Assembly: GCA_001769855.1 (NCBI GenBank)
Contig: MEPP01000001.1
Coordinates: forward strand, 722,982 to 786,981
Length of the DNA stretch: 64,000 nt
Source: Bdellovibrionales bacterium GWA2_49_15
GTDB lineage: Bacteria; Bdellovibrionota; Bacteriovoracia; Bacteriovoracales; Bacteriovoracaceae
Direction: 5' to 3'
Shown here: piece by piece, positions 1 to 64,000 of the stretch
Numbering within the stretch: the first letter of the stretch is position 1
How the letters are laid out: each line of letters opens with the position of its first letter
Made by a program: the position numbers and the translations under genes
The notes under the pieces: model-generated
Told to the model about the DNA's origin: nothing
Seen by the model: only the letters and a program-made list of their open reading frames with translations
Databases searched by the model: none

Positions 1-1
1 C

Positions 2-700
2 GTCAAATTTTCTCTCTGGACGGAGATCTATAAAGGAATGGGGGCCACCCCTGAAAATCCCATCACCATCGGTGGTTTTACCCTCGACGGCATGTTGCAG
101 TACCATGGCTGGATACTGGTGTTCTCCATGCTCACTCAGGGCAATGCCAACTTTGATCTGAGTACCGATATTCGACTGGGTAAGATCTCCACCTATCTTA
201 TCTACCCTTTTAACTTTTGGGAGTATCACACGGCAGGTTTTTTGGCCTTCCAAACGCTGGAATGGCCCGTGGCCTTCTTCACGGGTAGCGTTCTGACCAT
301 TTTCAATGTCATTCATTGCCCCTCCGTCCTAACCCTCATGGGCCTATTGATGTTGGCGATGTTTATCAGTGTCCTGCAATTCGCGCTGCAATTTTTATCC
401 GGATTGGTGGCCTTCTGGTTGGAAGAAACATGGGTTTTGAGGGTACTTTTGAATATCACAACCACGTTCTTATCAGGCGCGGTTATCCCTCTCGATCTTT
501 TCCCGGAAGCGTTGCGTGCAGTCCTGGCCTACTCCCCCTTTCCCTATATGGTGTACTATCCCGTCAAGGTGGCCATGGGCCAGCTCTCGCTTGAGCCACA
601 GGTCTTCCTCATCCTGACCGCTTGGACCCTGGTCTTCGCCGCTCTCAATGTGCTGGTCTGGCGTCGAGGCCTGCGACTTTATACCGGTGCAGGAATGTGA
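2..700 (+). CDS. ABC-2 type transporter permease, 5' end outside the window
   Basis: The reading frame is open from base 2, so the start codon lies upstream; 232 residues are visible. It is a hydrophobic protein with about five membrane segments and resembles the ABC-2 permease family that works as a heteromeric pair with a second permease and a DrrA-like ATPase. The next gene encodes a protein of the same type 2 bases downstream, as usual for these pairs; the ATPase gene is probably just left of the window. The first in-frame ATG, at 38, is internal: the residues before it (VKFSLWTEIYKG) fit the conserved N-terminal part of the family. Substrate unknown; drug, lipid or polysaccharide export are all possible. 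Confidence 0.8.
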   Translation, partial: VKFSLWTEIYKGMGATPENPITIGGFTLDGMLQYHGWILVFSMLTQGNANFDLSTDIRLGKISTYLIYPFNFWEYHTAGFLAFQTLEWPVAFFTGSVLTIFNVIHCPSVLTLMGLLMLAMFISVLQFALQFLSGLVAFWLEETWVLRVLLNITTTFLSGAVIPLDLFPEALRAVLAYSPFPYMVYYPVKVAMGQLSLEPQVFLILTAWTLVFAALNVLVWRRGLRLYTGAGM

Positions 701-702
701 GC

Positions 703-1497
703 ATGATGAACCAGATTAAAATATATTTGGCCATCTACAAGAAATTCTTAGACTGCGCTTTTTCCCGCGCCACCACCTTTCGCACCAGCTTCTTTCTGAT
801 TGTGATCATGGATCTTTTCTTCTATGCCAGCGTGCTGGGTTCGGTGGATTTTATCTTTCAACATGTCCCGAGCATCGGTGGCTGGAACCGCGATCAGTTT
901 CTTTTCTTTTTAAGTTTCATGCTGGCCATTGATAATTTACACATGAGCTTTTTATCTGAAAATTTCTGGATCTTTGCCCTTGATTTGCGCAGCGGAGTGC
1001 TCGACTACGTTTTCATCAGACCGGTCTCCAGCATTTTTCTCATCTTCTTTCGCAGTATCAGAGTATCCACCATGCTTAACACGCCTTTAGTAATGTACTT
1101 CCTCATCCACTTTGGCACGCAGGCCGGACTGCATGCTTTTGATTTTTTGCTTCTGCCTTTTTTACTGATCATCTCCCTCCTCATCATGGTGGAGATTGAA
1201 ATTATCATCTCAACACTGATGTTTTGGCTGATTGAGGGTAATGGCATAAATTTTTTGCGCATGCAGCTTCAGAATGTCGCCCGATGGCCCGATTTCGTCT
1301 ACGGCCAGTGGGCCAAACGATTTTTTACCTTGTTCTGTCCTGTTTTACTGATCGGAACACCAAGTGTGCGTTTCATTTTTAACAAAGCTGACTATTTCCC
1401 CTTATTACTTGAGTTTTTGGCCATGATTGCTCTCTACATATTGATGACAAAGTTCTGGTTCTACGGACTTAGAAAATATGAATCGGCTTCATCTTAA
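703..1497 (+). CDS. ABC-2 type transporter permease, second subunit
   Basis: A 264-residue integral membrane protein with about six hydrophobic segments, of the same ABC-2 permease superfamily as the gene before it, from which it is separated by 2 bases. The two probably form a permease heterodimer. I chose ATG 703 because AGGA at 691-694 lies 8 bases before it; GTG 697 is too close to that site and a longer frame from 622 would run through the previous gene. Substrate cannot be read from the sequence. No nucleotide-binding protein is encoded on either side inside the window. Confidence 0.8.
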   Translation: MMNQIKIYLAIYKKFLDCAFSRATTFRTSFFLIVIMDLFFYASVLGSVDFIFQHVPSIGGWNRDQFLFFLSFMLAIDNLHMSFLSENFWIFALDLRSGVLDYVFIRPVSSIFLIFFRSIRVSTMLNTPLVMYFLIHFGTQAGLHAFDFLLLPFLLIISLLIMVEIEIIISTLMFWLIEGNGINFLRMQLQNVARWPDFVYGQWAKRFFTLFCPVLLIGTPSVRFIFNKADYFPLLLEFLAMIALYILMTKFWFYGLRKYESASS

Positions 1498-1524
1498 AAC
1501 CGCTTGGAATTTTTACAGAGCATC

Positions 1525-1544
1525 TTTGAACCTTTTTGAACCTT
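1525..1544 (+). repeat. 10-bp perfect tandem direct repeat upstream of a beta-barrel gene
   Basis: TTTGAACCTT occurs twice without a gap (1525-1534 and 1535-1544), about 65 bases before the start of the outer-membrane protein gene. A period of 10 bp puts both copies on the same helix face, which suits a regulator binding site or the -35 region of the promoter; it may also be chance in an AT-rich stretch. Confidence 0.4.
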
Positions 1545-1606
1545 TTTCCCCTAAAATTTGATTTTAAATTAAAATGGAGGAAGATAGTTTTATAGCGAGG
1601 TGCTTT

Positions 1607-2326
1607 ATGAAAATAGTTTTTGTCTTGTTAGCGCTCTTTTTTTCCTTTGTGGTTGTAACTCTTTCAACTTCTGCCTGGGCCGCCCGAAGTAGCTCAGGGG
1701 GATCAATGGCCGTTGGTGTTATGGGTGGTTTCGTTAACAGTGAACAGACCCACATCAACACTCTTCGCGCACGCGCCAATCAACGCGCCGGTGGTATTTC
1801 TGCCAGCGATCTCGATCGTGCCTATGAGTTCGGTCCCTTTATCCAGTGGCGTGCAGGCCTGCTCGCCTTCCAGCTACGCCCCAGTTACTTTATGCAAAAG
1901 GAAGGCAGCGGGGCCTATGAGTACAGTACGTCAGGCTACACAGTGGAAGGGCATTTTAAGCTTTACCCTTTGGAAAACCAAGATGTGAAGCTCTACTTTG
2001 AAACCGGCGTTGCCTATGGAAGTCAAAAAACCTCTATTAAGGAGGATACCTTCACGGTGGATGCAGAAGGTTCCAGCTTGGGTTACCTCGTTGGGCTTGG
2101 AGTGGAAATTCTTTGGGGCCCCCATGCCATTATTCTCGAAGGCGGCTGGCGCTATCTCCCCATCGAACGAAATATTGTCACCGCCTCCAACGGCACGCCT
2201 GCAACTGGTGCGAACCCCAGTGTTAGCCAATATGATGTGAATGGGGAGCTCGAGTATGACGGTCGCGACCTAAGCACCAATATGTCGGGCACCAAGATGA
2301 TGATCGGATACGCTTACAATTTTTAG
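1607..2326 (+). CDS. Secreted beta-barrel outer membrane protein, OmpA/porin-like
   Basis: 239 residues. It starts with a Sec signal peptide: charged MK, then a long hydrophobic stretch, ending at STSAWA before ARSS. The mature part is rich in alternating polar and hydrophobic residues, Gly and aromatic residues. It ends in YAYNF, a C-terminal Phe as used by the BAM complex to recognise beta-barrels. Motifs such as YFETGVAYG and IILEGGWRY look like barrel strands. Start ATG 1607 has GCGAGG at 1595-1600; an in-frame ATG at 1574 would put 11 polar residues in front of the signal peptide and is less likely. The gene stands alone and is followed by a strong terminator. Function beyond outer-membrane location is unknown. 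Confidence 0.75.
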   Translation: MKIVFVLLALFFSFVVVTLSTSAWAARSSSGGSMAVGVMGGFVNSEQTHINTLRARANQRAGGISASDLDRAYEFGPFIQWRAGLLAFQLRPSYFMQKEGSGAYEYSTSGYTVEGHFKLYPLENQDVKLYFETGVAYGSQKTSIKEDTFTVDAEGSSLGYLVGLGVEILWGPHAIILEGGWRYLPIERNIVTASNGTPATGANPSVSQYDVNGELEYDGRDLSTNMSGTKMMIGYAYNF

Positions 2327-2336
2327 CTCTTTTCGA

Positions 2337-2373
2337 TTTACAGTGGGGGCCCTTTGACCCCACTGTAAATTTT
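2337..2373 (+). terminator. Rho-independent terminator after the beta-barrel gene
   Basis: A perfect 12-bp stem, TTTACAGTGGGG at 2337-2348 and CCCCACTGTAAA at 2358-2369, closes a 9-base loop and is followed by TTTT. It lies 11 bases after the stop codon. The A-rich left edge could let it work in both directions. Confidence 0.85.
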
Positions 2374-2514
2374 CCTTGTTCGCAGCCAGTTCCCCTTTGT
2401 CCCCACGAAACTTTCAAGTGATTGCAAAAACAAGAGCTGATCAGTCGACCATTGTAATATTTTCTTGCAGGAAATTTTTTCCAATTGTTTCCCCTTCCCT
2501 TTTCCAAAAAATTT

Positions 2515-2541
2515 CGCCAGACTCTTTAATAGAGTTCGGCG
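2515..2541 (+). other. Imperfect hairpin in the leader of the 73-residue orphan
   Basis: CGCCAGACTCT (2515-2525) can pair with AGAGTTCGGCG (2531-2541) with 9 of 11 bases matching around a 5-base loop. It lies about 60 bases before the start codon at 2600. It may be a 5'-UTR structure or a leftover terminator; there is no T run after it. Confidence 0.35.
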
Positions 2542-2599
2542 AAGGTGGAAAATTTTGCCGACACAGGAAAGGGTCCAACATCATTCCAAGGAGGGAATA

Positions 2600-2821
2600 A
2601 TGGCGCTACAGCAGGAAACCAGTCCGCTCACCGGTATACTCGAAGAAGATAAAGTGTACATTGATTTTGGAGAGCATGAGGGCAAGTCGGTTCTCGAAGT
2701 GGCCGATACCAACCCTGAGTTCTACTCTTTCCTGATCGAACGAAAAGAGTCAGGTTTTTGCACCATCCGACGTTCAAAAGATAAATCCTTCCGCCTCTAC
2801 GTTTCCCGTATCCTCAATTAA
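2600..2821 (+). CDS. Small conserved-looking protein, unknown function
   Basis: 73 residues, no signal peptide or membrane segment. The core reads YIDFGEHEGKSVLEVADT followed by an aromatic/acidic stretch, which recalls the short 'F.G.yKGksl.EV....Y..fl' modules found in DUF3820-type proteins and at the C-terminus of ExoX-like exonucleases; this likeness is weak and not a firm assignment. The start is clear: an almost ideal AAGGAGGG (2588-2595) lies just before ATG 2600. The frame is open upstream to 2465, but that part is low-complexity Phe/Pro and not credible as coding. The strong ribosome site suggests an abundant small protein. Confidence 0.7.
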   Translation: MALQQETSPLTGILEEDKVYIDFGEHEGKSVLEVADTNPEFYSFLIERKESGFCTIRRSKDKSFRLYVSRILN

Positions 2822-2848
2822 ATACTCAACCGGTCTCACGGCCGGTGG

Positions 2849-3955
2849 CTATTTATGGTGAGGACACAGGTAAAGGGCATTTTGGAGCGAAACCTCGTCC
2901 ATGGCCTTGAGCTTGAGGAGACATTCGGCAGGCGCAATGTCGAAGGCCCGGGCACAGACCTTAAGCTCGAGCATGTCGGGCAGGTTGATGGCACTGTGAT
3001 CCTTGAGGTGCTTGTAGCAATTAATGGGTTCTAAAGTCGTGGCCCCACTGCAGAGTAGAGCGTGGCCATCATCTCCGATGGAGACCGCCGTTTTCGCTGT
3101 TTTAAAACATTCTATGGGCATTGAGTTTACCGCCTGGGAGCAGGTGATGACCGCCAGGATGTCGTCGACTGTAAATTCTTTTTTCATCCGAATAAAGCAA
3201 TCTGCCGGAGCAGAATTTTTGGCCTTAAGACAGAGTTCTTTGGCGAGCTCCTTAAGCTCCGGATAGGCCTGCACGAATTTAAAATAACAGTTGGCGCGGG
3301 AAACCGGGTCTACCAGTGTGGTGGCGTGCGATGAAGTGCCGGCTTCGCTCGGACCGGAGGTCCCGAACTGGGCCCCGCCCTCCTGATTAACGTAAAATAT
3401 TTTGGGAACGACTCTGACCTCGGCATCATCATTTTGATCCACCAACTGAACTTTAAGTTCAGGCAAAAAACTTCGGGTGATCTTGTCATCAGGAGTTTCA
3501 AAGCCGATGGTCGCCAGCACCAGGCCAGGATTGGGAAGCTTCAAGCCCTCGAGGGAGATATGTTGTCCCTTATAATCAAAGGCCGCCACCCGACAGCCTA
3601 ACATGTCGCCGGGGCATTTGAAATCTTTCCTCACCAACTGCATCTCCTTTTCTGTTGCAGTGAGTGGAGCCAGTGGCGCTCGGCGGTTTTCAAAGTAGTA
3701 AAAATTACTTTGATTGGCGCGAGTCGGGACCTCTGCTTCTGGATTCTCCTCATAGGCCCGCATGTCCGAGAGGTGGCGTTTCAAAATCCACTTGATCTCT
3801 TCCACTTCCCCTCTTCTTTCAAAACGCGTCTGAGTCTTCTGCAACTTGATCATGGCGCTATTTAAAAAAAGAAAAATTCCAATCCCAATCGATGAGGCAA
3901 TCATCACCTCAACCAGAGTCATCCCGGCAGCCGATAAGCGACGTTTATAATGCAT
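2849..3955 (-). CDS. Prepilin-like protein (PulJ/PilW type) with Cys-pair repeat tail
   Basis: 368 residues. The N-terminus is MHYKRRLSAAG|MTLVEVMIAS: a short positive leader, the Gly before the PilD cleavage site, Glu at +5 and a hydrophobic helix, i.e. a type III (pilin-like) signal. The middle resembles minor pseudopilins. The C-terminal third has four units of about 30 residues, each with Cys, Ala, Pro and a second Cys 11 residues after the first (for example CLKAKNSAPADC, CSQAVNSMPIEC, CARAFDIAPAEC), and ends in LCPHHK. ATG 3955 has AAGGA 7-10 bases upstream; ATG 4006 would extend the protein but has a weaker site. The chosen start overlaps the end of ggt by 11 bases, so the two are probably co-transcribed. 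Confidence 0.75.
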   Translation of the reverse strand: MHYKRRLSAAGMTLVEVMIASSIGIGIFLFLNSAMIKLQKTQTRFERRGEVEEIKWILKRHLSDMRAYEENPEAEVPTRANQSNFYYFENRRAPLAPLTATEKEMQLVRKDFKCPGDMLGCRVAAFDYKGQHISLEGLKLPNPGLVLATIGFETPDDKITRSFLPELKVQLVDQNDDAEVRVVPKIFYVNQEGGAQFGTSGPSEAGTSSHATTLVDPVSRANCYFKFVQAYPELKELAKELCLKAKNSAPADCFIRMKKEFTVDDILAVITCSQAVNSMPIECFKTAKTAVSIGDDGHALLCSGATTLEPINCYKHLKDHSAINLPDMLELKVCARAFDIAPAECLLKLKAMDEVSLQNALYLCPHHK

Positions 3956-5717
3956 AAGAAGATCCTTCCCCTCGGGGGTCTGAGACGGCATTAATTTTTT
4001 TCTCATTTAATTCCACCGCCTGAATCCGACAGCCAATATCCTTTGTCTCAATAACATGTCCCAATGCCGTCAAGGCCTCATGTTGATTCTTCGGGAACCC
4101 ACGCTCCTCGACAAAAAGTTTATCCGGCATCCATTGCTGGTGATACCGTAAAAGTGCGACAGAGTCATATAAATCCAGACCATAGATGAGTCGATTGATC
4201 ACGGTCTGGGCCACGCAGGTTAAGATACGAGTTCCCGAAGGTGTGCCCAAGGCCAAAACGGGCAGAGAATTCTTAAACACCAAAGTGGGTGACATGGAAC
4301 TCAGGGGTCTTTTTTTGGCTTCAGGCAGATTGTTCTCACCGCCGATAGCGCCAAACAGATTGGAGGCCCCCACTTTCGTGGCGAAATCATCCATCTCATT
4401 ATTTAAAACGACGCCCGTTCCCGGTACCACAATGGCGCTGCCAAAATGCCCGTTAATCGTCTGAGTCGAAACCACCGCCTCTCCATCTTTGGTCAAAATT
4501 GAAAAATGGGTCGTCTGGTCAGACTCCTTTGGGCCCTCAAAATGAAAGGCGTCCGGCCAGCCCGCAAAATCATCCCCTTTTCGTGCCTTATCAAGCTTGA
4601 TCCGTCCCTGTAAATCCTGCAGATACTTTGGCCCGATCAAAGTCGCAACCGGAACCTTCACAAAATCCGGATCTCCGAGGTATCGGGCCCGATCAAAAAA
4701 AGCCGTCTGCATGGCACTGGCAACCACATGAATATTCTGCTCCCACATCGGGCCCTTTTCTGGCCTTAATAATCCATGGGACATTCCGATAATCTGGGCG
4801 ATATGCGTCCCCCCTGAAGAAGGTGGGGCCATAGAATAAAGCGTGTAATCACCAAAACGTGTCGAAACCGGCGTTCGCTCTTTTACAAGATATCTTCGCA
4901 AATCATCGAGGGTAATCGGCCAACCCAATTTTTTTGAATAAGCTGCAATTTTATGACCGACACTCCCGGAATAAAATCCGGCCTCGCCCTTGGCTGAAAT
5001 TGCCCGCAAGGTCATTGCCAAATCCCGCTGCTTTAAAAGTTGGCCAACCTTCAGCCCGATTCCTCCAGGAAGAAAAATTTCTTTCGAGGCCGGGAACATC
5101 AACAAGTGTTCGGCTTCCTCCTCGATTGCTTCAGCCAGCTCGGGGTAAACCATAATTCCTTCCTCGGCCATGGCGATGGCCGGCGCGATCACCACGGCAA
5201 GGGGCAAATTTCCAAAGCGCCGATGAAATTTAACAATGCCGGAGACCAATCCAGGCACGCCAACCGCATGGATCCCAACCAAGGATTTATCAGGAACAAC
5301 TTCACCTTTGGCATCTAAAAACATCTTCTCATGAGACCTGGCCGGAGCCATTTCCCGAAAATCAAAGGCCACGGGCCCATTTTTTAAGGAAGGATGATAG
5401 TAAAGAAGAAATCCCCCACCACCTAATCCTGTCGATTGCGGACGCTCCACCGAGATGGCAAAAGTGGCGGCGGTCGCAGCATCTGCCGCATTGCCACCTA
5501 ACTCGAACATTTTGCGGGCAGCTTGAGTGGCCCCACTACCTTGAGTGGCGATGCCATACTTTTGTCCACTTCGCTCAACTTTACCACGTAGTGAAGGTTC
5601 GGCGCTAAAAATCCAGGGCACCGCTTGAGTCGTTGGAGAGGGTGGCCGACTGGTTGTACAACTATAAAGGCCGAGGATAAATACCAGGCAAAAAATCAAT
5701 TTTTTTTGAAGCTTCAA
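3945..5717 (-). CDS. ggt: Gamma-glutamyltranspeptidase, lipoprotein form
   Basis: Cleaves or transfers the gamma-glutamyl group of glutathione and related peptides in the envelope; an Ntn-hydrolase made as a proenzyme that cuts itself. Family blocks are clear: GATQAARKMFELGGNAADAA near the N-terminus, STGLGGGGFLLY, the processing site DQ|TTHFS with catalytic Thr402, FGSAIVVPGTGVVLNNEMDD and KRPLSSMSPTLV. Length (590) is normal. The start appears to be TTG 5717: AGGAG lies 6 bases upstream, and it gives a lipoprotein signal ending in LYSC with Cys18 as the lipid site. Translation upstream of that would add residues without family likeness. Divergent from exbB; followed by the pseudopilin-like gene. 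Confidence 0.92.
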   Translation of the reverse strand: MKLQKKLIFCLVFILGLYSCTTSRPPSPTTQAVPWIFSAEPSLRGKVERSGQKYGIATQGSGATQAARKMFELGGNAADAATAATFAISVERPQSTGLGGGGFLLYYHPSLKNGPVAFDFREMAPARSHEKMFLDAKGEVVPDKSLVGIHAVGVPGLVSGIVKFHRRFGNLPLAVVIAPAIAMAEEGIMVYPELAEAIEEEAEHLLMFPASKEIFLPGGIGLKVGQLLKQRDLAMTLRAISAKGEAGFYSGSVGHKIAAYSKKLGWPITLDDLRRYLVKERTPVSTRFGDYTLYSMAPPSSGGTHIAQIIGMSHGLLRPEKGPMWEQNIHVVASAMQTAFFDRARYLGDPDFVKVPVATLIGPKYLQDLQGRIKLDKARKGDDFAGWPDAFHFEGPKESDQTTHFSILTKDGEAVVSTQTINGHFGSAIVVPGTGVVLNNEMDDFATKVGASNLFGAIGGENNLPEAKKRPLSSMSPTLVFKNSLPVLALGTPSGTRILTCVAQTVINRLIYGLDLYDSVALLRYHQQWMPDKLFVEERGFPKNQHEALTALGHVIETKDIGCRIQAVELNEKKINAVSDPRGEGSSYAL

Positions 5718-5757
5718 ACATCTCTCCTGCGAATGGGGCACCTGTCTTGGGCCCGCT

Positions 5758-5763
5758 AGTATA
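5758..5763 (-). promoter_or_regulatory. Possible -10 element for ggt
   Basis: TATACT on the minus strand, 41 bases before the TTG start of ggt. No good -35 hexamer is seen at 16-18 bases; the repeat half-copy occupies that place, so an activator could replace it. Confidence 0.35.
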
Positions 5764-5770
5764 CATATAA

Positions 5771-5798
5771 TGCTTTGCTCATGAAAGGTATCACGTAC
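5771..5798 (-). repeat. Degenerate half-copy of the 68-bp palindrome found at 59789
   Basis: These 28 bases match 25 of 28 of the right arm of the perfect palindrome (59829-59856): TGCTTTGCTCA, then three differences around AAAGGTATCACG. Only one arm is present here. Reading towards ggt it is followed by TATAT and TATACT (5763-5758), so it overlaps the likely ggt promoter region. It may be an operator or the remnant of a dispersed palindromic repeat. Confidence 0.7.
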
Positions 5799-5884
5799 TA
5801 AACTTATACTAAACTTATTGCCGGACAAGTCAGCGTGAAGCACAATATATACACAGATTGTCTAAAACAGCGAAGGAACAAATT

Positions 5885-6400
5885 ATGAATTTATGGAGTT
5901 ATATCGAAGAAGGCGGGTCTATCATGTACGTACTCCTCTTCTTAAATATTGTTGGTCTCGCTTTGATGGCCTTTAAAATCTACAGTCTTTATGTCTGTGA
6001 AAAATCCACGACTCTCACGGCCCAAGTAATTGCTGATCGCATCAACCAAGACAAAGATCGAAATACCGATAGTAAGATGCAGTTGGCAAGACAGGATTTA
6101 AACAGCTACATGGCCAATGCCGAAAAAGGACTTAATGCCATCAGATTGATTGCAGCAATCGCTCCCCTCCTCGGTCTTCTCGGGACCGTCGTGGGGGTTT
6201 ACATGGCCTTCAAAGTCATCGCCATTGCCGGGATGTCAGACCCTGGAAAATTTGCGCAGGGACTTTCACTGGCCCTCATCACCACCGTGGGAGGACTCAT
6301 CGTCGCCATTCCCCATTACGTCGGGCATACATATTTAATTGGAGTCCTTGATCGCCTGGAAATTCATCTGGAACGTGAGCTTGCCAACCGAATTCTTTAA
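5885..6400 (+). CDS. exbB: MotA/TolQ/ExbB-family proton channel subunit
   Basis: 171 residues. The inner-membrane proton channel subunit that, with ExbD/TolR, turns the proton gradient into work at the outer membrane. One membrane helix near residues 15-35, then a cytoplasmic part, then two helices in the family block IAAIAPLLGLLGTVVGV and LALITTVGGLIVAIPHY, where the conserved Thr and Pro residues lie. Start ATG 5885 has AAGGA at 5873-5877; the in-frame ATG 5858 lacks a ribosome site. exbD follows 14 bases later. There is no TonB, Tol or Pal gene nearby, so whether it drives TonB, Tol or another system is open. Confidence 0.9.
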   Translation: MNLWSYIEEGGSIMYVLLFLNIVGLALMAFKIYSLYVCEKSTTLTAQVIADRINQDKDRNTDSKMQLARQDLNSYMANAEKGLNAIRLIAAIAPLLGLLGTVVGVYMAFKVIAIAGMSDPGKFAQGLSLALITTVGGLIVAIPHYVGHTYLIGVLDRLEIHLERELANRIL

Positions 6401-6414
6401 TTTGCGAGATTAAA

Positions 6415-6807
6415 ATGAAGAAACGCAGCCGCGAAACATTTAGTCCAGACCTGACCCCCATGATCGATCTTATCTTTTTGCTGCTCATTTTCTTTTTGGT
6501 CAGCACTGTTTTTAAAAAAGATGAATGGGCCCTCCTCCTCAATTTACCCAAGGCCGAGACCGGTGCCGCTAAAGAGGCCCAGCAAAAACAAATTCTGGTT
6601 GAACTCTCGGAAACTGATCTGGCCTATAACGGAAAAAAGCTGGATTTCGCCCAGATGGAGATCGAGCTGCACTCCGTGACCGACAAGTCATTGCCCGTGG
6701 AAGTGAGAATCGATAAAAATGTCCGCTATGAACGCATCATCAAAGTTTTTGACTTACTCAAAACTCAAGAACTCTTTAACTTAAATTTGGTCACAACAAA
6801 GAAGTAG
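6415..6807 (+). CDS. exbD: ExbD/TolR-family biopolymer transport protein
   Basis: 130 residues: short cytoplasmic basic N-terminus, one membrane helix (LTPMIDLIFLLLIFFLVST) carrying the conserved Asp that takes part in proton transfer, then a periplasmic domain ending in EVRIDKNVRYERIIKVFDLL, the usual ExbD fold. Partner of the exbB gene directly upstream. The 3' end overlaps the convergent glycosyltransferase gene by 17 bases. Confidence 0.92.
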   Translation: MKKRSRETFSPDLTPMIDLIFLLLIFFLVSTVFKKDEWALLLNLPKAETGAAKEAQQKQILVELSETDLAYNGKKLDFAQMEIELHSVTDKSLPVEVRIDKNVRYERIIKVFDLLKTQELFNLNLVTTKK

Positions 6808-7939
6808 CGCCCGGCCGAGTACTAATCTCCCGGTACAGGCCCATTAAATGTTGAGTGGTTTTGGCCTGATGAAAACGTTGTACATAATCACGCCCGGCCT
6901 GAATCATCTCCTGTCGGAGTTCCGGAGTCCTTAAAACTCGATGCATCGCCTGGGCCAAATCTTCAGGCTTCTTGGGATTGACATAAATTGTTTTCGGGCC
7001 TCCCGCCTCGGGAAAGCAAGACCCTTCGGAAGTTACGACGGGACAACCGGAAAACAAAGCTTCCACGATCGGCAGGCCAAACCCTTCAAAAAAAGAAGGA
7101 TAGGCCATTAAGGCGGCCGACTGATAAAAATGGGGCAACTCTTGGAGCGGAAGATTTTCCAAAAAATGGGCCCTCGCTTCCAGGCCATACTCACGCAGCT
7201 TCTCCTGCATCAATTTTTTATAATCTTTTCCTTTTCCGACAAATACAAGATCGAGGTCTTCCTCTAAGGATTTATAGGCCTCTATCAGCCCTAGCTGATT
7301 TTTCCGGGCCTCAAGCGCCCCGACAGAGAGAATAAAATCCTTTTGAATACCATATCGTTGCACCACCTCTTTATTCTCCAAGGCAGAATGGCCTGTATAG
7401 AAGAGGGGATCACAACTTTGATAGGCCACAACAATTTTTTGGGCGGGGGCCTTGAGAAGCTCAATTAAATCATTCTTCGTCTGCTCACAAATCGCCAGAA
7501 CGATATCGGCCCTGGTGACAGCATGGGTGAACTTACGGAGATAAATTTTACGATCAATCCAGGGAAAAAACTCCGGGTATCTCAAGAAGATGAGATCGTG
7601 CATGGTTACAACACACTTAGTGCGGGCATGAAAAAATGGAGGCAGTTCATGACTCAAACCATGATAGATATCGAGATCTCGATTCTTCAATTCATTGGCA
7701 AGAAGGACACTCCTCCAAAGTGAAGGAACAGTTTTTAAAAGACCTTCCGGGCCAACCACCTTAAGCGCGGCATGGGTGCGCATAAAAGCAATGGCCCTTT
7801 CATCCTTGAACGATGGTGTGAATAAAATGTATTCATTGTCTGGAAAATATTTGGAAAGCCCGTCTAGCAAAGTTCTTGAATAATTGCCGAGTCCCCGAAA
7901 ATTATGAAATGCCCTCTTAGCATCAAACCCGATTCTCAA
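6791..7939 (-). CDS. Glycosyltransferase family 4 (group 1)
   Basis: 382 residues, GT-B fold. The N-terminal half begins MRIGFDAKRAFHNFRGLGNYSRTL, the Gly-rich loop of the acceptor domain. The C-terminal half has ILSVGALEARKNQLGLIEAY and the E-x7-E donor-binding block PSFFEGFGLPIVEALFSGCP. It probably transfers a sugar from a nucleotide-sugar to a surface polysaccharide or LPS core; the exact sugar cannot be told. Convergent with exbD and followed upstream by a lipoprotein gene in the same direction, 16 bases away. Confidence 0.88.
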   Translation of the reverse strand: MRIGFDAKRAFHNFRGLGNYSRTLLDGLSKYFPDNEYILFTPSFKDERAIAFMRTHAALKVVGPEGLLKTVPSLWRSVLLANELKNRDLDIYHGLSHELPPFFHARTKCVVTMHDLIFLRYPEFFPWIDRKIYLRKFTHAVTRADIVLAICEQTKNDLIELLKAPAQKIVVAYQSCDPLFYTGHSALENKEVVQRYGIQKDFILSVGALEARKNQLGLIEAYKSLEEDLDLVFVGKGKDYKKLMQEKLREYGLEARAHFLENLPLQELPHFYQSAALMAYPSFFEGFGLPIVEALFSGCPVVTSEGSCFPEAGGPKTIYVNPKKPEDLAQAMHRVLRTPELRQEMIQAGRDYVQRFHQAKTTQHLMGLYREISTRPGATSLL

Positions 7940-7955
7940 AGTACTTCCTTGTCTA

Positions 7956-8762
7956 CTACATTCCGTTTAGATCGACTAAAACACGTAACAGTAAGTGGCC
8001 TCCGAAGCTAAACGAAAACTTAGGAGCATGATCGAGTACCAGATGAACGTAGAGAGTTACCCGTCTGTTATTTTTCAACACTTGCTTCCAATTACCTTGG
8101 TGCACGCTCATATCAAAACATTTACCGGCACAGCCAAGATCACTCAGTCCCTTATAGTAACTCAAGGCCAGGAGTGCCCCCTTGTAGCGTTCCGGCAAAG
8201 TGGTTGCATCAACCAGCTCTTTTCCATCGGGACTGCCACTGCCATTCGTGGTGGTTACGACGGGTGCCGTAGCCCCGCTGGCATCAGCAATTTTGATATA
8301 AACTTCCAGTGATTTTATAAAGGAGAAGTTTGGTGCGGCAGCACCCTCGTGATCAAGACTGGAGTCATCGTCCATAACGATGTGAACATTTTGAAGTAGG
8401 ATCTCTTTTACAAAAGCAAAATCCACACCATCCAGATCTTTTAAATCATAGTCAATTGGCTCAAGGTCGAGGACACCTGTTTGACCGCGCTCTATATTGA
8501 CGTCAGCGATCATTTCAGCCAGTCGGCGAAAGGCCCCACCAATATGCCCGATGTTCCCGATCGTGCTAAACTCATCCTGAACGGGCACGCGCTGAATAGG
8601 AATAAAGAAGGTCAGGGGCGCACCACGATTCACCTGGTCTTCGAGACGCTCGATGGGAAATGCAGGCGTAATTTTTTCTTGTGTTACACAGCCGATCGTG
8701 AAAATTCCCAAGAAGACACTCAATAGGACAACTACACCAAAGCCATTATTTTTTTGTCCCAT
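7956..8762 (-). CDS. Lipoprotein of unknown function
   Basis: 268 residues. Signal peptide of type II: a basic start, hydrophobic stretch and lipobox FTIGC with Cys at about residue 25. The mature part is acidic and beta-rich, with no motif I recognise; it contains two Cys (LGCAGKCFDM). The residue after the lipid Cys is Val, so outer-membrane sorting would be expected under the Lol rule used for enterobacteria. It lies upstream of the glycosyltransferase gene on the same strand. No function proposed. Confidence 0.7.
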   Translation of the reverse strand: MGQKNNGFGVVVLLSVFLGIFTIGCVTQEKITPAFPIERLEDQVNRGAPLTFFIPIQRVPVQDEFSTIGNIGHIGGAFRRLAEMIADVNIERGQTGVLDLEPIDYDLKDLDGVDFAFVKEILLQNVHIVMDDDSSLDHEGAAAPNFSFIKSLEVYIKIADASGATAPVVTTTNGSGSPDGKELVDATTLPERYKGALLALSYYKGLSDLGCAGKCFDMSVHQGNWKQVLKNNRRVTLYVHLVLDHAPKFSFSFGGHLLLRVLVDLNGM

Positions 8763-9010
8763 GCTTGACTCTCGCTCAAATGAAAAAACTTGACGGAAAT
8801 TCCCTGACGCCCTTATACCAGGAATCTCACACCAAAGTAGGCCCCCATAAAAAATATTCCTGAACGATCGTACAACTTATTACCTGGAGCGTAAACATCG
8901 CAATACAAATGTCATTCCAAGTAGTTGGCCATAGGCTTGCAGTTTTTGAAAAAATTGCAGACACAAACGATTTGACTGGATACGAACTTTTTTTCGGGCA
9001 TAATTACGCA

Positions 9011-10264
9011 ATGCAAAAACGGTCTTTTTTGATCTTTATTTTCATCCTTTTACCGATGCTTCCCGAAGCCTTCGCCTCGTATTACGACACCTTACCAAAA
9101 GGAGTGCGTGCGGTGGTGCTAAGGCAGGTCACCACAGACAATATCAATTCTTCCTTCACCGGAAATCAGCAGGAAAAGCAGTATTTTCTTAAATTGAGCT
9201 TAGATGCCCGTGCTCTTGAGGGCGCGCAGGCGATTTTTTCCAACTATCTGCAAGCGCTTAAGGCCCAATCGCCGGCGGCCTATGATGCTCTTCAGTTAGG
9301 TGAGTATGAAATTAGCGCCCACGCCCAGGTGGATGTGCAAGGATTAGGTGTGGCCTATGGGATTACTGACCGGCTTACCAGCTATATCAGCTTTCCCTAT
9401 TTCCATGCCAATGTGAACATCGACATGGTGAGAACAAAGGGCAACAACAATGAGGAAGTGCAGCGGCTCCTGAGGGTCAATAACAGTGATCCGACGACAG
9501 TGTCGACCGTGAATTCTATCATTGTGGGTGTCACAAACAGTTTACCTGACGCGAGCGGGGGCGTGATTCAATCTGCGGTGGTGAATTATTATGGCTACCG
9601 CCCGATTGGTGACTGGCAGGGTCAGGGGCTGGGGGACATTGAACTGGCCAGCATTTATCGCCTCACAGATTGGGCCGATGCCGGTCTGGCCACAACCTTG
9701 GGCATTGTGCTTCCAACGGGACGAACCGACGACCCCGATATTATTCAAGATTTTGCTTTTGGGGATGGGCAATTCGACCTGTTCGCGGAGTTTGGTGGCG
9801 GCTTTCGCGCCGGTGTAAGCAACTGGTATAGCGACTCCTCACTGCGATATACCTTCCAGGCCCCTTCGACTAAAACGTTGCGAGTTCCGGATTCCCCTGA
9901 GTATCCATTGGGCAGCAAGAAGGCGACCTTCTATGAGAAGTTGGGAGATAAGATCGATTTTTTCGCCGGTGAGACCTATAAGTTTAACGACATGTTTAGC
10001 TCCACTCTCTCGTACCTCTACAATTATACTTTTGAGTCGAGCTATGAATCCGCCTACCCCGAAGCCGACGGCATCTTGGCCAAAGATACCCAGAAATCTT
10101 CCCACATTGCCAAGGCCGAAGTGGCCTTTACCACCGTGGAGCTCTTTAAGAAAAATAAATTTTTCGCCCCGATCGCACTCAGCGTGAGTGGTCAAAAGAC
10201 CTTGCGGGGACAGAATATTCCAAGTTACACCCGATATGATTTTGAATTTCGACTTTTCTTCTAG
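9011..10264 (+). CDS. Outer membrane beta-barrel protein of unknown function
   Basis: 417 residues. ATG 9011 gives a signal peptide (MQKRSFLIFIFILLPMLPEAFA) followed by SYYDTLP. The mature part is rich in amphipathic strands and ends in DFEFRLFF, with the terminal Phe typical of barrels. Blocks such as GLGVAYGITDRLTSYISFPY and LATTLGIVLPTGRTDDPDI resemble transporter-like barrels of the FadL / MetA-pathway group. Translation from 8909 would put 34 residues before the signal peptide and is rejected. The 248 bases before this gene show no other gene. Its stop codon shares the sequence CTAG with the stop of the convergent epimerase gene. Confidence 0.75.
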   Translation: MQKRSFLIFIFILLPMLPEAFASYYDTLPKGVRAVVLRQVTTDNINSSFTGNQQEKQYFLKLSLDARALEGAQAIFSNYLQALKAQSPAAYDALQLGEYEISAHAQVDVQGLGVAYGITDRLTSYISFPYFHANVNIDMVRTKGNNNEEVQRLLRVNNSDPTTVSTVNSIIVGVTNSLPDASGGVIQSAVVNYYGYRPIGDWQGQGLGDIELASIYRLTDWADAGLATTLGIVLPTGRTDDPDIIQDFAFGDGQFDLFAEFGGGFRAGVSNWYSDSSLRYTFQAPSTKTLRVPDSPEYPLGSKKATFYEKLGDKIDFFAGETYKFNDMFSSTLSYLYNYTFESSYESAYPEADGILAKDTQKSSHIAKAEVAFTTVELFKKNKFFAPIALSVSGQKTLRGQNIPSYTRYDFEFRLFF

Positions 10265-11274
10265 TGGTATTCGGGCCAGATCAATTTGCCTTGATCTTCC
10301 TGAACAAGATTAAACGGGTCTGCCGCCAACAAGAGGTGCCCGTCTAAATCGAAAAAATCGGCGAGACAGGCCAGCTGCATGGCCCACGAGATACCCAGGC
10401 TGGTTTCAACCATACAACCGAGCATGGTCTTTAGCCCGAGGGCACGGGCGGACTTAAGCTGTCCCATGGCCTTAAAAATGCCACCGCTTTTCATCAGCTT
10501 AATATTGACCCCGTGGAAGCGTTCCTTATGATACGAAGTGATTTCCTTATCAGTCACCGACTCATCGGCAAAAAGGGGGAAGGGCGATTTACCTTTGATA
10601 AGTAGATAATCATCCCCGCGATCAGCGGGTAGAGGCTGCTCAATAAACTGAATTCGAAAGGGCTTCAAGCTCTCGGCCACTCGAAGGAACTCATGGGGAT
10701 CAGTAAATGCCTCGTTGGCGTCAAGACGAATCCATCCGGAGTAGACCGCCGCGAGCGCCGCCACACGCTCATAAACATTCTGACTGTCGGTTTTAAGTTT
10801 CAAGGATGAAAATCGGGTTAATTTTCGACCGGTGACAAATTCACCAATTTCTTCCGTCGGCATGATCGGCAATGAAAAAGAGGTGCTGATGGCATTGATC
10901 TTCTTCAAGCGTAAAAAGGCTGGAATTTCCTTGCCGATAAACTGAGACACGTAGTGAATGAATGCCGCCTCAAGACCAAAGCGCAGCGAGGCCGGAATAT
11001 TTTCCAGGGAGGCCATGTAATCCTGGAACTCTTCCATGGTATGCCACTCGGGGTTCCACTCCTGCTGAAAGCGTTTAAAGGCCTCTTCCGTCAGGGCGGC
11101 ACTTTCGCCGTAGCGGATATTAAAGGCCACCTCGCCCATCCCCACTAAATTCTTCATACTTCCATTTCCTTTGGCGCGCACGACAAAGTTATTTTTCTCA
11201 GTTGAAGAGTTGCGGGCAATTTTCCAGGTTAAATTGAGAGGTAAAGTAATTTTTTCCAGTTCGAAAGATGCCAT
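10261..11274 (-). CDS. Enolase-superfamily enzyme, likely L-Ala-D/L-Glu dipeptide epimerase
   Basis: 337 residues. Muconate-lactonising-type enolase. Catalytic Lys of the KxK pair in SLKLKTD, metal ligands Asp in RLDANEAF, Glu in IEQPLP and Asp in FADESV, and the second Lys in NIKLMKSGG are all present. The end DGHLLLAADPF is typical of dipeptide epimerases, which convert L-Ala-D-Glu from recycled murein to L-Ala-L-Glu. O-succinylbenzoate synthase is the main alternative, but no menaquinone genes are near. There is no mpaA or mpl next to it. Stops tail to tail with the barrel gene. Confidence 0.8.
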   Translation of the reverse strand: MASFELEKITLPLNLTWKIARNSSTEKNNFVVRAKGNGSMKNLVGMGEVAFNIRYGESAALTEEAFKRFQQEWNPEWHTMEEFQDYMASLENIPASLRFGLEAAFIHYVSQFIGKEIPAFLRLKKINAISTSFSLPIMPTEEIGEFVTGRKLTRFSSLKLKTDSQNVYERVAALAAVYSGWIRLDANEAFTDPHEFLRVAESLKPFRIQFIEQPLPADRGDDYLLIKGKSPFPLFADESVTDKEITSYHKERFHGVNIKLMKSGGIFKAMGQLKSARALGLKTMLGCMVETSLGISWAMQLACLADFFDLDGHLLLAADPFNLVQEDQGKLIWPEYH

Positions 11275-11358
11275 CCGATTATTATAAACTAAAATGGCCT
11301 AAAGCGTGACGAGTTTCCTATACCCGAGGTTTACACTTTTTAGCCTTTTCTCGTTATA

Positions 11359-12444
11359 ATGAAGCTTATGCTGAAAACAGAATTGATCACACGGGGAGTG
11401 ATTTCCCTATTTCTGGTCTTTATTGTGGGAAAAATTATCGCGGTCATGCTGCAGAGCTTGTTCAATCGCGCCTCGACCGGCCGTTCAAACAAACCTCATG
11501 ATCTTGACCGCATGATCGAGCGACAAAAAGATATTCTACGGGCCAAAAGTGGCCTAATCGGTCAGTCATCGCAAGCTCAAGCTGAAGCGACGCCCTCCAG
11601 AAGCGCCACTGAAACTGCTTATCATAATTTGATTTTAAAAGGCGGCGATCAAGACAACGCCAAAAAGATGCTGGAGCTGTTTGATCACCTGCAATGGGGC
11701 GACGGAAAATTGTATGCGCAAGTGCAGCAGCGTCTGCTTCAACGATGGTGTATCCGTTGTGAAACTCAAGATGTTGGGCACGGCCTGAAATACATTTTGG
11801 CCCACGATTTACTCCTCAAGCTAAACACCAAAGTGCTACCCAGCTTTGACGAGAGCATGAATCTTTTAGAGTTATATCTCTTCCTGGGCCACATCGGACA
11901 GGCCATCGACACCGGCAGTTCCCCAATGCTCGACCACCAATCCCATCAGACTCATTATCGCGTCCACTCTCTGGTGAAGGCCATGGATTTGGTGTGGGCC
12001 AGTATGTTAGGCAAGAATGAGAAAGAAGCCTTGGCCCTCATCCTTAAGGCCGGCCAAATGAACAAAGGCAAGGCCGCGAGCGGATGCGAGGCACTTTTTC
12101 TGCAACTCATTATCCCTAAAAGAAAGGAAGATTTTTTAAGTACGGAACGGATACTGGGCAAAATTCGCGAGTGGGCCTTTGTCTTTGATGCCTTGACTCC
12201 CATGGCCCCCATCAATGGCAAAAAAGATCTAGCCGGGGCCTTGCGAATCTTCGGACTCAAGAAAATGTCGAACCTGGAAGAGATAAAAAAAATTTACAAA
12301 GATCTGGCCAATCGCAAACATCCCGATAAACTGATGGCAAAAGGCGTTCCCGCGCAATGGTTGAAGGTTGCGACTGAAAATTTCACAACTATTCAAATGG
12401 CCTACGATATTTTGCAGGATTGTGCAGGGACTGAGAAAGGATAA
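11359..12444 (+). CDS. Membrane-anchored J-domain protein, DjlA-like layout
   Basis: 361 residues. One membrane helix at about residues 10-30, a short Ser/Ala/Gln linker, an all-helical middle of about 200 residues without a motif I recognise, and a C-terminal J-domain (about 295-355) with HPD in NRKHPDKL. J-domains stimulate DnaK ATPase, so this should recruit DnaK to the inner membrane. The order helix-middle-J matches DjlA, although the TerB-like signature of DjlA is not evident. The next gene starts 3 bases after its stop, and the AAAGGA before that start overlaps this gene's end, so the two are translationally coupled. Confidence 0.75.
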   Translation: MKLMLKTELITRGVISLFLVFIVGKIIAVMLQSLFNRASTGRSNKPHDLDRMIERQKDILRAKSGLIGQSSQAQAEATPSRSATETAYHNLILKGGDQDNAKKMLELFDHLQWGDGKLYAQVQQRLLQRWCIRCETQDVGHGLKYILAHDLLLKLNTKVLPSFDESMNLLELYLFLGHIGQAIDTGSSPMLDHQSHQTHYRVHSLVKAMDLVWASMLGKNEKEALALILKAGQMNKGKAASGCEALFLQLIIPKRKEDFLSTERILGKIREWAFVFDALTPMAPINGKKDLAGALRIFGLKKMSNLEEIKKIYKDLANRKHPDKLMAKGVPAQWLKVATENFTTIQMAYDILQDCAGTEKG

Positions 12445-12447
12445 CTT

Positions 12448-14094
12448 ATGACGATCCAAAAAGATCAAGATCTGGTTGCGGAGCTTACCGAACGTCTGAT
12501 TCATCTGATCAGCGAAACCAATGGTGTCTCGCTCAATCATACCCTCGAATTACTTTCATTGGACCCGGACATTCGCAAAGATCCGCTTCTGTTAAGACCC
12601 ATCAATGAGTTTCGCCGTCTTATCAAAGGATTCCAAGAAGATGAGGTCGACATTGATACTCTGCTCAACCACCCAATTTCTTCGGGTCTTTTTCAATTTT
12701 TTAAACGCTTCCCCCTCACCTACTACGAAGAGCATATCCATCTCACTGGCAGCTTGAGCGCTGAGTTTATTTTTCCCCGGCTAAAAAAATTGCTGGAGGG
12801 CCCACAGCATAAAATTTATGAGCAGAAGATTGTCGAGATCTACGGAGAGACGGCCCTTCCCATTCGCTCGCCGGAAGATGTCGATATGCTCATTCGACTG
12901 AAAGACGGCGAACAGTTTGATCGCTATCTCAAAATATTACTCTTGCCAAAATTGATTCTCAACTCCCGGAAAGCGCATGAGGAGGCGGCCTACCATATGG
13001 CGCAGGAGCTGCACCAAAAATACAACGTGGGAAATATTCGCTTGAAATTCACCCTTTCACGCGTCACCTCGGTAACCGATGAGCAAATTCCTGGCATCGA
13101 CAGTTTGGCGGATGAGGACGTGGTCCTGGGCCTCTATGATGGTTTCAAGCTCTATCAAAAAGAAAATCCTCTTTTTGGTTTTACGCTCTCACCGAGCTTT
13201 AGAAAGGAAGCCAAGTTTTTCGACAGTAAGGCATTTAAGACAAAGCAGGCGCATATCAATGCGCAGGTCGAGTCCGTCTTAGGTCTTCTGGACAAATTCC
13301 CCTGTCTCGTTCCTCATTTATGTGACATCGATACGGTTGGTGATGAAAGGGAGCTTTTCCGAAAAAAACATTTTGAGGAAATGCGCGCAGGATTGCGCCG
13401 CCTTCAGTACCATGGGCTCAAAATTCGAAGTCACCACGGCGAAACTTGGAAAATTTTGCGAACGGGTATTCAATCAGTCGATAATGCCATGAACATCTGG
13501 CACATTGATACACTGGAACATGGGCTTTCACTCGGCATCAATCCCAATTACTATTTTCACCGCATCTATCAACGGGTGATGGAAATCAACACGATGGAGA
13601 CCGCAGTCGAGAAAAATACCCAGGACTATTTAGAACTCATGGATATGATGTGGTATGACACGAAGGTGAGACAAAAACTCATTCGAGGGACAAAACTTAA
13701 CGAGCGTGAGCGTCTTGAATTTCTTAAGGTAAAATTCCACACCGCCCGAGAGATAGAGCATTATCAGCATGACGTGTTGAATCGCATGATCAACAAAAAA
13801 GTGAGTCTGGTGGCCCTTCCCTCCTCTAATTTAAAATTAACCGGCTGCTTTCCGGACTACAAGGACCATCCTTTTTCCTGGTGGGAAAAGAAAGGGGTAC
13901 AGCTGGGCATTGGCACGGATAACTATATTACTCTCAGCACTAATTATATTCACGAGCTGCTCACCATCCTCTACTCCGACTCAGAAAATTTAAAAATTAC
14001 CAAGCTCCTCATGGTGGCGACCCGTGAAACTCGCCGCCCCTATGTCAGTCATCTCCTGTGGAAGATGAAAAAACAGACGATGGGCATTGCTTAG
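12448..14094 (+). CDS. Adenosine-deaminase-like metal-dependent hydrolase
   Basis: 548 residues, longer than usual adenosine deaminases (about 340) because of extra N-terminal and middle parts. The deaminase signature is intact: HIHLTGS (His96 and His98, zinc ligands), SHHGET (zinc His and catalytic Glu), DTLEHGLSLG (catalytic His), LPSSNLKLTG and GIGTDN (final Asp ligand). This points to hydrolytic deamination of adenosine or a related purine in the cytoplasm; the substrate is uncertain because of the length. Coupled to the upstream J-domain gene and 20 bases before the pentapeptide gene. Confidence 0.82.
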   Translation: MTIQKDQDLVAELTERLIHLISETNGVSLNHTLELLSLDPDIRKDPLLLRPINEFRRLIKGFQEDEVDIDTLLNHPISSGLFQFFKRFPLTYYEEHIHLTGSLSAEFIFPRLKKLLEGPQHKIYEQKIVEIYGETALPIRSPEDVDMLIRLKDGEQFDRYLKILLLPKLILNSRKAHEEAAYHMAQELHQKYNVGNIRLKFTLSRVTSVTDEQIPGIDSLADEDVVLGLYDGFKLYQKENPLFGFTLSPSFRKEAKFFDSKAFKTKQAHINAQVESVLGLLDKFPCLVPHLCDIDTVGDERELFRKKHFEEMRAGLRRLQYHGLKIRSHHGETWKILRTGIQSVDNAMNIWHIDTLEHGLSLGINPNYYFHRIYQRVMEINTMETAVEKNTQDYLELMDMMWYDTKVRQKLIRGTKLNERERLEFLKVKFHTAREIEHYQHDVLNRMINKKVSLVALPSSNLKLTGCFPDYKDHPFSWWEKKGVQLGIGTDNYITLSTNYIHELLTILYSDSENLKITKLLMVATRETRRPYVSHLLWKMKKQTMGIA

Positions 14095-14114
14095 GCCAGC
14101 CCTCAGGATTTCAT

Positions 14115-14699
14115 TTGGAAAAATCAAACTCCCTTAATATTGAAAATGAAACGTATACGCCGAAAAATATTTCCACCTTGACCTGGAATGATGAAGAGTT
14201 TTGCAATTGTGAATTTCACCATTTGGACCTGCCGAGTGTGGTGTTTAAAAATTGCAAATTCTTTGAATGTAAATTTTATCATTGCAATCTGTCCAATCTT
14301 AAAGTTGATTCCTCCACCTTTCGTGACAACTTCTTTTCACAAAGCAAAGTGATTGGAATAAATTGGACTTATGCTACATCCGTTTCCACCCTGAAATTTG
14401 ATCAGTCCATTCTCGATTATTCTGTTTTTATGGGGCTGCAGCTTAAAGCTTCCGTTTTCAGCAATTCATCTCTGAAAAAAGTTGATTTTTCGGGCTGCCA
14501 TTTAAGAAATTCGGATTTCAGAAAATGTGATTTGCTGGAAGCGACGTTCAATAATAGCAATCTTGAGCTGTGTGATTTCAGAGAGGCCATAAACTATTTG
14601 ATTGATCTTTCAACCGTCAAATTATCCAAGGCAAAGTTCAGTTTCCCCGAGGCCATGGGTCTTTTAAAAGTTCTAGATATTCATATTGAAGGATTCTAA
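14115..14699 (+). CDS. Pentapeptide-repeat protein, Qnr/MfpA-like
   Basis: 194 residues. A right-handed quadrilateral beta-helix protein: many five-residue units with Phe or Leu in the middle (CNCEF, VVFKNC, KKVDFSGCHLRNSDFRKCDL). Length and the C-terminal end (KLSKAKFSFPEAMGLLKVLDI), which matches the closing helix of Qnr proteins, suggest the Qnr group that mimics DNA and protects gyrase from quinolones. I chose TTG 14115, with AGGA at 14105-14108; GTG 14058 is an alternative that would overlap the hydrolase gene by 37 bases. The 3' end overlaps the convergent heptosyltransferase by 27 bases. DNA-gyrase binding is an inference. Confidence 0.72.
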   Translation: MEKSNSLNIENETYTPKNISTLTWNDEEFCNCEFHHLDLPSVVFKNCKFFECKFYHCNLSNLKVDSSTFRDNFFSQSKVIGINWTYATSVSTLKFDQSILDYSVFMGLQLKASVFSNSSLKKVDFSGCHLRNSDFRKCDLLEATFNNSNLELCDFREAINYLIDLSTVKLSKAKFSFPEAMGLLKVLDIHIEGF

Positions 14700-15707
14700 C
14701 TTCGATTGCTTGATCGCCCGTGCCACGACTTCAGGCGTGATGGCCGTCATGCATTCTTGATAGATCTCTCGGTGACACTTACCACGCCCATCCTTCGTGC
14801 AGGGTCGACACGGAAGCGCCACCTCAAGCGTGCGGATCGTCTGGCCACTGCAAAAGCCAAAGGCGGTGGGGCCCATGAGCGAAATTCCAGGGTGTCCCAG
14901 CAAATCGGCCATATGAATCATCCCTGTATCGGCGGAAATCAGAAGTTCACAGCAGGTGATGGCGTAGGCACTTTCCGCCAGTGACAACTTCCCTGCCAAA
15001 TTCAAAACTCGCTCGGGTGCCGCCAGAGCGATGTCGGCCAAAAAATTATCCTGGGGCCCGCCCAGAAGCACAAATTGTTGCTCGGGAAGTAACTCGATTA
15101 ACTTTTTCCAATGTTCAGTAGGCCAGCGCTTCATGGCCCAGGCGGCGGATGGGGCCAGGGCGATGTGCTTGTTTTTCGGCAGGAGACTCTGCACTCGCTC
15201 GCGAAGATTCTGGGTAAAACTCCACTGCCCCTTGAGAATATAATCAACAGGTGCCCCCAGCGCTCGCAGAGGCGCTAAATATGAAATCATGCCGCGGAAA
15301 GGTTTGGGAAAGAGATTCACTTTGAAAAAGAAAAGAAAGAGTCGCCTCAGGCGTTCTTTGGAACGAGTAAAAACTCTTCGGGGAAGAATAAACCAAAACG
15401 GCCGTAAAACCCACTTCAGAACCAAGGTACGCAAATTTTGATGAGCATCATAGATAACATTGTAGCCTTCCTGGTGATCGCTTTTCCTTATCTGCCAGGC
15501 CAGCTGGATGAGCCCGAGAAATCCTTTTTTACGATCCAACGACCATATTTTTTTGACTCGGACATCGAGCTCCAAGAGTCCGGTAAATTCCTGCTTCGTC
15601 ACCCACTCGATCGTGGCATCCGGGTAGCGCGAAAGCAGGGCCGAAATGACAGACATGGCCTGCACAATATCGCCCATGCTCGAAAAGCGAATAATTAATA
15701 TTTTCAC
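14673..15707 (-). CDS. Glycosyltransferase family 9, heptosyltransferase-like
   Basis: 344 residues. Starts MKILIIRFSSMGDIVQAM, the family-9 signature in which the Ser-Met-Gly-Asp loop binds ADP-heptose; the second half has HIALAPSAAWAMKRWPTEHW, FVLLGGPQD and SADTGMIHMADLLGHPGISLMGPT, typical of WaaC/WaaF/WaaQ. It adds heptose to the inner core of LPS at the inner membrane. Which of the core positions is used cannot be told. The Cys-rich end (ALPCRPCTKDGRGKCHREIYQEC) is common in this family. Confidence 0.88.
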   Translation of the reverse strand: MKILIIRFSSMGDIVQAMSVISALLSRYPDATIEWVTKQEFTGLLELDVRVKKIWSLDRKKGFLGLIQLAWQIRKSDHQEGYNVIYDAHQNLRTLVLKWVLRPFWFILPRRVFTRSKERLRRLFLFFFKVNLFPKPFRGMISYLAPLRALGAPVDYILKGQWSFTQNLRERVQSLLPKNKHIALAPSAAWAMKRWPTEHWKKLIELLPEQQFVLLGGPQDNFLADIALAAPERVLNLAGKLSLAESAYAITCCELLISADTGMIHMADLLGHPGISLMGPTAFGFCSGQTIRTLEVALPCRPCTKDGRGKCHREIYQECMTAITPEVVARAIKQSKLESFNMNI

Positions 15708-15799
15708 ATCTAAATTCCAGGCGCTTTAGTTGATCAAAACTTTCAACAACCTTATTTTACCTTATTTTTCACAATTCCACCTCTCCATCCTTTGCCTCT

Positions 15800-15827
15800 T
15801 TGGAAGAGAGAACTACAATATTATAAA
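15800..15827 (+). promoter_or_regulatory. Possible sigma-70 type promoter of the papain-like protease gene
   Basis: TTGGAA (15800-15805) and TATAAA (15822-15827) are 16 bases apart, 19 bases before ATG 15846. The match is fair in both boxes; the leader would be only about 12 bases. Confidence 0.35.
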
Positions 15828-15845
15828 CCATTTTGTGAGGGAAGA

Positions 15846-17321
15846 ATGTTTATGCTCAGTAAAAGCCAGAAAAATGTGCTCATACTCATTACCGTATTTT
15901 TAATTCCATCTGGGAGCTGGGCAAGAACGATCTCGGCCAAGACCGACGTCACGGCCGATTTCGGTCCAAATACGATGGCGGTCCTGGGTGCCCTTGAAGC
16001 AGAAACCGGCGTGGTTCATACTCCAGATGCCTCACCTGCGAAGGCCGATGACACTACCGTGAAACCGGTTTCGACACCGGAGCCCACGCCAGGACCAACT
16101 CCTGAGCCAACTCCTACCCCCGCTCCAACTCCAAAAAAACTATCCGCGGGTGAGCAAAAAATTCAAGAGATGCTCAAAAAGAATCGCCAAAAGATTGCGG
16201 AAGACCAGGGACTTAAGATTGAGGACGGGGAAAGCGGAGCCGACCTGGTCGCCAAGGCACGGGAAAAAACCAAAACGGATGCCAAGAATGCACCTGTGAA
16301 CAGCAATTCTAACAGCTCCGAAGAGAGCAAGGATGCCGCGCGGCCTGGTGAGAGTTTGCGCGATCAATATTTAAGAAATCTCACCAACTTAAAACGCAAG
16401 AATCAGGACACGCTCAAGAGCATGCGCTCCCAGGTACAGGACACCTACGCGCGCTGGAAAGAAAAGCAGCAGGAGTTCTTGAAGAACCTCAAGACCTATA
16501 AAGAAAATACGATCCCTTTAAAGAATATGTCCAGTGCCCCCCAAGGAAATTTTGCCAAAAGTAAAAAGCTTTCCCTGGCGGCCGGCGCCAAGGTGAATAC
16601 TCAAGACGTATGGCTTGTTCCCCGCGCCTTTGAGGTTCCTGTTCGCGACCAGGCCAAACGACCGACCTGTGCCGCCTTTACAGGTGTCCGGGCACACGAG
16701 CTTCTTCTCGCGCAGAATGGTATTGATGCTGATCTCTCGGAACAGTACTTTTACTGGGCCAGCAAACCTAACTGCGCCTCCCGCCCCTGTAACGATAAAG
16801 GTTCATGGGTTTTAGAAGGGCTTGAGCAAACTCACGCGAAAGGAAAATCCCTGCCGAAAGAAGAAGATTGCCCATACGTCGACACCAGCTTGCCCGGCAA
16901 TGAGACCCAAATCCCCATGAGCAACGCCTGCACTGGCCATGGATATGCGCAGGCAAGAGAATACTATCCTTTGAATTCTCAGTCAGAAATCAAGAACACC
17001 TTAGAGCAAAACATTCCAGTCATGGCCGGTTTTACACTCACGCCAAACTTTTATACCACGAAGGGGCTTGTGACCTTGGCCGATAGCAATCTCGAGGGGA
17101 AAACAGACTCCCATGCCAGCGGCCATGCTGTTATCATTGTCGGCTACATGAAACTTGGGGAAAAATATAAAAGCGAAGGGACCGTGTGTTACATCATCAG
17201 TAACAGCTGGTCTGAAGGTTGGGGCGCTGGAGGTCATGGCTGCCTGACCGAAGCTTGGGTCAAGAAAAATTTAATTCCTCACGCCCTCATGGCCTTGCGA
17301 GCGATTGACGTTACTAATTAG
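15846..17321 (+). CDS. Secreted papain-family (C1A) cysteine protease with Pro/Thr linker
   Basis: 491 residues. Signal peptide ending near GSWA; a proline-rich linker of PTPEP-type repeats at about residues 75-98; a charged, probably coiled-coil stretch (about 100-235); then a C1 peptidase domain. All active-site residues are visible: oxyanion Gln269 in VRDQ, Cys275 in RPTCAAFTG, His427 in SGHAVIIVGY and Asn453 in SNSWSEGWG. The N-terminal region may act as a propeptide or hold the enzyme at the wall. ATG 15852 is an alternative start; GAGGGAAG precedes both. It lies 14 bases before pilT on the same strand. A role in nutrition or in attacking other cells is only an inference. Confidence 0.88.
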   Translation: MFMLSKSQKNVLILITVFLIPSGSWARTISAKTDVTADFGPNTMAVLGALEAETGVVHTPDASPAKADDTTVKPVSTPEPTPGPTPEPTPTPAPTPKKLSAGEQKIQEMLKKNRQKIAEDQGLKIEDGESGADLVAKAREKTKTDAKNAPVNSNSNSSEESKDAARPGESLRDQYLRNLTNLKRKNQDTLKSMRSQVQDTYARWKEKQQEFLKNLKTYKENTIPLKNMSSAPQGNFAKSKKLSLAAGAKVNTQDVWLVPRAFEVPVRDQAKRPTCAAFTGVRAHELLLAQNGIDADLSEQYFYWASKPNCASRPCNDKGSWVLEGLEQTHAKGKSLPKEEDCPYVDTSLPGNETQIPMSNACTGHGYAQAREYYPLNSQSEIKNTLEQNIPVMAGFTLTPNFYTTKGLVTLADSNLEGKTDSHASGHAVIIVGYMKLGEKYKSEGTVCYIISNSWSEGWGAGGHGCLTEAWVKKNLIPHALMALRAIDVTN

Positions 17322-17335
17322 GTCCGGAGAATAAA

Positions 17336-18427
17336 ATGGCTTTCACATTAAAAAATTTAATTGGTCTTGTTCAGGTCGCGATACAAAACCATGCCAGTGA
17401 TATTCATTTGAGGATGGGCGAATCACCATGCCTGCGCATCAGAGGGGACCTTGTCCCTGTACAAACACGCCCATTTGGCAAAGAAGATATCGAAGATATT
17501 TGCAAAATTATTTTTCAAAATGACGAGACCGCTTCAAAGTTGCATCAGATTAAGGAACTCGATGGCGGCTTTACCATTCCAGACACCTGCCGCCTGCGTT
17601 TCAACTTTTTCCATTTCAATGAGAAGATGGGGATCATCTTGCGAATTGTACGTAATGCGATTCCCACCATTGAGCAGCTTCAGCTCCCCCCAGTGGTGGG
17701 AGAAATTGCCCTCCATCAGTATGGGCTGATTTTGGTTACCGGGCCGACCGGTTCGGGAAAGAGTACAACCCTAGCGGCCATGATAAATCATATTAATCAC
17801 CTCAGTCATGCCCACATTATTACCATCGAAGATCCCATCGAGTATATTCACCCACAGATTAAATCCCGTCTGACTCAAAGAGAAGTCGGACGAGATACGG
17901 AAAGTTTTCAGGCCGGCTTGCGTGCGGCCTTACGCCAAGATCCTGACATTATTTTAATCGGTGAGATGCGCGACCCCGAGACAGTGGGCATCGCTCTCAA
18001 GGCCGCCGAAACCGGCCACCTGGTTTTATCCACCGTTCACACCACCAATGCCATCACCACTATCGGTCGAATTATTTCCATGTTTCCGCCGGAAGAACAG
18101 CCCGACGTCCGAAAACGTTTTTCAGAAAATCTTTACGCCACCATTGGACAGCGCATGCTGAAAGGGGCCCAAGGTAAAAATATCGTATTGGCCCTGGAAA
18201 TCATGCTGACAACTCCCGGAGTGAAAGAATGCATCATGGGCGAAGAACCCCTGGGCCGCATCTTGGATATTATTCAAGAAGGCCGTGGGGCATCCGGAAA
18301 CGGAAGCCAGAGCTTTGAGCAACACATCATGGAGTTATTCAAGAAAGGTATTATCTCGAAAGAAACCGCCCTGGAATCAGTGGAAGGGGCCAGCGACTTT
18401 CAACAGCAGTTACTGGTGGAGAAATAG
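17336..18427 (+). CDS. pilT: Twitching motility ATPase PilT (pilus retraction)
   Basis: 363 residues, normal length. Cytoplasmic hexameric ATPase that depolymerises type IV pili. Blocks in order: N-terminal HASDIHLRMGES, Walker A GPTGSGKS (136-143), Asp box TIEDPIEYIH, Walker B IILIGEMRDPET and His box TGHLVLSTVHTTNA. The PilT-type loop with AIRxLIRE is not seen in that form, so PilU-like specialisation is possible. It is alone here apart from the protease gene upstream; no other pilus genes are near except the pseudopilin-like gene at 2.8-4.0 kb. Convergent with the RDD gene, 2 bases away. Confidence 0.92.
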   Translation: MAFTLKNLIGLVQVAIQNHASDIHLRMGESPCLRIRGDLVPVQTRPFGKEDIEDICKIIFQNDETASKLHQIKELDGGFTIPDTCRLRFNFFHFNEKMGIILRIVRNAIPTIEQLQLPPVVGEIALHQYGLILVTGPTGSGKSTTLAAMINHINHLSHAHIITIEDPIEYIHPQIKSRLTQREVGRDTESFQAGLRAALRQDPDIILIGEMRDPETVGIALKAAETGHLVLSTVHTTNAITTIGRIISMFPPEEQPDVRKRFSENLYATIGQRMLKGAQGKNIVLALEIMLTTPGVKECIMGEEPLGRILDIIQEGRGASGNGSQSFEQHIMELFKKGIISKETALESVEGASDFQQQLLVEK

Positions 18428-18429
18428 CT

Positions 18430-19158
18430 CTAACGATTGTAGTCTTTTCTAACCACTGACTTAGATAAAAAATCATGAAGCGCGCGCCTTTGCGAATTAG
18501 CAAAGGGCATAAGGGCACCTATCACTGTGAGGATGGAGATTGGCTTAAAAATCATCTCCCGAAAAACAGTACGAAAAAAACCAAGATCTCCCCCATCAAT
18601 ATCATCAACTAAAATTTTGGCCACATATTTTCCCGGTGATTTGGCGGTAAAGGCAGGGACGACGGCAAAGATGAAAAAATAAAAGACAATAAATACCCCG
18701 CCCGATAATAGATAGTCCACTCTGGGATCTTCCGGCAAGGCCCCCATACCGACCTTCACCATGGCCAGGTCAACCCAGTTAAAAAGCAAATCAAGAATCT
18801 GTGTATTCCGGGATAATAAGTAAAAGGCACCCATAATGATGGCATCAATGGCAAACGCCTTTCCGCGATCGGCCAAAAAGGGTGTGCTGGTATCCTTGCT
18901 GCCATGGGTATGCTGGCTTTTGTTGATGTAGGCGTCAGCATCAGACCGCGATACACGCTTGGGCACCTTATCGTGGGCCAACTTCAACTCTTCACTCTTG
19001 TTTCGCCGAATAAGCTTTCGAACCCCGGTGTCGCTCACCGCTTTTTTTGGACCTTTGTCCAAGCGGTCTTCTTTCTCGATATCATTGAGTTTGAAGTCCC
19101 AGTCTTCTTTCCCGCTATCTTTGCTATCATCGGATGTTGCTGTCATAATCCATTCCAA
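18430..19158 (-). CDS. RDD-family membrane protein
   Basis: 242 residues. A polar, highly charged N-terminal half (about 90 residues) is followed by an RDD domain: Arg-Asp start RGKAFAIDAIIMG, several membrane helices, a KSPGKYVAKILVDD block and the closing RRALHDFLSKSVV. RDD proteins are inner-membrane proteins of poorly known function, some linked to ion or Na+/H+ movement. An in-frame ATG at 19146 is an alternative start. It lies 20 bases after the tail-specific protease gene on the same strand. Confidence 0.82.
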   Translation of the reverse strand: MEWIMTATSDDSKDSGKEDWDFKLNDIEKEDRLDKGPKKAVSDTGVRKLIRRNKSEELKLAHDKVPKRVSRSDADAYINKSQHTHGSKDTSTPFLADRGKAFAIDAIIMGAFYLLSRNTQILDLLFNWVDLAMVKVGMGALPEDPRVDYLLSGGVFIVFYFFIFAVVPAFTAKSPGKYVAKILVDDIDGGDLGFFRTVFREMIFKPISILTVIGALMPFANSQRRALHDFLSKSVVRKDYNR

Positions 19159-19178
19159 GTCTGGTGATGTTAACTCAT

Positions 19179-21362
19179 TTACTTGTTTAGACCTAAAGTT
19201 TGCCCCTTGGTCATGGACACCATATCGTCAGCAACATAGATCGCCTCTTCTAATCCTGGGTCCTGACGCAGCTGTTTCACCCATTCTTCTTTTCTCTGTT
19301 CAAAATCTTTTTTCCATTTTGGATCTTTCATATCAATGGCATTGCCCTCGGAGCTTTTGAGCGATTCCTCATACTCGGCCACGAGAATATTTTCATTCAC
19401 CTCTTCCAATTTAAGCTTTTTGGTCATTTGCTGATTCTCCTCGTCCTTGGCCTTAACCTCGGTAAGGGAAATTGGCACAAGAGTTTCCTTCCTTTTTTTG
19501 GTCAGATACTCCACGCTCTCCACAATTTTTTTCATGCGAGGGCTGGCGGCCACTCTCATGCTCGAGCGTTTTTTCAACATCTCCATGTCAAATTTTCCTT
19601 TGTTCCATGGTGCGAAGGTCTGCTTTTCAACCTGATCCCATTTTAGGGAGAAATCCAAATCCTGCTCACGGCTTTCGGCATAACCGAAAGGATCTGGCAC
19701 AACGATATCGGGTGTAATTCCCTTGTACTGTGTCGAAGCCCCTGTCACTCGATAGAATTTTTGAATAGTGACTTTTAAGGCACCCATGGTTGGGCCAAAC
19801 ATGGACAAGAGTGGCGTTTGGTTAAGATTGACAACCGCCTGAACCGTGCCTTTGCCGTGAGAAAATTCTCCTCCCACGATCACGGCCCTGCCGTAGTCTT
19901 GCAGTGCTCCCGCAACAATTTCCGATGCCGAGGCAGAGAAACGATTGGTCATGACAATGAGTGGGCCATCGTAGGTAATCTCAGGATCTCCATCTTTTAA
20001 AATTTCAGTACCGCCTCTTTGATTGCGAATCTGTACGATGGGTCCTTTGTCGATAAAAAAGCCTGACATGATACGGGCATCTTCCAAGGCCCCGCCACCA
20101 TTGTTACGCAAATCTAAAATAATCGCGTCCACCTTTTTCTTCTTTAGGCCTTCTATTTCCTTTTTCACATCATCAGAACAGGTGCGGGCATTTTCGTCAA
20201 AATCACGATAGAACTTGGGCAGATGAATATAGCCGACTCGGACCCCCATATTTTTCACCTGCAGAATTGAACTTTTCGCGAAAGACGCTCCGATTTGTAC
20301 GACATCGCGAACAATCTTTATTACCTTGCGGGTGCCATCTACCTTTTTGACCGTTAACTTGACTTCAGTACCCTTGGGGCCCCGAATATATCGGACGGCA
20401 TCGTCGACTCGCATGTCCACCAGGCTGACCTGTTCCTTGTCGCCTTGCCCTACCGACAAAATAATATCTTCGACCTCCAGCTCCTTCTCGCGCCAGGCCG
20501 CTCCGCCAGGCACTATACTGACAACCTTGATATAAGCACCGTCCTCTTGCAAGACGGCGCCAATCCCCTCCAAGCTGCCTGAAATATCGATGTCAAAATC
20601 TTCTTTTTTCTTGGGTGGAAGATAAACTGTGTGTGGATCATAAATGTGGGCGATAGAGTTATAGAATTTTTCTAAGTAGTCATCTGCCACTTCCTTCAGC
20701 ATACGCTCAAAGTAAATCTTGTACTTCTTATCGATGGCCTCATAGGCTTCCTTCCATAGCTCGGCATCCGTCATCTTTTTCTTCTTAACTTTTTTCTTGG
20801 TCTTATTCTTTTTGTTCATTGGAGATAAAGGATCATCACTTTGCTCCTCATCCAAGTCGAGATAGCGCATCAGAACGGCTTGCTTGAATATTTTGTGCCA
20901 ATGATTTTTCAAATCAGCTTCGCTGGCAAAAAAATCTCGTTTTTCAGGATCAACTTCGATGTATTCCTTTTGCTCAAAATCAAACTTGGTCTTAAAGAAC
21001 TCAGTCCGCCATGAATCGAGCTTGGTAATTCGGTCGCGCACCATTTGCATGGAACGATCAACCAGCAGAACGTCACCACTCACGATCTCATCATCCATTT
21101 GAGCTTGGTAGGCTTCGAGCTCTTTAATATCCGACTTAAGAAGCATTTGTTTTCCAAAGTCGACACGCTTCAGATATTCCTTGAATGCCTTCTGAGAGAC
21201 GGAATCATCTACCTTAAGGCCCAGGTAGTGATAAGATTCCAAGGCATTTTTTATAATATTGCCTACCAATTTATTACGATCAGTGTTCTGTTTTGCCCAA
21301 ACATCAAATGTGAATAGGAGCACAAAAGTTAGCAAAACTCGCGACGCAAAAAACTTATTCAT
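19179..21362 (-). CDS. prc: Tail-specific / C-terminal processing protease (S41A)
   Basis: 727 residues. Signal peptide (MNKFFASRVLLTFVLL...VWAK), a large helical N-terminal part, a PDZ domain (about 255-345, with GSLEGIGAVL and VPGGAAW) and the S41 domain with the Ser of SASASEI and the Lys of HGKGTVQ. Length matches E. coli Prc (about 680) plus extra. It trims the C-termini of periplasmic proteins, including murein hydrolases and prelipoproteins in known cases. Residues 183-196 are a run of Lys and Asn. Start ATG 21362 has GAGGG upstream; a longer frame to 21416 has no signal-peptide logic. Confidence 0.9.
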   Translation of the reverse strand: MNKFFASRVLLTFVLLFTFDVWAKQNTDRNKLVGNIIKNALESYHYLGLKVDDSVSQKAFKEYLKRVDFGKQMLLKSDIKELEAYQAQMDDEIVSGDVLLVDRSMQMVRDRITKLDSWRTEFFKTKFDFEQKEYIEVDPEKRDFFASEADLKNHWHKIFKQAVLMRYLDLDEEQSDDPLSPMNKKNKTKKKVKKKKMTDAELWKEAYEAIDKKYKIYFERMLKEVADDYLEKFYNSIAHIYDPHTVYLPPKKKEDFDIDISGSLEGIGAVLQEDGAYIKVVSIVPGGAAWREKELEVEDIILSVGQGDKEQVSLVDMRVDDAVRYIRGPKGTEVKLTVKKVDGTRKVIKIVRDVVQIGASFAKSSILQVKNMGVRVGYIHLPKFYRDFDENARTCSDDVKKEIEGLKKKKVDAIILDLRNNGGGALEDARIMSGFFIDKGPIVQIRNQRGGTEILKDGDPEITYDGPLIVMTNRFSASASEIVAGALQDYGRAVIVGGEFSHGKGTVQAVVNLNQTPLLSMFGPTMGALKVTIQKFYRVTGASTQYKGITPDIVVPDPFGYAESREQDLDFSLKWDQVEKQTFAPWNKGKFDMEMLKKRSSMRVAASPRMKKIVESVEYLTKKRKETLVPISLTEVKAKDEENQQMTKKLKLEEVNENILVAEYEESLKSSEGNAIDMKDPKWKKDFEQRKEEWVKQLRQDPGLEEAIYVADDMVSMTKGQTLGLNK

Positions 21363-21478
21363 GAATAATCCCTCGATTCTAATATCTAGTAATAATAATC
21401 CTCTCGACGTATTCATTAAAGAGAGAATCTTCGAGATGCCAAATAGGATTGGATGATCTTTTTAGACGACTAATAATT

Positions 21479-22708
21479 CTACTCAAACAAAAAATTCTTC
21501 TCTTTCACAAATTTTCCCCGAACATCAAAGGTATAAATCTGGGCGGTGGATAAGGCCAGCTTCTGCTCGTCTTCCATCGGATGCTTGAGTAAAAACTCTT
21601 TTACATAGTCTTGGTTGGCACGAGTCGTGGGGCGTTTCGGCGCAAAAAGTGCGCAGGCGTCATCGTGAGGAATGATACTGGTTTGGTAAGTTCCAATCTT
21701 TTTGGCCCAGTCGATGATTTCAATCTTGTTTAGCCCAATGAGCGGCCGCAAAACTATCAGCTTGAGCAGGGTATTAATAACCGACAGATTTACAAGAGTT
21801 TGACTTGATACCTGACCCAGGCCATCCCCTGTAATCAGGGCACCAGCCTCAACTTTATCCGCCAACAATTCTGCGGTTTTCAGCATGTAGAGACGAAATA
21901 AAACTGTTCGGTATTCGGGATAGGCATGCGTACCGATTATCTCTTGAATTTTGCCAAACGGGATCACCACTAGCTTTGTTTTGCGATGGGAAGGTGCCAG
22001 GAGCCCAATCAACTTTATGATCTTCTCTTTGACCTCATCCCCCACATAGGGATAGGCATGAAAGAAGGCGAAGGTTTGGGCCAGACCGCGTTTGGCCATG
22101 AAATAGCTGGCGACTGGTGAGTCAATCCCTCCCGAGATAAGGGTAATTGCATGTCCTGCAGTGCCAATGGGCAAGCCACCCATGCCCCGAAAATACTCGG
22201 TCGCGACCAAAATTTTCTCACTCTCAACAAACACTTCGATTAAAAAATCCGGCCGGTGAACATCAACCTTGAGCTCGGGGAAGGCCACTAGTAACAGGTG
22301 GCCGAGTTCACGGGAAATTTCCATCGAGTTCATGGAAAATTTTTTATCAGACCGATAGGTTTCCACCTTGAAGGTAAAAGGCCATCTTTTGGCCTTCATC
22401 TTGAGAATAGATCGTTGGGCCGATAGGAACATGGCTTCGAGCGTGCGCTCCACCACGCACTCCACCGGAATAATGGTGTGCAGCCCGGGTAACAAGCGAA
22501 GGCCGCGGATCAGTTGCTCGGGAATTGATGGAAACCGTTCACTAAATTCACATAGAAACCGCTGCCCCTGGTTTCTCAAGGTAAAGGCCCCAACCTTCTC
22601 TGCAATAAAATACTCACGCAAATGCTCACGCATCATCTCAAAGTAACCATCACGATTTTTACCCTTAAGCCAGAGTTCATCCACCGAGATTAAAAGAGCT
22701 TGTTGCAT
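21479..22708 (-). CDS. thiI: tRNA 4-thiouridine synthase ThiI, without rhodanese domain
   Basis: 409 residues. An N-terminal ferredoxin-like and THUMP part is followed by the PP-loop ATPase with LISGGIDSPVASYF, which activates U8 of tRNA. The block DACALFAPKRPTT carries the conserved Cys. There is no rhodanese domain at the end, as in the shorter ThiI of Gram-positives and archaea; sulfur would then come directly from a cysteine desulfurase. Such a gene lies 6 bases upstream, so the pair makes sense as an operon. The thiazole role of ThiI needs the rhodanese part in enterobacteria and so is less likely here. Confidence 0.92.
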   Translation of the reverse strand: MQQALLISVDELWLKGKNRDGYFEMMREHLREYFIAEKVGAFTLRNQGQRFLCEFSERFPSIPEQLIRGLRLLPGLHTIIPVECVVERTLEAMFLSAQRSILKMKAKRWPFTFKVETYRSDKKFSMNSMEISRELGHLLLVAFPELKVDVHRPDFLIEVFVESEKILVATEYFRGMGGLPIGTAGHAITLISGGIDSPVASYFMAKRGLAQTFAFFHAYPYVGDEVKEKIIKLIGLLAPSHRKTKLVVIPFGKIQEIIGTHAYPEYRTVLFRLYMLKTAELLADKVEAGALITGDGLGQVSSQTLVNLSVINTLLKLIVLRPLIGLNKIEIIDWAKKIGTYQTSIIPHDDACALFAPKRPTTRANQDYVKEFLLKHPMEDEQKLALSTAQIYTFDVRGKFVKEKNFLFE

Positions 22709-22714
22709 AAGGTA

Positions 22715-23848
22715 TTAACGCTTTTGAGTAAGAAGGGTTATGGTCTGCAAAATACGAGTCAGTAAAACACACATGGCTTTTACATCCTCTAACGAAGTTT
22801 GGCATCCGAAGGAAAGTCGTAGAACATTTTTGTGCAGCTCTTCCGGTACTCGCAAGTCCAAGAGAGTGGGATTGAGCCCTTTGATCTTCGAGGAGCAGGC
22901 AGCGGTGCTGGCACAAAAAATCTGCTCCATTTCGAGGTGACGAAGAATAATATCGCTGGAAATGCCGGGCACTACCAGCATCACGATATAGGGTGAAGTA
23001 TAGGCCTCTCCAAAGGGAAACGAGATCAACCTATTGGATGAAAGAAGAGAGCGCACGCTTTGGCTTAAGGCCCGCGTTTGGTTGAGCAAATTTTCACGAT
23101 GCGCCTCCATCCATTGTGCCGCTTCATACATTCCGACAATCAGGGGAAAAGGCGGGGTTCCGGCACGCATTCCATTTTCCTGTCCGCCTCCTTGGAGCAA
23201 GGCCTTTCGAGGGGCCTGCCTAAAATAAATTCCAGCAATGCCTTTGGGCCCGCCAATTTTGTGTGACGAGAGAGAAAAAGAATCAATAGCGCCATTTTGC
23301 AGGGAAATGGGATGTTTTCCAAATCCCTGCACACCATCCACGTGAACATAAATTTCAGGATGACGACTTTTTATTTCCTGGGCCAAAGCCGATACATCTT
23401 CGAGATGCCCACTCTGTCCGTTTACCCAGGTGAGAAAAACGGCTTTCGTATCTCCCGACAGCTTTGCCAAAAAATTTTCTTGATCAATTCGCCCATCAAC
23501 ACGACGGGGAATATTTTGCAATCTGGCACCACTTTTTTCCAAAGGAACCGTGATGCTGGGATGGTCGGCCCGGCTAAAGAACACCTCATCAGCTGGTCGA
23601 AACTCCATCTGCCAGATCACCCAATTATTAGCTTCCGTGGCCGAGCTGGTGAAATAAAACTGATACCCGTCGGGAGCATGAAGCAACTTTAAGAGGCCCT
23701 GTCTCATCAGCTCCACACGCTCGAAGAGCTCTTTGCCCATACGGTGCGCCGCCGATAAATTGGCATAGTCATCTTCGAGGGAACGATTTAACGCTCCCAT
23801 CACGGATGGTAGTATCGGCCATGAGGCCGCATTATCCAGATAGATCAT
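22715..23848 (-). CDS. Cysteine desulfurase, NifS/IscS-like
   Basis: 377 residues. PLP enzyme that takes sulfur from cysteine as a persulfide. Starts MIYLDNAASWP; the PLP Lys is in SLSSHKIGGPKG, the Asp-x-x-Gln of the cofactor pocket in HVDGVQGFGKHP, and the sulfur-carrying Cys in STAACSSK on the mobile loop. It lies directly before thiI (6 bases), so it most likely feeds tRNA thiolation, and directly after acnA (11 bases). No iscU, iscA or hsc genes are near, so a general Fe-S role cannot be claimed. Confidence 0.9.
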   Translation of the reverse strand: MIYLDNAASWPILPSVMGALNRSLEDDYANLSAAHRMGKELFERVELMRQGLLKLLHAPDGYQFYFTSSATEANNWVIWQMEFRPADEVFFSRADHPSITVPLEKSGARLQNIPRRVDGRIDQENFLAKLSGDTKAVFLTWVNGQSGHLEDVSALAQEIKSRHPEIYVHVDGVQGFGKHPISLQNGAIDSFSLSSHKIGGPKGIAGIYFRQAPRKALLQGGGQENGMRAGTPPFPLIVGMYEAAQWMEAHRENLLNQTRALSQSVRSLLSSNRLISFPFGEAYTSPYIVMLVVPGISSDIILRHLEMEQIFCASTAACSSKIKGLNPTLLDLRVPEELHKNVLRLSFGCQTSLEDVKAMCVLLTRILQTITLLTQKR

Positions 23849-23859
23849 CTTAATAATCT

Positions 23860-26535
23860 CTAGCCACGTAAACGGCGTAAAACATATTGTAAAATACCGC
23901 CGTTATTAAAGTAGTTGAGCTCATCCAGCGTATCTATGCGACAGGCCAGCTCAACTGTCTCTTTTTGACCATTCTTTCTTTCGATCACCATATCAACAGT
24001 CATCTTCGGCTTGAGTGGCCCTTTCGGCTGGAGGGAAATTTTTTCTTCACCAGTCAGATTCAAGGTTTTACGGGTAACACCTTTCTGAAACATAAGCGGC
24101 ATAATTCCCATACCCACCAAATTCGAGCGGTGAATCCGTTCAAAGCTTTCAACCACCACGGCCTTAACACCTAATAGGCAGGTGCCTTTGGCGGCCCAAT
24201 CTCGGGATGAGCCGGTACCGTATTCTTTGCCGGCAATAACGACGAGAGGTATTTTTTGCTCGATATATTTCATGGCAGCATCATAGATGGACAGCTGCTC
24301 TCCGGTGGGGACAAACTTAGTCAGACCACCTTCGATTCCACCCAGCATTTCATTTTTAATGCGGATGTTGGCAAAGGTTCCACGCATCATCACCTCGTGA
24401 TTGCCTCGGCGAGAACCATAAGAGTTGAAATCTTTTTTATCCACCTTGCGCTCATTCAAATAGCTGGCGGCGGGAGATTTGGAGCTAATATTTCCGGCCG
24501 GTGAAATATGATCGGTGGTTACCGAATCACCAAAGAGGGCCAGGATATTGGCATTCTTCACAGAAAAAGTATCACTTGTCCCCTTCTGTAAATTGTCGAA
24601 GAAGCTAGGATTTCTGATATAGGTCGACTTTGGGTCCCAGGCAAAACGTTGACCGGTTGGCGCCTTCACTGACTTCCAGCGAGAATCCCCTTCAAACACA
24701 TTTTGATAGCGGGATTTGTACATCTGGCTCGTGACATTCTTTAAAACACACTCCTCGACTTCTTTGTTCGATGGCCAAATATCTTTCAGGAAGACCTCTT
24801 TGCCATCTTTACCTTTTCCAATCGCCTCTTTTGTCAGATCAATATTCATACTGCCGGCAATGGCATAGGCAACAACCAAGGGAGGGGAGGCCAGGAAGTT
24901 GGCCTTAATGTCAGGCGAGATACGGCCCTCGAAGTTTCTATTTCCAGAGAGAACCGCGCCAACGATCATGTTGTTGGCGTTAATCGTTTTAGAGATTGGC
25001 AATGGCAGTGGACCGGAATTTCCGATACAGGTTGTACAACCGTAACCCGCCAGATTGAACCCTAGCTGATCAAGATATTGCTGTAACCCAGCTTCCACCA
25101 GATAATCTGTCACGACCTTGGAACCCGGAGCAATGCTACTCTTCACCCAGGGCTTCGCTGTTAACCCAAGCGCACGGGCCTTCTTGGCCAGGAGACCAGC
25201 GGCCATAAGAACAGATGGATTGCTGGTGTTTGTACATGAGGTAATGGCGCAGAGAACGACATCGCCATTTTTAAGTTTATAATTCGCACCTTCAACATTG
25301 TACTCTTTCTCAAAGACATCAGGAGCACATTTGAAGGTCGTTTGCATGGCCTTACTAAAGACAGGTTTTACATCCGTCAAATTGATGCGATCTTGGGGAC
25401 GTGAAGGACCGGCGATGCATGGTTTTACAGTGGAAATGTCCAACTCCAAACTTGAGCTGAAAACCGGATCGGCCTCACCCTTGGTAGACCAAAGCCCCTG
25501 GGCCTTGGCATAGCTTTCCACCAGCTGAATGGTTTCCTCGTCTCGTCCTGAAAAACGTAAATAATCAATCGTCTTCTCATCAATGGGGAAAAAGCCACAG
25601 GTGGCCCCGTATTCAGGTGCCATGTTGGCAAGGGTGGCACGATCGGCAAGAGAAAGTTCCTTCATGCCTGGGCCATAAAATTCTACAAACTTATTAACCA
25701 CCCCATGTTTTCGTAGCGCTTCGGTGACAGTTAAAACCACATCCGTTGCGGTCACACCTTCAGGCAAGGTCCCCAGCAACTTAAAGCCCACCACTTCAGG
25801 AATCAGCATGGTCACAGGCTGGCCGAGCATGGCCGCTTCGGCCTCAATTCCACCCACACCCCAGCCTAAAACCGCCAGGCCATTGATCATCGTCGTGTGA
25901 GAGTCTGTGCCGACACAAGTATCCGGGAAGGCAAAAGTTTTACCATTGTCAGACTTAGTCCAAACGACCTTGGCCAAATATTCCAGGTTTACCTGGTGGA
26001 TAATCCCGGTTCCGGGAGGAACCACGCGAAAATTTTTAAATGCCTGCTGGCCCCATTTTAAAAATTTATAGCGCTCTTCGTTCTGCTCATACTCAAGGGC
26101 CACGTTTTTATCAAAGGCCTCCGCATTCCCAAAATACTCCACCTGGAGGCTGTGATCGATGACCAAATCGACAGGGGACAGGGGGTTTATCTTGGAAACA
26201 TCACCGCCGAAGGCCGCGACAGCTTCACGCATCGAAGCCAGGTCGACCACCGCAGGAACTCCGGTAAAATCTTGCATCACCACACGGGCGGGATGGTAAG
26301 CGATCTCATGCTCCGACTTCACTTCCTTTGGATTGGTGGCCCACTTATCAATCGCCTCCACATCTCCCCAAACAACGGTTGTGCCATTTTCGTGGCGGAG
26401 AAGATTTTCCAAAAGAACCTTCATACTTTTTGGAAGCTTATCAATGTTTTTCAGGCCGAGTTTCTTGGCCTCCTCAATGCTATACATCCAGTATTTATTT
26501 TTTCCGACAATTAGTTCTTTTAAGACTCGACTCAT
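23860..26535 (-). CDS. acnA: Aconitate hydratase A
   Basis: 891 residues, normal for AcnA. Converts citrate to isocitrate in the TCA cycle using a [4Fe-4S] cluster. Cluster Cys in [12 protein letters not shown] and the pair in [12 protein letters not shown] are present, together with [34 protein letters not shown] and [22 protein letters not shown] lies 8 bases before the ATG. First gene of a minus-strand run with the desulfurase and thiI; a response-regulator gene lies 95 bases upstream in the same direction. Confidence 0.96.
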
Positions 26536-26630
26536 GGCAGTCCCCTCTGTTCAAAAGTTGCAAAATTTTAAAACTCATCCTACGAAAAAAAGCTATCTTT
26601 GGGAATAGTGGGAATAGAAGGAAAAATAAC

Positions 26631-27299
26631 CTATCGTGGAGTCTGTGCCACATAGCGCGACAATAGCTGCCATTCGCCCGGGCCACTGGACTTTATCTGC
26701 AGACCATAGTCTTCCAACTTACGCCTGAGATGATAAATATGCACATCCAGGGCCTTGGGATGAACCGTCGTATTGCCCCACACCGATTTTAGCAAAACAT
26801 CTTTCTGGACTCGACGATCGCTTGATTGAAGAAAAAGGGAAAGAATTTGAATTTGTTTAGTCGTTAAATTATCCATTGTGATGCCATCGACCAGGACATT
26901 TTTTCCATCAATCCCAAGAGTGGCCCCACCTAGCTTGGTTTTCAAATCGAGCGCCCGTTCGGCCTTAACTAAAAGTTCGGACGGACGAAATGGTTTGGTC
27001 AGATAATCGATCACACCTTCGGTAAAAAAATGGCGAATAGTACTATAATCGTCGAGACCAGAGACAATAATGATGGGAGTATCGGGGTGAATTTGGCGGT
27101 AATCGTTGAGGTGATTCACAAATTTACCGTCGGGCAGCATGATATCTGAAATAAGTAGATCTGGTGCGCTGTGAGTCTTTGTCATCTCAAAGAGACCGGC
27201 CACGTCGCGGATTAATTCAACATGGTAATCATCTGCGAGAATGTCCTTGTAGATATCTAAGCAACCTTCATTATCTTCTAAGACCCAGACTGTCTTCAT
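26631..27299 (-). CDS. OmpR/PhoB-family response regulator
   Basis: 222 residues. Receiver domain with phosphorylation site Asp52 in LLISDIMLPDG, the acidic pair ED at residues 8-9 and Lys in YLTKPFRPSE; then a winged-helix DNA-binding domain with VHPKALDVHIYHLRRKLEDYG. No histidine kinase gene is in the window, so it is an orphan here. It lies 14 bases after the aldehyde dehydrogenase gene and before acnA; control of these metabolic neighbours is possible but not shown. Confidence 0.9.
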   Translation of the reverse strand: MKTVWVLEDNEGCLDIYKDILADDYHVELIRDVAGLFEMTKTHSAPDLLISDIMLPDGKFVNHLNDYRQIHPDTPIIIVSGLDDYSTIRHFFTEGVIDYLTKPFRPSELLVKAERALDLKTKLGGATLGIDGKNVLVDGITMDNLTTKQIQILSLFLQSSDRRVQKDVLLKSVWGNTTVHPKALDVHIYHLRRKLEDYGLQIKSSGPGEWQLLSRYVAQTPR

Positions 27300-27313
27300 A
27301 AGTTTCTAAGTTC

Positions 27314-28690
27314 CTAGTAGAAGTTGTAGCTCTTAGCGTTGGTAAATTCCAAAATCCCCAATTCGCCCAGTTCACGCCCGTACCCACTGGCCTTTACGCC
27401 ACCAAAAGGAACGCGAGGATCTGATTTGACCATACCATTCACAAAAATGCTTCCACATTCTACTTGCCGCGCGACGCGCTCGCATAAAACAGAATCTTGC
27501 CCCCACACGCTCGCCCCAAGTCCATAAGGCGTACCATTCGCCAACCGAATAGCTTCGTCCACTTCTCCATATTCAAAAATCAAACTTACCGGTCCGAAGG
27601 CCTCCGCCTGATAAAGTTTCATCTTCGAGGTGAGCCCAGAGAGGATGGTGGGGGAAAAAAACTGGGGATGTCCAGGAATGGTCCCTCCCCCCAGATGCAG
27701 AGTGGCCCCTTTTTCTACCGCATCACTGACTAACGCCTCCAGTGTTTTTACCCCGCGCGAGTGGAAAAGCGGCGCTAGCGTGGTCGTGGACTGGCGAGGA
27801 TCACCCAGCTTCAAATTGAGAAAATGTTTTTTCATCCGTTCCACGAATTGATCCTTAAGGTTGTGCGGCAGAAGGAAACGTTTCCCGGAAATACAGGTTT
27901 GCCCACAGTTAAGCATGCGTGTACGAACGGCTTCGGGCACCACCGTTTCTAAATTCGCATCGGGCAGCACGATGAAGGGATCGGAACCGCCCAACTCAAG
28001 CAAAACTTTTTTGAGATGCCGGCCACTTAGCTCGGCAACCTTTTTTCCCGTTTCAGTGCTGCCTGTGAATGAAACCCCTCGCACAAGGGGAGAGCCGATG
28101 ACTTTTTCCATGTCTCGAACGTGGATCAGGCTGACTGAAAAAACGTCCTCGCCGAACTGCAGCTCTTGAGCAACCTGCTTAAAAATCTCCTCTACTTTCA
28201 TTGAAGACAGCGGAGTTTCAGGTGCCGGTTTTAACAGTAAGGTGTTGCCTGCCAGAATCGTGGGAATGCCAAAGCGGAGGGCCTGCCATAGAGGAAAGTT
28301 CCACGGCATGATCGACAAAATAGGTCCCAAAGGTTCAAAGCAGACTTCATGTCTCTTGCCGTCGGCTTTGATCGAACGTGGCGCTAAATATTTTTGGCCG
28401 TTTTCCCCATAATGTTTGATGAGTGCAGCGCATTTTTCGACCTCGGCCTGGGCCTCACTCAAGCGCTTTCCCATCTCCGTAGTTATGGTCAAAGCCAAAT
28501 CCTCGAGTCTCTGGAGCATCAATTCTCGAACTCTTTCTAAAAATTTTACCCGGTCCGGCACAGAACGCTCACGCCAGGTCAGTTGGGCCTTCCAGCTGGC
28601 CTGAATCTGGGCCTCAAGATGAGGGGGAGTCCAGGCATCATAAGCATTGAGAACTTGCCCACTAAAAGGATCATGTACAAAAAAATCCAT
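27314..28690 (-). CDS. NAD(P)-dependent aldehyde dehydrogenase, succinate-semialdehyde type
   Basis: 458 residues. Oxidises an aldehyde to the acid. Catalytic Cys in NCGQTCISGKRF, general-base Glu in LLELGGSDPF, cofactor block SFTGSTETGKKVA. It is a little shorter than most ALDHs (480-500) at the N-terminus, as is usual for the YneI/Sad group of succinate-semialdehyde dehydrogenases. First gene of the minus run that continues into the response regulator. Divergent from cmoA with 53 bases between. Confidence 0.88.
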   Translation of the reverse strand: MDFFVHDPFSGQVLNAYDAWTPPHLEAQIQASWKAQLTWRERSVPDRVKFLERVRELMLQRLEDLALTITTEMGKRLSEAQAEVEKCAALIKHYGENGQKYLAPRSIKADGKRHEVCFEPLGPILSIMPWNFPLWQALRFGIPTILAGNTLLLKPAPETPLSSMKVEEIFKQVAQELQFGEDVFSVSLIHVRDMEKVIGSPLVRGVSFTGSTETGKKVAELSGRHLKKVLLELGGSDPFIVLPDANLETVVPEAVRTRMLNCGQTCISGKRFLLPHNLKDQFVERMKKHFLNLKLGDPRQSTTTLAPLFHSRGVKTLEALVSDAVEKGATLHLGGGTIPGHPQFFSPTILSGLTSKMKLYQAEAFGPVSLIFEYGEVDEAIRLANGTPYGLGASVWGQDSVLCERVARQVECGSIFVNGMVKSDPRVPFGGVKASGYGRELGELGILEFTNAKSYNFY

Positions 28691-28727
28691 AGGGCCTCCA
28701 AGTGACTAGACAATAAGATGCGCCGAT

Positions 28728-28733
28728 TATACT
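28728..28733 (+). promoter_or_regulatory. Possible -10 element of cmoA
   Basis: TATACT ends 10 bases before ATG 28744, with TAGACA 15 bases further upstream. If used, transcription would start about 3-6 bases before the ATG, and no ribosome site is visible in front of the gene. Confidence 0.4.
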
Positions 28734-28743
28734 ACTTCATGCC

Positions 28744-29475
28744 ATGGGGGAACGAGATAAAATTTTCGCAAAAAAGAAGCAACAGGTGGAACCCTTTTTG
28801 TTCAATCATGAGGTGGCTTCAGTTTTCGACGACATGGTGAGTCGTTCAGTTCCCTTTTACAATGAAGTTCACAAGATGATTTTGGATGTCGCCGGCCTGG
28901 ACCTGCCCGATCGCGCTCGCATCTATGATTTAGGCTGCTCAACCGGACATACCATCCTTTCCCTCCACCATCAGGCCCAAGCTCTCCACCGCCACTTTTC
29001 TTATTTTGGGGTGGATTCATCAGCTCCGATGATCGCAGTCTGCCGTAAAAAATTACAAGCCAACGGGGTGGCCGATTTTACTTTAATGCAGGCAAAAATC
29101 GAGGATGTGCCCATCCAAAATGCCAACATGGTTATCCTGAACTACACCATGCAATTTATTTCTCCCAAGGATCGCCCCACCCTCTTAAAAAAAATTGTTC
29201 GCGGCCTCGCCCCCAAGGGAATTGTCATCTTGAGTGAGAAAATTAAAAGTAACAACTCCCACATCCAAGAGCTGACGACAAAATTGTACTATGATTTCAA
29301 AAAGCGCAACGGCTACTCCGAGCTGGAAATTGCCCAGAAACGTGAGGCGCTTGAAAATGTTCTGATGCCATGGACTCCAGAAAAAAATCTTTTGCTGCTC
29401 AAAAATGCCGGACTTAAAAATATCTCCATGCTCTTTAAGTGGTATAACTTTGCAAGTTTTATCGGATATAAGTGA
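28744..29475 (+). CDS. cmoA: Carboxy-S-adenosyl-L-methionine synthase CmoA
   Basis: 243 residues. Makes carboxy-SAM from SAM and prephenate for wobble-uridine modification of tRNA. The start MGERDKIF matches the family N-terminus, followed by FDDMVSRSVPFYNEV, the SAM loop YDLGCSTGHT, LNYTMQFI and KRNGYSELEIAQKREALENV, all typical of CmoA. The start codon is fixed by the family match, yet there is no ribosome site. cmoB follows with a 1-base stop/start overlap. Confidence 0.94.
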   Translation: MGERDKIFAKKKQQVEPFLFNHEVASVFDDMVSRSVPFYNEVHKMILDVAGLDLPDRARIYDLGCSTGHTILSLHHQAQALHRHFSYFGVDSSAPMIAVCRKKLQANGVADFTLMQAKIEDVPIQNANMVILNYTMQFISPKDRPTLLKKIVRGLAPKGIVILSEKIKSNNSHIQELTTKLYYDFKKRNGYSELEIAQKREALENVLMPWTPEKNLLLLKNAGLKNISMLFKWYNFASFIGYK

Positions 29476-30440
29476 TGCTCCGTTATTTAGAAAATCTTCC
29501 CGGAAAAATCAACATCCCTGCGCTCAAAGACATTTTGCGTCAGAGGCTGGAGGCCTTTGATCAGCGAATCGTGCCGGCCCCCTATCGACCTCTGCTTGAA
29601 CGTCTGTCCTCTTTTGTCCCCGGGCCCTACCCCTGCAATGTCAGTGATGGCGTGGTGAATATCGGTTTGTCCAAAAACCTGTCAGAAAGCGAGCAGAAAA
29701 AATGTATTGAAATGGCCCGCACCTTATCCCCTTGGAGAAAAGGTCCATTCACTCTTTTTGGTCAACGTATTGATGCTGAATGGCGCTCTGATTTGAAATG
29801 GGAGAGGCTGCGTCCTTTCCTGCCTGGACTCAAAGATTCTGTCGTTTTAGATATTGGCTGCAACAACGGCCATTATCTTTTTCAGATGGCGGAACATCAT
29901 CCCCGGCTCGCCTTGGGTATTGACCCCGTCGACCAGTATTATGCCCAGTACCAGTTTTTGCAATATTTCAAGGCCAACCCGCTTACTCAGATGGAACTCT
30001 TAGGCGTGGATGAGTTGCAGTTTTTTCGCCAGGTCTTTGATGTTGTTTTCTCCATGGGTGTGATTTATCACCACCCCCACCCGATGCTCCAGCTCGAGTA
30101 TATTCATAAGTCTCTTAAGGCCAGCGGCAAGCTGATTTTGGAGACCATGACCATTCCAGGGCCGGCGGATTATTGCCTCTTTCCCAAAGATCGCTACGCT
30201 CAGATGCGTAATGTTTGGTTTGTTCCGACAAAGGAGGCCGTAATAAGTTGGCTGGACCGTTCGGGTTTCAAAGATATTAAGCCTATTTTTGATGTCAAAC
30301 TTACGCCGGAAGAGCAACGGGTGACTGAATGGTCCACCTTTCGTTCACTCTCGGATTACCTAGACCCCAGCAATCCGGAGCTCACGGTTGAAGGTTATCC
30401 GGCACCTTGGCGGACCGCCTTTATTGCCTCTCTAGCGTAA
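29475..30440 (+). CDS. cmoB: tRNA U34 carboxymethyltransferase CmoB
   Basis: 321 residues. Transfers the carboxymethyl group of carboxy-SAM to 5-hydroxyuridine at position 34 of tRNA, giving cmo5U. Blocks WRKGPFTLFGQRIDAEWRSD, VLDIGCNNGHYLFQMA, GIDPVDQYYAQYQFLQYF and FDVVFSMGVIYHH are characteristic. ATG 29475 overlaps the TGA of cmoA by one base; GTG 29472 directly before it is less likely. Its 3' end overlaps the convergent batE gene by 9 bases. Confidence 0.95.
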   Translation: MLRYLENLPGKINIPALKDILRQRLEAFDQRIVPAPYRPLLERLSSFVPGPYPCNVSDGVVNIGLSKNLSESEQKKCIEMARTLSPWRKGPFTLFGQRIDAEWRSDLKWERLRPFLPGLKDSVVLDIGCNNGHYLFQMAEHHPRLALGIDPVDQYYAQYQFLQYFKANPLTQMELLGVDELQFFRQVFDVVFSMGVIYHHPHPMLQLEYIHKSLKASGKLILETMTIPGPADYCLFPKDRYAQMRNVWFVPTKEAVISWLDRSGFKDIKPIFDVKLTPEEQRVTEWSTFRSLSDYLDPSNPELTVEGYPAPWRTAFIASLA

Positions 30441-31109
30441 AGAGGAATCCAGAATTTTTTCTGTCGCAACCCAGCCCTTTTTTCCATCGGCCAGCTGAAT
30501 CAGGGCCCACTGATCGATCGTTTCGAGAATATCAAACTCGGCACCCTCATGCAGAGTAAAGAGCACAACATTATCCTTCCCTATGGCGGAATAGATATTA
30601 GCTTCATTTTGAGTGATCACACCGAAATGTTGAGTTCGCACCACACTCGCAGCGTAGGGAATGGCGGTCAAAATAAAAATCAGTGCAAAAATGTTTCGAA
30701 TCGCTTTCGCCCAAGTCCATTTTTTATAGAGGATTATAAATTGGGAACCCCAGATAAACAGGGAACACAAAACGAGCAGAACCAGGTATTCGCCGTCGGT
30801 AAAGGGAAAGGACAGATCGCCGAGTGCTGTTTTTGCTTCAATTTTGTCGATGGTTTTCTCGTGGGCATACTTCAGGTTGTAAAGGAAATCAGGATCACGG
30901 GGCGAAAGAGACAGGGCCTTTTTGTAGTAGAAGATGGCATTCCCAAGATGTTGGTATTTCATATGGGCATTGCCTAAGTTGAAATAAACATCGGGCAAGG
31001 CAAGCCCCTTCGCCGTCAGTTCTTCATAGCCTTTAATGGCATCGCCGTATTCAGCGCGATTGTAGGCCTCATTGGACTTCACAAAGAGAGTAGAGATGTC
31101 AGGACTCAT
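30432..31109 (-). CDS. batE: BatE-like protein: TPR, two membrane helices, SH3-like end
   Basis: 225 residues. Last gene of the Bat operon. Two TPR units (about residues 8-75: SNEAYNRAEYGDAIKGYEE, YFNLGNAHMKYQHLGNAIFY), two membrane helices (about 105-155) and a C-terminal bacterial SH3-like domain (ending KGWVATEKILD). This order is that of BatE in Bacteroides and Leptospira operons. The start overlaps the end of batD by 4 bases (ATGA). It probably sits in the inner membrane with the TPRs and SH3 part as binding surfaces. Confidence 0.85.
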   Translation of the reverse strand: MSPDISTLFVKSNEAYNRAEYGDAIKGYEELTAKGLALPDVYFNLGNAHMKYQHLGNAIFYYKKALSLSPRDPDFLYNLKYAHEKTIDKIEAKTALGDLSFPFTDGEYLVLLVLCSLFIWGSQFIILYKKWTWAKAIRNIFALIFILTAIPYAASVVRTQHFGVITQNEANIYSAIGKDNVVLFTLHEGAEFDILETIDQWALIQLADGKKGWVATEKILDSSLR

Positions 31110-32854
31110 GATCTCATCTCCTTTTCATACTTTTCAAACAGTATTTTTAATTTGTCTGAGATCTTATTTCTCACGTCACTCGACAAGATAAGCCCCCCGT
31201 ATTGTGATTTTTCCACCATATCCAAAATTTCTTTTGTCTCTCGAATTGTTGTCTCACTGATCGCATAGGGTAACAAGATTCTCTCAATATCAAATTGGGT
31301 GATGGCACGGCCATCGAGGTTGAGTTTATTTCCAAGGTAATCTTTCAACATATTTAAGGAGTCTTCAATAAATTTCGGACTATCTATAAGTGTTTTATGA
31401 CTGGAGAGAAACTCCTTGGCCGCCTTTGTTTTTCTTGCGAGACTGATATTACCCTTGAAGAGAACTTGTCGAGCCGTCACGACGTGAAGGGTCGCATAAA
31501 GGCATGGTAAACCAAGGATAATAAAGATCAGAGCTAATTTTGAAGCTTGCCCCAAGGGAACATTATTAAGAGAATCAAGACTGTAGCGAATAGGCATGAG
31601 ATCCTGTCCCAAGAGCTCAACATTTTTCTTGCTCGAAAGAGGCTGCAACATCGTATGATTAATATCGTCTTTATCGCCTGGTAAAACGGTGAGCAGGAAA
31701 CTTTGGGACTGAATTGTCTGATAGGCCCCGGCCGAAGGATTAAACACAGTCAGCGTGACAGGAGGAAAGGTTAGCTGACCTTCTTTTTTGGGTACGATGG
31801 CCCGTTTAAAAATCTTCGTAGAAATAACACCCGCGGTCCCAACATTTTTTTCCAAGGTTGGCTTATCATCATAAAATTTAAATTCATCGTTCTCCTGCGC
31901 GGCAAGGGTGGCATTCTCCAGGGCCCCAGAGCCGCGCAATCGCACGGTCATGGTGGTCGATTCACCCATTTTGAGAGTATCTTTATCCGTTTGACTCTCA
32001 AGCGTAAAATTTCCCACGAGACCGGAGAAATCATCAGGTTTTTCGCCCGGTAGCGCCCGAACATCAATATTGAGGGCCTTGGTAATAAGCTGCACACGTT
32101 TTCTTTCGGCATAACGGCTGCCAAAAAACTGATCGATGAGAGAATGCCCATATCTTCGTCCTGCTCCCTCAACGGCGATCTCACCAAATAAGCGCGCCTC
32201 TTCAATTGTAATTTTTCCTGGTCTAAGGGCCGTGAGCAAAAAAGAAAGTTCCAGCACCTGCCAGGTGACACCGTTGATATTTTTTGTATATTTTCTTTGT
32301 TCGCCCAGTTGCTCCTTCCAAAATCCGTTAAATTCGGGCAAATCTAAATTGGCATTGGCCAGACCTACCTGCGTAAAGAAACGAAAACTATAGATAAATT
32401 GCTCATTCAGGTAGGGAGAAGATTTATCCACCACGGCTTCCACAAAGACATTCTTGTCCTGGGGCGCGTGACCATTGCCTTGCTCCTGGTTTTTGCTCAC
32501 CTTAATGACGATGATTTCACTTTTATACTCGGTGCCTTCAACGTCAACGATCGCTGGTCCAATCGTAAATTCACCTTCACGCTTGGGCGTAAAGAGAAAC
32601 TGAAATGTTTTGGTGATGGTGGTGGAACCGTTGATCATCTGTATCTGTGAGGATGAGCCCGCCTCTTCGACAAGAAAATTTTCACTTCCCATGATTCTGG
32701 GTTCAGAGGCAGATTGGGTTCCATGTATCTGAACCTGCAATTCGATTTGATCCTGGGTGGTAATGTTATTGTTGTTGACTTCGAGCTGTACCGAAACATC
32801 ACCGGCGAAGACAATGCGCGCAAGTAATAATGAAAGTAAAATAAAATACTTCAT
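31106..32854 (-). CDS. batD: BatD (oxygen-tolerance / aerotolerance protein)
   Basis: 582 residues. Signal peptide (MKYFILLSLLLARIVFAG), then several Ig-like beta-domains with LGQSTTMTVRLRG-type strands (here KMGESTTMTVRLRGSGAL), one membrane helix near residue 435 and a helical cytoplasmic end of about 130 residues. This is the layout of BatD/YfbK-associated proteins. ATG 32854 has AAGGA 9 bases upstream and follows the batB/C stop by 2 bases. The Ig domains would lie in the periplasm. Length is in the normal range for BatD. Confidence 0.88.
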   Translation of the reverse strand: MKYFILLSLLLARIVFAGDVSVQLEVNNNNITTQDQIELQVQIHGTQSASEPRIMGSENFLVEEAGSSSQIQMINGSTTITKTFQFLFTPKREGEFTIGPAIVDVEGTEYKSEIIVIKVSKNQEQGNGHAPQDKNVFVEAVVDKSSPYLNEQFIYSFRFFTQVGLANANLDLPEFNGFWKEQLGEQRKYTKNINGVTWQVLELSFLLTALRPGKITIEEARLFGEIAVEGAGRRYGHSLIDQFFGSRYAERKRVQLITKALNIDVRALPGEKPDDFSGLVGNFTLESQTDKDTLKMGESTTMTVRLRGSGALENATLAAQENDEFKFYDDKPTLEKNVGTAGVISTKIFKRAIVPKKEGQLTFPPVTLTVFNPSAGAYQTIQSQSFLLTVLPGDKDDINHTMLQPLSSKKNVELLGQDLMPIRYSLDSLNNVPLGQASKLALIFIILGLPCLYATLHVVTARQVLFKGNISLARKTKAAKEFLSSHKTLIDSPKFIEDSLNMLKDYLGNKLNLDGRAITQFDIERILLPYAISETTIRETKEILDMVEKSQYGGLILSSDVRNKISDKLKILFEKYEKEMRS

Positions 32855-32856
32855 GA

Positions 32857-34617
32857 TCACCAATCCTTCTCAATCTGATATTGCCCACCGGCCTGTTCCA
32901 GCTTGTCTTTAAGGTGTTTTTTTCTATTCTCATCGAGTCCTTGCAACCATCGCATGGCCTCTTCCTTCGTCATTTTCCCTGATTCTTTTTTATGTGATGC
33001 CTTGGCCGACTGTGATTTCTCTTCTTCCTTTCTCTGCTCCTCTGACGGCTTAGCTTGCTGCTGCTCTTTTTGCTTCTCTTCTTCTTTCTTCTTTTCTTGA
33101 TCTTTAGCTTGTTCCTGATTTTTGTCTTTGTCTTTGTCTTTATCCTTATTCTTATCTTGATCTTGATTTTGCTCTTTATTTTGCTGCTTGTTCTGTTGCT
33201 GCTGCTCCTGTTGCTTTTTATTTTCTTCCATCCTACGCTTGAGTTCTTCTCTTACAAACTCAAGATTGTACTTGGCATCCTGATCATTAGGGTCCAAGGC
33301 CAGGGCCTTTTTATAGTACTCAATAGCTTCGGGGAGCTTTCCCATTCGATAGGCCGTATTGCCTAGATTATATAGGGAACGCTCCTCCATGTCTTTATCT
33401 CCCAAAGTAGAGGTTGACTCATACAGGCCGAGCGCTTTTTCATAATCATTATTTTTGTAATAGGTATTCCCCAGGTTAAATTTCAGCGTGGCATTTTTTG
33501 GGTCGCTGATTTGCGCATCTAAAAACGACTTGAGCGCCTCAGGGTATTTTTTATCTTGATAGGCACTTTCCCCGTCTCTTGGAGAGGCCGCGAAAGAGTT
33601 GAAACTCAAGAGTAGGATGAGTAGAACGCCAGTTTTTTTCTCAGAAATAAACAATTCGATAATGAGAAGAAGTAGTGCAAGCAGAACAAACCATTGGAAT
33701 CGTTCTTCGAATCTTTGTCTCTTGCCGCTCTTTAGATCCTTGTCCTCAACTTTAAGGGTTATATCCTTGTACACATTTTCAAGATCGAGGTCCCCACTCA
33801 CAGAGCGCACGTAGCTGCCCCCTGTCTCGAGGGCTATTTTCTGCAATGTTTGCTCGTCCAACTTGGTAAGAATCAGGTTCCCGGAGCTATCCTTTTTAAA
33901 GCCCCCATTTTCCTTGTCGGGAATCGGGGCGCCTTCATCTTTGCCGATACCAATGGTATAAATTTTTATCTGCTGCTCACCGGCCTTTTTAGCGGCTTCC
34001 AGCGGATTACCCACATGATCTTCACCGTCAGTAATGAGGACTAAGACTCTCGACTTTTTATCATTCTGATCAAAAGAGGCCATGGCCTTGGAGATCGCAT
34101 CGCCCAGGGCCGTTCCGGGAACGGGAATAAGGTTTGTATCAAGCTCATCCAAAAATAACTTAATCGCCCCATAATCGAGTGTCAGTGGTGATTGCAGAAA
34201 ACTTGTACCGGCAAAGGCAATGAGCCCCACCCGGTCCCCTTGCAGCATATTGAGAAAATCGCCAATTTTTCGTTTGGCCCTTTCAAGGCGATTGGGCGAA
34301 ATATCTTCTGCCATCATGCTTTTTGAGACATCCAACGCGATAATAATATCGACGCCTCGTCTTTTGACCTCTTCCCAGTGAAATCCCCAGCGGGGCCCAA
34401 TGAGCGCCAGGACGGCGCAGGTGAAGGAAAGAATCAGCACCACGGCCTTGAGCTTCTGCCTTTGGGGAAGAAAATTCGCCAGAAGTCTTTCCTTAAGTTC
34501 CGCGCTGACAAATTTCTCAATCAATGCCGCTTTTCGCTTGAAGGCCCACACATAGAAAGCAATCAGAAAAGGGATGGCCAAAAGAAACCAAATGTATTGC
34601 ACATTTGCAATTTTCAT
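32857..34617 (-). CDS. batB: BatB-BatC fusion: von Willebrand A domain plus TPR and charged tail
   Basis: 586 residues. Two N-terminal membrane helices, then a vWA domain with an intact MIDAS (Asp96, Ser98, Ser100 in DVSKSM) and ITDGEDH, a further helix near 310-330, TPR units from about 345 to 460, and a tail of about 100 residues made almost only of Gln, Lys, Glu, Asn and Asp. In Bacteroides BatB and BatC are separate; here they form one protein. The end (MRWLQGLDENRKKHLK) is the short BatC-type helix. The stop lies 2 bases before batD; the start overlaps the end of batA by 1 base. Confidence 0.9.
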   Translation of the reverse strand: MKIANVQYIWFLLAIPFLIAFYVWAFKRKAALIEKFVSAELKERLLANFLPQRQKLKAVVLILSFTCAVLALIGPRWGFHWEEVKRRGVDIIIALDVSKSMMAEDISPNRLERAKRKIGDFLNMLQGDRVGLIAFAGTSFLQSPLTLDYGAIKLFLDELDTNLIPVPGTALGDAISKAMASFDQNDKKSRVLVLITDGEDHVGNPLEAAKKAGEQQIKIYTIGIGKDEGAPIPDKENGGFKKDSSGNLILTKLDEQTLQKIALETGGSYVRSVSGDLDLENVYKDITLKVEDKDLKSGKRQRFEERFQWFVLLALLLLIIELFISEKKTGVLLILLLSFNSFAASPRDGESAYQDKKYPEALKSFLDAQISDPKNATLKFNLGNTYYKNNDYEKALGLYESTSTLGDKDMEERSLYNLGNTAYRMGKLPEAIEYYKKALALDPNDQDAKYNLEFVREELKRRMEENKKQQEQQQQNKQQNKEQNQDQDKNKDKDKDKDKNQEQAKDQEKKKEEEKQKEQQQAKPSEEQRKEEEKSQSAKASHKKESGKMTKEEAMRWLQGLDENRKKHLKDKLEQAGGQYQIEKDW

Positions 34618-35603
34618 TACGGTATTTTCCTCAAGATGGTTTGTCCCAAGACTATCTCCGCCAGCAGGATAAAAATCCCTAGCAGCACAAAGTACGCAAA
34701 AAGTTCGTTATACTCTGTATATGTTTTGGATGTTATTTCGGTTTTTTCAAGACGGTCTATCTCATCATAAATTTGCTCAAGTTCCGCCGTTTGCGTCGCT
34801 CGATAGTATTTTCCGTTGGTTTCATCGGCAATGCTCTTGAGGGTATCCTCATCTATATCAACATCCTGATAAACATAACGTTGTCCAAAAATCGTATCAG
34901 TCAGAAAAGGGGCTTTACCGTGAGTGCCAACTCCAATGGTATAAATTTTAAGATCAAGGGACTTGGCGACCTCTGAAACCTTGGCAGGCGGGAGTTGGCC
35001 GGCATTATTTCTTCCATCGGTAAGGAGAATCATGATCTTTGACTTGGCCTTGAGATCCTTCATCCGATTGGCCCCGACGCCCATGGCGGAACCAATCGCA
35101 GTAGACTCACCGGCCATTCCTATTTCTACCTTACTCAGCAACTCTAAAAGTATGCCATGGTCAAGAGTGAGAGGACACTGGGTAAAGGCATCATCACCAA
35201 AAACGACAAGGCCCATCCGATCATTGGGCCGCTTATCGATAAACTTGGCCACAACTTCTTTGATGATGGCGAGGCGATTGATTCTTTTCCCATCGCGCTC
35301 AAAGTCCAAGGCATGCATGGAACCTGAGGTGTCAAGAAGGAGCATGATATCAACGCCCTCAGAGGAAATTTCAGTGAACTTTTTCCCCTGCTGAGGGCGC
35401 GCCAGTGCAAGGACAAAAAAGATAACAACCAAGATTCTCAGCCAGATTAAAATCTGCCGCGGATGAAATCTGGTGTTCCCTTTGATTTTTTTAATGATAT
35501 CCAAGCTGGAAAAGCGAAACCTTCCGCCGGTGGAATGTCCCCGAAAATAGATCGGGATAATAACCAGCAGCAAAAGAAAGAACCAAGGATGGGCAAATCT
35601 CAT
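34617..35603 (-). CDS. batA: BatA, membrane von Willebrand A-domain protein
   Basis: 328 residues. Two N-terminal helices flank a short loop, then a vWA domain with the metal site DTSGSM (Asp91, Ser93, Ser95) and ILLTDGRNN, and a C-terminal helix (FAYFVLLGIFILLAEIVLG). Same layout as BatA. It probably pairs with the BatB part of the next protein through the vWA domains. Overlaps the gene upstream by 4 bases. Confidence 0.92.
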   Translation of the reverse strand: MRFAHPWFFLLLLVIIPIYFRGHSTGGRFRFSSLDIIKKIKGNTRFHPRQILIWLRILVVIFFVLALARPQQGKKFTEISSEGVDIMLLLDTSGSMHALDFERDGKRINRLAIIKEVVAKFIDKRPNDRMGLVVFGDDAFTQCPLTLDHGILLELLSKVEIGMAGESTAIGSAMGVGANRMKDLKAKSKIMILLTDGRNNAGQLPPAKVSEVAKSLDLKIYTIGVGTHGKAPFLTDTIFGQRYVYQDVDIDEDTLKSIADETNGKYYRATQTAELEQIYDEIDRLEKTEITSKTYTEYNELFAYFVLLGIFILLAEIVLGQTILRKIP

Positions 35604-36514
35604 AGGATATTGTCCTCCTCTATGCCCCGTTGTGCGGTTCGTGGCATAGTTTCCTGGACAAATTGTCGCGCCATCTGAATAAGAGCGTCACATTCAACCT
35701 CGACCATGGTGGTATCGGTGAATTTAATCAAATCAGTTTTTTCTAAGATTTGCATAAATTGCGCTTTTAAAATGTCGCTTAGTAAGGTCACGGCGACAAT
35801 TTCACGTTTTATTTCCTCGATAGTACGATCTGTGACTGGCAACAAAAACGTATTTTCGAAATAGACTCTAATGATTTCTGACAAGGTAAAGGCATAGAGC
35901 TTGAGCGGTTGTTTGGGAATCTGATGGAGGGCATCCAGCGCCTGGGTATGCGCCGGAATGACGGCGACATCGGAAATCTTCATCGTACGAAGTTTTCGAT
36001 AATAGTAAAGGCCCGCTCCCAAAAGCAAGAGGACCAGGGCAATCGCGGCAACATAGTACGGCCACAGGGGGGGTGAGAGGATAATGGGCTTAATATCACG
36101 GATATCTTTTTTCGCTGTTTTGTCCTTCTCCAGGACGGACTCGACTTCGATAAAAATTTCGGATGATTTTATGGACTCCTCGATACCTTTACTATTTTTA
36201 TACCGAAGCTCAACCGCCGGCAAAATATAAGAGCCCACGAGGTCCGCCTGCAGCTTATACCACAGCGAAGAAACCTTTCGACCATCAACCTCTTTTTCTG
36301 GAACGATGCCAAAGTCCACGACCCGAAGGCCTTGAATCTTGTCGCCGATATTAGGAATTTCCAAAGATAACATCTTCGGGAGATCGAGGGTTACCGTAAA
36401 AATAACGAGATCGCCGGTGGACAAGAGGGCCCGATCCACTTTGGCATCCAGCTTTACCTCTGCGGCCAAGAGTTCAAAGGAAAGAAAGAATAGAAGTATA
36501 ATTATTCTCATCAT
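35600..36514 (-). CDS. BatD-like periplasmic Ig domain with membrane helix, unknown function
   Basis: 304 residues. Signal peptide (MMRIIILLFFLSFELLAAE), one beta-sandwich region (about 20-140) with LLSTGDLVIFTVTL and LPAVELRYKN strands, one membrane helix (about 160-178) and a helical cytoplasmic end of about 120 residues. This is a short version of the BatD layout and resembles DUF4381-like proteins found between DUF58 and vWA genes. Both ends overlap neighbours by 4 bases, so it is a true operon member. Confidence 0.75.
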   Translation of the reverse strand: MMRIIILLFFLSFELLAAEVKLDAKVDRALLSTGDLVIFTVTLDLPKMLSLEIPNIGDKIQGLRVVDFGIVPEKEVDGRKVSSLWYKLQADLVGSYILPAVELRYKNSKGIEESIKSSEIFIEVESVLEKDKTAKKDIRDIKPIILSPPLWPYYVAAIALVLLLLGAGLYYYRKLRTMKISDVAVIPAHTQALDALHQIPKQPLKLYAFTLSEIIRVYFENTFLLPVTDRTIEEIKREIVAVTLLSDILKAQFMQILEKTDLIKFTDTTMVEVECDALIQMARQFVQETMPRTAQRGIEEDNIL

Positions 36515-37407
36515 TTTATATTTTCAGGAAAAAGCTCCACCTTCTCTGTTTTAACCTTTTCTTGCACCAGCTCCTGGTATAAATTCTGGGCCTTCGCCAT
36601 CACGTATTCCTGTTTCACCATGTCCTTGACCTCTTTGTAAGGTTTCTTATATTTCTCCTTATTGGCCTTATAGAAGTTTTCAAGGTCTGACTCATCGGTC
36701 TTCATTTTCGTCTGAATTTCCGTCTCATAGACTTTCCCCACGATTAACTGCTTTTCAACCTGCTGCAACTTTTTGCGAAGTTCGGGGTCCTTATCAAAAC
36801 CCATTTTAAGAGCGTGCTCAAGAATGATCTTGTCGGCGACGAAGGCCTGCAACATCTGAGACTTCTTCTGAGGTCCCTTTATCTCTTCTCGCGCATTGGG
36901 GGGAAGCGTATCCATAAACTCGTTCAGCTCATAATCGTAAAATTCTTTCCCCCCCACCTTGGCCACTATTTTTCCACCTTGCTTCGGGTTGAGAGCGGTC
37001 TTCTCGGCCAGCACCATATTTGCAGCACTATATTTTTGCAGCTTTTCCAGAAGGGCGACGACCGCCTTGCCTGCGTCGCCTTGATGGCCCGAAGTAGGAT
37101 CGTAAGTTTCCACATCGTAATACCATTTAACGGCCTTTTCAAAATGCCCTGCCCGCTCACTCAATTCGCCAAGGGAAAAGGCCACGAGCGATTTTTCCTT
37201 GGCGGTTAAATTTCCACTTTCCAGATATTTTTCATAGTTTGCGATGGCCTCATCTAGGAGTCCGGCACTTTCCAGCTTTGCGGCGGTATGGCGAAGGGCA
37301 TTGGCATCTATGGCCACTGTCTTCGCTGATTTTAGGGTTGCGATGACCACAATGCTTAGGATAATTTGAACTGCAATAATAATGATGAGCCTAAAATCTT
37401 TTTTCAT
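36511..37407 (-). CDS. Membrane-anchored TPR protein with SurA-like chaperone part lacking parvulin domain
   Basis: 298 residues. One N-terminal membrane helix (about 8-25), TPR-like helices (about 35-130), then a segment like the N-terminal chaperone domain of SurA/PrsA (VAKVGGKEFYDYELNEFM, AFVADKIILEHALKMGFD, ELRKKLQQVEKQLIVGKVYE). In SurA-type proteins a PpiC isomerase domain follows a 'NKEKYKKP' stretch; here that stretch runs straight into YKEVKDMVKQEYVMAKAQ, which is the part that normally follows PpiC. So the isomerase seems to be deleted and the chaperone cradle kept. It lies 2 bases after the DUF58 gene. Confidence 0.7.
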   Translation of the reverse strand: MKKDFRLIIIIAVQIILSIVVIATLKSAKTVAIDANALRHTAAKLESAGLLDEAIANYEKYLESGNLTAKEKSLVAFSLGELSERAGHFEKAVKWYYDVETYDPTSGHQGDAGKAVVALLEKLQKYSAANMVLAEKTALNPKQGGKIVAKVGGKEFYDYELNEFMDTLPPNAREEIKGPQKKSQMLQAFVADKIILEHALKMGFDKDPELRKKLQQVEKQLIVGKVYETEIQTKMKTDESDLENFYKANKEKYKKPYKEVKDMVKQEYVMAKAQNLYQELVQEKVKTEKVELFPENIK

Positions 37408-37409
37408 AT

Positions 37410-38309
37410 TTACTTCCTGTTGTCACGCGCCTTAAAAAATCTCACGATGGGATCAATATACGAATCCTTCACGTTCACCTCGATATAATCAATACCATTC
37501 ATGCGAAAAAATTTTCGGGTCTCATGCAGCCGTTTGCTGGCGAGCTGCGAATACTCTCTCTGGAAAATCTTATTCGAGGTGTTGACCATAATAAAATCCC
37601 CCGTCTCAGCGTCCTCAAGCTCGATGTACCCGATTCTCGGCATTTCAATCTCCCGGGGGTCAGTGATTGAAACGGATATTAAATCGTGCCTTCTCGAGGT
37701 GATCTGGATTTCTTTCTCAAAGTTTTTGCCTTGAAAATCAGAGATCAAAAAAACGATGGCCTTTTTTTTGACCACCCTGTTTAAAAACTCAAGGGGAACA
37801 TTAATATCAGTTTTTTTGGAATCCGATTTGTAGGATAGAATATCCCTGATCAGCCGCCAGATATGTCCTCGCCCTTTTTTTGGTGCGACATAATGTTCCA
37901 CATGATCGGAGAAAATAATGAGACCGACCTTGTCATTATTGCGAAGGGCGGTATAGGAAAGAAGGGCGGCAATTTCACTCGCCACTTCATTTTTAAATTT
38001 ATCCACGGTACCAAAGCGGGAAGAACCTGATACGTCCACCACAAACATAACGGTGAGTTCCCGTTCATCGCGGTAAGTTTTTATAAACGCCTTATCATGT
38101 CTCGCAGTGACGTTCCAATCAATATGCCTGACATCGTCACCATACTGGTATTCGCGGACCTCCTCAAACTCCATTCCGCGCCCTTTAAAGGCACTCAGAT
38201 ATTCGCCTGCAAAGGCATCATTCACCAGATGTCGTGCCCGAATCTGAATCCCTTTAATCTTTGCGATGAGGGCTTCATCAAGAAGCTTCACCTCGAGGTT
38301 ATTCGCCAT
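37410..38309 (-). CDS. DUF58 domain protein (MoxR-associated)
   Basis: 299 residues. The DUF58 signature is clear: EFEEVREYQYGDDVRHIDWNVTARHDKAFIK followed by a vWA-like fold with a MIDAS-like DVSGSS and FLISDFQG. No membrane helix, unlike the longer members of this family. These proteins almost always come with MoxR and Bat-type proteins and are thought to act as adaptors. moxR lies 18 bases upstream, the TPR/SurA-like gene 2 bases downstream. Confidence 0.9.
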   Translation of the reverse strand: MANNLEVKLLDEALIAKIKGIQIRARHLVNDAFAGEYLSAFKGRGMEFEEVREYQYGDDVRHIDWNVTARHDKAFIKTYRDERELTVMFVVDVSGSSRFGTVDKFKNEVASEIAALLSYTALRNNDKVGLIIFSDHVEHYVAPKKGRGHIWRLIRDILSYKSDSKKTDINVPLEFLNRVVKKKAIVFLISDFQGKNFEKEIQITSRRHDLISVSITDPREIEMPRIGYIELEDAETGDFIMVNTSNKIFQREYSQLASKRLHETRKFFRMNGIDYIEVNVKDSYIDPIVRFFKARDNRK

Positions 38310-38327
38310 GCCCGTTACTCCCCCTTT

Positions 38328-39317
38328 TTAAGGCACGTCAATTTTATCAAATATTTTTAAAATCAGATCATCGGAGGTTATGTTTTGCGCTTCCGCTTCG
38401 TACGAGACAGTCACTCTATGCCGGAGCACATCCGCACCGATTGTTTTAATATCTTGGGGTGTGACATATCCTCTTCCCTGGAGAAAGGCATGGGCCTTGG
38501 CCGCCTTCACGAGATAGATGGAGGCCCGCGGGGAAGCACCATATTCGATCAGATGCTTGATATCCTTCAAATTGAAGCTTTCAGGATTTCGTGTGGCAAA
38601 GACAATATTCGCCACATAATCATAGAGCTTCTCATCGAAAAATACCTGCTCCACGAGTTGACGAAGTTCCAAAATTTTTTCAGGGGAAAGTACCTTATTA
38701 ATTGTGACGTCGGTAGGCGTTGCAATTCTTTTCATAATTCGAATTTCTTCCTCTTTGTTGGGATAGACGACTTTGACTTTCATCATAAAGCGGTCTACCT
38801 GCGCTTCAGGAAGGGGATAGGTTCCTTCCTGCTCGACCGGGTTTTGGGTCGCCATGACCAGAAAAGGGCGCGGCAGCGGGAAGGTCGTTTCTCCAATAGT
38901 GACTTGTTTTTCCTGCATGGCCTCCAACAAAGCACTTTGAACTTTGGCCGGGGCACGGTTAATTTCATCGGTGAGGATAATGTTGGCAAAGATGGGACCT
39001 TTCTTAATACTGAAGGTGCCATCTTTGGGAGAATAAATCTGGGTTCCCGTTAGATCGGCGGGAAGGAGATCGGGCGTAAACTGAATTCTTCGAAATTCGA
39101 CCTGCATGACTTTGGCGAGGGTATTGATGGACGTGGTTTTGGCCAATCCCGGAACGCCTTCCACCAGAATATGCCCGTCTGAAAGAATGCCGATGATGAG
39201 CTTTTCAATCATATTGCGCTGGCCGACCATGACCTTATTAACTTCTTCGACAACCTGATTGACCACGGGAAATTCTGCCTGAACCTTTCTTGAAATTTCT
39301 TCTACCGTCATTTTCAT
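38328..39317 (-). CDS. moxR: MoxR-family AAA+ ATPase
   Basis: 329 residues. Walker A in VEGVPGLAKT, Walker B LTDEINRAP, sensor 1 ATQNP, then QVDRFMMKVKV and RHRVTVSYEAEA at the end, all typical of MoxR. These ATPases act on vWA-domain proteins to help assemble or activate complexes. Start ATG 39317 has AAGGAG 8 bases upstream; the frame is open further to 39422 but would run into the gene before. Gap to that gene's stop is 13 bases. Confidence 0.93.
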   Translation of the reverse strand: MKMTVEEISRKVQAEFPVVNQVVEEVNKVMVGQRNMIEKLIIGILSDGHILVEGVPGLAKTTSINTLAKVMQVEFRRIQFTPDLLPADLTGTQIYSPKDGTFSIKKGPIFANIILTDEINRAPAKVQSALLEAMQEKQVTIGETTFPLPRPFLVMATQNPVEQEGTYPLPEAQVDRFMMKVKVVYPNKEEEIRIMKRIATPTDVTINKVLSPEKILELRQLVEQVFFDEKLYDYVANIVFATRNPESFNLKDIKHLIEYGASPRASIYLVKAAKAHAFLQGRGYVTPQDIKTIGADVLRHRVTVSYEAEAQNITSDDLILKIFDKIDVP

Positions 39318-39330
39318 CTGTCTTTCTCCT

Positions 39331-40617
39331 TCACGTTTTTTGGCCAATTTCTTTTTCGTAATAATCAAGCTCGGCATCGGATAATTCAAATCCGGCAAAG
39401 CGAACCTGCTCAACAAGATCATTTATTTTTTTGGAATGATCACCCTTTCCATCAGCAAACTTCATATTGAGCTTTAATAACTCTAAAGAATATTCTTTTT
39501 TTCTTCCCTCGATCCTTAACCTTCTAATGCTCTGCAGAGCATCTTGCCGGTCGGGCCCAGCACTTTCGGGTAACCGAATCTTTTCTCGTTTCTTTTGTAA
39601 AACAAAAAAACCAATTAGAAAAACAATCGCCCCGATAAAAACGCCAATGATTGAGTACAAAAATCCTTTTGGTGGGCTTTTGACCTCAACATCAATGCCG
39701 GGATGTCTGGTGAGCTGCTCCGATCCGCCGTAGACAGACTGAAATGCCATGATAATCGGGCCGAGATGGAACGTCCCTTCTTTTTTAAAATGCGCGGGGT
39801 ATGAATAGTTGAGCACAGCTTCCTTCTCATCCGCCTGTGAGCTGGATGAAATATTGTCGTTCAAAACGATTCCCTCGGGAAAGGTAATTTTCGGTACCTT
39901 CACGCGATATTTATTTGGATCACCTTTCCAATGAATTTTGACCTGCAGGGTTGCAGAGGTCCCTTTGGTAATCCCCTCTAACTTTGTCACCTCAAGAACA
40001 GGCGGGATAAGTTTTTCTGGAATCGGTCCGCCAGCGTTCCCAGAAGGATTCACCTCATCCTTGAACTCAGCTTCACTGATTTTCTTGATTTTTAGGAGAC
40101 TTTCAAACTGGTTAAACGTTTCGCTGTCGCTCCAGGACTTGGCCCCTCGGGCCACGCCGACCAGTTTCCCTTCAGGAGAGATGAGATAAAGACTTGGGAG
40201 CGCGGTTGCCTGATAGTCACCGGCAACCTGGCCGCTTTCATCGTGCAGGATGGGAAACGTCAGCTTCAGCTCTTCGGCAAATTTTTGAATTGCGCTAGGA
40301 TCTACTTGATCAGTGGAGATCCCGAGGATGACAAGATTTTTCTGACGAAATCGTTTATAAAGGGTTTCCAGCTCAGGAAGTTCCATGCGGCACGGGCCGC
40401 ACCAGGTGGCCCAAAAGGCCAGCATAACCCACTGGCCTTTCAAGTTTTGCAACGAGTAGGCTTTTCCCTGGAGATCAGCCAACTCCATCGATGGCGGCTC
40501 AGTAAAGACTCTTGTAAATCCGAGATTTTCAATGGAAGTAAACGGGTTCTCTTTTCCACCTGCTTCGGCGGTCAAGGAGAAAGCGGTAAGAAGACAAAAA
40601 CACAGCAATAATTTCAT
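39331..40617 (-). CDS. TlpA-like thioredoxin fused to a membrane-anchored Ig-like domain
   Basis: 428 residues. Signal peptide (about 1-19), then a TlpA/ResA-type thioredoxin domain (about 35-180) with active site WCGPC (Cys73 and Cys76) and the cis-Pro region ATALPSLYLI, then a beta-sandwich (about 205-315) like those of BatD, one membrane helix (about 325-347) and a cytoplasmic helical end of about 80 residues. It looks like a thioredoxin domain joined to a BatD-like protein. It is the first gene of the Bat operon. Role: thiol-disulfide exchange in the periplasm, probably on operon partners; this is inferred. Confidence 0.85.
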   Translation of the reverse strand: MKLLLCFCLLTAFSLTAEAGGKENPFTSIENLGFTRVFTEPPSMELADLQGKAYSLQNLKGQWVMLAFWATWCGPCRMELPELETLYKRFRQKNLVILGISTDQVDPSAIQKFAEELKLTFPILHDESGQVAGDYQATALPSLYLISPEGKLVGVARGAKSWSDSETFNQFESLLKIKKISEAEFKDEVNPSGNAGGPIPEKLIPPVLEVTKLEGITKGTSATLQVKIHWKGDPNKYRVKVPKITFPEGIVLNDNISSSSQADEKEAVLNYSYPAHFKKEGTFHLGPIIMAFQSVYGGSEQLTRHPGIDVEVKSPPKGFLYSIIGVFIGAIVFLIGFFVLQKKREKIRLPESAGPDRQDALQSIRRLRIEGRKKEYSLELLKLNMKFADGKGDHSKKINDLVEQVRFAGFELSDAELDYYEKEIGQKT

Positions 40618-40731
40618 AGGGAAAATATAAGACCTCTCAATTTTTTTTTCAAGGGCCTTGAAACTCGGCCTGCCATTCAGCGTGCACTTTAGAGAGATCT
40701 TGCAAGGATATTACAAAAAAATCACAATGCC

Positions 40732-41457
40732 TTAGCGAATAAAATCCGCCACGAAATTATTGGCGGGATTCTGCCTAATTTCCTGGGGGCGCCCGGTTTG
40801 AAGAATCTCCCCTTCATTTAAAATGACAATCAGATCGGACATGGTAAAGGCCTCAACTTGATCGTGAGTTACATAGAGACAGGTAATTTTAAACTGCTGC
40901 TGGATTTTACGAATATCTTCGCGCATTTTCTCGCGAAGCTTGGCGTCCAAGTTAGAGAGAGGCTCATCGAGGAGGAGAAGTTTAGGTCTCATCACCAGAC
41001 CTCGCGCCAAGGCCACCCGCTGCTGCTGGCCGCCCGACAACTGGGCCGGCATGCGTTTTTCGAGTCCATCCAGCTCAACCAATTTTAAAATCTCCCACAC
41101 GTGCAGATCGATCTCTGTTTTACTCAGCTTTTTTATTTTTAAAGGATAAGCGACATTGTCAAAAACATTCATGTGAGGCCAGACTGCGTAGCTCTGAAAA
41201 ACCATGCCGATGTGTCGCTTCTCTGGCGCAAGGAATATTTTGGCCTCGGGGTTTGAGACAACCTCATCTCCAAGCTTAATGACTCCTGAGTTGTTTCGCT
41301 CGAGCCCCGCCACCATTCTTAAAACAGTGGTTTTGCCGCATCCTGAGGGGCCAAGGAGAGAAACAAAATCGCCATCGGGCACCTTTAGTGACAGATCTTT
41401 AACCACCACCACATCACCGAAGCTTTTATGAACATTGCTTAAGGTCACTGAGCTCAT
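40732..41457 (-). CDS. ABC transporter ATPase, ferric-iron type
   Basis: 241 residues. Walker A GPSGCGKT, ABC signature LSGGQQQRVALARGL, Walker B LLLLDEPLSNLD and switch His in CLYVTHDQ. It is of the FbpC/PotA family but lacks the C-terminal TOBE regulatory domain found in FbpC (usually about 350 residues). Overlaps the permease gene start-stop by 4 bases. Energises the importer encoded by the next two genes. Confidence 0.9.
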   Translation of the reverse strand: MSSVTLSNVHKSFGDVVVVKDLSLKVPDGDFVSLLGPSGCGKTTVLRMVAGLERNNSGVIKLGDEVVSNPEAKIFLAPEKRHIGMVFQSYAVWPHMNVFDNVAYPLKIKKLSKTEIDLHVWEILKLVELDGLEKRMPAQLSGGQQQRVALARGLVMRPKLLLLDEPLSNLDAKLREKMREDIRKIQQQFKITCLYVTHDQVEAFTMSDLIVILNEGEILQTGRPQEIRQNPANNFVADFIR

Positions 41458-43097
41458 AGACCGTACTTCCCTTTTGAAATAAATTTTAGGAAAAAATTAA
41501 ATAATCCTGTCGGGATAATGACGAGCAAGGCAAGCACTGCCGGCCCGCCACCGCCTAAATCTCCATATTCTTGCAGGTGAAAAATAAAGGCCCCAATTGT
41601 TTCGAGACCGGGCCCGGTGAGCAAGACCGTCATCGTGACCTCAAACATCGCGGGCATAAACACCAGAAAGAAGCTGGCAATAATGGATGGTCTGAGAAGT
41701 GGCCACCAAATATAGCGCATGGTTTGCCAGGTGCCGGCACCGGACAATCGGGATGCTTCGTCCAGACAGGGATGAATTTGCCCCACACCATCCTCCAAGG
41801 TCTTATAGCTAAAATTTAAAAATTTAATCGAATAGGCCAGGATGATCAAAAAACCAGTACTGTTGAGTGCCAACCAGCTGCCAAAAAGCCCGGGTCCAAA
41901 CCCGACCAGCAGGGCCAAGGCCAGCACTGTTCCGGGAGTCACATAGGGTAAAGAAACCAAGATTGAGGTGACTCCTTTGAGCCTTGGAGAAAATACATAT
42001 TTGAGGGCATAGGCCAAACCGAATCCGGCCAGCACGCAAAAGATTCCGGCGGTGCCGGCAAATAAAAGCGAATTAACAAAGGCGCGAAAGGTTTCATCGG
42101 TGTGGAAGAGAATTCGTTCAAAGTTTGAGAATCCAAAATTGGACCAGGTTAGAATTCCTTGCACTTTGGCAAAGGCCGCCAGGACAATGGCAGAAAGGGG
42201 GAGCACAAAAAGAATGCCAAAAATTATTGCAATAATAACGAAGAGCGGCCACTTCCAAGACCCTAACGGGGCGATCTGAGGTCTTGGAGTTTTACCTGAG
42301 ATGGTGGCAAATTGACGAATGCGCAGAGGGCCTTCGCTTAAGAGAAGAATGATAAAGGCCAGCCCCATGAGAATCAGACTCAAACTGGAGGCCTTCAAAA
42401 TTCCCGACATACTGCCCATCTTCTGAAAAGTATAAATTTGGGTCGTCAGCAAAAATATTCCACCGGGAGTCCCGATCAGGGCGGGAACCCCAAAGCTGGC
42501 GGTTGTGGCCAAAAAGGCCAGAAGAAATCCGTTAAAGAGCGGGGCACGCAGCAACGGCAAGGTGACATGGCGAAAAGTTTGCCAAGTGGTTGCGCCACTC
42601 ATCCGGGAGGCCTCCTCCATGGTGGGATCGATGGCTTCGAAGGCCTTGAGCAAAATCAGCAAAACATAGGTAAAAAGAAAACTTGTTTCGATCAAGACAA
42701 GACCGATAAAGGAATAGATGTTCAGATGCCAACCGGTCCAAACATTGAGAAAGCCATTATTGGGATTGGCCAGCAGAATCCAGGCAATGGCACCGACAAT
42801 GGGTGGAACAGTGTAGGGCATGATAAAGGCCCCGCGCCACCAGCTTTTAAGGGGAAAATCTGTGCGAGTAAAAAGAAAGGCCAGGCCGAGAGCAAACACC
42901 GCAGAAAGGGAAGCAACCGCCAAGCCGAGGCCAAAAGTATTCCGTAGCGCGGTATGAAGGAGTGACGAGCGAAAGGTTTCCACAAAAGGATGAGGAACAA
43001 TTTCTGTCGTTAAAAGATGTTTAAAGAGCGCACTGAAGGGTGCAAAAAAGAGATAGAGTAAGAAAGCAAAAAAAATGAAGAGAAGAAATTTCTTCAT
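41454..43097 (-). CDS. ABC importer permease, ferric-iron type (FbpB-like)
   Basis: 547 residues with about 12 membrane helices: two copies of the binding-protein-dependent permease domain in one chain, each with an EAA-type loop (MEEASRMSGATTWQTFRHVTLP and LDEASRLSGAGTWQTMRYIWWP). This two-domain form is typical of iron(III) importers of the Fbp/Afu group. Lies between the ATPase and the binding protein genes. Confidence 0.9.
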   Translation of the reverse strand: MKKFLLFIFFAFLLYLFFAPFSALFKHLLTTEIVPHPFVETFRSSLLHTALRNTFGLGLAVASLSAVFALGLAFLFTRTDFPLKSWWRGAFIMPYTVPPIVGAIAWILLANPNNGFLNVWTGWHLNIYSFIGLVLIETSFLFTYVLLILLKAFEAIDPTMEEASRMSGATTWQTFRHVTLPLLRAPLFNGFLLAFLATTASFGVPALIGTPGGIFLLTTQIYTFQKMGSMSGILKASSLSLILMGLAFIILLLSEGPLRIRQFATISGKTPRPQIAPLGSWKWPLFVIIAIIFGILFVLPLSAIVLAAFAKVQGILTWSNFGFSNFERILFHTDETFRAFVNSLLFAGTAGIFCVLAGFGLAYALKYVFSPRLKGVTSILVSLPYVTPGTVLALALLVGFGPGLFGSWLALNSTGFLIILAYSIKFLNFSYKTLEDGVGQIHPCLDEASRLSGAGTWQTMRYIWWPLLRPSIIASFFLVFMPAMFEVTMTVLLTGPGLETIGAFIFHLQEYGDLGGGGPAVLALLVIIPTGLFNFFLKFISKGKYGL

Positions 43098-43114
43098 CGT
43101 CGTGGTCTCATCGA

Positions 43115-44113
43115 TTACTGGTACATGATTTGAGTGAATTTTTCCTTCAGCTCATTTCTTTTTTTGGTGATGGCGTCTAAAAAGGTCCGATCAAACGGAA
43201 AGGCCTTGGCGGTAATCTGCTCGAGTGGAGGTGCGCCGACAGGAACCTGAAAGCCTTTCTTGGGTGAGTACATGAAAGAACGCACCATGGCCTCCTGTCC
43301 CTCATTGCCAAAAAACCACTCTGCCAGCCGCTCAACTGTTTTTCGGTCTGAATCTTTTTTGGTAAGGGCGAAAACATTATTATGAATGACAACTCCATCC
43401 TCGGGAAAAACCACCTTCAGGCGACTATCTGAATCAATCAGGCGCAACACATTTTCTAATAAGACAATCCCCACCGGTCGCTCCTTTGACTGAATTCGCC
43501 GAATCACGGCGCTATTCCCGCCTTCCATAATGACCTTATTTTTTTTGAGCTGCTCAAAATATTCCCAGCCATAGCGCGCCTGGAGTGCCGCCATGGTGGA
43601 GAAGGTGGTGCCTGAACTTAGCGGGGACCCGGAGGAGACCAGATTGGCGAAACTCGGCAAGGAAAGATCTTTATAGGATTTAGGTGCCTTGTCGGGTGTC
43701 ATGCCATCGCTATTGTAGGTGATCACCATGACCGGAATACTCAAAGTGGCGTACAAGTTGGCGGGGTGTTTAAAATCAGGCGAGATTTCGCTGGCATTTT
43801 GAATGGGGTACGCATGGAGCCGCCCCTGTGCCGCCAGTTCCTCATACCAAAAGCGGTCTGAGCAAATAATAATATCGGCCTGCATGGACCCGCTTAAAAT
43901 CTCGGCATTAACCTTGGCTGCAATTTCTTCGGACCCCGCCTGAAACCAGTTAATTTCAAGGCCGGGAAAGATTTTGGCCAAGCGAGGTGTTAAATCGGCA
44001 ATAGTATCCTTATAAAGTGAGGTATAAATCCAAATTGAGTTTTTCTTTTCGCTTTGACATCCCATGACCAAAATCAACAACAAAATTGCCAGCATGCGGA
44101 ATTTGATATGCAT
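43115..44113 (-). CDS. Substrate-binding lipoprotein, ferric-iron ABC importer type
   Basis: 332 residues. Lipoprotein signal with lipobox LVMGC (Cys at about residue 19), which is unusual for Gram-negatives where the binding protein is generally free in the periplasm. The mature protein resembles iron(III)-binding AfuA/FbpA: IWIYTSLYKDTIADLTPRL, AGSEEIAAKVNAEI, and a C-terminal EWFFGNEGQEAMV. ATG 44113 has AGGA 8 bases upstream. Together with the permease and ATPase genes it forms a complete importer; iron is the likely substrate, other anion-chelated ligands are possible. Confidence 0.85.
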   Translation of the reverse strand: MHIKFRMLAILLLILVMGCQSEKKNSIWIYTSLYKDTIADLTPRLAKIFPGLEINWFQAGSEEIAAKVNAEILSGSMQADIIICSDRFWYEELAAQGRLHAYPIQNASEISPDFKHPANLYATLSIPVMVITYNSDGMTPDKAPKSYKDLSLPSFANLVSSGSPLSSGTTFSTMAALQARYGWEYFEQLKKNKVIMEGGNSAVIRRIQSKERPVGIVLLENVLRLIDSDSRLKVVFPEDGVVIHNNVFALTKKDSDRKTVERLAEWFFGNEGQEAMVRSFMYSPKKGFQVPVGAPPLEQITAKAFPFDRTFLDAITKKRNELKEKFTQIMYQ

Positions 44114-44222
44114 AAACTCTTCCTCGATATTCAATGGATAGACGAGATATTCTGGCCTAGTCTATGCTACGCTCCAAGACGCATAACACCCAATATCCGA
44201 ATCCGGGAGAAAATAAACAGAG

Positions 44223-44600
44223 ATGAATGCCGTTCGGAGTACAAAACAATGGATGACCCTCGCCGCAGGTCACTTTTTTGCCGGTCTGGGAGTCATCGGG
44301 GCCTTTCTACCCATCATCCCGACGGTCCCTTTTTTAATCGTGGCGGCGTATTTTTATAATAAAGGCCATCCTGACTTTCACCATAAACTTATGACTCTCC
44401 CCAAAATCGGTCCGCTGTTAGCAGATTGGGAGCAGCATAAGATAATTCGAAAGGAAGCCAAGTGGGGTGCGGTCGGAATGGTGGTTATGCTTTTCGCCTG
44501 GCCGATCTATTTTCAACATCACAATCTGGGAATGATGATTGCCCTTATTTTGATAGAACTCGCCTTGATCATTTTTATCATCACCAGGAAGTCAAAGTAA
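44223..44600 (+). CDS. YbaN/DUF454 family inner membrane protein
   Basis: 125 residues with three or four membrane helices. Family blocks LGVIGAFLPIIPTVPFLIVAAYFY and NKGHPDFHHKLM are clear. Function in the family is unknown. Divergent from the iron-importer operon and convergent with the S51 peptidase gene, whose 3' end it overlaps by 20 bases. Confidence 0.85.
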   Translation: MNAVRSTKQWMTLAAGHFFAGLGVIGAFLPIIPTVPFLIVAAYFYNKGHPDFHHKLMTLPKIGPLLADWEQHKIIRKEAKWGAVGMVVMLFAWPIYFQHHNLGMMIALILIELALIIFIITRKSK

Positions 44601-45249
44601 TTTTCTTCCCCTGACAAAAGCAGGTAATACTTCCAAGCATCTTTAATCCATTATCATCCATGAGAATTCCTGAGCCATCGGGACAGGCAAACAGGGGCCG
44701 CTTGTGCTTTCTAGTGTAAGAGATGAAGGCCTTTTCATAACGCAAAGATTTTTTATAGTGGGGAAAGAACTCAAAAGGCACAAGCCCGAGAGATTTTAAA
44801 TTTTTGAGATGCACATAATTTTCATCTGCATCAAAGGGAGGATGGCCGGCCATGTAAATTGACGGCGTGATGATTATGCCTCCGGCGGATTCCCCCGCCA
44901 GCACTCCTCCCTGCATAACAAATCGCTGAATGCGAGGAAGCAGGCCGGACTTACGAAGAGCATTCAAAAAATAAAAGGTATTCCCGCCACCCAGGTGAAT
45001 AATATCGCTCTTGAATGCCAACTCCAACATGGTTCGATCCAATGGGCGGTCGACCGGCAAGAGAAGAAATTTTGAGACATGAAAACGGCGGTAGTGAAGT
45101 ACAAAATCTCGAAATTCTATGTCGGCATTATACGATGAAGCTGGAATAAAGGTGATACTGGGATGTTTGTGTTTGGTTAATCTTAAAAGCTCTCGATCGA
45201 GGTCCCTATTTTCTTTGGGCGTGCCACCACTATATAAAACCAGCCGCAC
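44581..45249 (-). CDS. S51-family serine peptidase (dipeptidase E / cyanophycinase-like)
   Basis: 222 residues. Nucleophile Ser in VLAGESAGGIII, on the sharp turn after the beta strand; HLGGGNTFYFLNAL is the conserved oxyanion/binding block. Length fits PepE-type aspartyl dipeptidases (about 230). It is cytoplasmic. The SelO-like gene lies 10 bases upstream in the same direction, so the two are probably in one operon. Confidence 0.8.
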   Translation of the reverse strand: MRLVLYSGGTPKENRDLDRELLRLTKHKHPSITFIPASSYNADIEFRDFVLHYRRFHVSKFLLLPVDRPLDRTMLELAFKSDIIHLGGGNTFYFLNALRKSGLLPRIQRFVMQGGVLAGESAGGIIITPSIYMAGHPPFDADENYVHLKNLKSLGLVPFEFFPHYKKSLRYEKAFISYTRKHKRPLFACPDGSGILMDDNGLKMLGSITCFCQGKKITLTSW

Positions 45250-45259
45250 CCAAGCCTCT

Positions 45260-47185
45260 CTAAATACTTTCGCGAAAATCGCGAACTATTTTGAATAGGC
45301 CATTCATCAACGTGGCCATCTGTTTTTTATACTTGTAGGCCGCGCCCCCATCATGCTGAGGTTGCTTCTTTTCAGGATCAAGCAACTGGTGGCCGGCGAA
45401 ATCCTGCACGAGTTGATAAATTTGATCAGAGGATAATTTTGGCTTCTGCTGAATCAGCTTCTGCACAATAATGGCCACTGAATTACCGGTGATACGATCA
45501 TACTTATTTATCACGGAAGAACGCATGCACACTTCCAAAAGTAATTTGTCACGCTCCATATTCGCCAGCGCCGCCGCCTTGGCAATAATCTCCATGTAGA
45601 GCTTCTGGAAACGGGCCACCCGCTTGCTTCTCCCCCCATTAAGCTCGAGATCCTGCTTCTTGGCGTACTGAGAACGGGCCACATCGATAAACTCTACCGC
45701 CGAAAGCGTTTTTGCCTTACAAAGCAGAATTTGCGGCAGTTCTCGTAAGATGTCCCGCATGCAGAAGACGGCGTCACAGGTGATTCCATCGGGGACCTTG
45801 TAAATTCCTTGTTTCGATTTAACTCTTTCAAAATAACTAAACTCGCTCCGGAATTGGGTGATCAGCCTGCGATGTTTTTCAAAGACTGACAGGACCATGT
45901 CCTTTCTCAGCCCAATTTTCCTCAGGAGATTCTGATCTTTACATGCCAGAAACTCGCGGTCGAACTTTACCAATGTCGGGTGGTGAGCATAGCTGTGAAT
46001 ATTATTTTTTTTCCTGGACTTTAAAAAATCAACCATCTGGACAAAATTCTGAACGATGTATCGGGCCTTGTGCTTCTGCTCCGTGATCGAGGTGGAAAAA
46101 CGTTCCACATCATCGTAACGATACTCATGATGGAACATCCCGAACTGTCGGACAGAACCGTAATCAATAATCCCGCCATCCATGAGAATGTTATCGCCGT
46201 CCCAGTCAAGCCAGCAAAAAATATATTCATCCTCGAAAGAGGCCGTTACAGTTGCAAAATCTTTCACAATTTTATCTAAGAAAAGCTGGTATTTCTCATG
46301 AGGGGCAAAATGGCCTTTGGGAAATCCGCCATTCTCCTGCTCACGTGCAAAATGATAGTTAAAAAGCGCCTCCAGTCCTTGATAATTCCCCTGCCTCAGG
46401 TAGCGAAAAAAATGTGAAGGCCGCAGCAAATTGGGATAGGCCCGGACCACCACCGCCAGCTTGCCCGGATATTCCAAGATGGCCAGGGCACGCTCGGTGC
46501 GAAGTCCGTTTTGATGAAGAATCTCACTAAAAAAAGCGGCTTCGACCGCCTCGTCCAGATCACACATCCCGCATCCGTAGGAGATGCTAGGATCACCATT
46601 TTTGAAAAAACGTTTTTTGAGTGACGTGGCAGGAGAAAGACAGGTTGCCCCAGTCCCTCGACAGGAAACATCATACCGGGTCCCATGATGGGCAATCGTC
46701 CCGTTCCAGATACTGCGTCCATCGCCGGAGGTCTTGCCCGTTTTTGAAGGATGCTGAAGCTGAAGGTACCGGGTTGCCATGTATTGATGGGGCCGGATCT
46801 CACTCTCGGGATATTTTATATCGTGGATCTGGTCATATTCATTGATGATAAAAAGTCCGAAAGTATAAAGCAGCTCTTTTTCTAGCTCAGGGTTTATATT
46901 TCGAGCATGGTTACTTGGAATGAGTCCCATCTCGCTGGCAAGATCATAATTAAAATAGGCCACCTTGCCTTTATGTCGAGAACGGGCCTTATAGTTCACG
47001 CATAAATCCGGCACGGCCTCCATCATTGGATGCTTGCCATTAAGCTGCCGAAACTGCTCGTACCGGAGCCGCGTCGTTTGTTGAGGAGCAGATCTTTGTC
47101 GCGCCATACCCCTATTGTAACTAGAGCAAAGTATTTCACCCAGATGATCATTTTTTCCTGAGACATTCAGTCGGAGAAGTGGCAT
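45260..47185 (-). CDS. Divergent SelO/YdiU (UPF0061)-like pseudokinase
   Basis: 641 residues, longer than SelO (about 480-500). SelO proteins use a kinase fold turned upside-down to transfer AMP from ATP to Ser, Thr or Tyr. Blocks that can be aligned by eye: SGDGRSIWNG, YDVSCRGTGATCLSP (canonical IQLKGSG-TPYSR), EILHQNGLRTERALAI, VVVRAYPNLLRPSHFF and WDGDNILMDGGIIDYG (canonical NTDNMSILGLTIDYGPF), which keeps the metal-binding Asn (332) and Asp (341). The Lys of the LKG motif is Arg176 here, and the tail after about 400 is unique. A start at 47107 is possible. The family match is moderate. Confidence 0.65.
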   Translation of the reverse strand: MPLLRLNVSGKNDHLGEILCSSYNRGMARQRSAPQQTTRLRYEQFRQLNGKHPMMEAVPDLCVNYKARSRHKGKVAYFNYDLASEMGLIPSNHARNINPELEKELLYTFGLFIINEYDQIHDIKYPESEIRPHQYMATRYLQLQHPSKTGKTSGDGRSIWNGTIAHHGTRYDVSCRGTGATCLSPATSLKKRFFKNGDPSISYGCGMCDLDEAVEAAFFSEILHQNGLRTERALAILEYPGKLAVVVRAYPNLLRPSHFFRYLRQGNYQGLEALFNYHFAREQENGGFPKGHFAPHEKYQLFLDKIVKDFATVTASFEDEYIFCWLDWDGDNILMDGGIIDYGSVRQFGMFHHEYRYDDVERFSTSITEQKHKARYIVQNFVQMVDFLKSRKKNNIHSYAHHPTLVKFDREFLACKDQNLLRKIGLRKDMVLSVFEKHRRLITQFRSEFSYFERVKSKQGIYKVPDGITCDAVFCMRDILRELPQILLCKAKTLSAVEFIDVARSQYAKKQDLELNGGRSKRVARFQKLYMEIIAKAAALANMERDKLLLEVCMRSSVINKYDRITGNSVAIIVQKLIQQKPKLSSDQIYQLVQDFAGHQLLDPEKKQPQHDGGAAYKYKKQMATLMNGLFKIVRDFRESI

Positions 47186-47216
47186 TTCAGATTTTCTTCT
47201 GTCACAATGGATTTAT

Positions 47217-47711
47217 ATGACGAAGAAAGCGTTCATTTTCTTTTTAGCAATGGGGTGCGGTTGGGCATGGGCGGAAAATCTGCCCGGGGTTTATGAGTTC
47301 GCCACGTTTTGCCATCAAATCCGCAGGCCCTGTGGCGTTGTGCTCAGGCAAAAGTCAACCGGCGGGGCGGAAGAATATTCCGCCACCATATGGAAAGGTG
47401 ATCCTTCGATAAGCAAGACCGTTCCAATAAGCAAAACTAAATTTAGGCATATTGATCACACATTCCATCTTATGTACCTGTGGAAATCATTCCAAGAAGG
47501 GCCCTTTCCTCTCGAGAAGCTGCCCAAAAATGACCAGATGGTTTTATTGAATACCACCACCAGCAAAGGGCAACATCATCTTCTGGTCCCCCGCTATAGC
47601 TCCGACCTGACCTCGGCTCAACAGACAGTCTTGGGTTGGGAGCTTTTTCTGAAGGCCCAAGTCATGAAGGTCAATTCCATGGCATTTAAAAAAGATTTCA
47701 GTAAACCTTAG
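47217..47711 (+). CDS. Secreted protein of unknown function
   Basis: 164 residues. Signal peptide MTKKAFIFFLAMGCGWAWA followed by ENLPGVYEF. The mature part has two Cys (FCHQIRRPCG) and a Ser/Thr-rich middle; nothing I recognise. Divergent from the SelO-like gene (31 bases). Its stop overlaps the convergent glycosyltransferase gene by 4 bases. Confidence 0.65.
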   Translation: MTKKAFIFFLAMGCGWAWAENLPGVYEFATFCHQIRRPCGVVLRQKSTGGAEEYSATIWKGDPSISKTVPISKTKFRHIDHTFHLMYLWKSFQEGPFPLEKLPKNDQMVLLNTTTSKGQHHLLVPRYSSDLTSAQQTVLGWELFLKAQVMKVNSMAFKKDFSKP

Positions 47712-48820
47712 AGTCCGTTCAAGATCCGGTAAATTGATTCGATTTGCTTCGGAACCGAAAAATGTTCTTGAAATGAGCATTTTAATTTATTCGCTCTTGT
47801 GCTCGAGGATGAACGTTCGCTCAGGAGCGTTGCCGCGGCATCAAAGATGTGGCCGAGATCATCTGAGTTCACCGCAATATGCCCGAACTCATTTCGCAGC
47901 CATTCAAGGCTCCCTCCTACCGGGCGTCCGATGACGGGAACACCGAGGGCCATGCTTTCAATCCCCAGCAGGCCGAAAGGCTCCGGCCATAGTGAGCTAA
48001 AATGCACAAAGGAAGATTCGCGAATATACTTCCAAAGATTTTGAGGTTGGGACCAATTTATAAAGGTAAGAATGTCATCCAGGTCACACTCGTGGGCCAG
48101 GAGATGGAGGGCCTTTTCCAGTGGTCCCTCTCCGATCATGAAGGCCTTATCCAAAGGAACCTTCGATTCCTTGAGGTGATGGAGCAGATTGATAAATTGA
48201 AACGGCCCTTTTTCCTGTGCAAAACGGCCATACCAAAGCACGGAGGTACCGCAGCTGGGGCGATAGTTATTCACCTCACTCATTTCCGGCGGGGTAAAAT
48301 AGGGCAAGGTTTTAAAGATTTTTTCCGTCGCGATTCCGTTAATTCCCAGCTGATCCCTGACGTAGTCAGAAAAGACCACCACTCGCGTGCTCGATTTCAT
48401 CAATTTAATCTGTTCTTTGATGAGTTTATATCTCTCGGCCAGCTTAACCGGATTCAAGGCCGGCCCACAGCCTTGGCCGTAGTGAATGGCAAAGCACTCG
48501 AGCCCCATCTCGCGCCAGCAAGGCGCCAGCTCTTTGCCACAGGACTTGCGCCCCGTCAGGCAAACTTCTCTATAGTCATGGACTTGATAAATAAGCGGAC
48601 AATGGGGATGTTGCTCATGCCAAGCTTTGAGCTGTAAAACCAGCGCCAAATTCGAGGGAGAATGAGTCCAAATTATATCCGGCTCATGCACGTCTTCGAG
48701 ATTTTGCCCGAGCTGAATGTTGTATCCGGCCTTTTGCAGGACATAGCAAAGTGATAAGATCGACGTTCGAATTCCTCCAAGGAAGGTCAATTGATCACTA
48801 ATGAGGGCGATTTTTTTCAT
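47708..48820 (-). CDS. Glycosyltransferase family 4 with Cys-rich loop
   Basis: 370 residues, GT-B fold. N-terminal KKIALISDQLTFLGGIRTSI and a Cys-rich loop (GRKSCGKELAPCW, LECFAIHYGQGCG; four Cys) like that of several GT4 enzymes. C-terminal WYGRFAQEKGPFQFINLLHHL and EPFGLLGIESMALGVPV form the donor-binding part. Sugar and acceptor unknown. Upstream gene 15 bases away codes a secreted protein of unknown function in the same direction. Confidence 0.85.
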   Translation of the reverse strand: MKKIALISDQLTFLGGIRTSILSLCYVLQKAGYNIQLGQNLEDVHEPDIIWTHSPSNLALVLQLKAWHEQHPHCPLIYQVHDYREVCLTGRKSCGKELAPCWREMGLECFAIHYGQGCGPALNPVKLAERYKLIKEQIKLMKSSTRVVVFSDYVRDQLGINGIATEKIFKTLPYFTPPEMSEVNNYRPSCGTSVLWYGRFAQEKGPFQFINLLHHLKESKVPLDKAFMIGEGPLEKALHLLAHECDLDDILTFINWSQPQNLWKYIRESSFVHFSSLWPEPFGLLGIESMALGVPVIGRPVGGSLEWLRNEFGHIAVNSDDLGHIFDAAATLLSERSSSSTRANKLKCSFQEHFSVPKQIESIYRILNGL

Positions 48821-48834
48821 TGTCTTACACGCAC

Positions 48835-49404
48835 CTATTTAGCACATTTCCCGCTCGTGAATTTTGCGCGATCAGACTGATACCCCTGATTCACACAGAG
48901 GACTTGGCCATCACCTAAGGACAGCTCCAGCAAGAAGGTGCGCTTGATCTCGGCATGAGGTTTAAAGTCACAGCCGGTTATGCCACATCCCCAGCCAAGG
49001 CCAAAAGATGGTCGAGATTTTTTTGCAATAAGAGCCAACTTAACATTATTTTGCGTTTGCACCAGGACCCGTTCGCCTTCTACCAGACCGGCAATGACAC
49101 TTTCATCTATCGTGCCAACCTCAACTCTGACACCTTCGCGTCTAAGAGTGAGCATGAGTTTATTTCCATCCAGCTCAAACTTTGAATCTGCAAAATCTTC
49201 CAAGAGGACAGTTCCTATTTTCTCAGAGATCATGCTGGCATTTACATACCAGTTCGAGGATGCATAGACTTCGCCCTGAAATTTTGTGAGATAACCGTAT
49301 AAGGATTCATTGGCCTCGGTGGCAGCATGGCCGAGTTGGATAGATAAACAGAAACAGGCCAGAATCAAACGCTTAAAAGTCGTAGATATTAATGACCGTG
49401 ACAT
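48835..49404 (-). CDS. Secreted protein of unknown function
   Basis: 189 residues. ATG 49404 gives a signal peptide (MSRSLISTTFKRLILACFCL, cleaved after HAA) and has TGGAGGAG just before it; a longer start at 49446 would put a Gly/Cys-rich head in front. The mature part is mainly beta, with a KFELDGNKLMLTLRREGVRVEVG stretch and three Cys near GWGCGITGC. No family recognised. Transcribed with the glycosyltransferase gene. Confidence 0.65.
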   Translation of the reverse strand: MSRSLISTTFKRLILACFCLSIQLGHAATEANESLYGYLTKFQGEVYASSNWYVNASMISEKIGTVLLEDFADSKFELDGNKLMLTLRREGVRVEVGTIDESVIAGLVEGERVLVQTQNNVKLALIAKKSRPSFGLGWGCGITGCDFKPHAEIKRTFLLELSLGDGQVLCVNQGYQSDRAKFTSGKCAK

Positions 49405-49587
49405 CGCTCCTCCAGTAAAGTTCCCAGGCCTCCAAAAACAACCCATTTTATGAAACGGGCCTACACTACCACATTAATAGTTGCGCCGCATCACGCGTAA
49501 TCATCGAGGCCCGATTCCCTGTAATAATTTCAAAAAAACAACTAAAGTTTGGGCGAGAATGCCTAATTAAGGTACACTGTGGGGCAT

Positions 49588-50346
49588 ATGGTCAACTCCT
49601 TAAAAATCATACTGTTAGCACTCATCCTTGGAACGGTTACCGCCCAGGGCTCGACTGTGCAGGATATCTTTAGCGCCATTCTGGCCCAAAAAATTTCCAA
49701 GGTGAAAAAATTGATAAAGGACGTGGGAGTCAATGCCCAAGATGAGAACGGCAAAACTCCGCTGATGGCCGCGGCCCAGGCCCCCTTGCGGGGATTATTC
49801 ACCTTAAGCGGGCGCAAAAATAGAAAGATTGTTAAATATCTTTTGGATCATAAAGCCGATGTTAATCTTAAGGATAATGACGGGCGAAGCGCCCTCCATT
49901 ATCACGTCAATAAGTACAACCTCTATAAGTACGATCAAAAGAAACTCGATCTGCTCCTGAAAGCCGGGGCCGTGGTGGATGGATGCGATGCCTCTGAAAC
50001 CTCCCCTCTCCTGTTGCTTACAAAGATTGCCCTTCCTCACAATCCCAACGGACCTTTTCATGTGCAGCTTGCCGCGAAGTTGCTTTCCCTGGGTGCGAAG
50101 GTCAATCGCGTGAATTTGGCGGGAGAGACCCCACTGCTTGCGGCCACGGAAAACGGACATCTGGAGATGGTAAAATTATTACTTTCAAAAGGTGCTGATG
50201 CTAAATATATCGACAACAGCGGACTTACTCTGCCAGCGCGCGTGGCCCGCGATCACAATATTCAGTCAGCCGAGGTGAAACAAATTATCTGCCTCTTGAT
50301 CAAAGCTGGTGCCAATGGCGGCGATCTCACCGCCATCTGCAAATAG
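49588..50346 (+). CDS. Secreted ankyrin-repeat protein
   Basis: 252 residues. Signal peptide (MVNSLKIILLALILGTVTAQG), then five to six ankyrin units of about 33 residues: NAQDENGKTPLMAAAQAP, NLKDNDGRSALHYHV, CDASETSPLLLLTK, NRVNLAGETPLLAATENGHLEMVKLLLSKGAD, and a last one ending IKAGAN. GxTPL and ALH turns are typical. So it is a periplasmic or secreted protein-binding module. ATG 49588 is preceded by an in-frame GTG at 49579; neither has a good ribosome site. Convergent with the NarK-like gene, 4 bases apart. Confidence 0.85.
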   Translation: MVNSLKIILLALILGTVTAQGSTVQDIFSAILAQKISKVKKLIKDVGVNAQDENGKTPLMAAAQAPLRGLFTLSGRKNRKIVKYLLDHKADVNLKDNDGRSALHYHVNKYNLYKYDQKKLDLLLKAGAVVDGCDASETSPLLLLTKIALPHNPNGPFHVQLAAKLLSLGAKVNRVNLAGETPLLAATENGHLEMVKLLLSKGADAKYIDNSGLTLPARVARDHNIQSAEVKQIICLLIKAGANGGDLTAICK

Positions 50347-50350
50347 CTCC

Positions 50351-51991
50351 TTATGGGTTAGCGCTTATATACTGCTGCCGCTCGCTCTCGCTGATTTTAT
50401 CCCACCAAGTCTTGCCCACTCCCCAATCTCCTCTCTCAGCTCCCGGTCTTGTGTAGTACCACCAGTTAAACCAGCTTCCGATGGCATAAAAGACAGCGGC
50501 CCCGGTAAAAAATGGAATGGCAGAGGCATAATGAGTTATTGAACTTCCGATCAAAGAGGAAAACAAAAACGGACCGTAGGCCGCCCAGGCCCCAGTCCAG
50601 CCAAGACTTTGTGCGCCTCTTCTGGGAGAAAAGGCAAAGACAATGGGATATTGGCGAAAAGTGGCAAAGTTACCGATACCCGCCATCAGAAAGATCCACA
50701 GCATAATTCCGACAAACGCCGGAAACTGATCGAGGGATGTTGGGGTTAAAAATCCTCCAAAGATCAGGGCAAGGCAGCCAAGAATCATTCCACTGCCCGA
50801 GATTTGGGTAAAGATACTACCACCCCATTTGTCAGCTAAAGGGCCGCCTAAAAAGCGCACCGCCGATCCAATAAGTGGGCCCATAAATGCATATTTAAGC
50901 GGATCTGGCGCAAGGGCGGCATCCATTCCCGGAATATTCCCATAAATAGTTTTGATCATGAGGGGAAACGCAGCGGAAAATCCGGCGAAGGAACCGAAGG
51001 TCATGATGTAGGTCCAGGTACAGAGATATCCATGCTTATTATCGGTCATATCTTTTAGGATCTTGCCGATCGAAGGTTTCTTCATTGGAACGCTTCTTAA
51101 GTACACCCAGCAAACAACACCGGCGATAAAGAGCCAGGGCAGATACCAGAAGGCCGCGTTCTGAAGCCAGATATCCTTCTTTACCACCTTATTGACGGCA
51201 ACATCGGTGACGTTGCCGGCCTCATCTTTCTTGACCACCGCCATCATGCCCTTCGTCAGCTCGCTCTCTGTAATCACGACACTTTTCACCGCTCCTGCTT
51301 CATCCTTCATCACAGTTACAAAGTGGGCCAGTTCCTCGTTGGCAACAACAACGTCCTTAATCAGGCCCGCTTCCTTAGTCACCTTCACATCAAAGACAGG
51401 AGTTGCCTTGGTAAAGAGCTGGGGTGCCCCGGCGGCACCCACCACGGCAAATCCGATAATCCAAGGAGTCACGAACTGAACCAGGCTCACACCCAGATTC
51501 CCAATCCCGGCCTGAAGCCCCATCGCTGTTCCCTGTAATCTTTTTGGAAAAAAAAGACTCGATGAAGGCATATAGGATGAGAAGTCGCCGCCACCGAAAC
51601 CGCAGAGGAATGAGATAATCAGAAAATGTAGGTAAGGTGTTTCGGGATTCTGGACCGCAAATCCCAGCCATAACATGGGAAAAAGTTTAATGAAAGTTGC
51701 CACTGTCAGGGTGGCCCTTGTACCGAAGATAGGAATCAAAAAGAAGTGAATAGTTCGCATGGCACCGCCCGAAAGACCGGGCATGGCGGCAAGCCAGAAC
51801 AATTGCATGGTATCGAACTTAAAGCCGATCGCCGGAAGGCGAATGACCACGGCGCTCATCACAAACCAGGTGGCAAATGAGGCCATAAGACTGAAGGTCG
51901 TCACACCAAGAGTTCCCCAGGCCCTTGCCGCTCCTTCCTGCTGCCAGAATTGCTGATTTTCAGGTTCCCACTTTGCGAGCCATGTTGACAT
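50351..51991 (-). CDS. NarK-like nitrate/nitrite transporter with repeat insert
   Basis: 546 residues, longer than NarK (about 460). Major facilitator of the nitrate/nitrite porter group: FDTMQLFWLAAMPGLSGGAMRTIHFFLIPIFG in the first half and KHGYLCTWTYIMTFGSFAGFSAAFPL in the second are its signatures, and Arg residues in these helices bind the anion. Residues about 201-273 form a polar insert of three tandem units of about 25 residues between helix 6 and helix 7. No nitrate or nitrite reductase gene is in the window. The final part ends with the polar block ERGDWGVGKTWWDKI. Confidence 0.88.
   Translation of the reverse strand: MSTWLAKWEPENQQFWQQEGAARAWGTLGVTTFSLMASFATWFVMSAVVIRLPAIGFKFDTMQLFWLAAMPGLSGGAMRTIHFFLIPIFGTRATLTVATFIKLFPMLWLGFAVQNPETPYLHFLIISFLCGFGGGDFSSYMPSSSLFFPKRLQGTAMGLQAGIGNLGVSLVQFVTPWIIGFAVVGAAGAPQLFTKATPVFDVKVTKEAGLIKDVVVANEELAHFVTVMKDEAGAVKSVVITESELTKGMMAVVKKDEAGNVTDVAVNKVVKKDIWLQNAAFWYLPWLFIAGVVCWVYLRSVPMKKPSIGKILKDMTDNKHGYLCTWTYIMTFGSFAGFSAAFPLMIKTIYGNIPGMDAALAPDPLKYAFMGPLIGSAVRFLGGPLADKWGGSIFTQISGSGMILGCLALIFGGFLTPTSLDQFPAFVGIMLWIFLMAGIGNFATFRQYPIVFAFSPRRGAQSLGWTGAWAAYGPFLFSSLIGSSITHYASAIPFFTGAAVFYAIGSWFNWWYYTRPGAERGDWGVGKTWWDKISESERQQYISANP
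51173..51391 (-). repeat. Threefold tandem repeat inside the NarK-like gene
   Basis: Three units of about 25 codons, with protein cores KEAGLIKDVVV, KDEAGAVKSVVI and KDEAGNVTDVAV, each followed by a Glu/Lys-rich helix-like stretch. Encodes the extra loop of the transporter between its two halves. Confidence 0.7.
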
Positions 51992-52036
51992 AACTATTCC
52001 CCTTATTAATGAAGCAAATAATGTTTTTTTCCTAAG

Positions 52037-53317
52037 CTAATTGAGATGCTTGGCCAGTCGTTTTCCTAATGTAATGAGGGTAAAGGTGGGAGGAAGCCCC
52101 CAGGCCTCCGGGATGACGGAGCAATCTGAAACGTAGAGATTATTATACCTCGTCATCAGATTTGAATCGACCACATCCCCTATTTTGGCCGTGCCTCCGG
52201 GATGTCCGGCGATGATCATGGTTTTAAAAATATTTTTCGCCCCGGCCTTTTCCAAAATACTTTTGGCGAGATGGTAGCCGGTATTAAGTCGTTTATGATC
52301 ATTGGGCGTTAGGACCTTTTTCACGCCCCCGGTATCGGTCACTTCGCCCGACAGGTCATCTTTTCCTTTAACCATGATTCCCACCGCCTGCTTGTGATTG
52401 AAGGCATTTTTAAAATGCAGCTTCTGCAGGGAAAGAAGGGTGTAGACAAGAGGATATAAGGGAAGATCCGACAGCATTATTCCTTCTTCAGAGAGATGGA
52501 CTCCGCTGGTCATGGGGACTTCCCCACCACCGGGGAGTTGGTCGAGAAGACCAAAGGCCAGCACCATGGGATCGACAAAAAAGTTTTTCCCGGCCTCTTT
52601 AATGCCCGCCCTTCGCAGAAGGACCGGTGTGCCCAGTCCTCCGGCCGCGATGATGACATTTTTAGCATGGGCCGTGTGGACAGAACCCTGATGGGAATAC
52701 TTCACACCCTGTGCGGTGTTATTTTCTATAATAATTTCCAAAACCTTTGCCTGGCTTAAGAGCGTGGCTCCGTTCTTCGCGGCCTCATGAGCATAATTTC
52801 GGGCAGTCCATTTCGCCCCGTGGGGACATCCGGTAAAGCACATGAAACATCCCAGACGGCATTTATCTTGGTAGATAAATTTATCCAGCTGCTCCCACTT
52901 TATTCCAAGGTTTTTTGCGGACTCGGCAATGATTTTTGAATGGGGACCGACAAGTTCTGCCTTTAGTTTTCCGATAGGAAGGTCTCTTTTGGTTTCCTCG
53001 ATCTCGGACCTAATGTCCACCCCGTACTTTTCAAACATAGAAACTGGCGGTGGGAAGGCCGACGCGCAAAATATCGAGGTACTGCCACCCACGGTGGTTC
53101 CCTTGCCGACAATCATCCCGTCGGATGTAATCGTATAATTTTTGCCAGGCATTCCAATGATTCCCATGGCCCGGGTTTTTGAACCATCAAAGGGAACGTC
53201 ATTTCCCCATTCCAACATCAGGACCTTTTGTCCCTTTTTTACAAGTTCTCGAGCGACACTGGCCCCACCGGGACCGGTTCCGACGACAATGGCGTCAAAT
53301 TTTGTAGTTGTATTCAT
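52037..53317 (-). CDS. GMC-type FAD oxidoreductase with four-Cys motif
   Basis: 426 residues. FAD-binding GTGPGGASVAREL at the N-terminus and the GMC C-terminal block DCSVIPEAWGLPPTFTLITLG, where a His is usual but replaced here. Four Cys at residues 153, 157, 160 and 164 in CRLGCFMCFTGCPHGAKWT resemble a [4Fe-4S] site seen in some bacterial members of COG2303. Substrate unknown. It runs away from the flavoprotein gene at 53490, leaving 172 bases with possible divergent promoters. Confidence 0.82.
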   Translation of the reverse strand: MNTTTKFDAIVVGTGPGGASVARELVKKGQKVLMLEWGNDVPFDGSKTRAMGIIGMPGKNYTITSDGMIVGKGTTVGGSTSIFCASAFPPPVSMFEKYGVDIRSEIEETKRDLPIGKLKAELVGPHSKIIAESAKNLGIKWEQLDKFIYQDKCRLGCFMCFTGCPHGAKWTARNYAHEAAKNGATLLSQAKVLEIIIENNTAQGVKYSHQGSVHTAHAKNVIIAAGGLGTPVLLRRAGIKEAGKNFFVDPMVLAFGLLDQLPGGGEVPMTSGVHLSEEGIMLSDLPLYPLVYTLLSLQKLHFKNAFNHKQAVGIMVKGKDDLSGEVTDTGGVKKVLTPNDHKRLNTGYHLAKSILEKAGAKNIFKTMIIAGHPGGTAKIGDVVDSNLMTRYNNLYVSDCSVIPEAWGLPPTFTLITLGKRLAKHLN

Positions 53318-53489
53318 GACGTAATTTATAGCAATTCGGACATGGATATGCCATTTCTTTTGTGCGCCAAGATAAAAATCCTTATCATTTTAGTACAGCA
53401 AATCTTAATTGGGGCATCTCCACTATAAAATTATTTTTTGATGATTTAGACTATATGATTGATAAAACATAAATTTTCGAGGAATTGCG

Positions 53490-55154
53490 ATGACTCAGAA
53501 TCCTGATCAAGAACCGGTTCACGAATTTCAAATGAAATGGTGGGGCTGGGGTACAAAAACTCGAAAGGCCGATCTCGCTCTTTATCCGGGAATTTTTCCT
53601 TATATGAACAAGCATTTTGGGATTTTGGCCAAAACCCAGCCGGACCTTCTTCCGATACCGCTGAAAATTCCTCCTCACACCCTATCTTCGCCCGCGATGA
53701 CGTCCCTGGCAAAGCTCAAAGTCCTTTTTTCTAGCTCGGATGAATGTCGCTTGACTCACGCCCTGGGAAAAAGCTATCGCGATTTGATACTGATTCGTAC
53801 CCAAACACTGGATAAATTTCCCGATGTGGTTCTCTTCCCCAAAAGTGAACAGGAGATTGTGGCAATCTTCCAGTGGTGCGTCGAACACAAGCTGGCCGTC
53901 GTTCCTTTTGGGGGCGGAACAAGTGTGGTTGGTGGGATTGATGGCCTAAAAGGTTCGGGGCATGCCGGGGTAGTCTCGGTGGATATGTGCAGCATGGATC
54001 ATCTTTTGTCTATAGACATGGATTCCATGACGGTAAGGGCCCAAGGGGGAATCTTTGGTCCGCACTTAGAAAAATTATTGAGACAGGAAAATCTCACACT
54101 GGGACATTTTCCCCAATCCTTTGAGTTCTCCACGCTCGGTGGCTGGGCCGCGACTCGTTCCTGCGGACAAAACTCCTGTGGTTACGGCGGCATTGAGGAG
54201 ATGGTTCTCTCCCTAAGAATGGTAACTCCTAATGGCAGCATTGAAACTCTCACGGTGCCGAGGGAGGCCGCCGGACCATCGCTCAAAGAAATTCTCATCG
54301 GCAGTGAAGGCATCTACGGGATTATCACGGAAGTGACCATCAAGGTGAAAAAACGCCCGGAGCAGCAGCACCTCTGCATGTATGCCTTTCCAGATTTTAT
54401 CTCCGCCGCCAAGGCCGGGAAAGCGCTCGTCCAAGATGAAGTTCCCATCACCATCCTGCGCATTTCCGATGAGGACGAAACGGAAGCTTTCGTGGCCATG
54501 GCCAAAAAGCCCGCGCCGACTCTCAAAGAAAAAATGGGTGAGATCTATCTGCGCTGGATGAAAATAAATTCGCAAAAATTTTGCACCATGCTCCTGGGGT
54601 TTGAGGGCGAGGCCGCGGATGTCAAGGCCCACTATAAGGCGGCGCATACGCTCTTGCGTCAGATGGGAGGCGTGCCGCTCGGCCAAAGTCCGGGAAAGAA
54701 ATGGGCGCGAGATCGTTTCTTTTTACCTTACCTACGCGATCCTTTTTTGGATCTCGGTCTTCTGGTAGATACCTTGGAAACCGCCACACCTTGGTCTAAT
54801 CTCCACAACTTGCATCAGGAGATTAAGAGCGCGCTGAAGCAGGTCGCGGCCAGGCAAAATGTTTCATGCCAGATTTTTTGCCACCTCTCTCACTACTACA
54901 CCAGCGGAGTGGCTCTGTACTTTTCCATTCTGGCCAACCGCAAGGATGGTCAAGAGATGGCCCAGTGGCTGGAGTTTAAGGAGATGGCCAATCAGGTCAT
55001 CTTCAAAAATAAGGCCAGCATCAGCCACCACCATGGTATCGGAGTTGATCATAAAACTCATCTTTTTCACTCTCCCCTTCATCGGACCATGGTGGCGACT
55101 CTCAAAACCCAGCTTGATCCCGAGGGAATTATGAATCCTGGAAAAATATTGTGA
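53490..55154 (+). CDS. FAD-linked oxidase, alkyldihydroxyacetonephosphate synthase-like
   Basis: 554 residues. Begins with a short lead and MKWWGWG, as in alkyl-DHAP synthases. FAD-binding PCMH fold with VVPFGGGTSVVGGIDGL; C-terminal part with HLSHYYTSGVALYFSI, ASISHHHGIGVDHK and MNPGKIL, which match the His-rich active-site region of AGPS. AGPS swaps an acyl group on DHAP for a fatty alcohol to give an ether bond. GAGGAAT precedes the ATG. The glpD start overlaps the stop by one base. Glycolate oxidase or D-lactate dehydrogenase would lack the His block, so AGPS-like is favoured. Confidence 0.82.
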   Translation: MTQNPDQEPVHEFQMKWWGWGTKTRKADLALYPGIFPYMNKHFGILAKTQPDLLPIPLKIPPHTLSSPAMTSLAKLKVLFSSSDECRLTHALGKSYRDLILIRTQTLDKFPDVVLFPKSEQEIVAIFQWCVEHKLAVVPFGGGTSVVGGIDGLKGSGHAGVVSVDMCSMDHLLSIDMDSMTVRAQGGIFGPHLEKLLRQENLTLGHFPQSFEFSTLGGWAATRSCGQNSCGYGGIEEMVLSLRMVTPNGSIETLTVPREAAGPSLKEILIGSEGIYGIITEVTIKVKKRPEQQHLCMYAFPDFISAAKAGKALVQDEVPITILRISDEDETEAFVAMAKKPAPTLKEKMGEIYLRWMKINSQKFCTMLLGFEGEAADVKAHYKAAHTLLRQMGGVPLGQSPGKKWARDRFFLPYLRDPFLDLGLLVDTLETATPWSNLHNLHQEIKSALKQVAARQNVSCQIFCHLSHYYTSGVALYFSILANRKDGQEMAQWLEFKEMANQVIFKNKASISHHHGIGVDHKTHLFHSPLHRTMVATLKTQLDPEGIMNPGKIL

Positions 55155-56713
55155 TGGATGATCTTTTTGATGTGGTCGTGGTGGGAGGCGGAATAACCGG
55201 TGCCGGAATCTTGCGCGATCTCACCACCCGCAAGGTCAAAGCACTCCTGATTGAAAAAGGCGATTTTGCCTCTGGGACCAGCTCAAAATCAGGAAAGCTC
55301 ATTCATGGCGGCCTTCGCTATCTGCGCTATGGCCATGTTAAAACCGTTTGGGAATCTTGTCAGGAACGCGTGCACCTTTTTAAAACATTGGCACCGCACC
55401 TGACCCGTCCGGTAAATTTTCACCTGCCTTTTTATCGCCACTCGAAGACCCCTTTCTGGCTTGCGGCCGTCGGTCTTTTCGCTTACGACCTTCTGTCCAG
55501 CTTCCGCAATATTGGCAGATTCAAACGAGTCAGGGACGCCGATTTATTTGCCCGCGCCCCCAAACTCAGCCGACAAAATTTTGTCGGCGCGCTTTCTTAC
55601 TGGGATTGTTTTTGTCTGGATACCCGTTTGACTTTGGAGAATTTAAAAACCGCGCAGAAGGCCGGGGCGCACTGCTTGAATTATATGGAGTTTACAAAAC
55701 TTGAACATCGCCCCGACGATTATCTCATTACCTGCTGGGACCACCATAATCATTGCCAAAAAACCTACAAAACAAAAAAAATTATCTTTGCCTGCGGGGC
55801 CTGGTCGGACAATGTCCTAATGCAAACGCCTTGGAAAGAGCGCTTTGGACTTGCCCTCACTTCCGGAATACACATCCTTGTCTCGCGGGAAAAATTGCCA
55901 CTGGAGCACACCCTGGCGCTTGAGCATCCGGTGGATCATCGCAATCTCTATCTCATACCCTGGGAAAATCGGGTGCTGGTAGGCACGACTGATAACTTTT
56001 TTAGCGGTGACAAAGATCACCTGCTTCCCGGCCGCCGAGAGGTTGATTATCTTCTGGAAACTTTGCGCTTTTACTTTCCAAGCGAGACCTGGAGTGACCA
56101 CGATATCCTGTCCTCCTACATCGGCATCCGCCCCCTCATCGGTAGCGACACCGGTGCCAAAGAAGAAAGTATTTCGAGGGACTACGTGATTAAAACCAAT
56201 GGCCAGGGGTTGTACGCCATTTGCGGCGGCAAGCTCACCACCTTTCGTCGCATGGCCGAGAAGCTGGTGGATCAGATTTACCCGAGCGTCAAGGCCAAAA
56301 CCCGCGCTCCCTTGTTTGGGGCGATAACGGCCTACGCCACACTCAAGGCCGATATGCGAACACAATATCTCAAAATCAATGTCGAGATTATCGAGTGCCT
56401 GATCAGACGTTATGGCGACGGGGCACGAGATGCCTTGAGAACCTGCTTTGCCACGCCGGAGGATTATCAAAACATTCCGGGAACATCCTACAGTGCCGGT
56501 GAAATAAAGTATTTAATTCGATACGAATGGGCAAAGCATTTAAGTGACATTGTGGTACGGCGAACCGATATGTATTTTTTAAATGGCAATCTGCCCCCGG
56601 AAACGTTGGAAGCGATTCTCAAAATCCTGGCCCAGGAAATGAGTTGGCTGCCGGAAAAAATTGAGGAAGAGAGGAAACTTTATGAGCTCTACAGTGAGTT
56701 CTTCAGGTCATGA
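55154..56713 (+). CDS. glpD: Glycerol-3-phosphate dehydrogenase, aerobic GlpD-type
   Basis: 519 residues. FAD enzyme that oxidises glycerol-3-phosphate to DHAP at the inner membrane. Blocks: VVVVGGGITGAGILRDL, GTSSKSGKLIHGGLRYLRYG, LIPWENRVLVGTTDN and GLYAICGGKLTTFRRMAEKL. Length is normal. ATG 55154 overlaps the previous TGA by one base; the next gene starts inside its last 32 bases. The product, DHAP, is the substrate class needed by the upstream AGPS-like enzyme, so the coupling is sensible. Confidence 0.93.
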   Translation: MDDLFDVVVVGGGITGAGILRDLTTRKVKALLIEKGDFASGTSSKSGKLIHGGLRYLRYGHVKTVWESCQERVHLFKTLAPHLTRPVNFHLPFYRHSKTPFWLAAVGLFAYDLLSSFRNIGRFKRVRDADLFARAPKLSRQNFVGALSYWDCFCLDTRLTLENLKTAQKAGAHCLNYMEFTKLEHRPDDYLITCWDHHNHCQKTYKTKKIIFACGAWSDNVLMQTPWKERFGLALTSGIHILVSREKLPLEHTLALEHPVDHRNLYLIPWENRVLVGTTDNFFSGDKDHLLPGRREVDYLLETLRFYFPSETWSDHDILSSYIGIRPLIGSDTGAKEESISRDYVIKTNGQGLYAICGGKLTTFRRMAEKLVDQIYPSVKAKTRAPLFGAITAYATLKADMRTQYLKINVEIIECLIRRYGDGARDALRTCFATPEDYQNIPGTSYSAGEIKYLIRYEWAKHLSDIVVRRTDMYFLNGNLPPETLEAILKILAQEMSWLPEKIEEERKLYELYSEFFRS

Positions 56714-57638
56714 GAGTGTGAGAAAAAAGGCGACGGTTTTTTGCAACCCGCATAGTGGCGGTGCCAGTCAAAAAACCTTCGCTCATCTTAAAAAAATATT
56801 GACACCGATTCCTGTCCATCTCACCGCCACCACCGATGAATTTCGGACGCACATTCAGGCCAGTGCCAAGGCAGGCTTCGAGCTGATTGGCATTGTCGGG
56901 GGTGATGGCAGTCTCCATTTGGCCGTTAATTGCTTGGCAGAACTGATTTTCAACCAGCAGGCCAAGAAACTGACCTTGGCGGTCATCCCCGGCGGCACGG
57001 GCAGTGACTACTCCAGGAATATTTATCCCCAGGGCGTTCCCAAGGATTGGAATCTGTTTTTCCAGCAGGGTCAGGACCGCTTAGTGGACATCGGAGTGAT
57101 TGATATTATCGAACCGAACCCCCGTAAGATATTGTTTATCAATGCACTCGGGCTGTGCCTCAATGCCGAGGTCGTGAAAGGAAAGAACTCACTACCTAAG
57201 TTTTTCCCCTCGCGCTTGCGCTATCTCCTCCCCACTTTGTCCCAGATTGTTTCTTTCAAGCCTGTGTCCATGGAGGTCACCACGGAGGAGGAGAAAATTT
57301 CTTTGAAGTTACTCTCAGGCATTGTGTCCAAAGGGCAATTCGCCGGTGGGGGCATGAAGGTCGGTCCGCATGCCAGTCTATGCGACGGACAATGTGAAGT
57401 CACTTTAGTTGAGAGGCCGCCCATCTCGACCGTGGCGGCAAATTTACCCAAACTTTATAATGGCAATTTAGGTGAGGTTCCGGGTATTCATCAATTCAAG
57501 TCGGCCCACTTTACCTTAGAATCTCCGGAGCCGTTTGAGGCCGAAGCTGATGGCGATCTTATTGGGCTTATTAAAAAGGCCCATATTAGTGTTATTCCCG
57601 AGGCCATTATGGTCCGGTTTTTATCTTTTACCCACTGA
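56682..57638 (+). CDS. Lipid/diacylglycerol kinase family protein (YegS-like)
   Basis: 318 residues. Catalytic domain with GIVGGDGSLHLAVNCL, the Gly-Gly-Asp-Gly nucleotide loop, and AVIPGGTGSDYSRN; the second half has FAGGGMKVGPHASLCDGQCEV. Such kinases phosphorylate diacylglycerol, sphingoid bases or undecaprenol. ATG 56682 has GAGGAAA upstream and overlaps glpD. With AGPS-like and GlpD it could phosphorylate an alkyl- or diacylglycerol on the way to ether phospholipids; the lipid substrate cannot be decided from sequence. Confidence 0.88.
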   Translation: MSSTVSSSGHESVRKKATVFCNPHSGGASQKTFAHLKKILTPIPVHLTATTDEFRTHIQASAKAGFELIGIVGGDGSLHLAVNCLAELIFNQQAKKLTLAVIPGGTGSDYSRNIYPQGVPKDWNLFFQQGQDRLVDIGVIDIIEPNPRKILFINALGLCLNAEVVKGKNSLPKFFPSRLRYLLPTLSQIVSFKPVSMEVTTEEEKISLKLLSGIVSKGQFAGGGMKVGPHASLCDGQCEVTLVERPPISTVAANLPKLYNGNLGEVPGIHQFKSAHFTLESPEPFEAEADGDLIGLIKKAHISVIPEAIMVRFLSFTH

Positions 57639-57643
57639 GCTTC

Positions 57644-58888
57644 ATGCCAAAGAGCGATTACCGAAATAAATATCAGGAACATCTGTCGCGCCTGCCTGTG
57701 GCCACGGCACTCTCTGAAAAGGACCTGCAACTTTTGCAAAACTACGCTTTGCAGTTTCGCCCGACTTTCCAGGAATTAAAAACTCTCCACGGAATTTTTG
57801 TGGATTTTAAGATGTGGGGCCAGACTTTGGTTACCTCAGAGTCCTTTTCCAGCAAAGACTCAATGCTGAGCTACTTCAAAGGTATTCACCAGCAGTTCAT
57901 TAAGGAGGGCCGTGCTTATACGCAGGAGGCGTTACGGACAGAAAAGCAACCCGTCTTCACCTACAAACCCCTCCCGCCAGAAGATAAGATCATGGGCACC
58001 TGCCCTGTCGCCTCGGAAAAAACGTTGTGCTGCAACCTGCTCACCCTCGATGCGGCCAGAAATTGCGCCTTCGACTGCTCTTACTGTAGCATCCGTTCTT
58101 TCTATCCGGACAATGACGTTTTTATCGAAAATAATCTGGCGGAAAAATTGAGTCAGCTCCAGCTTGATCCGACAAAAACATATCATATTGGAACCGGCCA
58201 ATCGTCGGACTCCCTGATCTGGGGAAATCGGGCAAATATCCTTGATGCCTTAGTTGATTTTGCCCGCAAGAATCCCAATGTCATTCTTGAGTTCAAAAGC
58301 AAATCAAACAACATCGATTATTTTCTCAATCGTCAAATTCCCCGCAATATTCTTTTTACCTGGAGCTTAAACCCCGACATCATCATCAAAAACGAAGAGC
58401 CGATGACCAGTTCCTTGGCTGCTCGTTTAAAGGCCGCGCAGCAAATCAGCGCGAAAGGTAATCTGGTGGGATTTCATTTTCATCCCCTCTTCATTTATGA
58501 GGGCCATGAGGTTGATTACCGAAATTTGATCGGCCAGCTGACGTCACTTTTTACGCCGGAGCAAGTTGCGACAATTTCCATGGGAACCCTAACTTTCACC
58601 AAGAAAACTATGCGTCTCATCCGAAAAAGAAATATTCAAAGTAAAGTGTTACAGATGGAGCTGGAGGAAATTGCCGGGAAATATTCCCATACTTCAGAGA
58701 TCAAGGCCGGGCTTTTTAACACCATCTATCAGATGTTCCAACCATGGCATGGGAAAGTTTTTTTCTACCTGTGCATGGAAGAAAAAAGTATCTGGGACAA
58801 AGTTTTTAGGTTTTCTTACGCTAATAATGACGACTTTGATCGGGCCATGAAGGCCGCCTATGCGGGTAAGATACAAAGCTTGCCCTGA
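57644..58888 (+). CDS. Spore photoproduct lyase-like radical SAM protein
   Basis: 414 residues. Radical SAM cluster CAFDCSYC (Cys-x3-Cys-x2-Cys). SPL-type blocks include LCCNLLTLDAARNC before it, and the downstream FKSKSNNIDYFLNRQIP, SLNPDIIIKNEEPMTSSL and GFHFHPLF, which resemble the SPL/SplB family (COG1533). In spore formers the enzyme repairs thymine dimers of the spore-photoproduct type; no spore genes are present here, so the role must differ or repair other lesions. It starts 5 bases after the kinase gene and overlaps yhcC, which runs the other way, by 31 bases. Confidence 0.82.
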   Translation: MPKSDYRNKYQEHLSRLPVATALSEKDLQLLQNYALQFRPTFQELKTLHGIFVDFKMWGQTLVTSESFSSKDSMLSYFKGIHQQFIKEGRAYTQEALRTEKQPVFTYKPLPPEDKIMGTCPVASEKTLCCNLLTLDAARNCAFDCSYCSIRSFYPDNDVFIENNLAEKLSQLQLDPTKTYHIGTGQSSDSLIWGNRANILDALVDFARKNPNVILEFKSKSNNIDYFLNRQIPRNILFTWSLNPDIIIKNEEPMTSSLAARLKAAQQISAKGNLVGFHFHPLFIYEGHEVDYRNLIGQLTSLFTPEQVATISMGTLTFTKKTMRLIRKRNIQSKVLQMELEEIAGKYSHTSEIKAGLFNTIYQMFQPWHGKVFFYLCMEEKSIWDKVFRFSYANNDDFDRAMKAAYAGKIQSLP

Positions 58889-59772
58889 TACAATTGGTTT
58901 TTCTGCATATAGTGCTCAAGCTCACCATGAAAGCTGCGGGCATCAGTCACCCAATCCGGAGCAATCAGATGTTCCTCGGTGGTGTAGGCAAAGGCCCGCC
59001 CAATTGAGATGCGGGGTGAAAGATGGGTCAGAAATTCGGCGGCAATGCGCATGTAATCGGTCTTGGATAAAAGCGGAAACGCCTTTCGCTTATACTCCTC
59101 GCCCATCACGGTTTTACTCACCACAATGAGATTGTGAAGCTTGAGCATGTTAATTGGCAGTTGCGCCGCCAAGCGGGCCGATTCAATCCAGAAGGCCTCG
59201 TTTTCCCAGGGAAAGCCAATCATCAGATGGGTGGCCACTTTCACTTTTGGGGCAAACTTTTTCACTCGTTCCACAGCAGCATAAAAATCGGCGACACTAT
59301 GCCCGCGATTCACCCGTTTTAAGGTGTCATCCGAAAAGCTCTCAAGGCCAATTTCCAGCATCACCTCAAACCTGTCCGTATACTCATTGAGAAGCAGCAG
59401 GACATCTTCGGACAAACAATCAGGCCGAGTCCCAATACTGAGGCCCACCATGCCGGGAAACTGCAGGACTTTGCTATAAAGTTTTCTGAGATGGGGCACC
59501 GGGGCATAGGTATTGGTGTAACTCTGAAGATAGGCAATTAACTTTGTGCCGACTGGATAACGGAGCAAGGCCTGCTTGATTTGAGATTCAATTTCCACAT
59601 CGTAGGCAGAATTCTTCGAGAAGGAAGGATTGGAACAGTAGGTACATCCCCCGACGCCCTGGGAGCCATCGCGGTTGGGACAGGTCATCCCGGCATCCAC
59701 AGAGACCTTATAGACCGGTGCTCCAAAACGTTGGGTTAAGTATTCTTTATAAAAGAAAATAGGGCGCTTCAA
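58858..59772 (-). CDS. yhcC: YhcC-family radical SAM protein
   Basis: 304 residues. TIGR01212-type radical SAM: FGAPVYKVSVDAGMTCPNRDG with the second cluster part GCTYCSNPSF, then KLIAYLQSYTNTYAP and GLSIGTRPDCLSED. The family usually begins a few residues before the block YLTQRFG, so the true start is probably TTG 59772, with AGGAG 5 bases upstream. An in-frame ATG at 59820 would make the first 16 residues from the palindrome next to the gene, which is not credible. Function of the family is unknown; a link to RNA or Fe-S processes is often assumed. Confidence 0.85.
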   Translation of the reverse strand: MKRPIFFYKEYLTQRFGAPVYKVSVDAGMTCPNRDGSQGVGGCTYCSNPSFSKNSAYDVEIESQIKQALLRYPVGTKLIAYLQSYTNTYAPVPHLRKLYSKVLQFPGMVGLSIGTRPDCLSEDVLLLLNEYTDRFEVMLEIGLESFSDDTLKRVNRGHSVADFYAAVERVKKFAPKVKVATHLMIGFPWENEAFWIESARLAAQLPINMLKLHNLIVVSKTVMGEEYKRKAFPLLSKTDYMRIAAEFLTHLSPRISIGRAFAYTTEEHLIAPDWVTDARSFHGELEHYMQKNQLYQGKLCILPA

Positions 59773-59788
59773 AACTGCTCCTAGTTCA

Positions 59789-59856
59789 GTCCGTGATACC
59801 TTTTCTGAGCAAAGCAGCATATATATGCTGCTTTGCTCAGAAAAGGTATCACGGAC
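59789..59856. repeat. Perfect 68-bp palindrome between yhcC and the PFOR gene
   Basis: Every base of 59789-59822 pairs with the complement in 59823-59856: 34-bp arms with no spacer. The arms contain GTGATACC, TGAGCAAAGCA and a central ATATATAT. One arm is also found in degenerate form at 5771-5798 (25 of 28 bases). It lies 17 bases before the TTG start of yhcC and 125 bases before the PFOR start. It may be a two-sided operator/promoter, a cruciform-forming element or a repeat-family member. Confidence 0.9.
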
Positions 59857-59981
59857 CTGAAAAAATGCCTAAAAGTATATGATAAAAGCGGATGCCAAAT
59901 TCATGCAAATAGCAGTATGTTAGACAGCTTAAATTCTTCTTTCTTTATTAGACAAACTGATACCCTTTTTTGGAGTACGTT

Positions 59982-62900
59982 ATGACCACATCTACCAAGA
60001 TTTTAGTTGATGGCAATGAAGCCGCCGCCCATATTGCCTACCGAGTGAGTGAAGTTATCGCTATCTATCCCATTACCCCTTCTTCCAACATGGGTGAATG
60101 GGCCGATGCCTGGAGTGCAGAGGACACCCCGAATATCTGGGGCACGATTCCAAAAGTTGTCGAAATGCAGAGCGAGGGTGGGGCCGCCGGAACTGTTCAT
60201 GGGGCCCTTCAGGCAGGATCGCTGTCCACAACCTTCACGGCTTCTCAAGGCCTACTTCTCATGATTCCCAATATGTATAAAATCGCCGGTGAGTTAACCC
60301 CCACCGTTTTTCACATCGCCGCCCGCTCGCTGGCCGCCCAGGCCCTGTCGATCTTTGGCGACCATTCAGATGTCATGTCGGCGCGACAAACTGGCTTTGC
60401 CATGCTGTCCTCCAATTCCGTCCAGGAAACCATGGATATGGCGCTCATTGCCCACTCGGCAACCCTGAAGGCCCAGCTCCCCTTCATGCATTTCTTTGAC
60501 GGATTTCGCACCTCTCACGAGGTGGCAAAGATTGAAGAGGTCAGCGACGCCACAATCAGGGCCATGATCAGTGATGACGATGTCATGAGCTTTCGCAAAC
60601 GCGCCCTGACTCCCGATCGCCCCGTGATTCGCGGCACCGCTCAAAATCCGGACGTCTACTTTCAAGGAAGGGAAACCTCCAACCCATTCTACGCCCGCAC
60701 TCCGCAGATTGTAGAAGACTGCATGAAAAATTTTGCCAAGCTGACCGGGCGTAAATATGACCTTTTTAATTACGTCGGGGCACCGGATGCCGAGCGCGTG
60801 ATCATTATGATGGGCTCAGGGGCCGAGGCCGCCCACGAGCTGGTTGACGTGCTCCTTGAGCGCGGAGAAAAAGTGGGACTCCTCAAGGTCCGTCTGTATC
60901 GCCCATTTAGTATTGAGCACTTTGTTCACGCTCTACCAAAAACCATAAAATCACTCGCCGTTCTAGATCGCACTAAGGAGCCCGGCGCAATCGGCGATCC
61001 TCTCTATCTTGATGTCGTCACCGCCATCGCTGAGACATTCCAAAATGGAACAGCTCCTTTTAAAACCTTGCCCAAGATCTTCGGTGGGCGTTACGGCCTT
61101 TCATCCAAAGAGTTTACTCCAGGCATGATTAAGGCGATCTACGACGAATTGAAAAAAGATCGGCCAAAAAATCATTTTACAATCGGGATCAACGACGACG
61201 TTTCCCATTCATCTTTAGAATGGGATAAAAATTTTTCAATTGAAAAAGACACGACCTTTCGGGGAATTTTCTGGGGTCTGGGTGCCGATGGCACAGTCTC
61301 GGCCAACAAAAATTCCATTAAAATCATCGGCGAAGAAACAGAAAACTTTGCCCAAGGATACTTTGTCTACGACTCCAAAAAATCTGGCTCGGTAACCACA
61401 TCCTATCTCCGTTTTGGAAAAAGCCCCATTCGTTCAAGTTACCTGATCAGCACCGCCAATTTCGTGGCCTGCCACCAGTTTCAATTTCTGGAGCAGTTTG
61501 ATGTCTTGGAAAAGGCCGGCACTGGCGCCACGTTCTTGCTGAACTCGCCCTATAGTCATGAGCAGGTGTGGGACCATCTGCCACGCTCCGTTCAAGAAAC
61601 AATCATCGCCAAGAAATTAAAATTTCATGCCATCGATGCGGTCAAGGTGGCGCGTGAAACCGGGATGGGAGGCAGGGTTAACACGATTATGCAAACCTGC
61701 TTCTTTGCCATCTCAGGAATTCTTCCCGCAGATGAGTCGATTGCCAAAATCAAATCGGCCATCAAAAAAACTTTTGGTAAAAAGGGTGATGAGATTGTTA
61801 ATCAGAATTATAAAGCCGTGGATATGACGGTCCAGAATCTCTTCAAAATTACTGTCCCCCAAAAGGCCACAAGCAAATTTGTCCTTTCAAATACCGTTGC
61901 CGATCACGCCCCCACTTTTGTCAAAGAAGTGACCTGTGCCATTATGGCGGGCAAAGGTGATGATCTTCCCGTCAGCAAAATACCCAATGACGGCACGTAT
62001 CCCGTCGGCACCACTCAATGGGAAAAACGCAACATTGCCCAAGATATTCCCGTGTGGGAAGCTGATATCTGTATTCAATGTGGCAAATGTGCCTTCATCT
62101 GTCCTCATGGCGTCATCCGCTCTAAGGTTTACGAGGAAAAAGATTTAGCCGGCGCTCCCGCGACTTATAAATCCACGAAAACCAAGGGCAGTGACTTTGG
62201 TCCCGGGACCCTCTACACCATTCAGGTAGCGCCTGAAGATTGCACGGGTTGCGAGTTGTGCGTGGAAATCTGTCCTGCCAAAAGCAAAACGGACTCTTCG
62301 AAGAAGGCCATCAATATGGCCCTTCAGCGTCCTATCCGCGAAACAGAGAAGGCCAACTGGAATTTCTTCTTAAACATTCCGGAGTTTGATCGCAGCAAAA
62401 TTAAATCCCATACGGTGAAAGGTTCTCAGGTTCTGCAGCCTCTGTTTGAATTCTCAGGAGCTTGTGCCGGATGTGGAGAAACTCCGTACATCAAGCTTGC
62501 GACTCAGCTTTTCGGAGATCGCATGCTGGTGGCCAATGCCACGGGATGTTCGTCTATTTACGGCGGCAATCTTCCGACCACCCCTTACACCAATAACTCC
62601 ACGGGAAAAGGCCCGGCGTGGTCAAATTCTCTTTTTGAAGACAACGCTGAATTTGGCCTTGGATATCGCTTGGCGATAGACAAAAAGAAAGTTCAGGCGG
62701 AAGAGCTGCTGAAAAAAATGGCTTCCCAGTTAGGCGAGCAGTTAGTGACACCTATTCTGGAATCCAAGCAGAACGATGAGGCGGAAATTTTTAGCCAGCG
62801 GGCCCGCGTCGAGGTGCTCAAAGAAAAAATTTCCAAGATGACCACCAGTGATGCCAAACACCTGACGAGCATGGCCGATTATCTGGTCAAAAAGAGTGTA

Positions 62901-63569
62901 TGGATCGTGGGAGGCGATGGATGGGCCTACGACATCGGCTATGGCGGCCTCGATCACGTGCTGGCCTCGGGTGCGGATGTCAACATCCTGGTGCTCGATA
63001 CTGAAGTTTACTCCAATACCGGCGGACAGATGTCCAAGTCGACTCCGATTGGTGCCGTGGCAAAATTTGCAGCGGCAGGCAGGCCCACAGGAAAAAAAGA
63101 CCTAGGTTTATTGGCCATGAGCTACGGCCATGTTTACGTGGCGAAGGTTGCCATGGGTGCCAATGATACCCATACTCTCAAGGCCTTCCTCGAAGCCGAA
63201 CGCTACCCCGGCCCATCGCTGATCATTGCTTATAGCCCTTGTATCGCGCACGGATACAATATGCGCTACATGGCCACCCAGCAAAAGATGGCAGTGGACA
63301 GCGGGCATTGGCATCTCTACCGCTACAACCCTGATAGTCCGCAGAAAGGACTCAATCCGTTTGTGATGGATTCCAAGGCGCCCAAAACTCTTTTGAAAGA
63401 TTACATGGATCAGGAAGCGCGCTTTAAAATGCTCAAGAAAATCGATCCGGCGCGGGCCGAACATCTGTATGTGAAAGCTCAGCAATTTGTGACCGAGAAA
63501 TACAAATTTTACGATGCCCTGGCCAAATTGGGACAAGACAAGACCGGCTCGACTGATGACAACGAATAA
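59982..63569 (+). CDS. nifJ: Pyruvate:ferredoxin (flavodoxin) oxidoreductase
   Basis: 1195 residues, a full single-chain PFOR. It converts pyruvate, CoA and oxidised ferredoxin or flavodoxin to acetyl-CoA, CO2 and reduced carrier, using thiamine diphosphate. Blocks in order: IYPITPSSNMGEWAD near the N-terminus, the two-cluster ferredoxin domain (CIQCGKCAFICPHGVI; CTGCELCVEICPA), the third-cluster CAGCGETPYIKL, and the ThDP block GGDGWAYDIGYGGLDHVL. ATG 59982 has TGGAG 6 bases upstream; an earlier TTG at 59970 lacks it. A dihydroorotate-dehydrogenase-like gene follows after 18 bases. It marks low-potential or oxygen-poor metabolism. Confidence 0.96.
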   Translation: MTTSTKILVDGNEAAAHIAYRVSEVIAIYPITPSSNMGEWADAWSAEDTPNIWGTIPKVVEMQSEGGAAGTVHGALQAGSLSTTFTASQGLLLMIPNMYKIAGELTPTVFHIAARSLAAQALSIFGDHSDVMSARQTGFAMLSSNSVQETMDMALIAHSATLKAQLPFMHFFDGFRTSHEVAKIEEVSDATIRAMISDDDVMSFRKRALTPDRPVIRGTAQNPDVYFQGRETSNPFYARTPQIVEDCMKNFAKLTGRKYDLFNYVGAPDAERVIIMMGSGAEAAHELVDVLLERGEKVGLLKVRLYRPFSIEHFVHALPKTIKSLAVLDRTKEPGAIGDPLYLDVVTAIAETFQNGTAPFKTLPKIFGGRYGLSSKEFTPGMIKAIYDELKKDRPKNHFTIGINDDVSHSSLEWDKNFSIEKDTTFRGIFWGLGADGTVSANKNSIKIIGEETENFAQGYFVYDSKKSGSVTTSYLRFGKSPIRSSYLISTANFVACHQFQFLEQFDVLEKAGTGATFLLNSPYSHEQVWDHLPRSVQETIIAKKLKFHAIDAVKVARETGMGGRVNTIMQTCFFAISGILPADESIAKIKSAIKKTFGKKGDEIVNQNYKAVDMTVQNLFKITVPQKATSKFVLSNTVADHAPTFVKEVTCAIMAGKGDDLPVSKIPNDGTYPVGTTQWEKRNIAQDIPVWEADICIQCGKCAFICPHGVIRSKVYEEKDLAGAPATYKSTKTKGSDFGPGTLYTIQVAPEDCTGCELCVEICPAKSKTDSSKKAINMALQRPIRETEKANWNFFLNIPEFDRSKIKSHTVKGSQVLQPLFEFSGACAGCGETPYIKLATQLFGDRMLVANATGCSSIYGGNLPTTPYTNNSTGKGPAWSNSLFEDNAEFGLGYRLAIDKKKVQAEELLKKMASQLGEQLVTPILESKQNDEAEIFSQRARVEVLKEKISKMTTSDAKHLTSMADYLVKKSVWIVGGDGWAYDIGYGGLDHVLASGADVNILVLDTEVYSNTGGQMSKSTPIGAVAKFAAAGRPTGKKDLGLLAMSYGHVYVAKVAMGANDTHTLKAFLEAERYPGPSLIIAYSPCIAHGYNMRYMATQQKMAVDSGHWHLYRYNPDSPQKGLNPFVMDSKAPKTLLKDYMDQEARFKMLKKIDPARAEHLYVKAQQFVTEKYKFYDALAKLGQDKTGSTDDNE

Positions 63570-63587
63570 CTAAGGGAGAACTGCCTT

Positions 63588-64000
63588 ATGAAACTTGAAA
63601 CTGTTTATATGGGACTGAAGCTCAAAAATCCAATTTTGGCGGCCTCTTGCCCCATGACCAAAGACCTCGCTCGGGTCAAAGAGATGGAAGAGGCCGGCGT
63701 GGCGGGAATCGTTCTGCCCTCACTCTTTGAGGAAGAAATTTCCTACGATCAGCATGCTATGGACCAATTCCTCAGCTACTCCACCCATGATGTCGGGCCT
63801 GAGGCCACCAGCTTTTTTCCCGAGCCGGAAAATTTTAAAAATTTTGAGGGCGAGGAGTACCTGGAATCTTTGCGCAAGATAAAATCCAGCGTCAGGATTC
63901 CCGTCATCGGCAGCTTAAATGGCTCCACCGCGGGCGGCTGGGTGAAATATGCCAAGCTCATTCAGGAGGCCGGTGCTGATGCTTTAGAGTTGAACATTTT
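63588..64000 (+). CDS. Dihydroorotate dehydrogenase-like protein, 3' end outside the window
   Basis: 137 residues visible. The beginning MKLETVYMGLKLKNPILAAS and the block AGADALELNIF fit the class of DHODH-like flavoproteins that are often encoded next to PFOR. AAGGGAGAA lies 9 bases before ATG 63588. Partner genes of this type are common in bacterial pyruvate oxidoreductase loci, but their role is not settled; a true pyrimidine-pathway PyrD is the alternative. Confidence 0.85.
   Translation, partial: MKLETVYMGLKLKNPILAASCPMTKDLARVKEMEEAGVAGIVLPSLFEEEISYDQHAMDQFLSYSTHDVGPEATSFFPEPENFKNFEGEEYLESLRKIKSSVRIPVIGSLNGSTAGGWVKYAKLIQEAGADALELNI

Follow-up and report, generated by a model that had tools for sequence, protein, structure and literature searches.

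Between two divergent genes of Bdellovibrionales bacterium GWA2_49_15 lies a perfect palindrome, at positions 59789-59856 of the 64,000-nt stretch analysed here (the window, C1:722982-786981 of a 4.86-Mb host genome in 32 contigs). Is it a switch shared by its neighbours, one copy of a dispersed repeat, or a product of assembly? We consider it very likely to be a non-autonomous, REPIN-like element that is mobilised in trans by a RAYT (REP-associated tyrosine transposase) flanked by terminal inverted repeats (TIRs), with half copies elsewhere representing remnants or single ends; the mobilisation itself is what we infer. In this spacer the element most likely rides along as a passenger instead of serving both neighbours as a gene switch.

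Structure of the palindrome

As the preliminary description stated, each arm (59789-59822; 59823-59856) has 34 nt, and the two are 100% complementary with a spacer of 0 nt. An inverted-repeat search of the window returned just two structures, of which this was the stronger; by simple arithmetic (64000 x 4^-34), the chance expectation for a palindrome with 34-nt arms is about 2e-16. Folded as single-stranded DNA, it reached -41.3 kcal/mol, compared with -6.2 for shuffled sequences (z -18.7), and its core pattern had three matches in the window and none in 100 shuffles. The motif search placed the left end motif, GTCCGTGATACCTTTT, at 59789-59804 on the plus strand and the same motif inverted at 59841-59856 on the minus strand, and these ends assign the palindrome to the GTACGTGATAC-end family. 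The symmetry runs on to TTCA (59785) and TGAA (59861), interrupted by one unpaired base, C59857. Judging from sequence and fold, and from two other copies that read YAGGTAC...GTACCTR, the original element probably extended over 59785-59861 (TTCA-GTCC...GGAC-C-TGAA), 4 nt further on each side.

Perfect symmetry without a spacer is typical of fold-back assembly artefacts and chimeric reads, and the assembly is in 32 contigs, but the symmetry here ends after about 38 bp, the flanks are unique and syntenic with those of the sister species G002, and the host and other genomes have further, independent palindromes of this family whose stems differ. We thus rejected the artefact that had been listed among the possible meanings of the palindrome; its probability is negligible. 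A transcriptional terminator or mRNA-stability hairpin recruited at several loci would agree with the very stable fold. This explanation is highly improbable, however, as the genes on its two sides diverge, so that the palindrome borders their 5' ends and no 3' end, and the search found no terminator-like site. Comparison with Rfam gave unrelated matches, mostly to microRNA hairpin models and below the cut-offs, which are a by-product of the long stem.

A family of repeats in the host genome

The preliminary description knew of two copies and proposed a search of the whole genome. Run with the end motif AAAARGTATCACGTACC and up to 2 mismatches, this search gave 20 matches, compared with 2 for the motif read backwards as a control, so the count of two did not hold. 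Of the copies of the GGTACGTGATACTTTT end motif, some are paired in four palindromes, which measure 61-70 bp; several others stand alone as single ends, and one inverted pair encloses a RAYT-type gene. Besides the window copy, the palindromes are at C1:695208-695276, C1:686600-686669 and C31:218264-218326, the last with extra tandem ends. All strong copies of the motif are outside confident genes, and the copies adjoin unrelated genes such as argC. The two matches inside open reading frames (C21, C23) carry 2 mismatches, consistent with the control count. A scan of genome contigs for exact palindromes had a single match, in the metagenome-assembled genome Bacteriovoracia bacterium 6_bin.70.

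The second copy in the window, before ggt, is a half copy at 5758-5798 (plus strand; 41 nt at 83%), which retains the centre and one arm and has lost the other outer arm. Its core at 5771-5798 matches one arm of the palindrome at 25 of 28 positions, as first reported. The TATAT stretch had been taken for a flanking feature of both copies; because the similarity of the half copy extends to 41 nt including the AT-rich centre, this stretch belongs to the repeat and is in fact its centre. The half copy overlaps ggt solely through a mechanical upstream extension of that open reading frame.

Two further arrangements were observed. At C31:218239-218349 the palindrome has tandem ends on either side, resembling REPIN clusters. 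The single ends at C1:650839 and C1:652305, 1.5 kb apart, have equal orientation and are both preceded by CGTTCAG; a decayed RAYT was looked for near them and not found.

Neighbouring genes and sites lacking the repeat in a sister species

Both neighbours of the palindrome are outside the element. On the minus strand (58858-59772) is a yhcC-like radical SAM gene (TIGR01212, MnmL/YtqA) with a likely TTG start at 59772 and a likely ribosome-binding site, AGGAGC, at 59777-59782; on the plus strand (59982-63569) is a nifJ-type pyruvate:ferredoxin oxidoreductase gene (TIGR02176). The palindrome sits just upstream of the yhcC ribosome-binding site and just before a 70-nt block at 59863-59932 (plus strand), likely a regulatory region of nifJ. 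This block is identical to the G002 sequence at 69 of 70 positions, compared with about 77% for surrounding or nearby coding DNA, a strong conservation in its own right. The nifJ protein of G002 is 93% identical to that of the host.

A regulator binding the palindrome as an operator or bidirectional promoter, and controlling yhcC and nifJ (and ggt via the half copy), is suggested by the position of both copies between divergent genes. Several observations speak against it. G002 keeps the yhcC-nifJ gene order and the conserved block without the palindrome, and its syntenic spacer between ggt and an ExbB-like gene is without the half copy; conservation at orthologous promoters was thus not seen at nifJ or ggt in G002. 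The region gave no promoter-like match, other copies adjoin unrelated genes, the end motif bounds a transposase gene, and 68 bp of exact symmetry far exceeds ordinary operators. We therefore regard the shared operator or promoter, one of the meanings first proposed, as unsupported and very improbable. The yhcC leader may gain a hairpin from the palindrome, but the yhcC-nifJ arrangement does not need the element; a role in yhcC or nifJ expression is possible, although nothing that we found requires one.

Given its absence from the same place in the sister species, the palindrome is most likely a passenger. The spacer between yhcC and nifJ in G002 is too diverged between the conserved flanks to give an exact insertion point. 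A clean empty site was found for the palindrome at C1:686600: G002 reads TACTCTCTCC|AGTTTGG, and the host has 92 nt more. A 9-nt sequence, [AG]GAGAGAGT, is on each side of the host palindrome (8 of 9 positions duplicated) and occurs once in the empty site. At this insertion point G002 seems to have an overlap between argC and the gene upstream of it; in the host, which has 92 nt more with the 9-nt purine tract duplicated, both gene ends survive the insertion.

A RAYT-type gene bounded by the same ends

A gene for a Y1/HUH transposase of the RAYT type lies outside the window, about 32 kb away, at C1:818759-819304. The product matched Pfam Y1_Tnp (PF01797) at residues 30-139 (E 1e-8) and NCBIfam REP_Tyr_transpos (NF047646; E 1.2e-18) with 67.4 bits, which is under the curated cut-off of 80; it has intact NHYH (HUH) and YIYQNP motifs and a weak sequence match to the TnpArep structure 4er8 (E 0.035). 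Pfam found Y1_Tnp alone in this product and no C-terminal HTH domain, and no tnpB was seen beside the gene. One copy of the TIR, GGGTACGTGATACTTTT, is 116 nt before the ATG and an inverted copy is 30 nt after the stop codon, so the ends of the palindrome, [A]GGTACGTGATACTTTT, are also the TIRs that bound this gene. Comparison of the locus with the two species of the same genus yielded no match in G002 and, in G001, matches that end before the element is reached.

Of the 36 testable RAYT-like loci of the host and its relatives, 29 have their own specific TIRs (score >=12), compared with 3 in a direct-repeat control. At most of the loci with TIRs the ends start with (A)GGTNC or GTNC, and GGGGTC-type ends are confined to more distant loci (L055, L061-L064).

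The repeat family, the TIRs of the RAYT gene and the absence of the repeat from orthologous sites in the sister species together support the remaining proposal of the preliminary description, namely a dispersed palindromic repeat, complete at this site and reduced to a half at ggt.

Joint change of end motif and transposase across genomes

We compared the ends of related RAYTs. The closest RAYT in G086, 56% identical to that at C1:818759-819304, is bounded by TIRs GGTACGTGGTACTTTTTCA, and the closest in G085, 55% identical, by AAGTGCGTGATACCTTTT. The end-motif pattern had 92 matches in G086 (control 2) and 58 in G085 (control 3); among the matches listed, most were the genome's own variant, many of them in inverted pairs. 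These pairs include about 20 palindromes of ~70 bp in G086 and about 10 of ~50 bp in G085, in which the ends are common and the stems vary. In G001 and G002 there were 2 matches each with 2 control matches each, that is, no excess, and the RAYT found in G002 carries a different repeat. Because the RAYT TIRs of the closest relatives are altered and the repeats in their genomes are mostly altered in a similar way, the repeat travels with its transposase.

In a tree of 28 RAYTs, those of G000, G020, G086 and G085 with this end type grouped with one more (support 100/99). This five-member clade does not have the end motif to itself, since a second RAYT outside it in both G086 and G085 has partly similar ends, GTACGTGGTACC and GTACGTGGATAC.

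Alternatively, a different enzyme might move the family, such as a DDE transposase that has TIRs and duplicates its target, and the RAYT element would merely have acquired the same ends. The 9-nt flanks of the C1:686600 palindrome, present once in the empty site, would fit this alternative. In three genomes, however, the RAYT gene lies between matching ends, and ends and RAYT vary in concert; specific TIRs were also seen at 29 of the 36 RAYT-like loci. We judge another enzyme to be improbable. IS200/IS605-type (Y1) transposition normally leaves no target duplication, and the apparent 9-nt duplication does count against a RAYT-mobilised repeat, as do the small size of the family in the host (4 palindromes) and the RAYT score below the NCBI curated cut-off. 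The duplication may have another cause, because the 9 nt are rich in purines and coincide in part with a ribosome-binding site.

Identity of the arms within elements

The two arms of an element resemble each other more than they resemble the arms of other elements. In G086 the mean arm mismatches were 2.28 within and 2.86 between elements (permutation p 0.01), and in G085 1.11 and 2.22 (permutation p 0.002). Position 17 in G086 is T, G, A or C, and the arms match there in 17 of 18 elements. Pooling G000 and G086 gave p 0.0002 (permutation), in a data set that had the C31 row off register by a few bases and, for the window copy, a G in place of the true A as the outermost base on the left; part of this pooled signal is between-genome difference, because the pool mixes two genomes. 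The mirrored changes can be read directly in the host: in the window copy both arms read GTCC where the family has GTAC, and both arms of the palindrome at C1:686600 read TTAT in place of TTTT. Compensatory stem changes were reported for REPINs by Bertels and Rainey (PMC3116915). Mirrored arms are expected of an element with a hairpin stage in its life cycle, or under selection for hairpin formation.

These features suggest how the repeat could spread. The RAYT would recognise the inverted end motif on a single-stranded hairpin, presumably in lagging-strand DNA, and act in trans, cutting and pasting or copying the whole hairpin into intergenic spacers; binding, cutting and movement are ascribed to it from its family. 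Half copies such as 5758-5798 would arise as remnants or single ends, and at 59789-59856 the element would ride as a passenger between the yhcC ribosome-binding site and the conserved block before nifJ. A bolder proposal, which we hold to be rather unlikely, is a distinct Bdellovibrionota RAYT branch with ends of the form (A)GGTNC...CTTTT without GTAG, in which the arms are kept identical via a hairpin intermediate, where one arm serves as the template for its partner. Transposition would then follow a route unlike that of IS608 and GTAG REPINs and might leave a short target duplication.

Comparison with known systems

The repeat shares several features with REPINs and their RAYTs (Bertels and Rainey, 2011; PMC3116915). 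Two inverted conserved ends, expected about 50-100 nt apart in one hairpin, are here ~16 nt long and ~70 nt apart in a long single-strand hairpin; the stems show compensatory changes; the copies are extragenic; a cognate RAYT with the Y1 domain and the HUH and Y...NP motifs of RAYT/TnpA-REP proteins is flanked by the same ends; and singlets are regarded as remnants. The differences are that the ends in all copies are GGTACGTGATACTTTT variants and not a GTAG/GTRG-tagged REP, that the window copy is spacerless, that copies are few in the host and number dozens in relatives, and that the evidence for mobility is presence or absence between species. The element thus works like a REPIN with its RAYT and falls outside the GTAG definition.

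Its nearest counterparts are the TIRtrons/TIRYTs (Di Nocera et al., 2013; PMC3733652), which probably correspond to subclass 2.1 in the classification of Quentin et al. (2018; PMC6006769). As in TIRtrons, a RAYT-like gene with an NH[YF]H HUH motif is bounded by TIRs and not by GTAG REPs, and the TIR family occurs as singles and dimers. Unlike them, the TIRs are (A)GGTNC...CTTTT and not GGGGWSAS (a motif reported for some TIRtron TIRs, not all; PMC3733652, and absent from the host TIR GGGTACGTGATACTTTT), the Y motif is YIYQNP and the host is one of the Bdellovibrionota. Subclass 2.1 differs in the C-terminal HTH, which Pfam did not find here, and in its TIR consensus. With the IS200/IS605 Y1 transposons the RAYT shares the HUH/Tyr catalytic family (Pfam PF01797); it differs from them in that no tnpB was seen, the gene copies are single and diverged, the ends are inverted repeats and not subterminal hairpins, and non-autonomous palindromes exist.

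In the literature collection that we searched, RAYT repeats were not described from Bdellovibrio-like bacteria. The present results widen the partnership of RAYTs and repeats to Bdellovibrionota, with ends other than GTAG, and show a joint change of end motif and transposase across genomes, with empty sites in the sister species. G085 and G086, where closely similar palindrome ends number in the dozens, offer a natural system for studying repeat recognition by RAYTs and arm identity.

The host has three more RAYT-like genes, each with its own TIR: C1:501459 (L037) with GGTTCCATGACCCC, C21:235501 (L038) with AGGTGCCAGGAGC and C1:623226 (L039) with TAGGTGCCACACGCC. Window positions 21993-22004 match the L038 end exactly (GGTGCCAGGAGC), a single match, possibly in coding DNA, where 0.29 were expected at up to 1 mismatch. 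Two tandem copies of the L038 end motif, GGCTCCTGGCACCTCGTTA, adjoin the right end of the RAYT element at C1:818759-819304.
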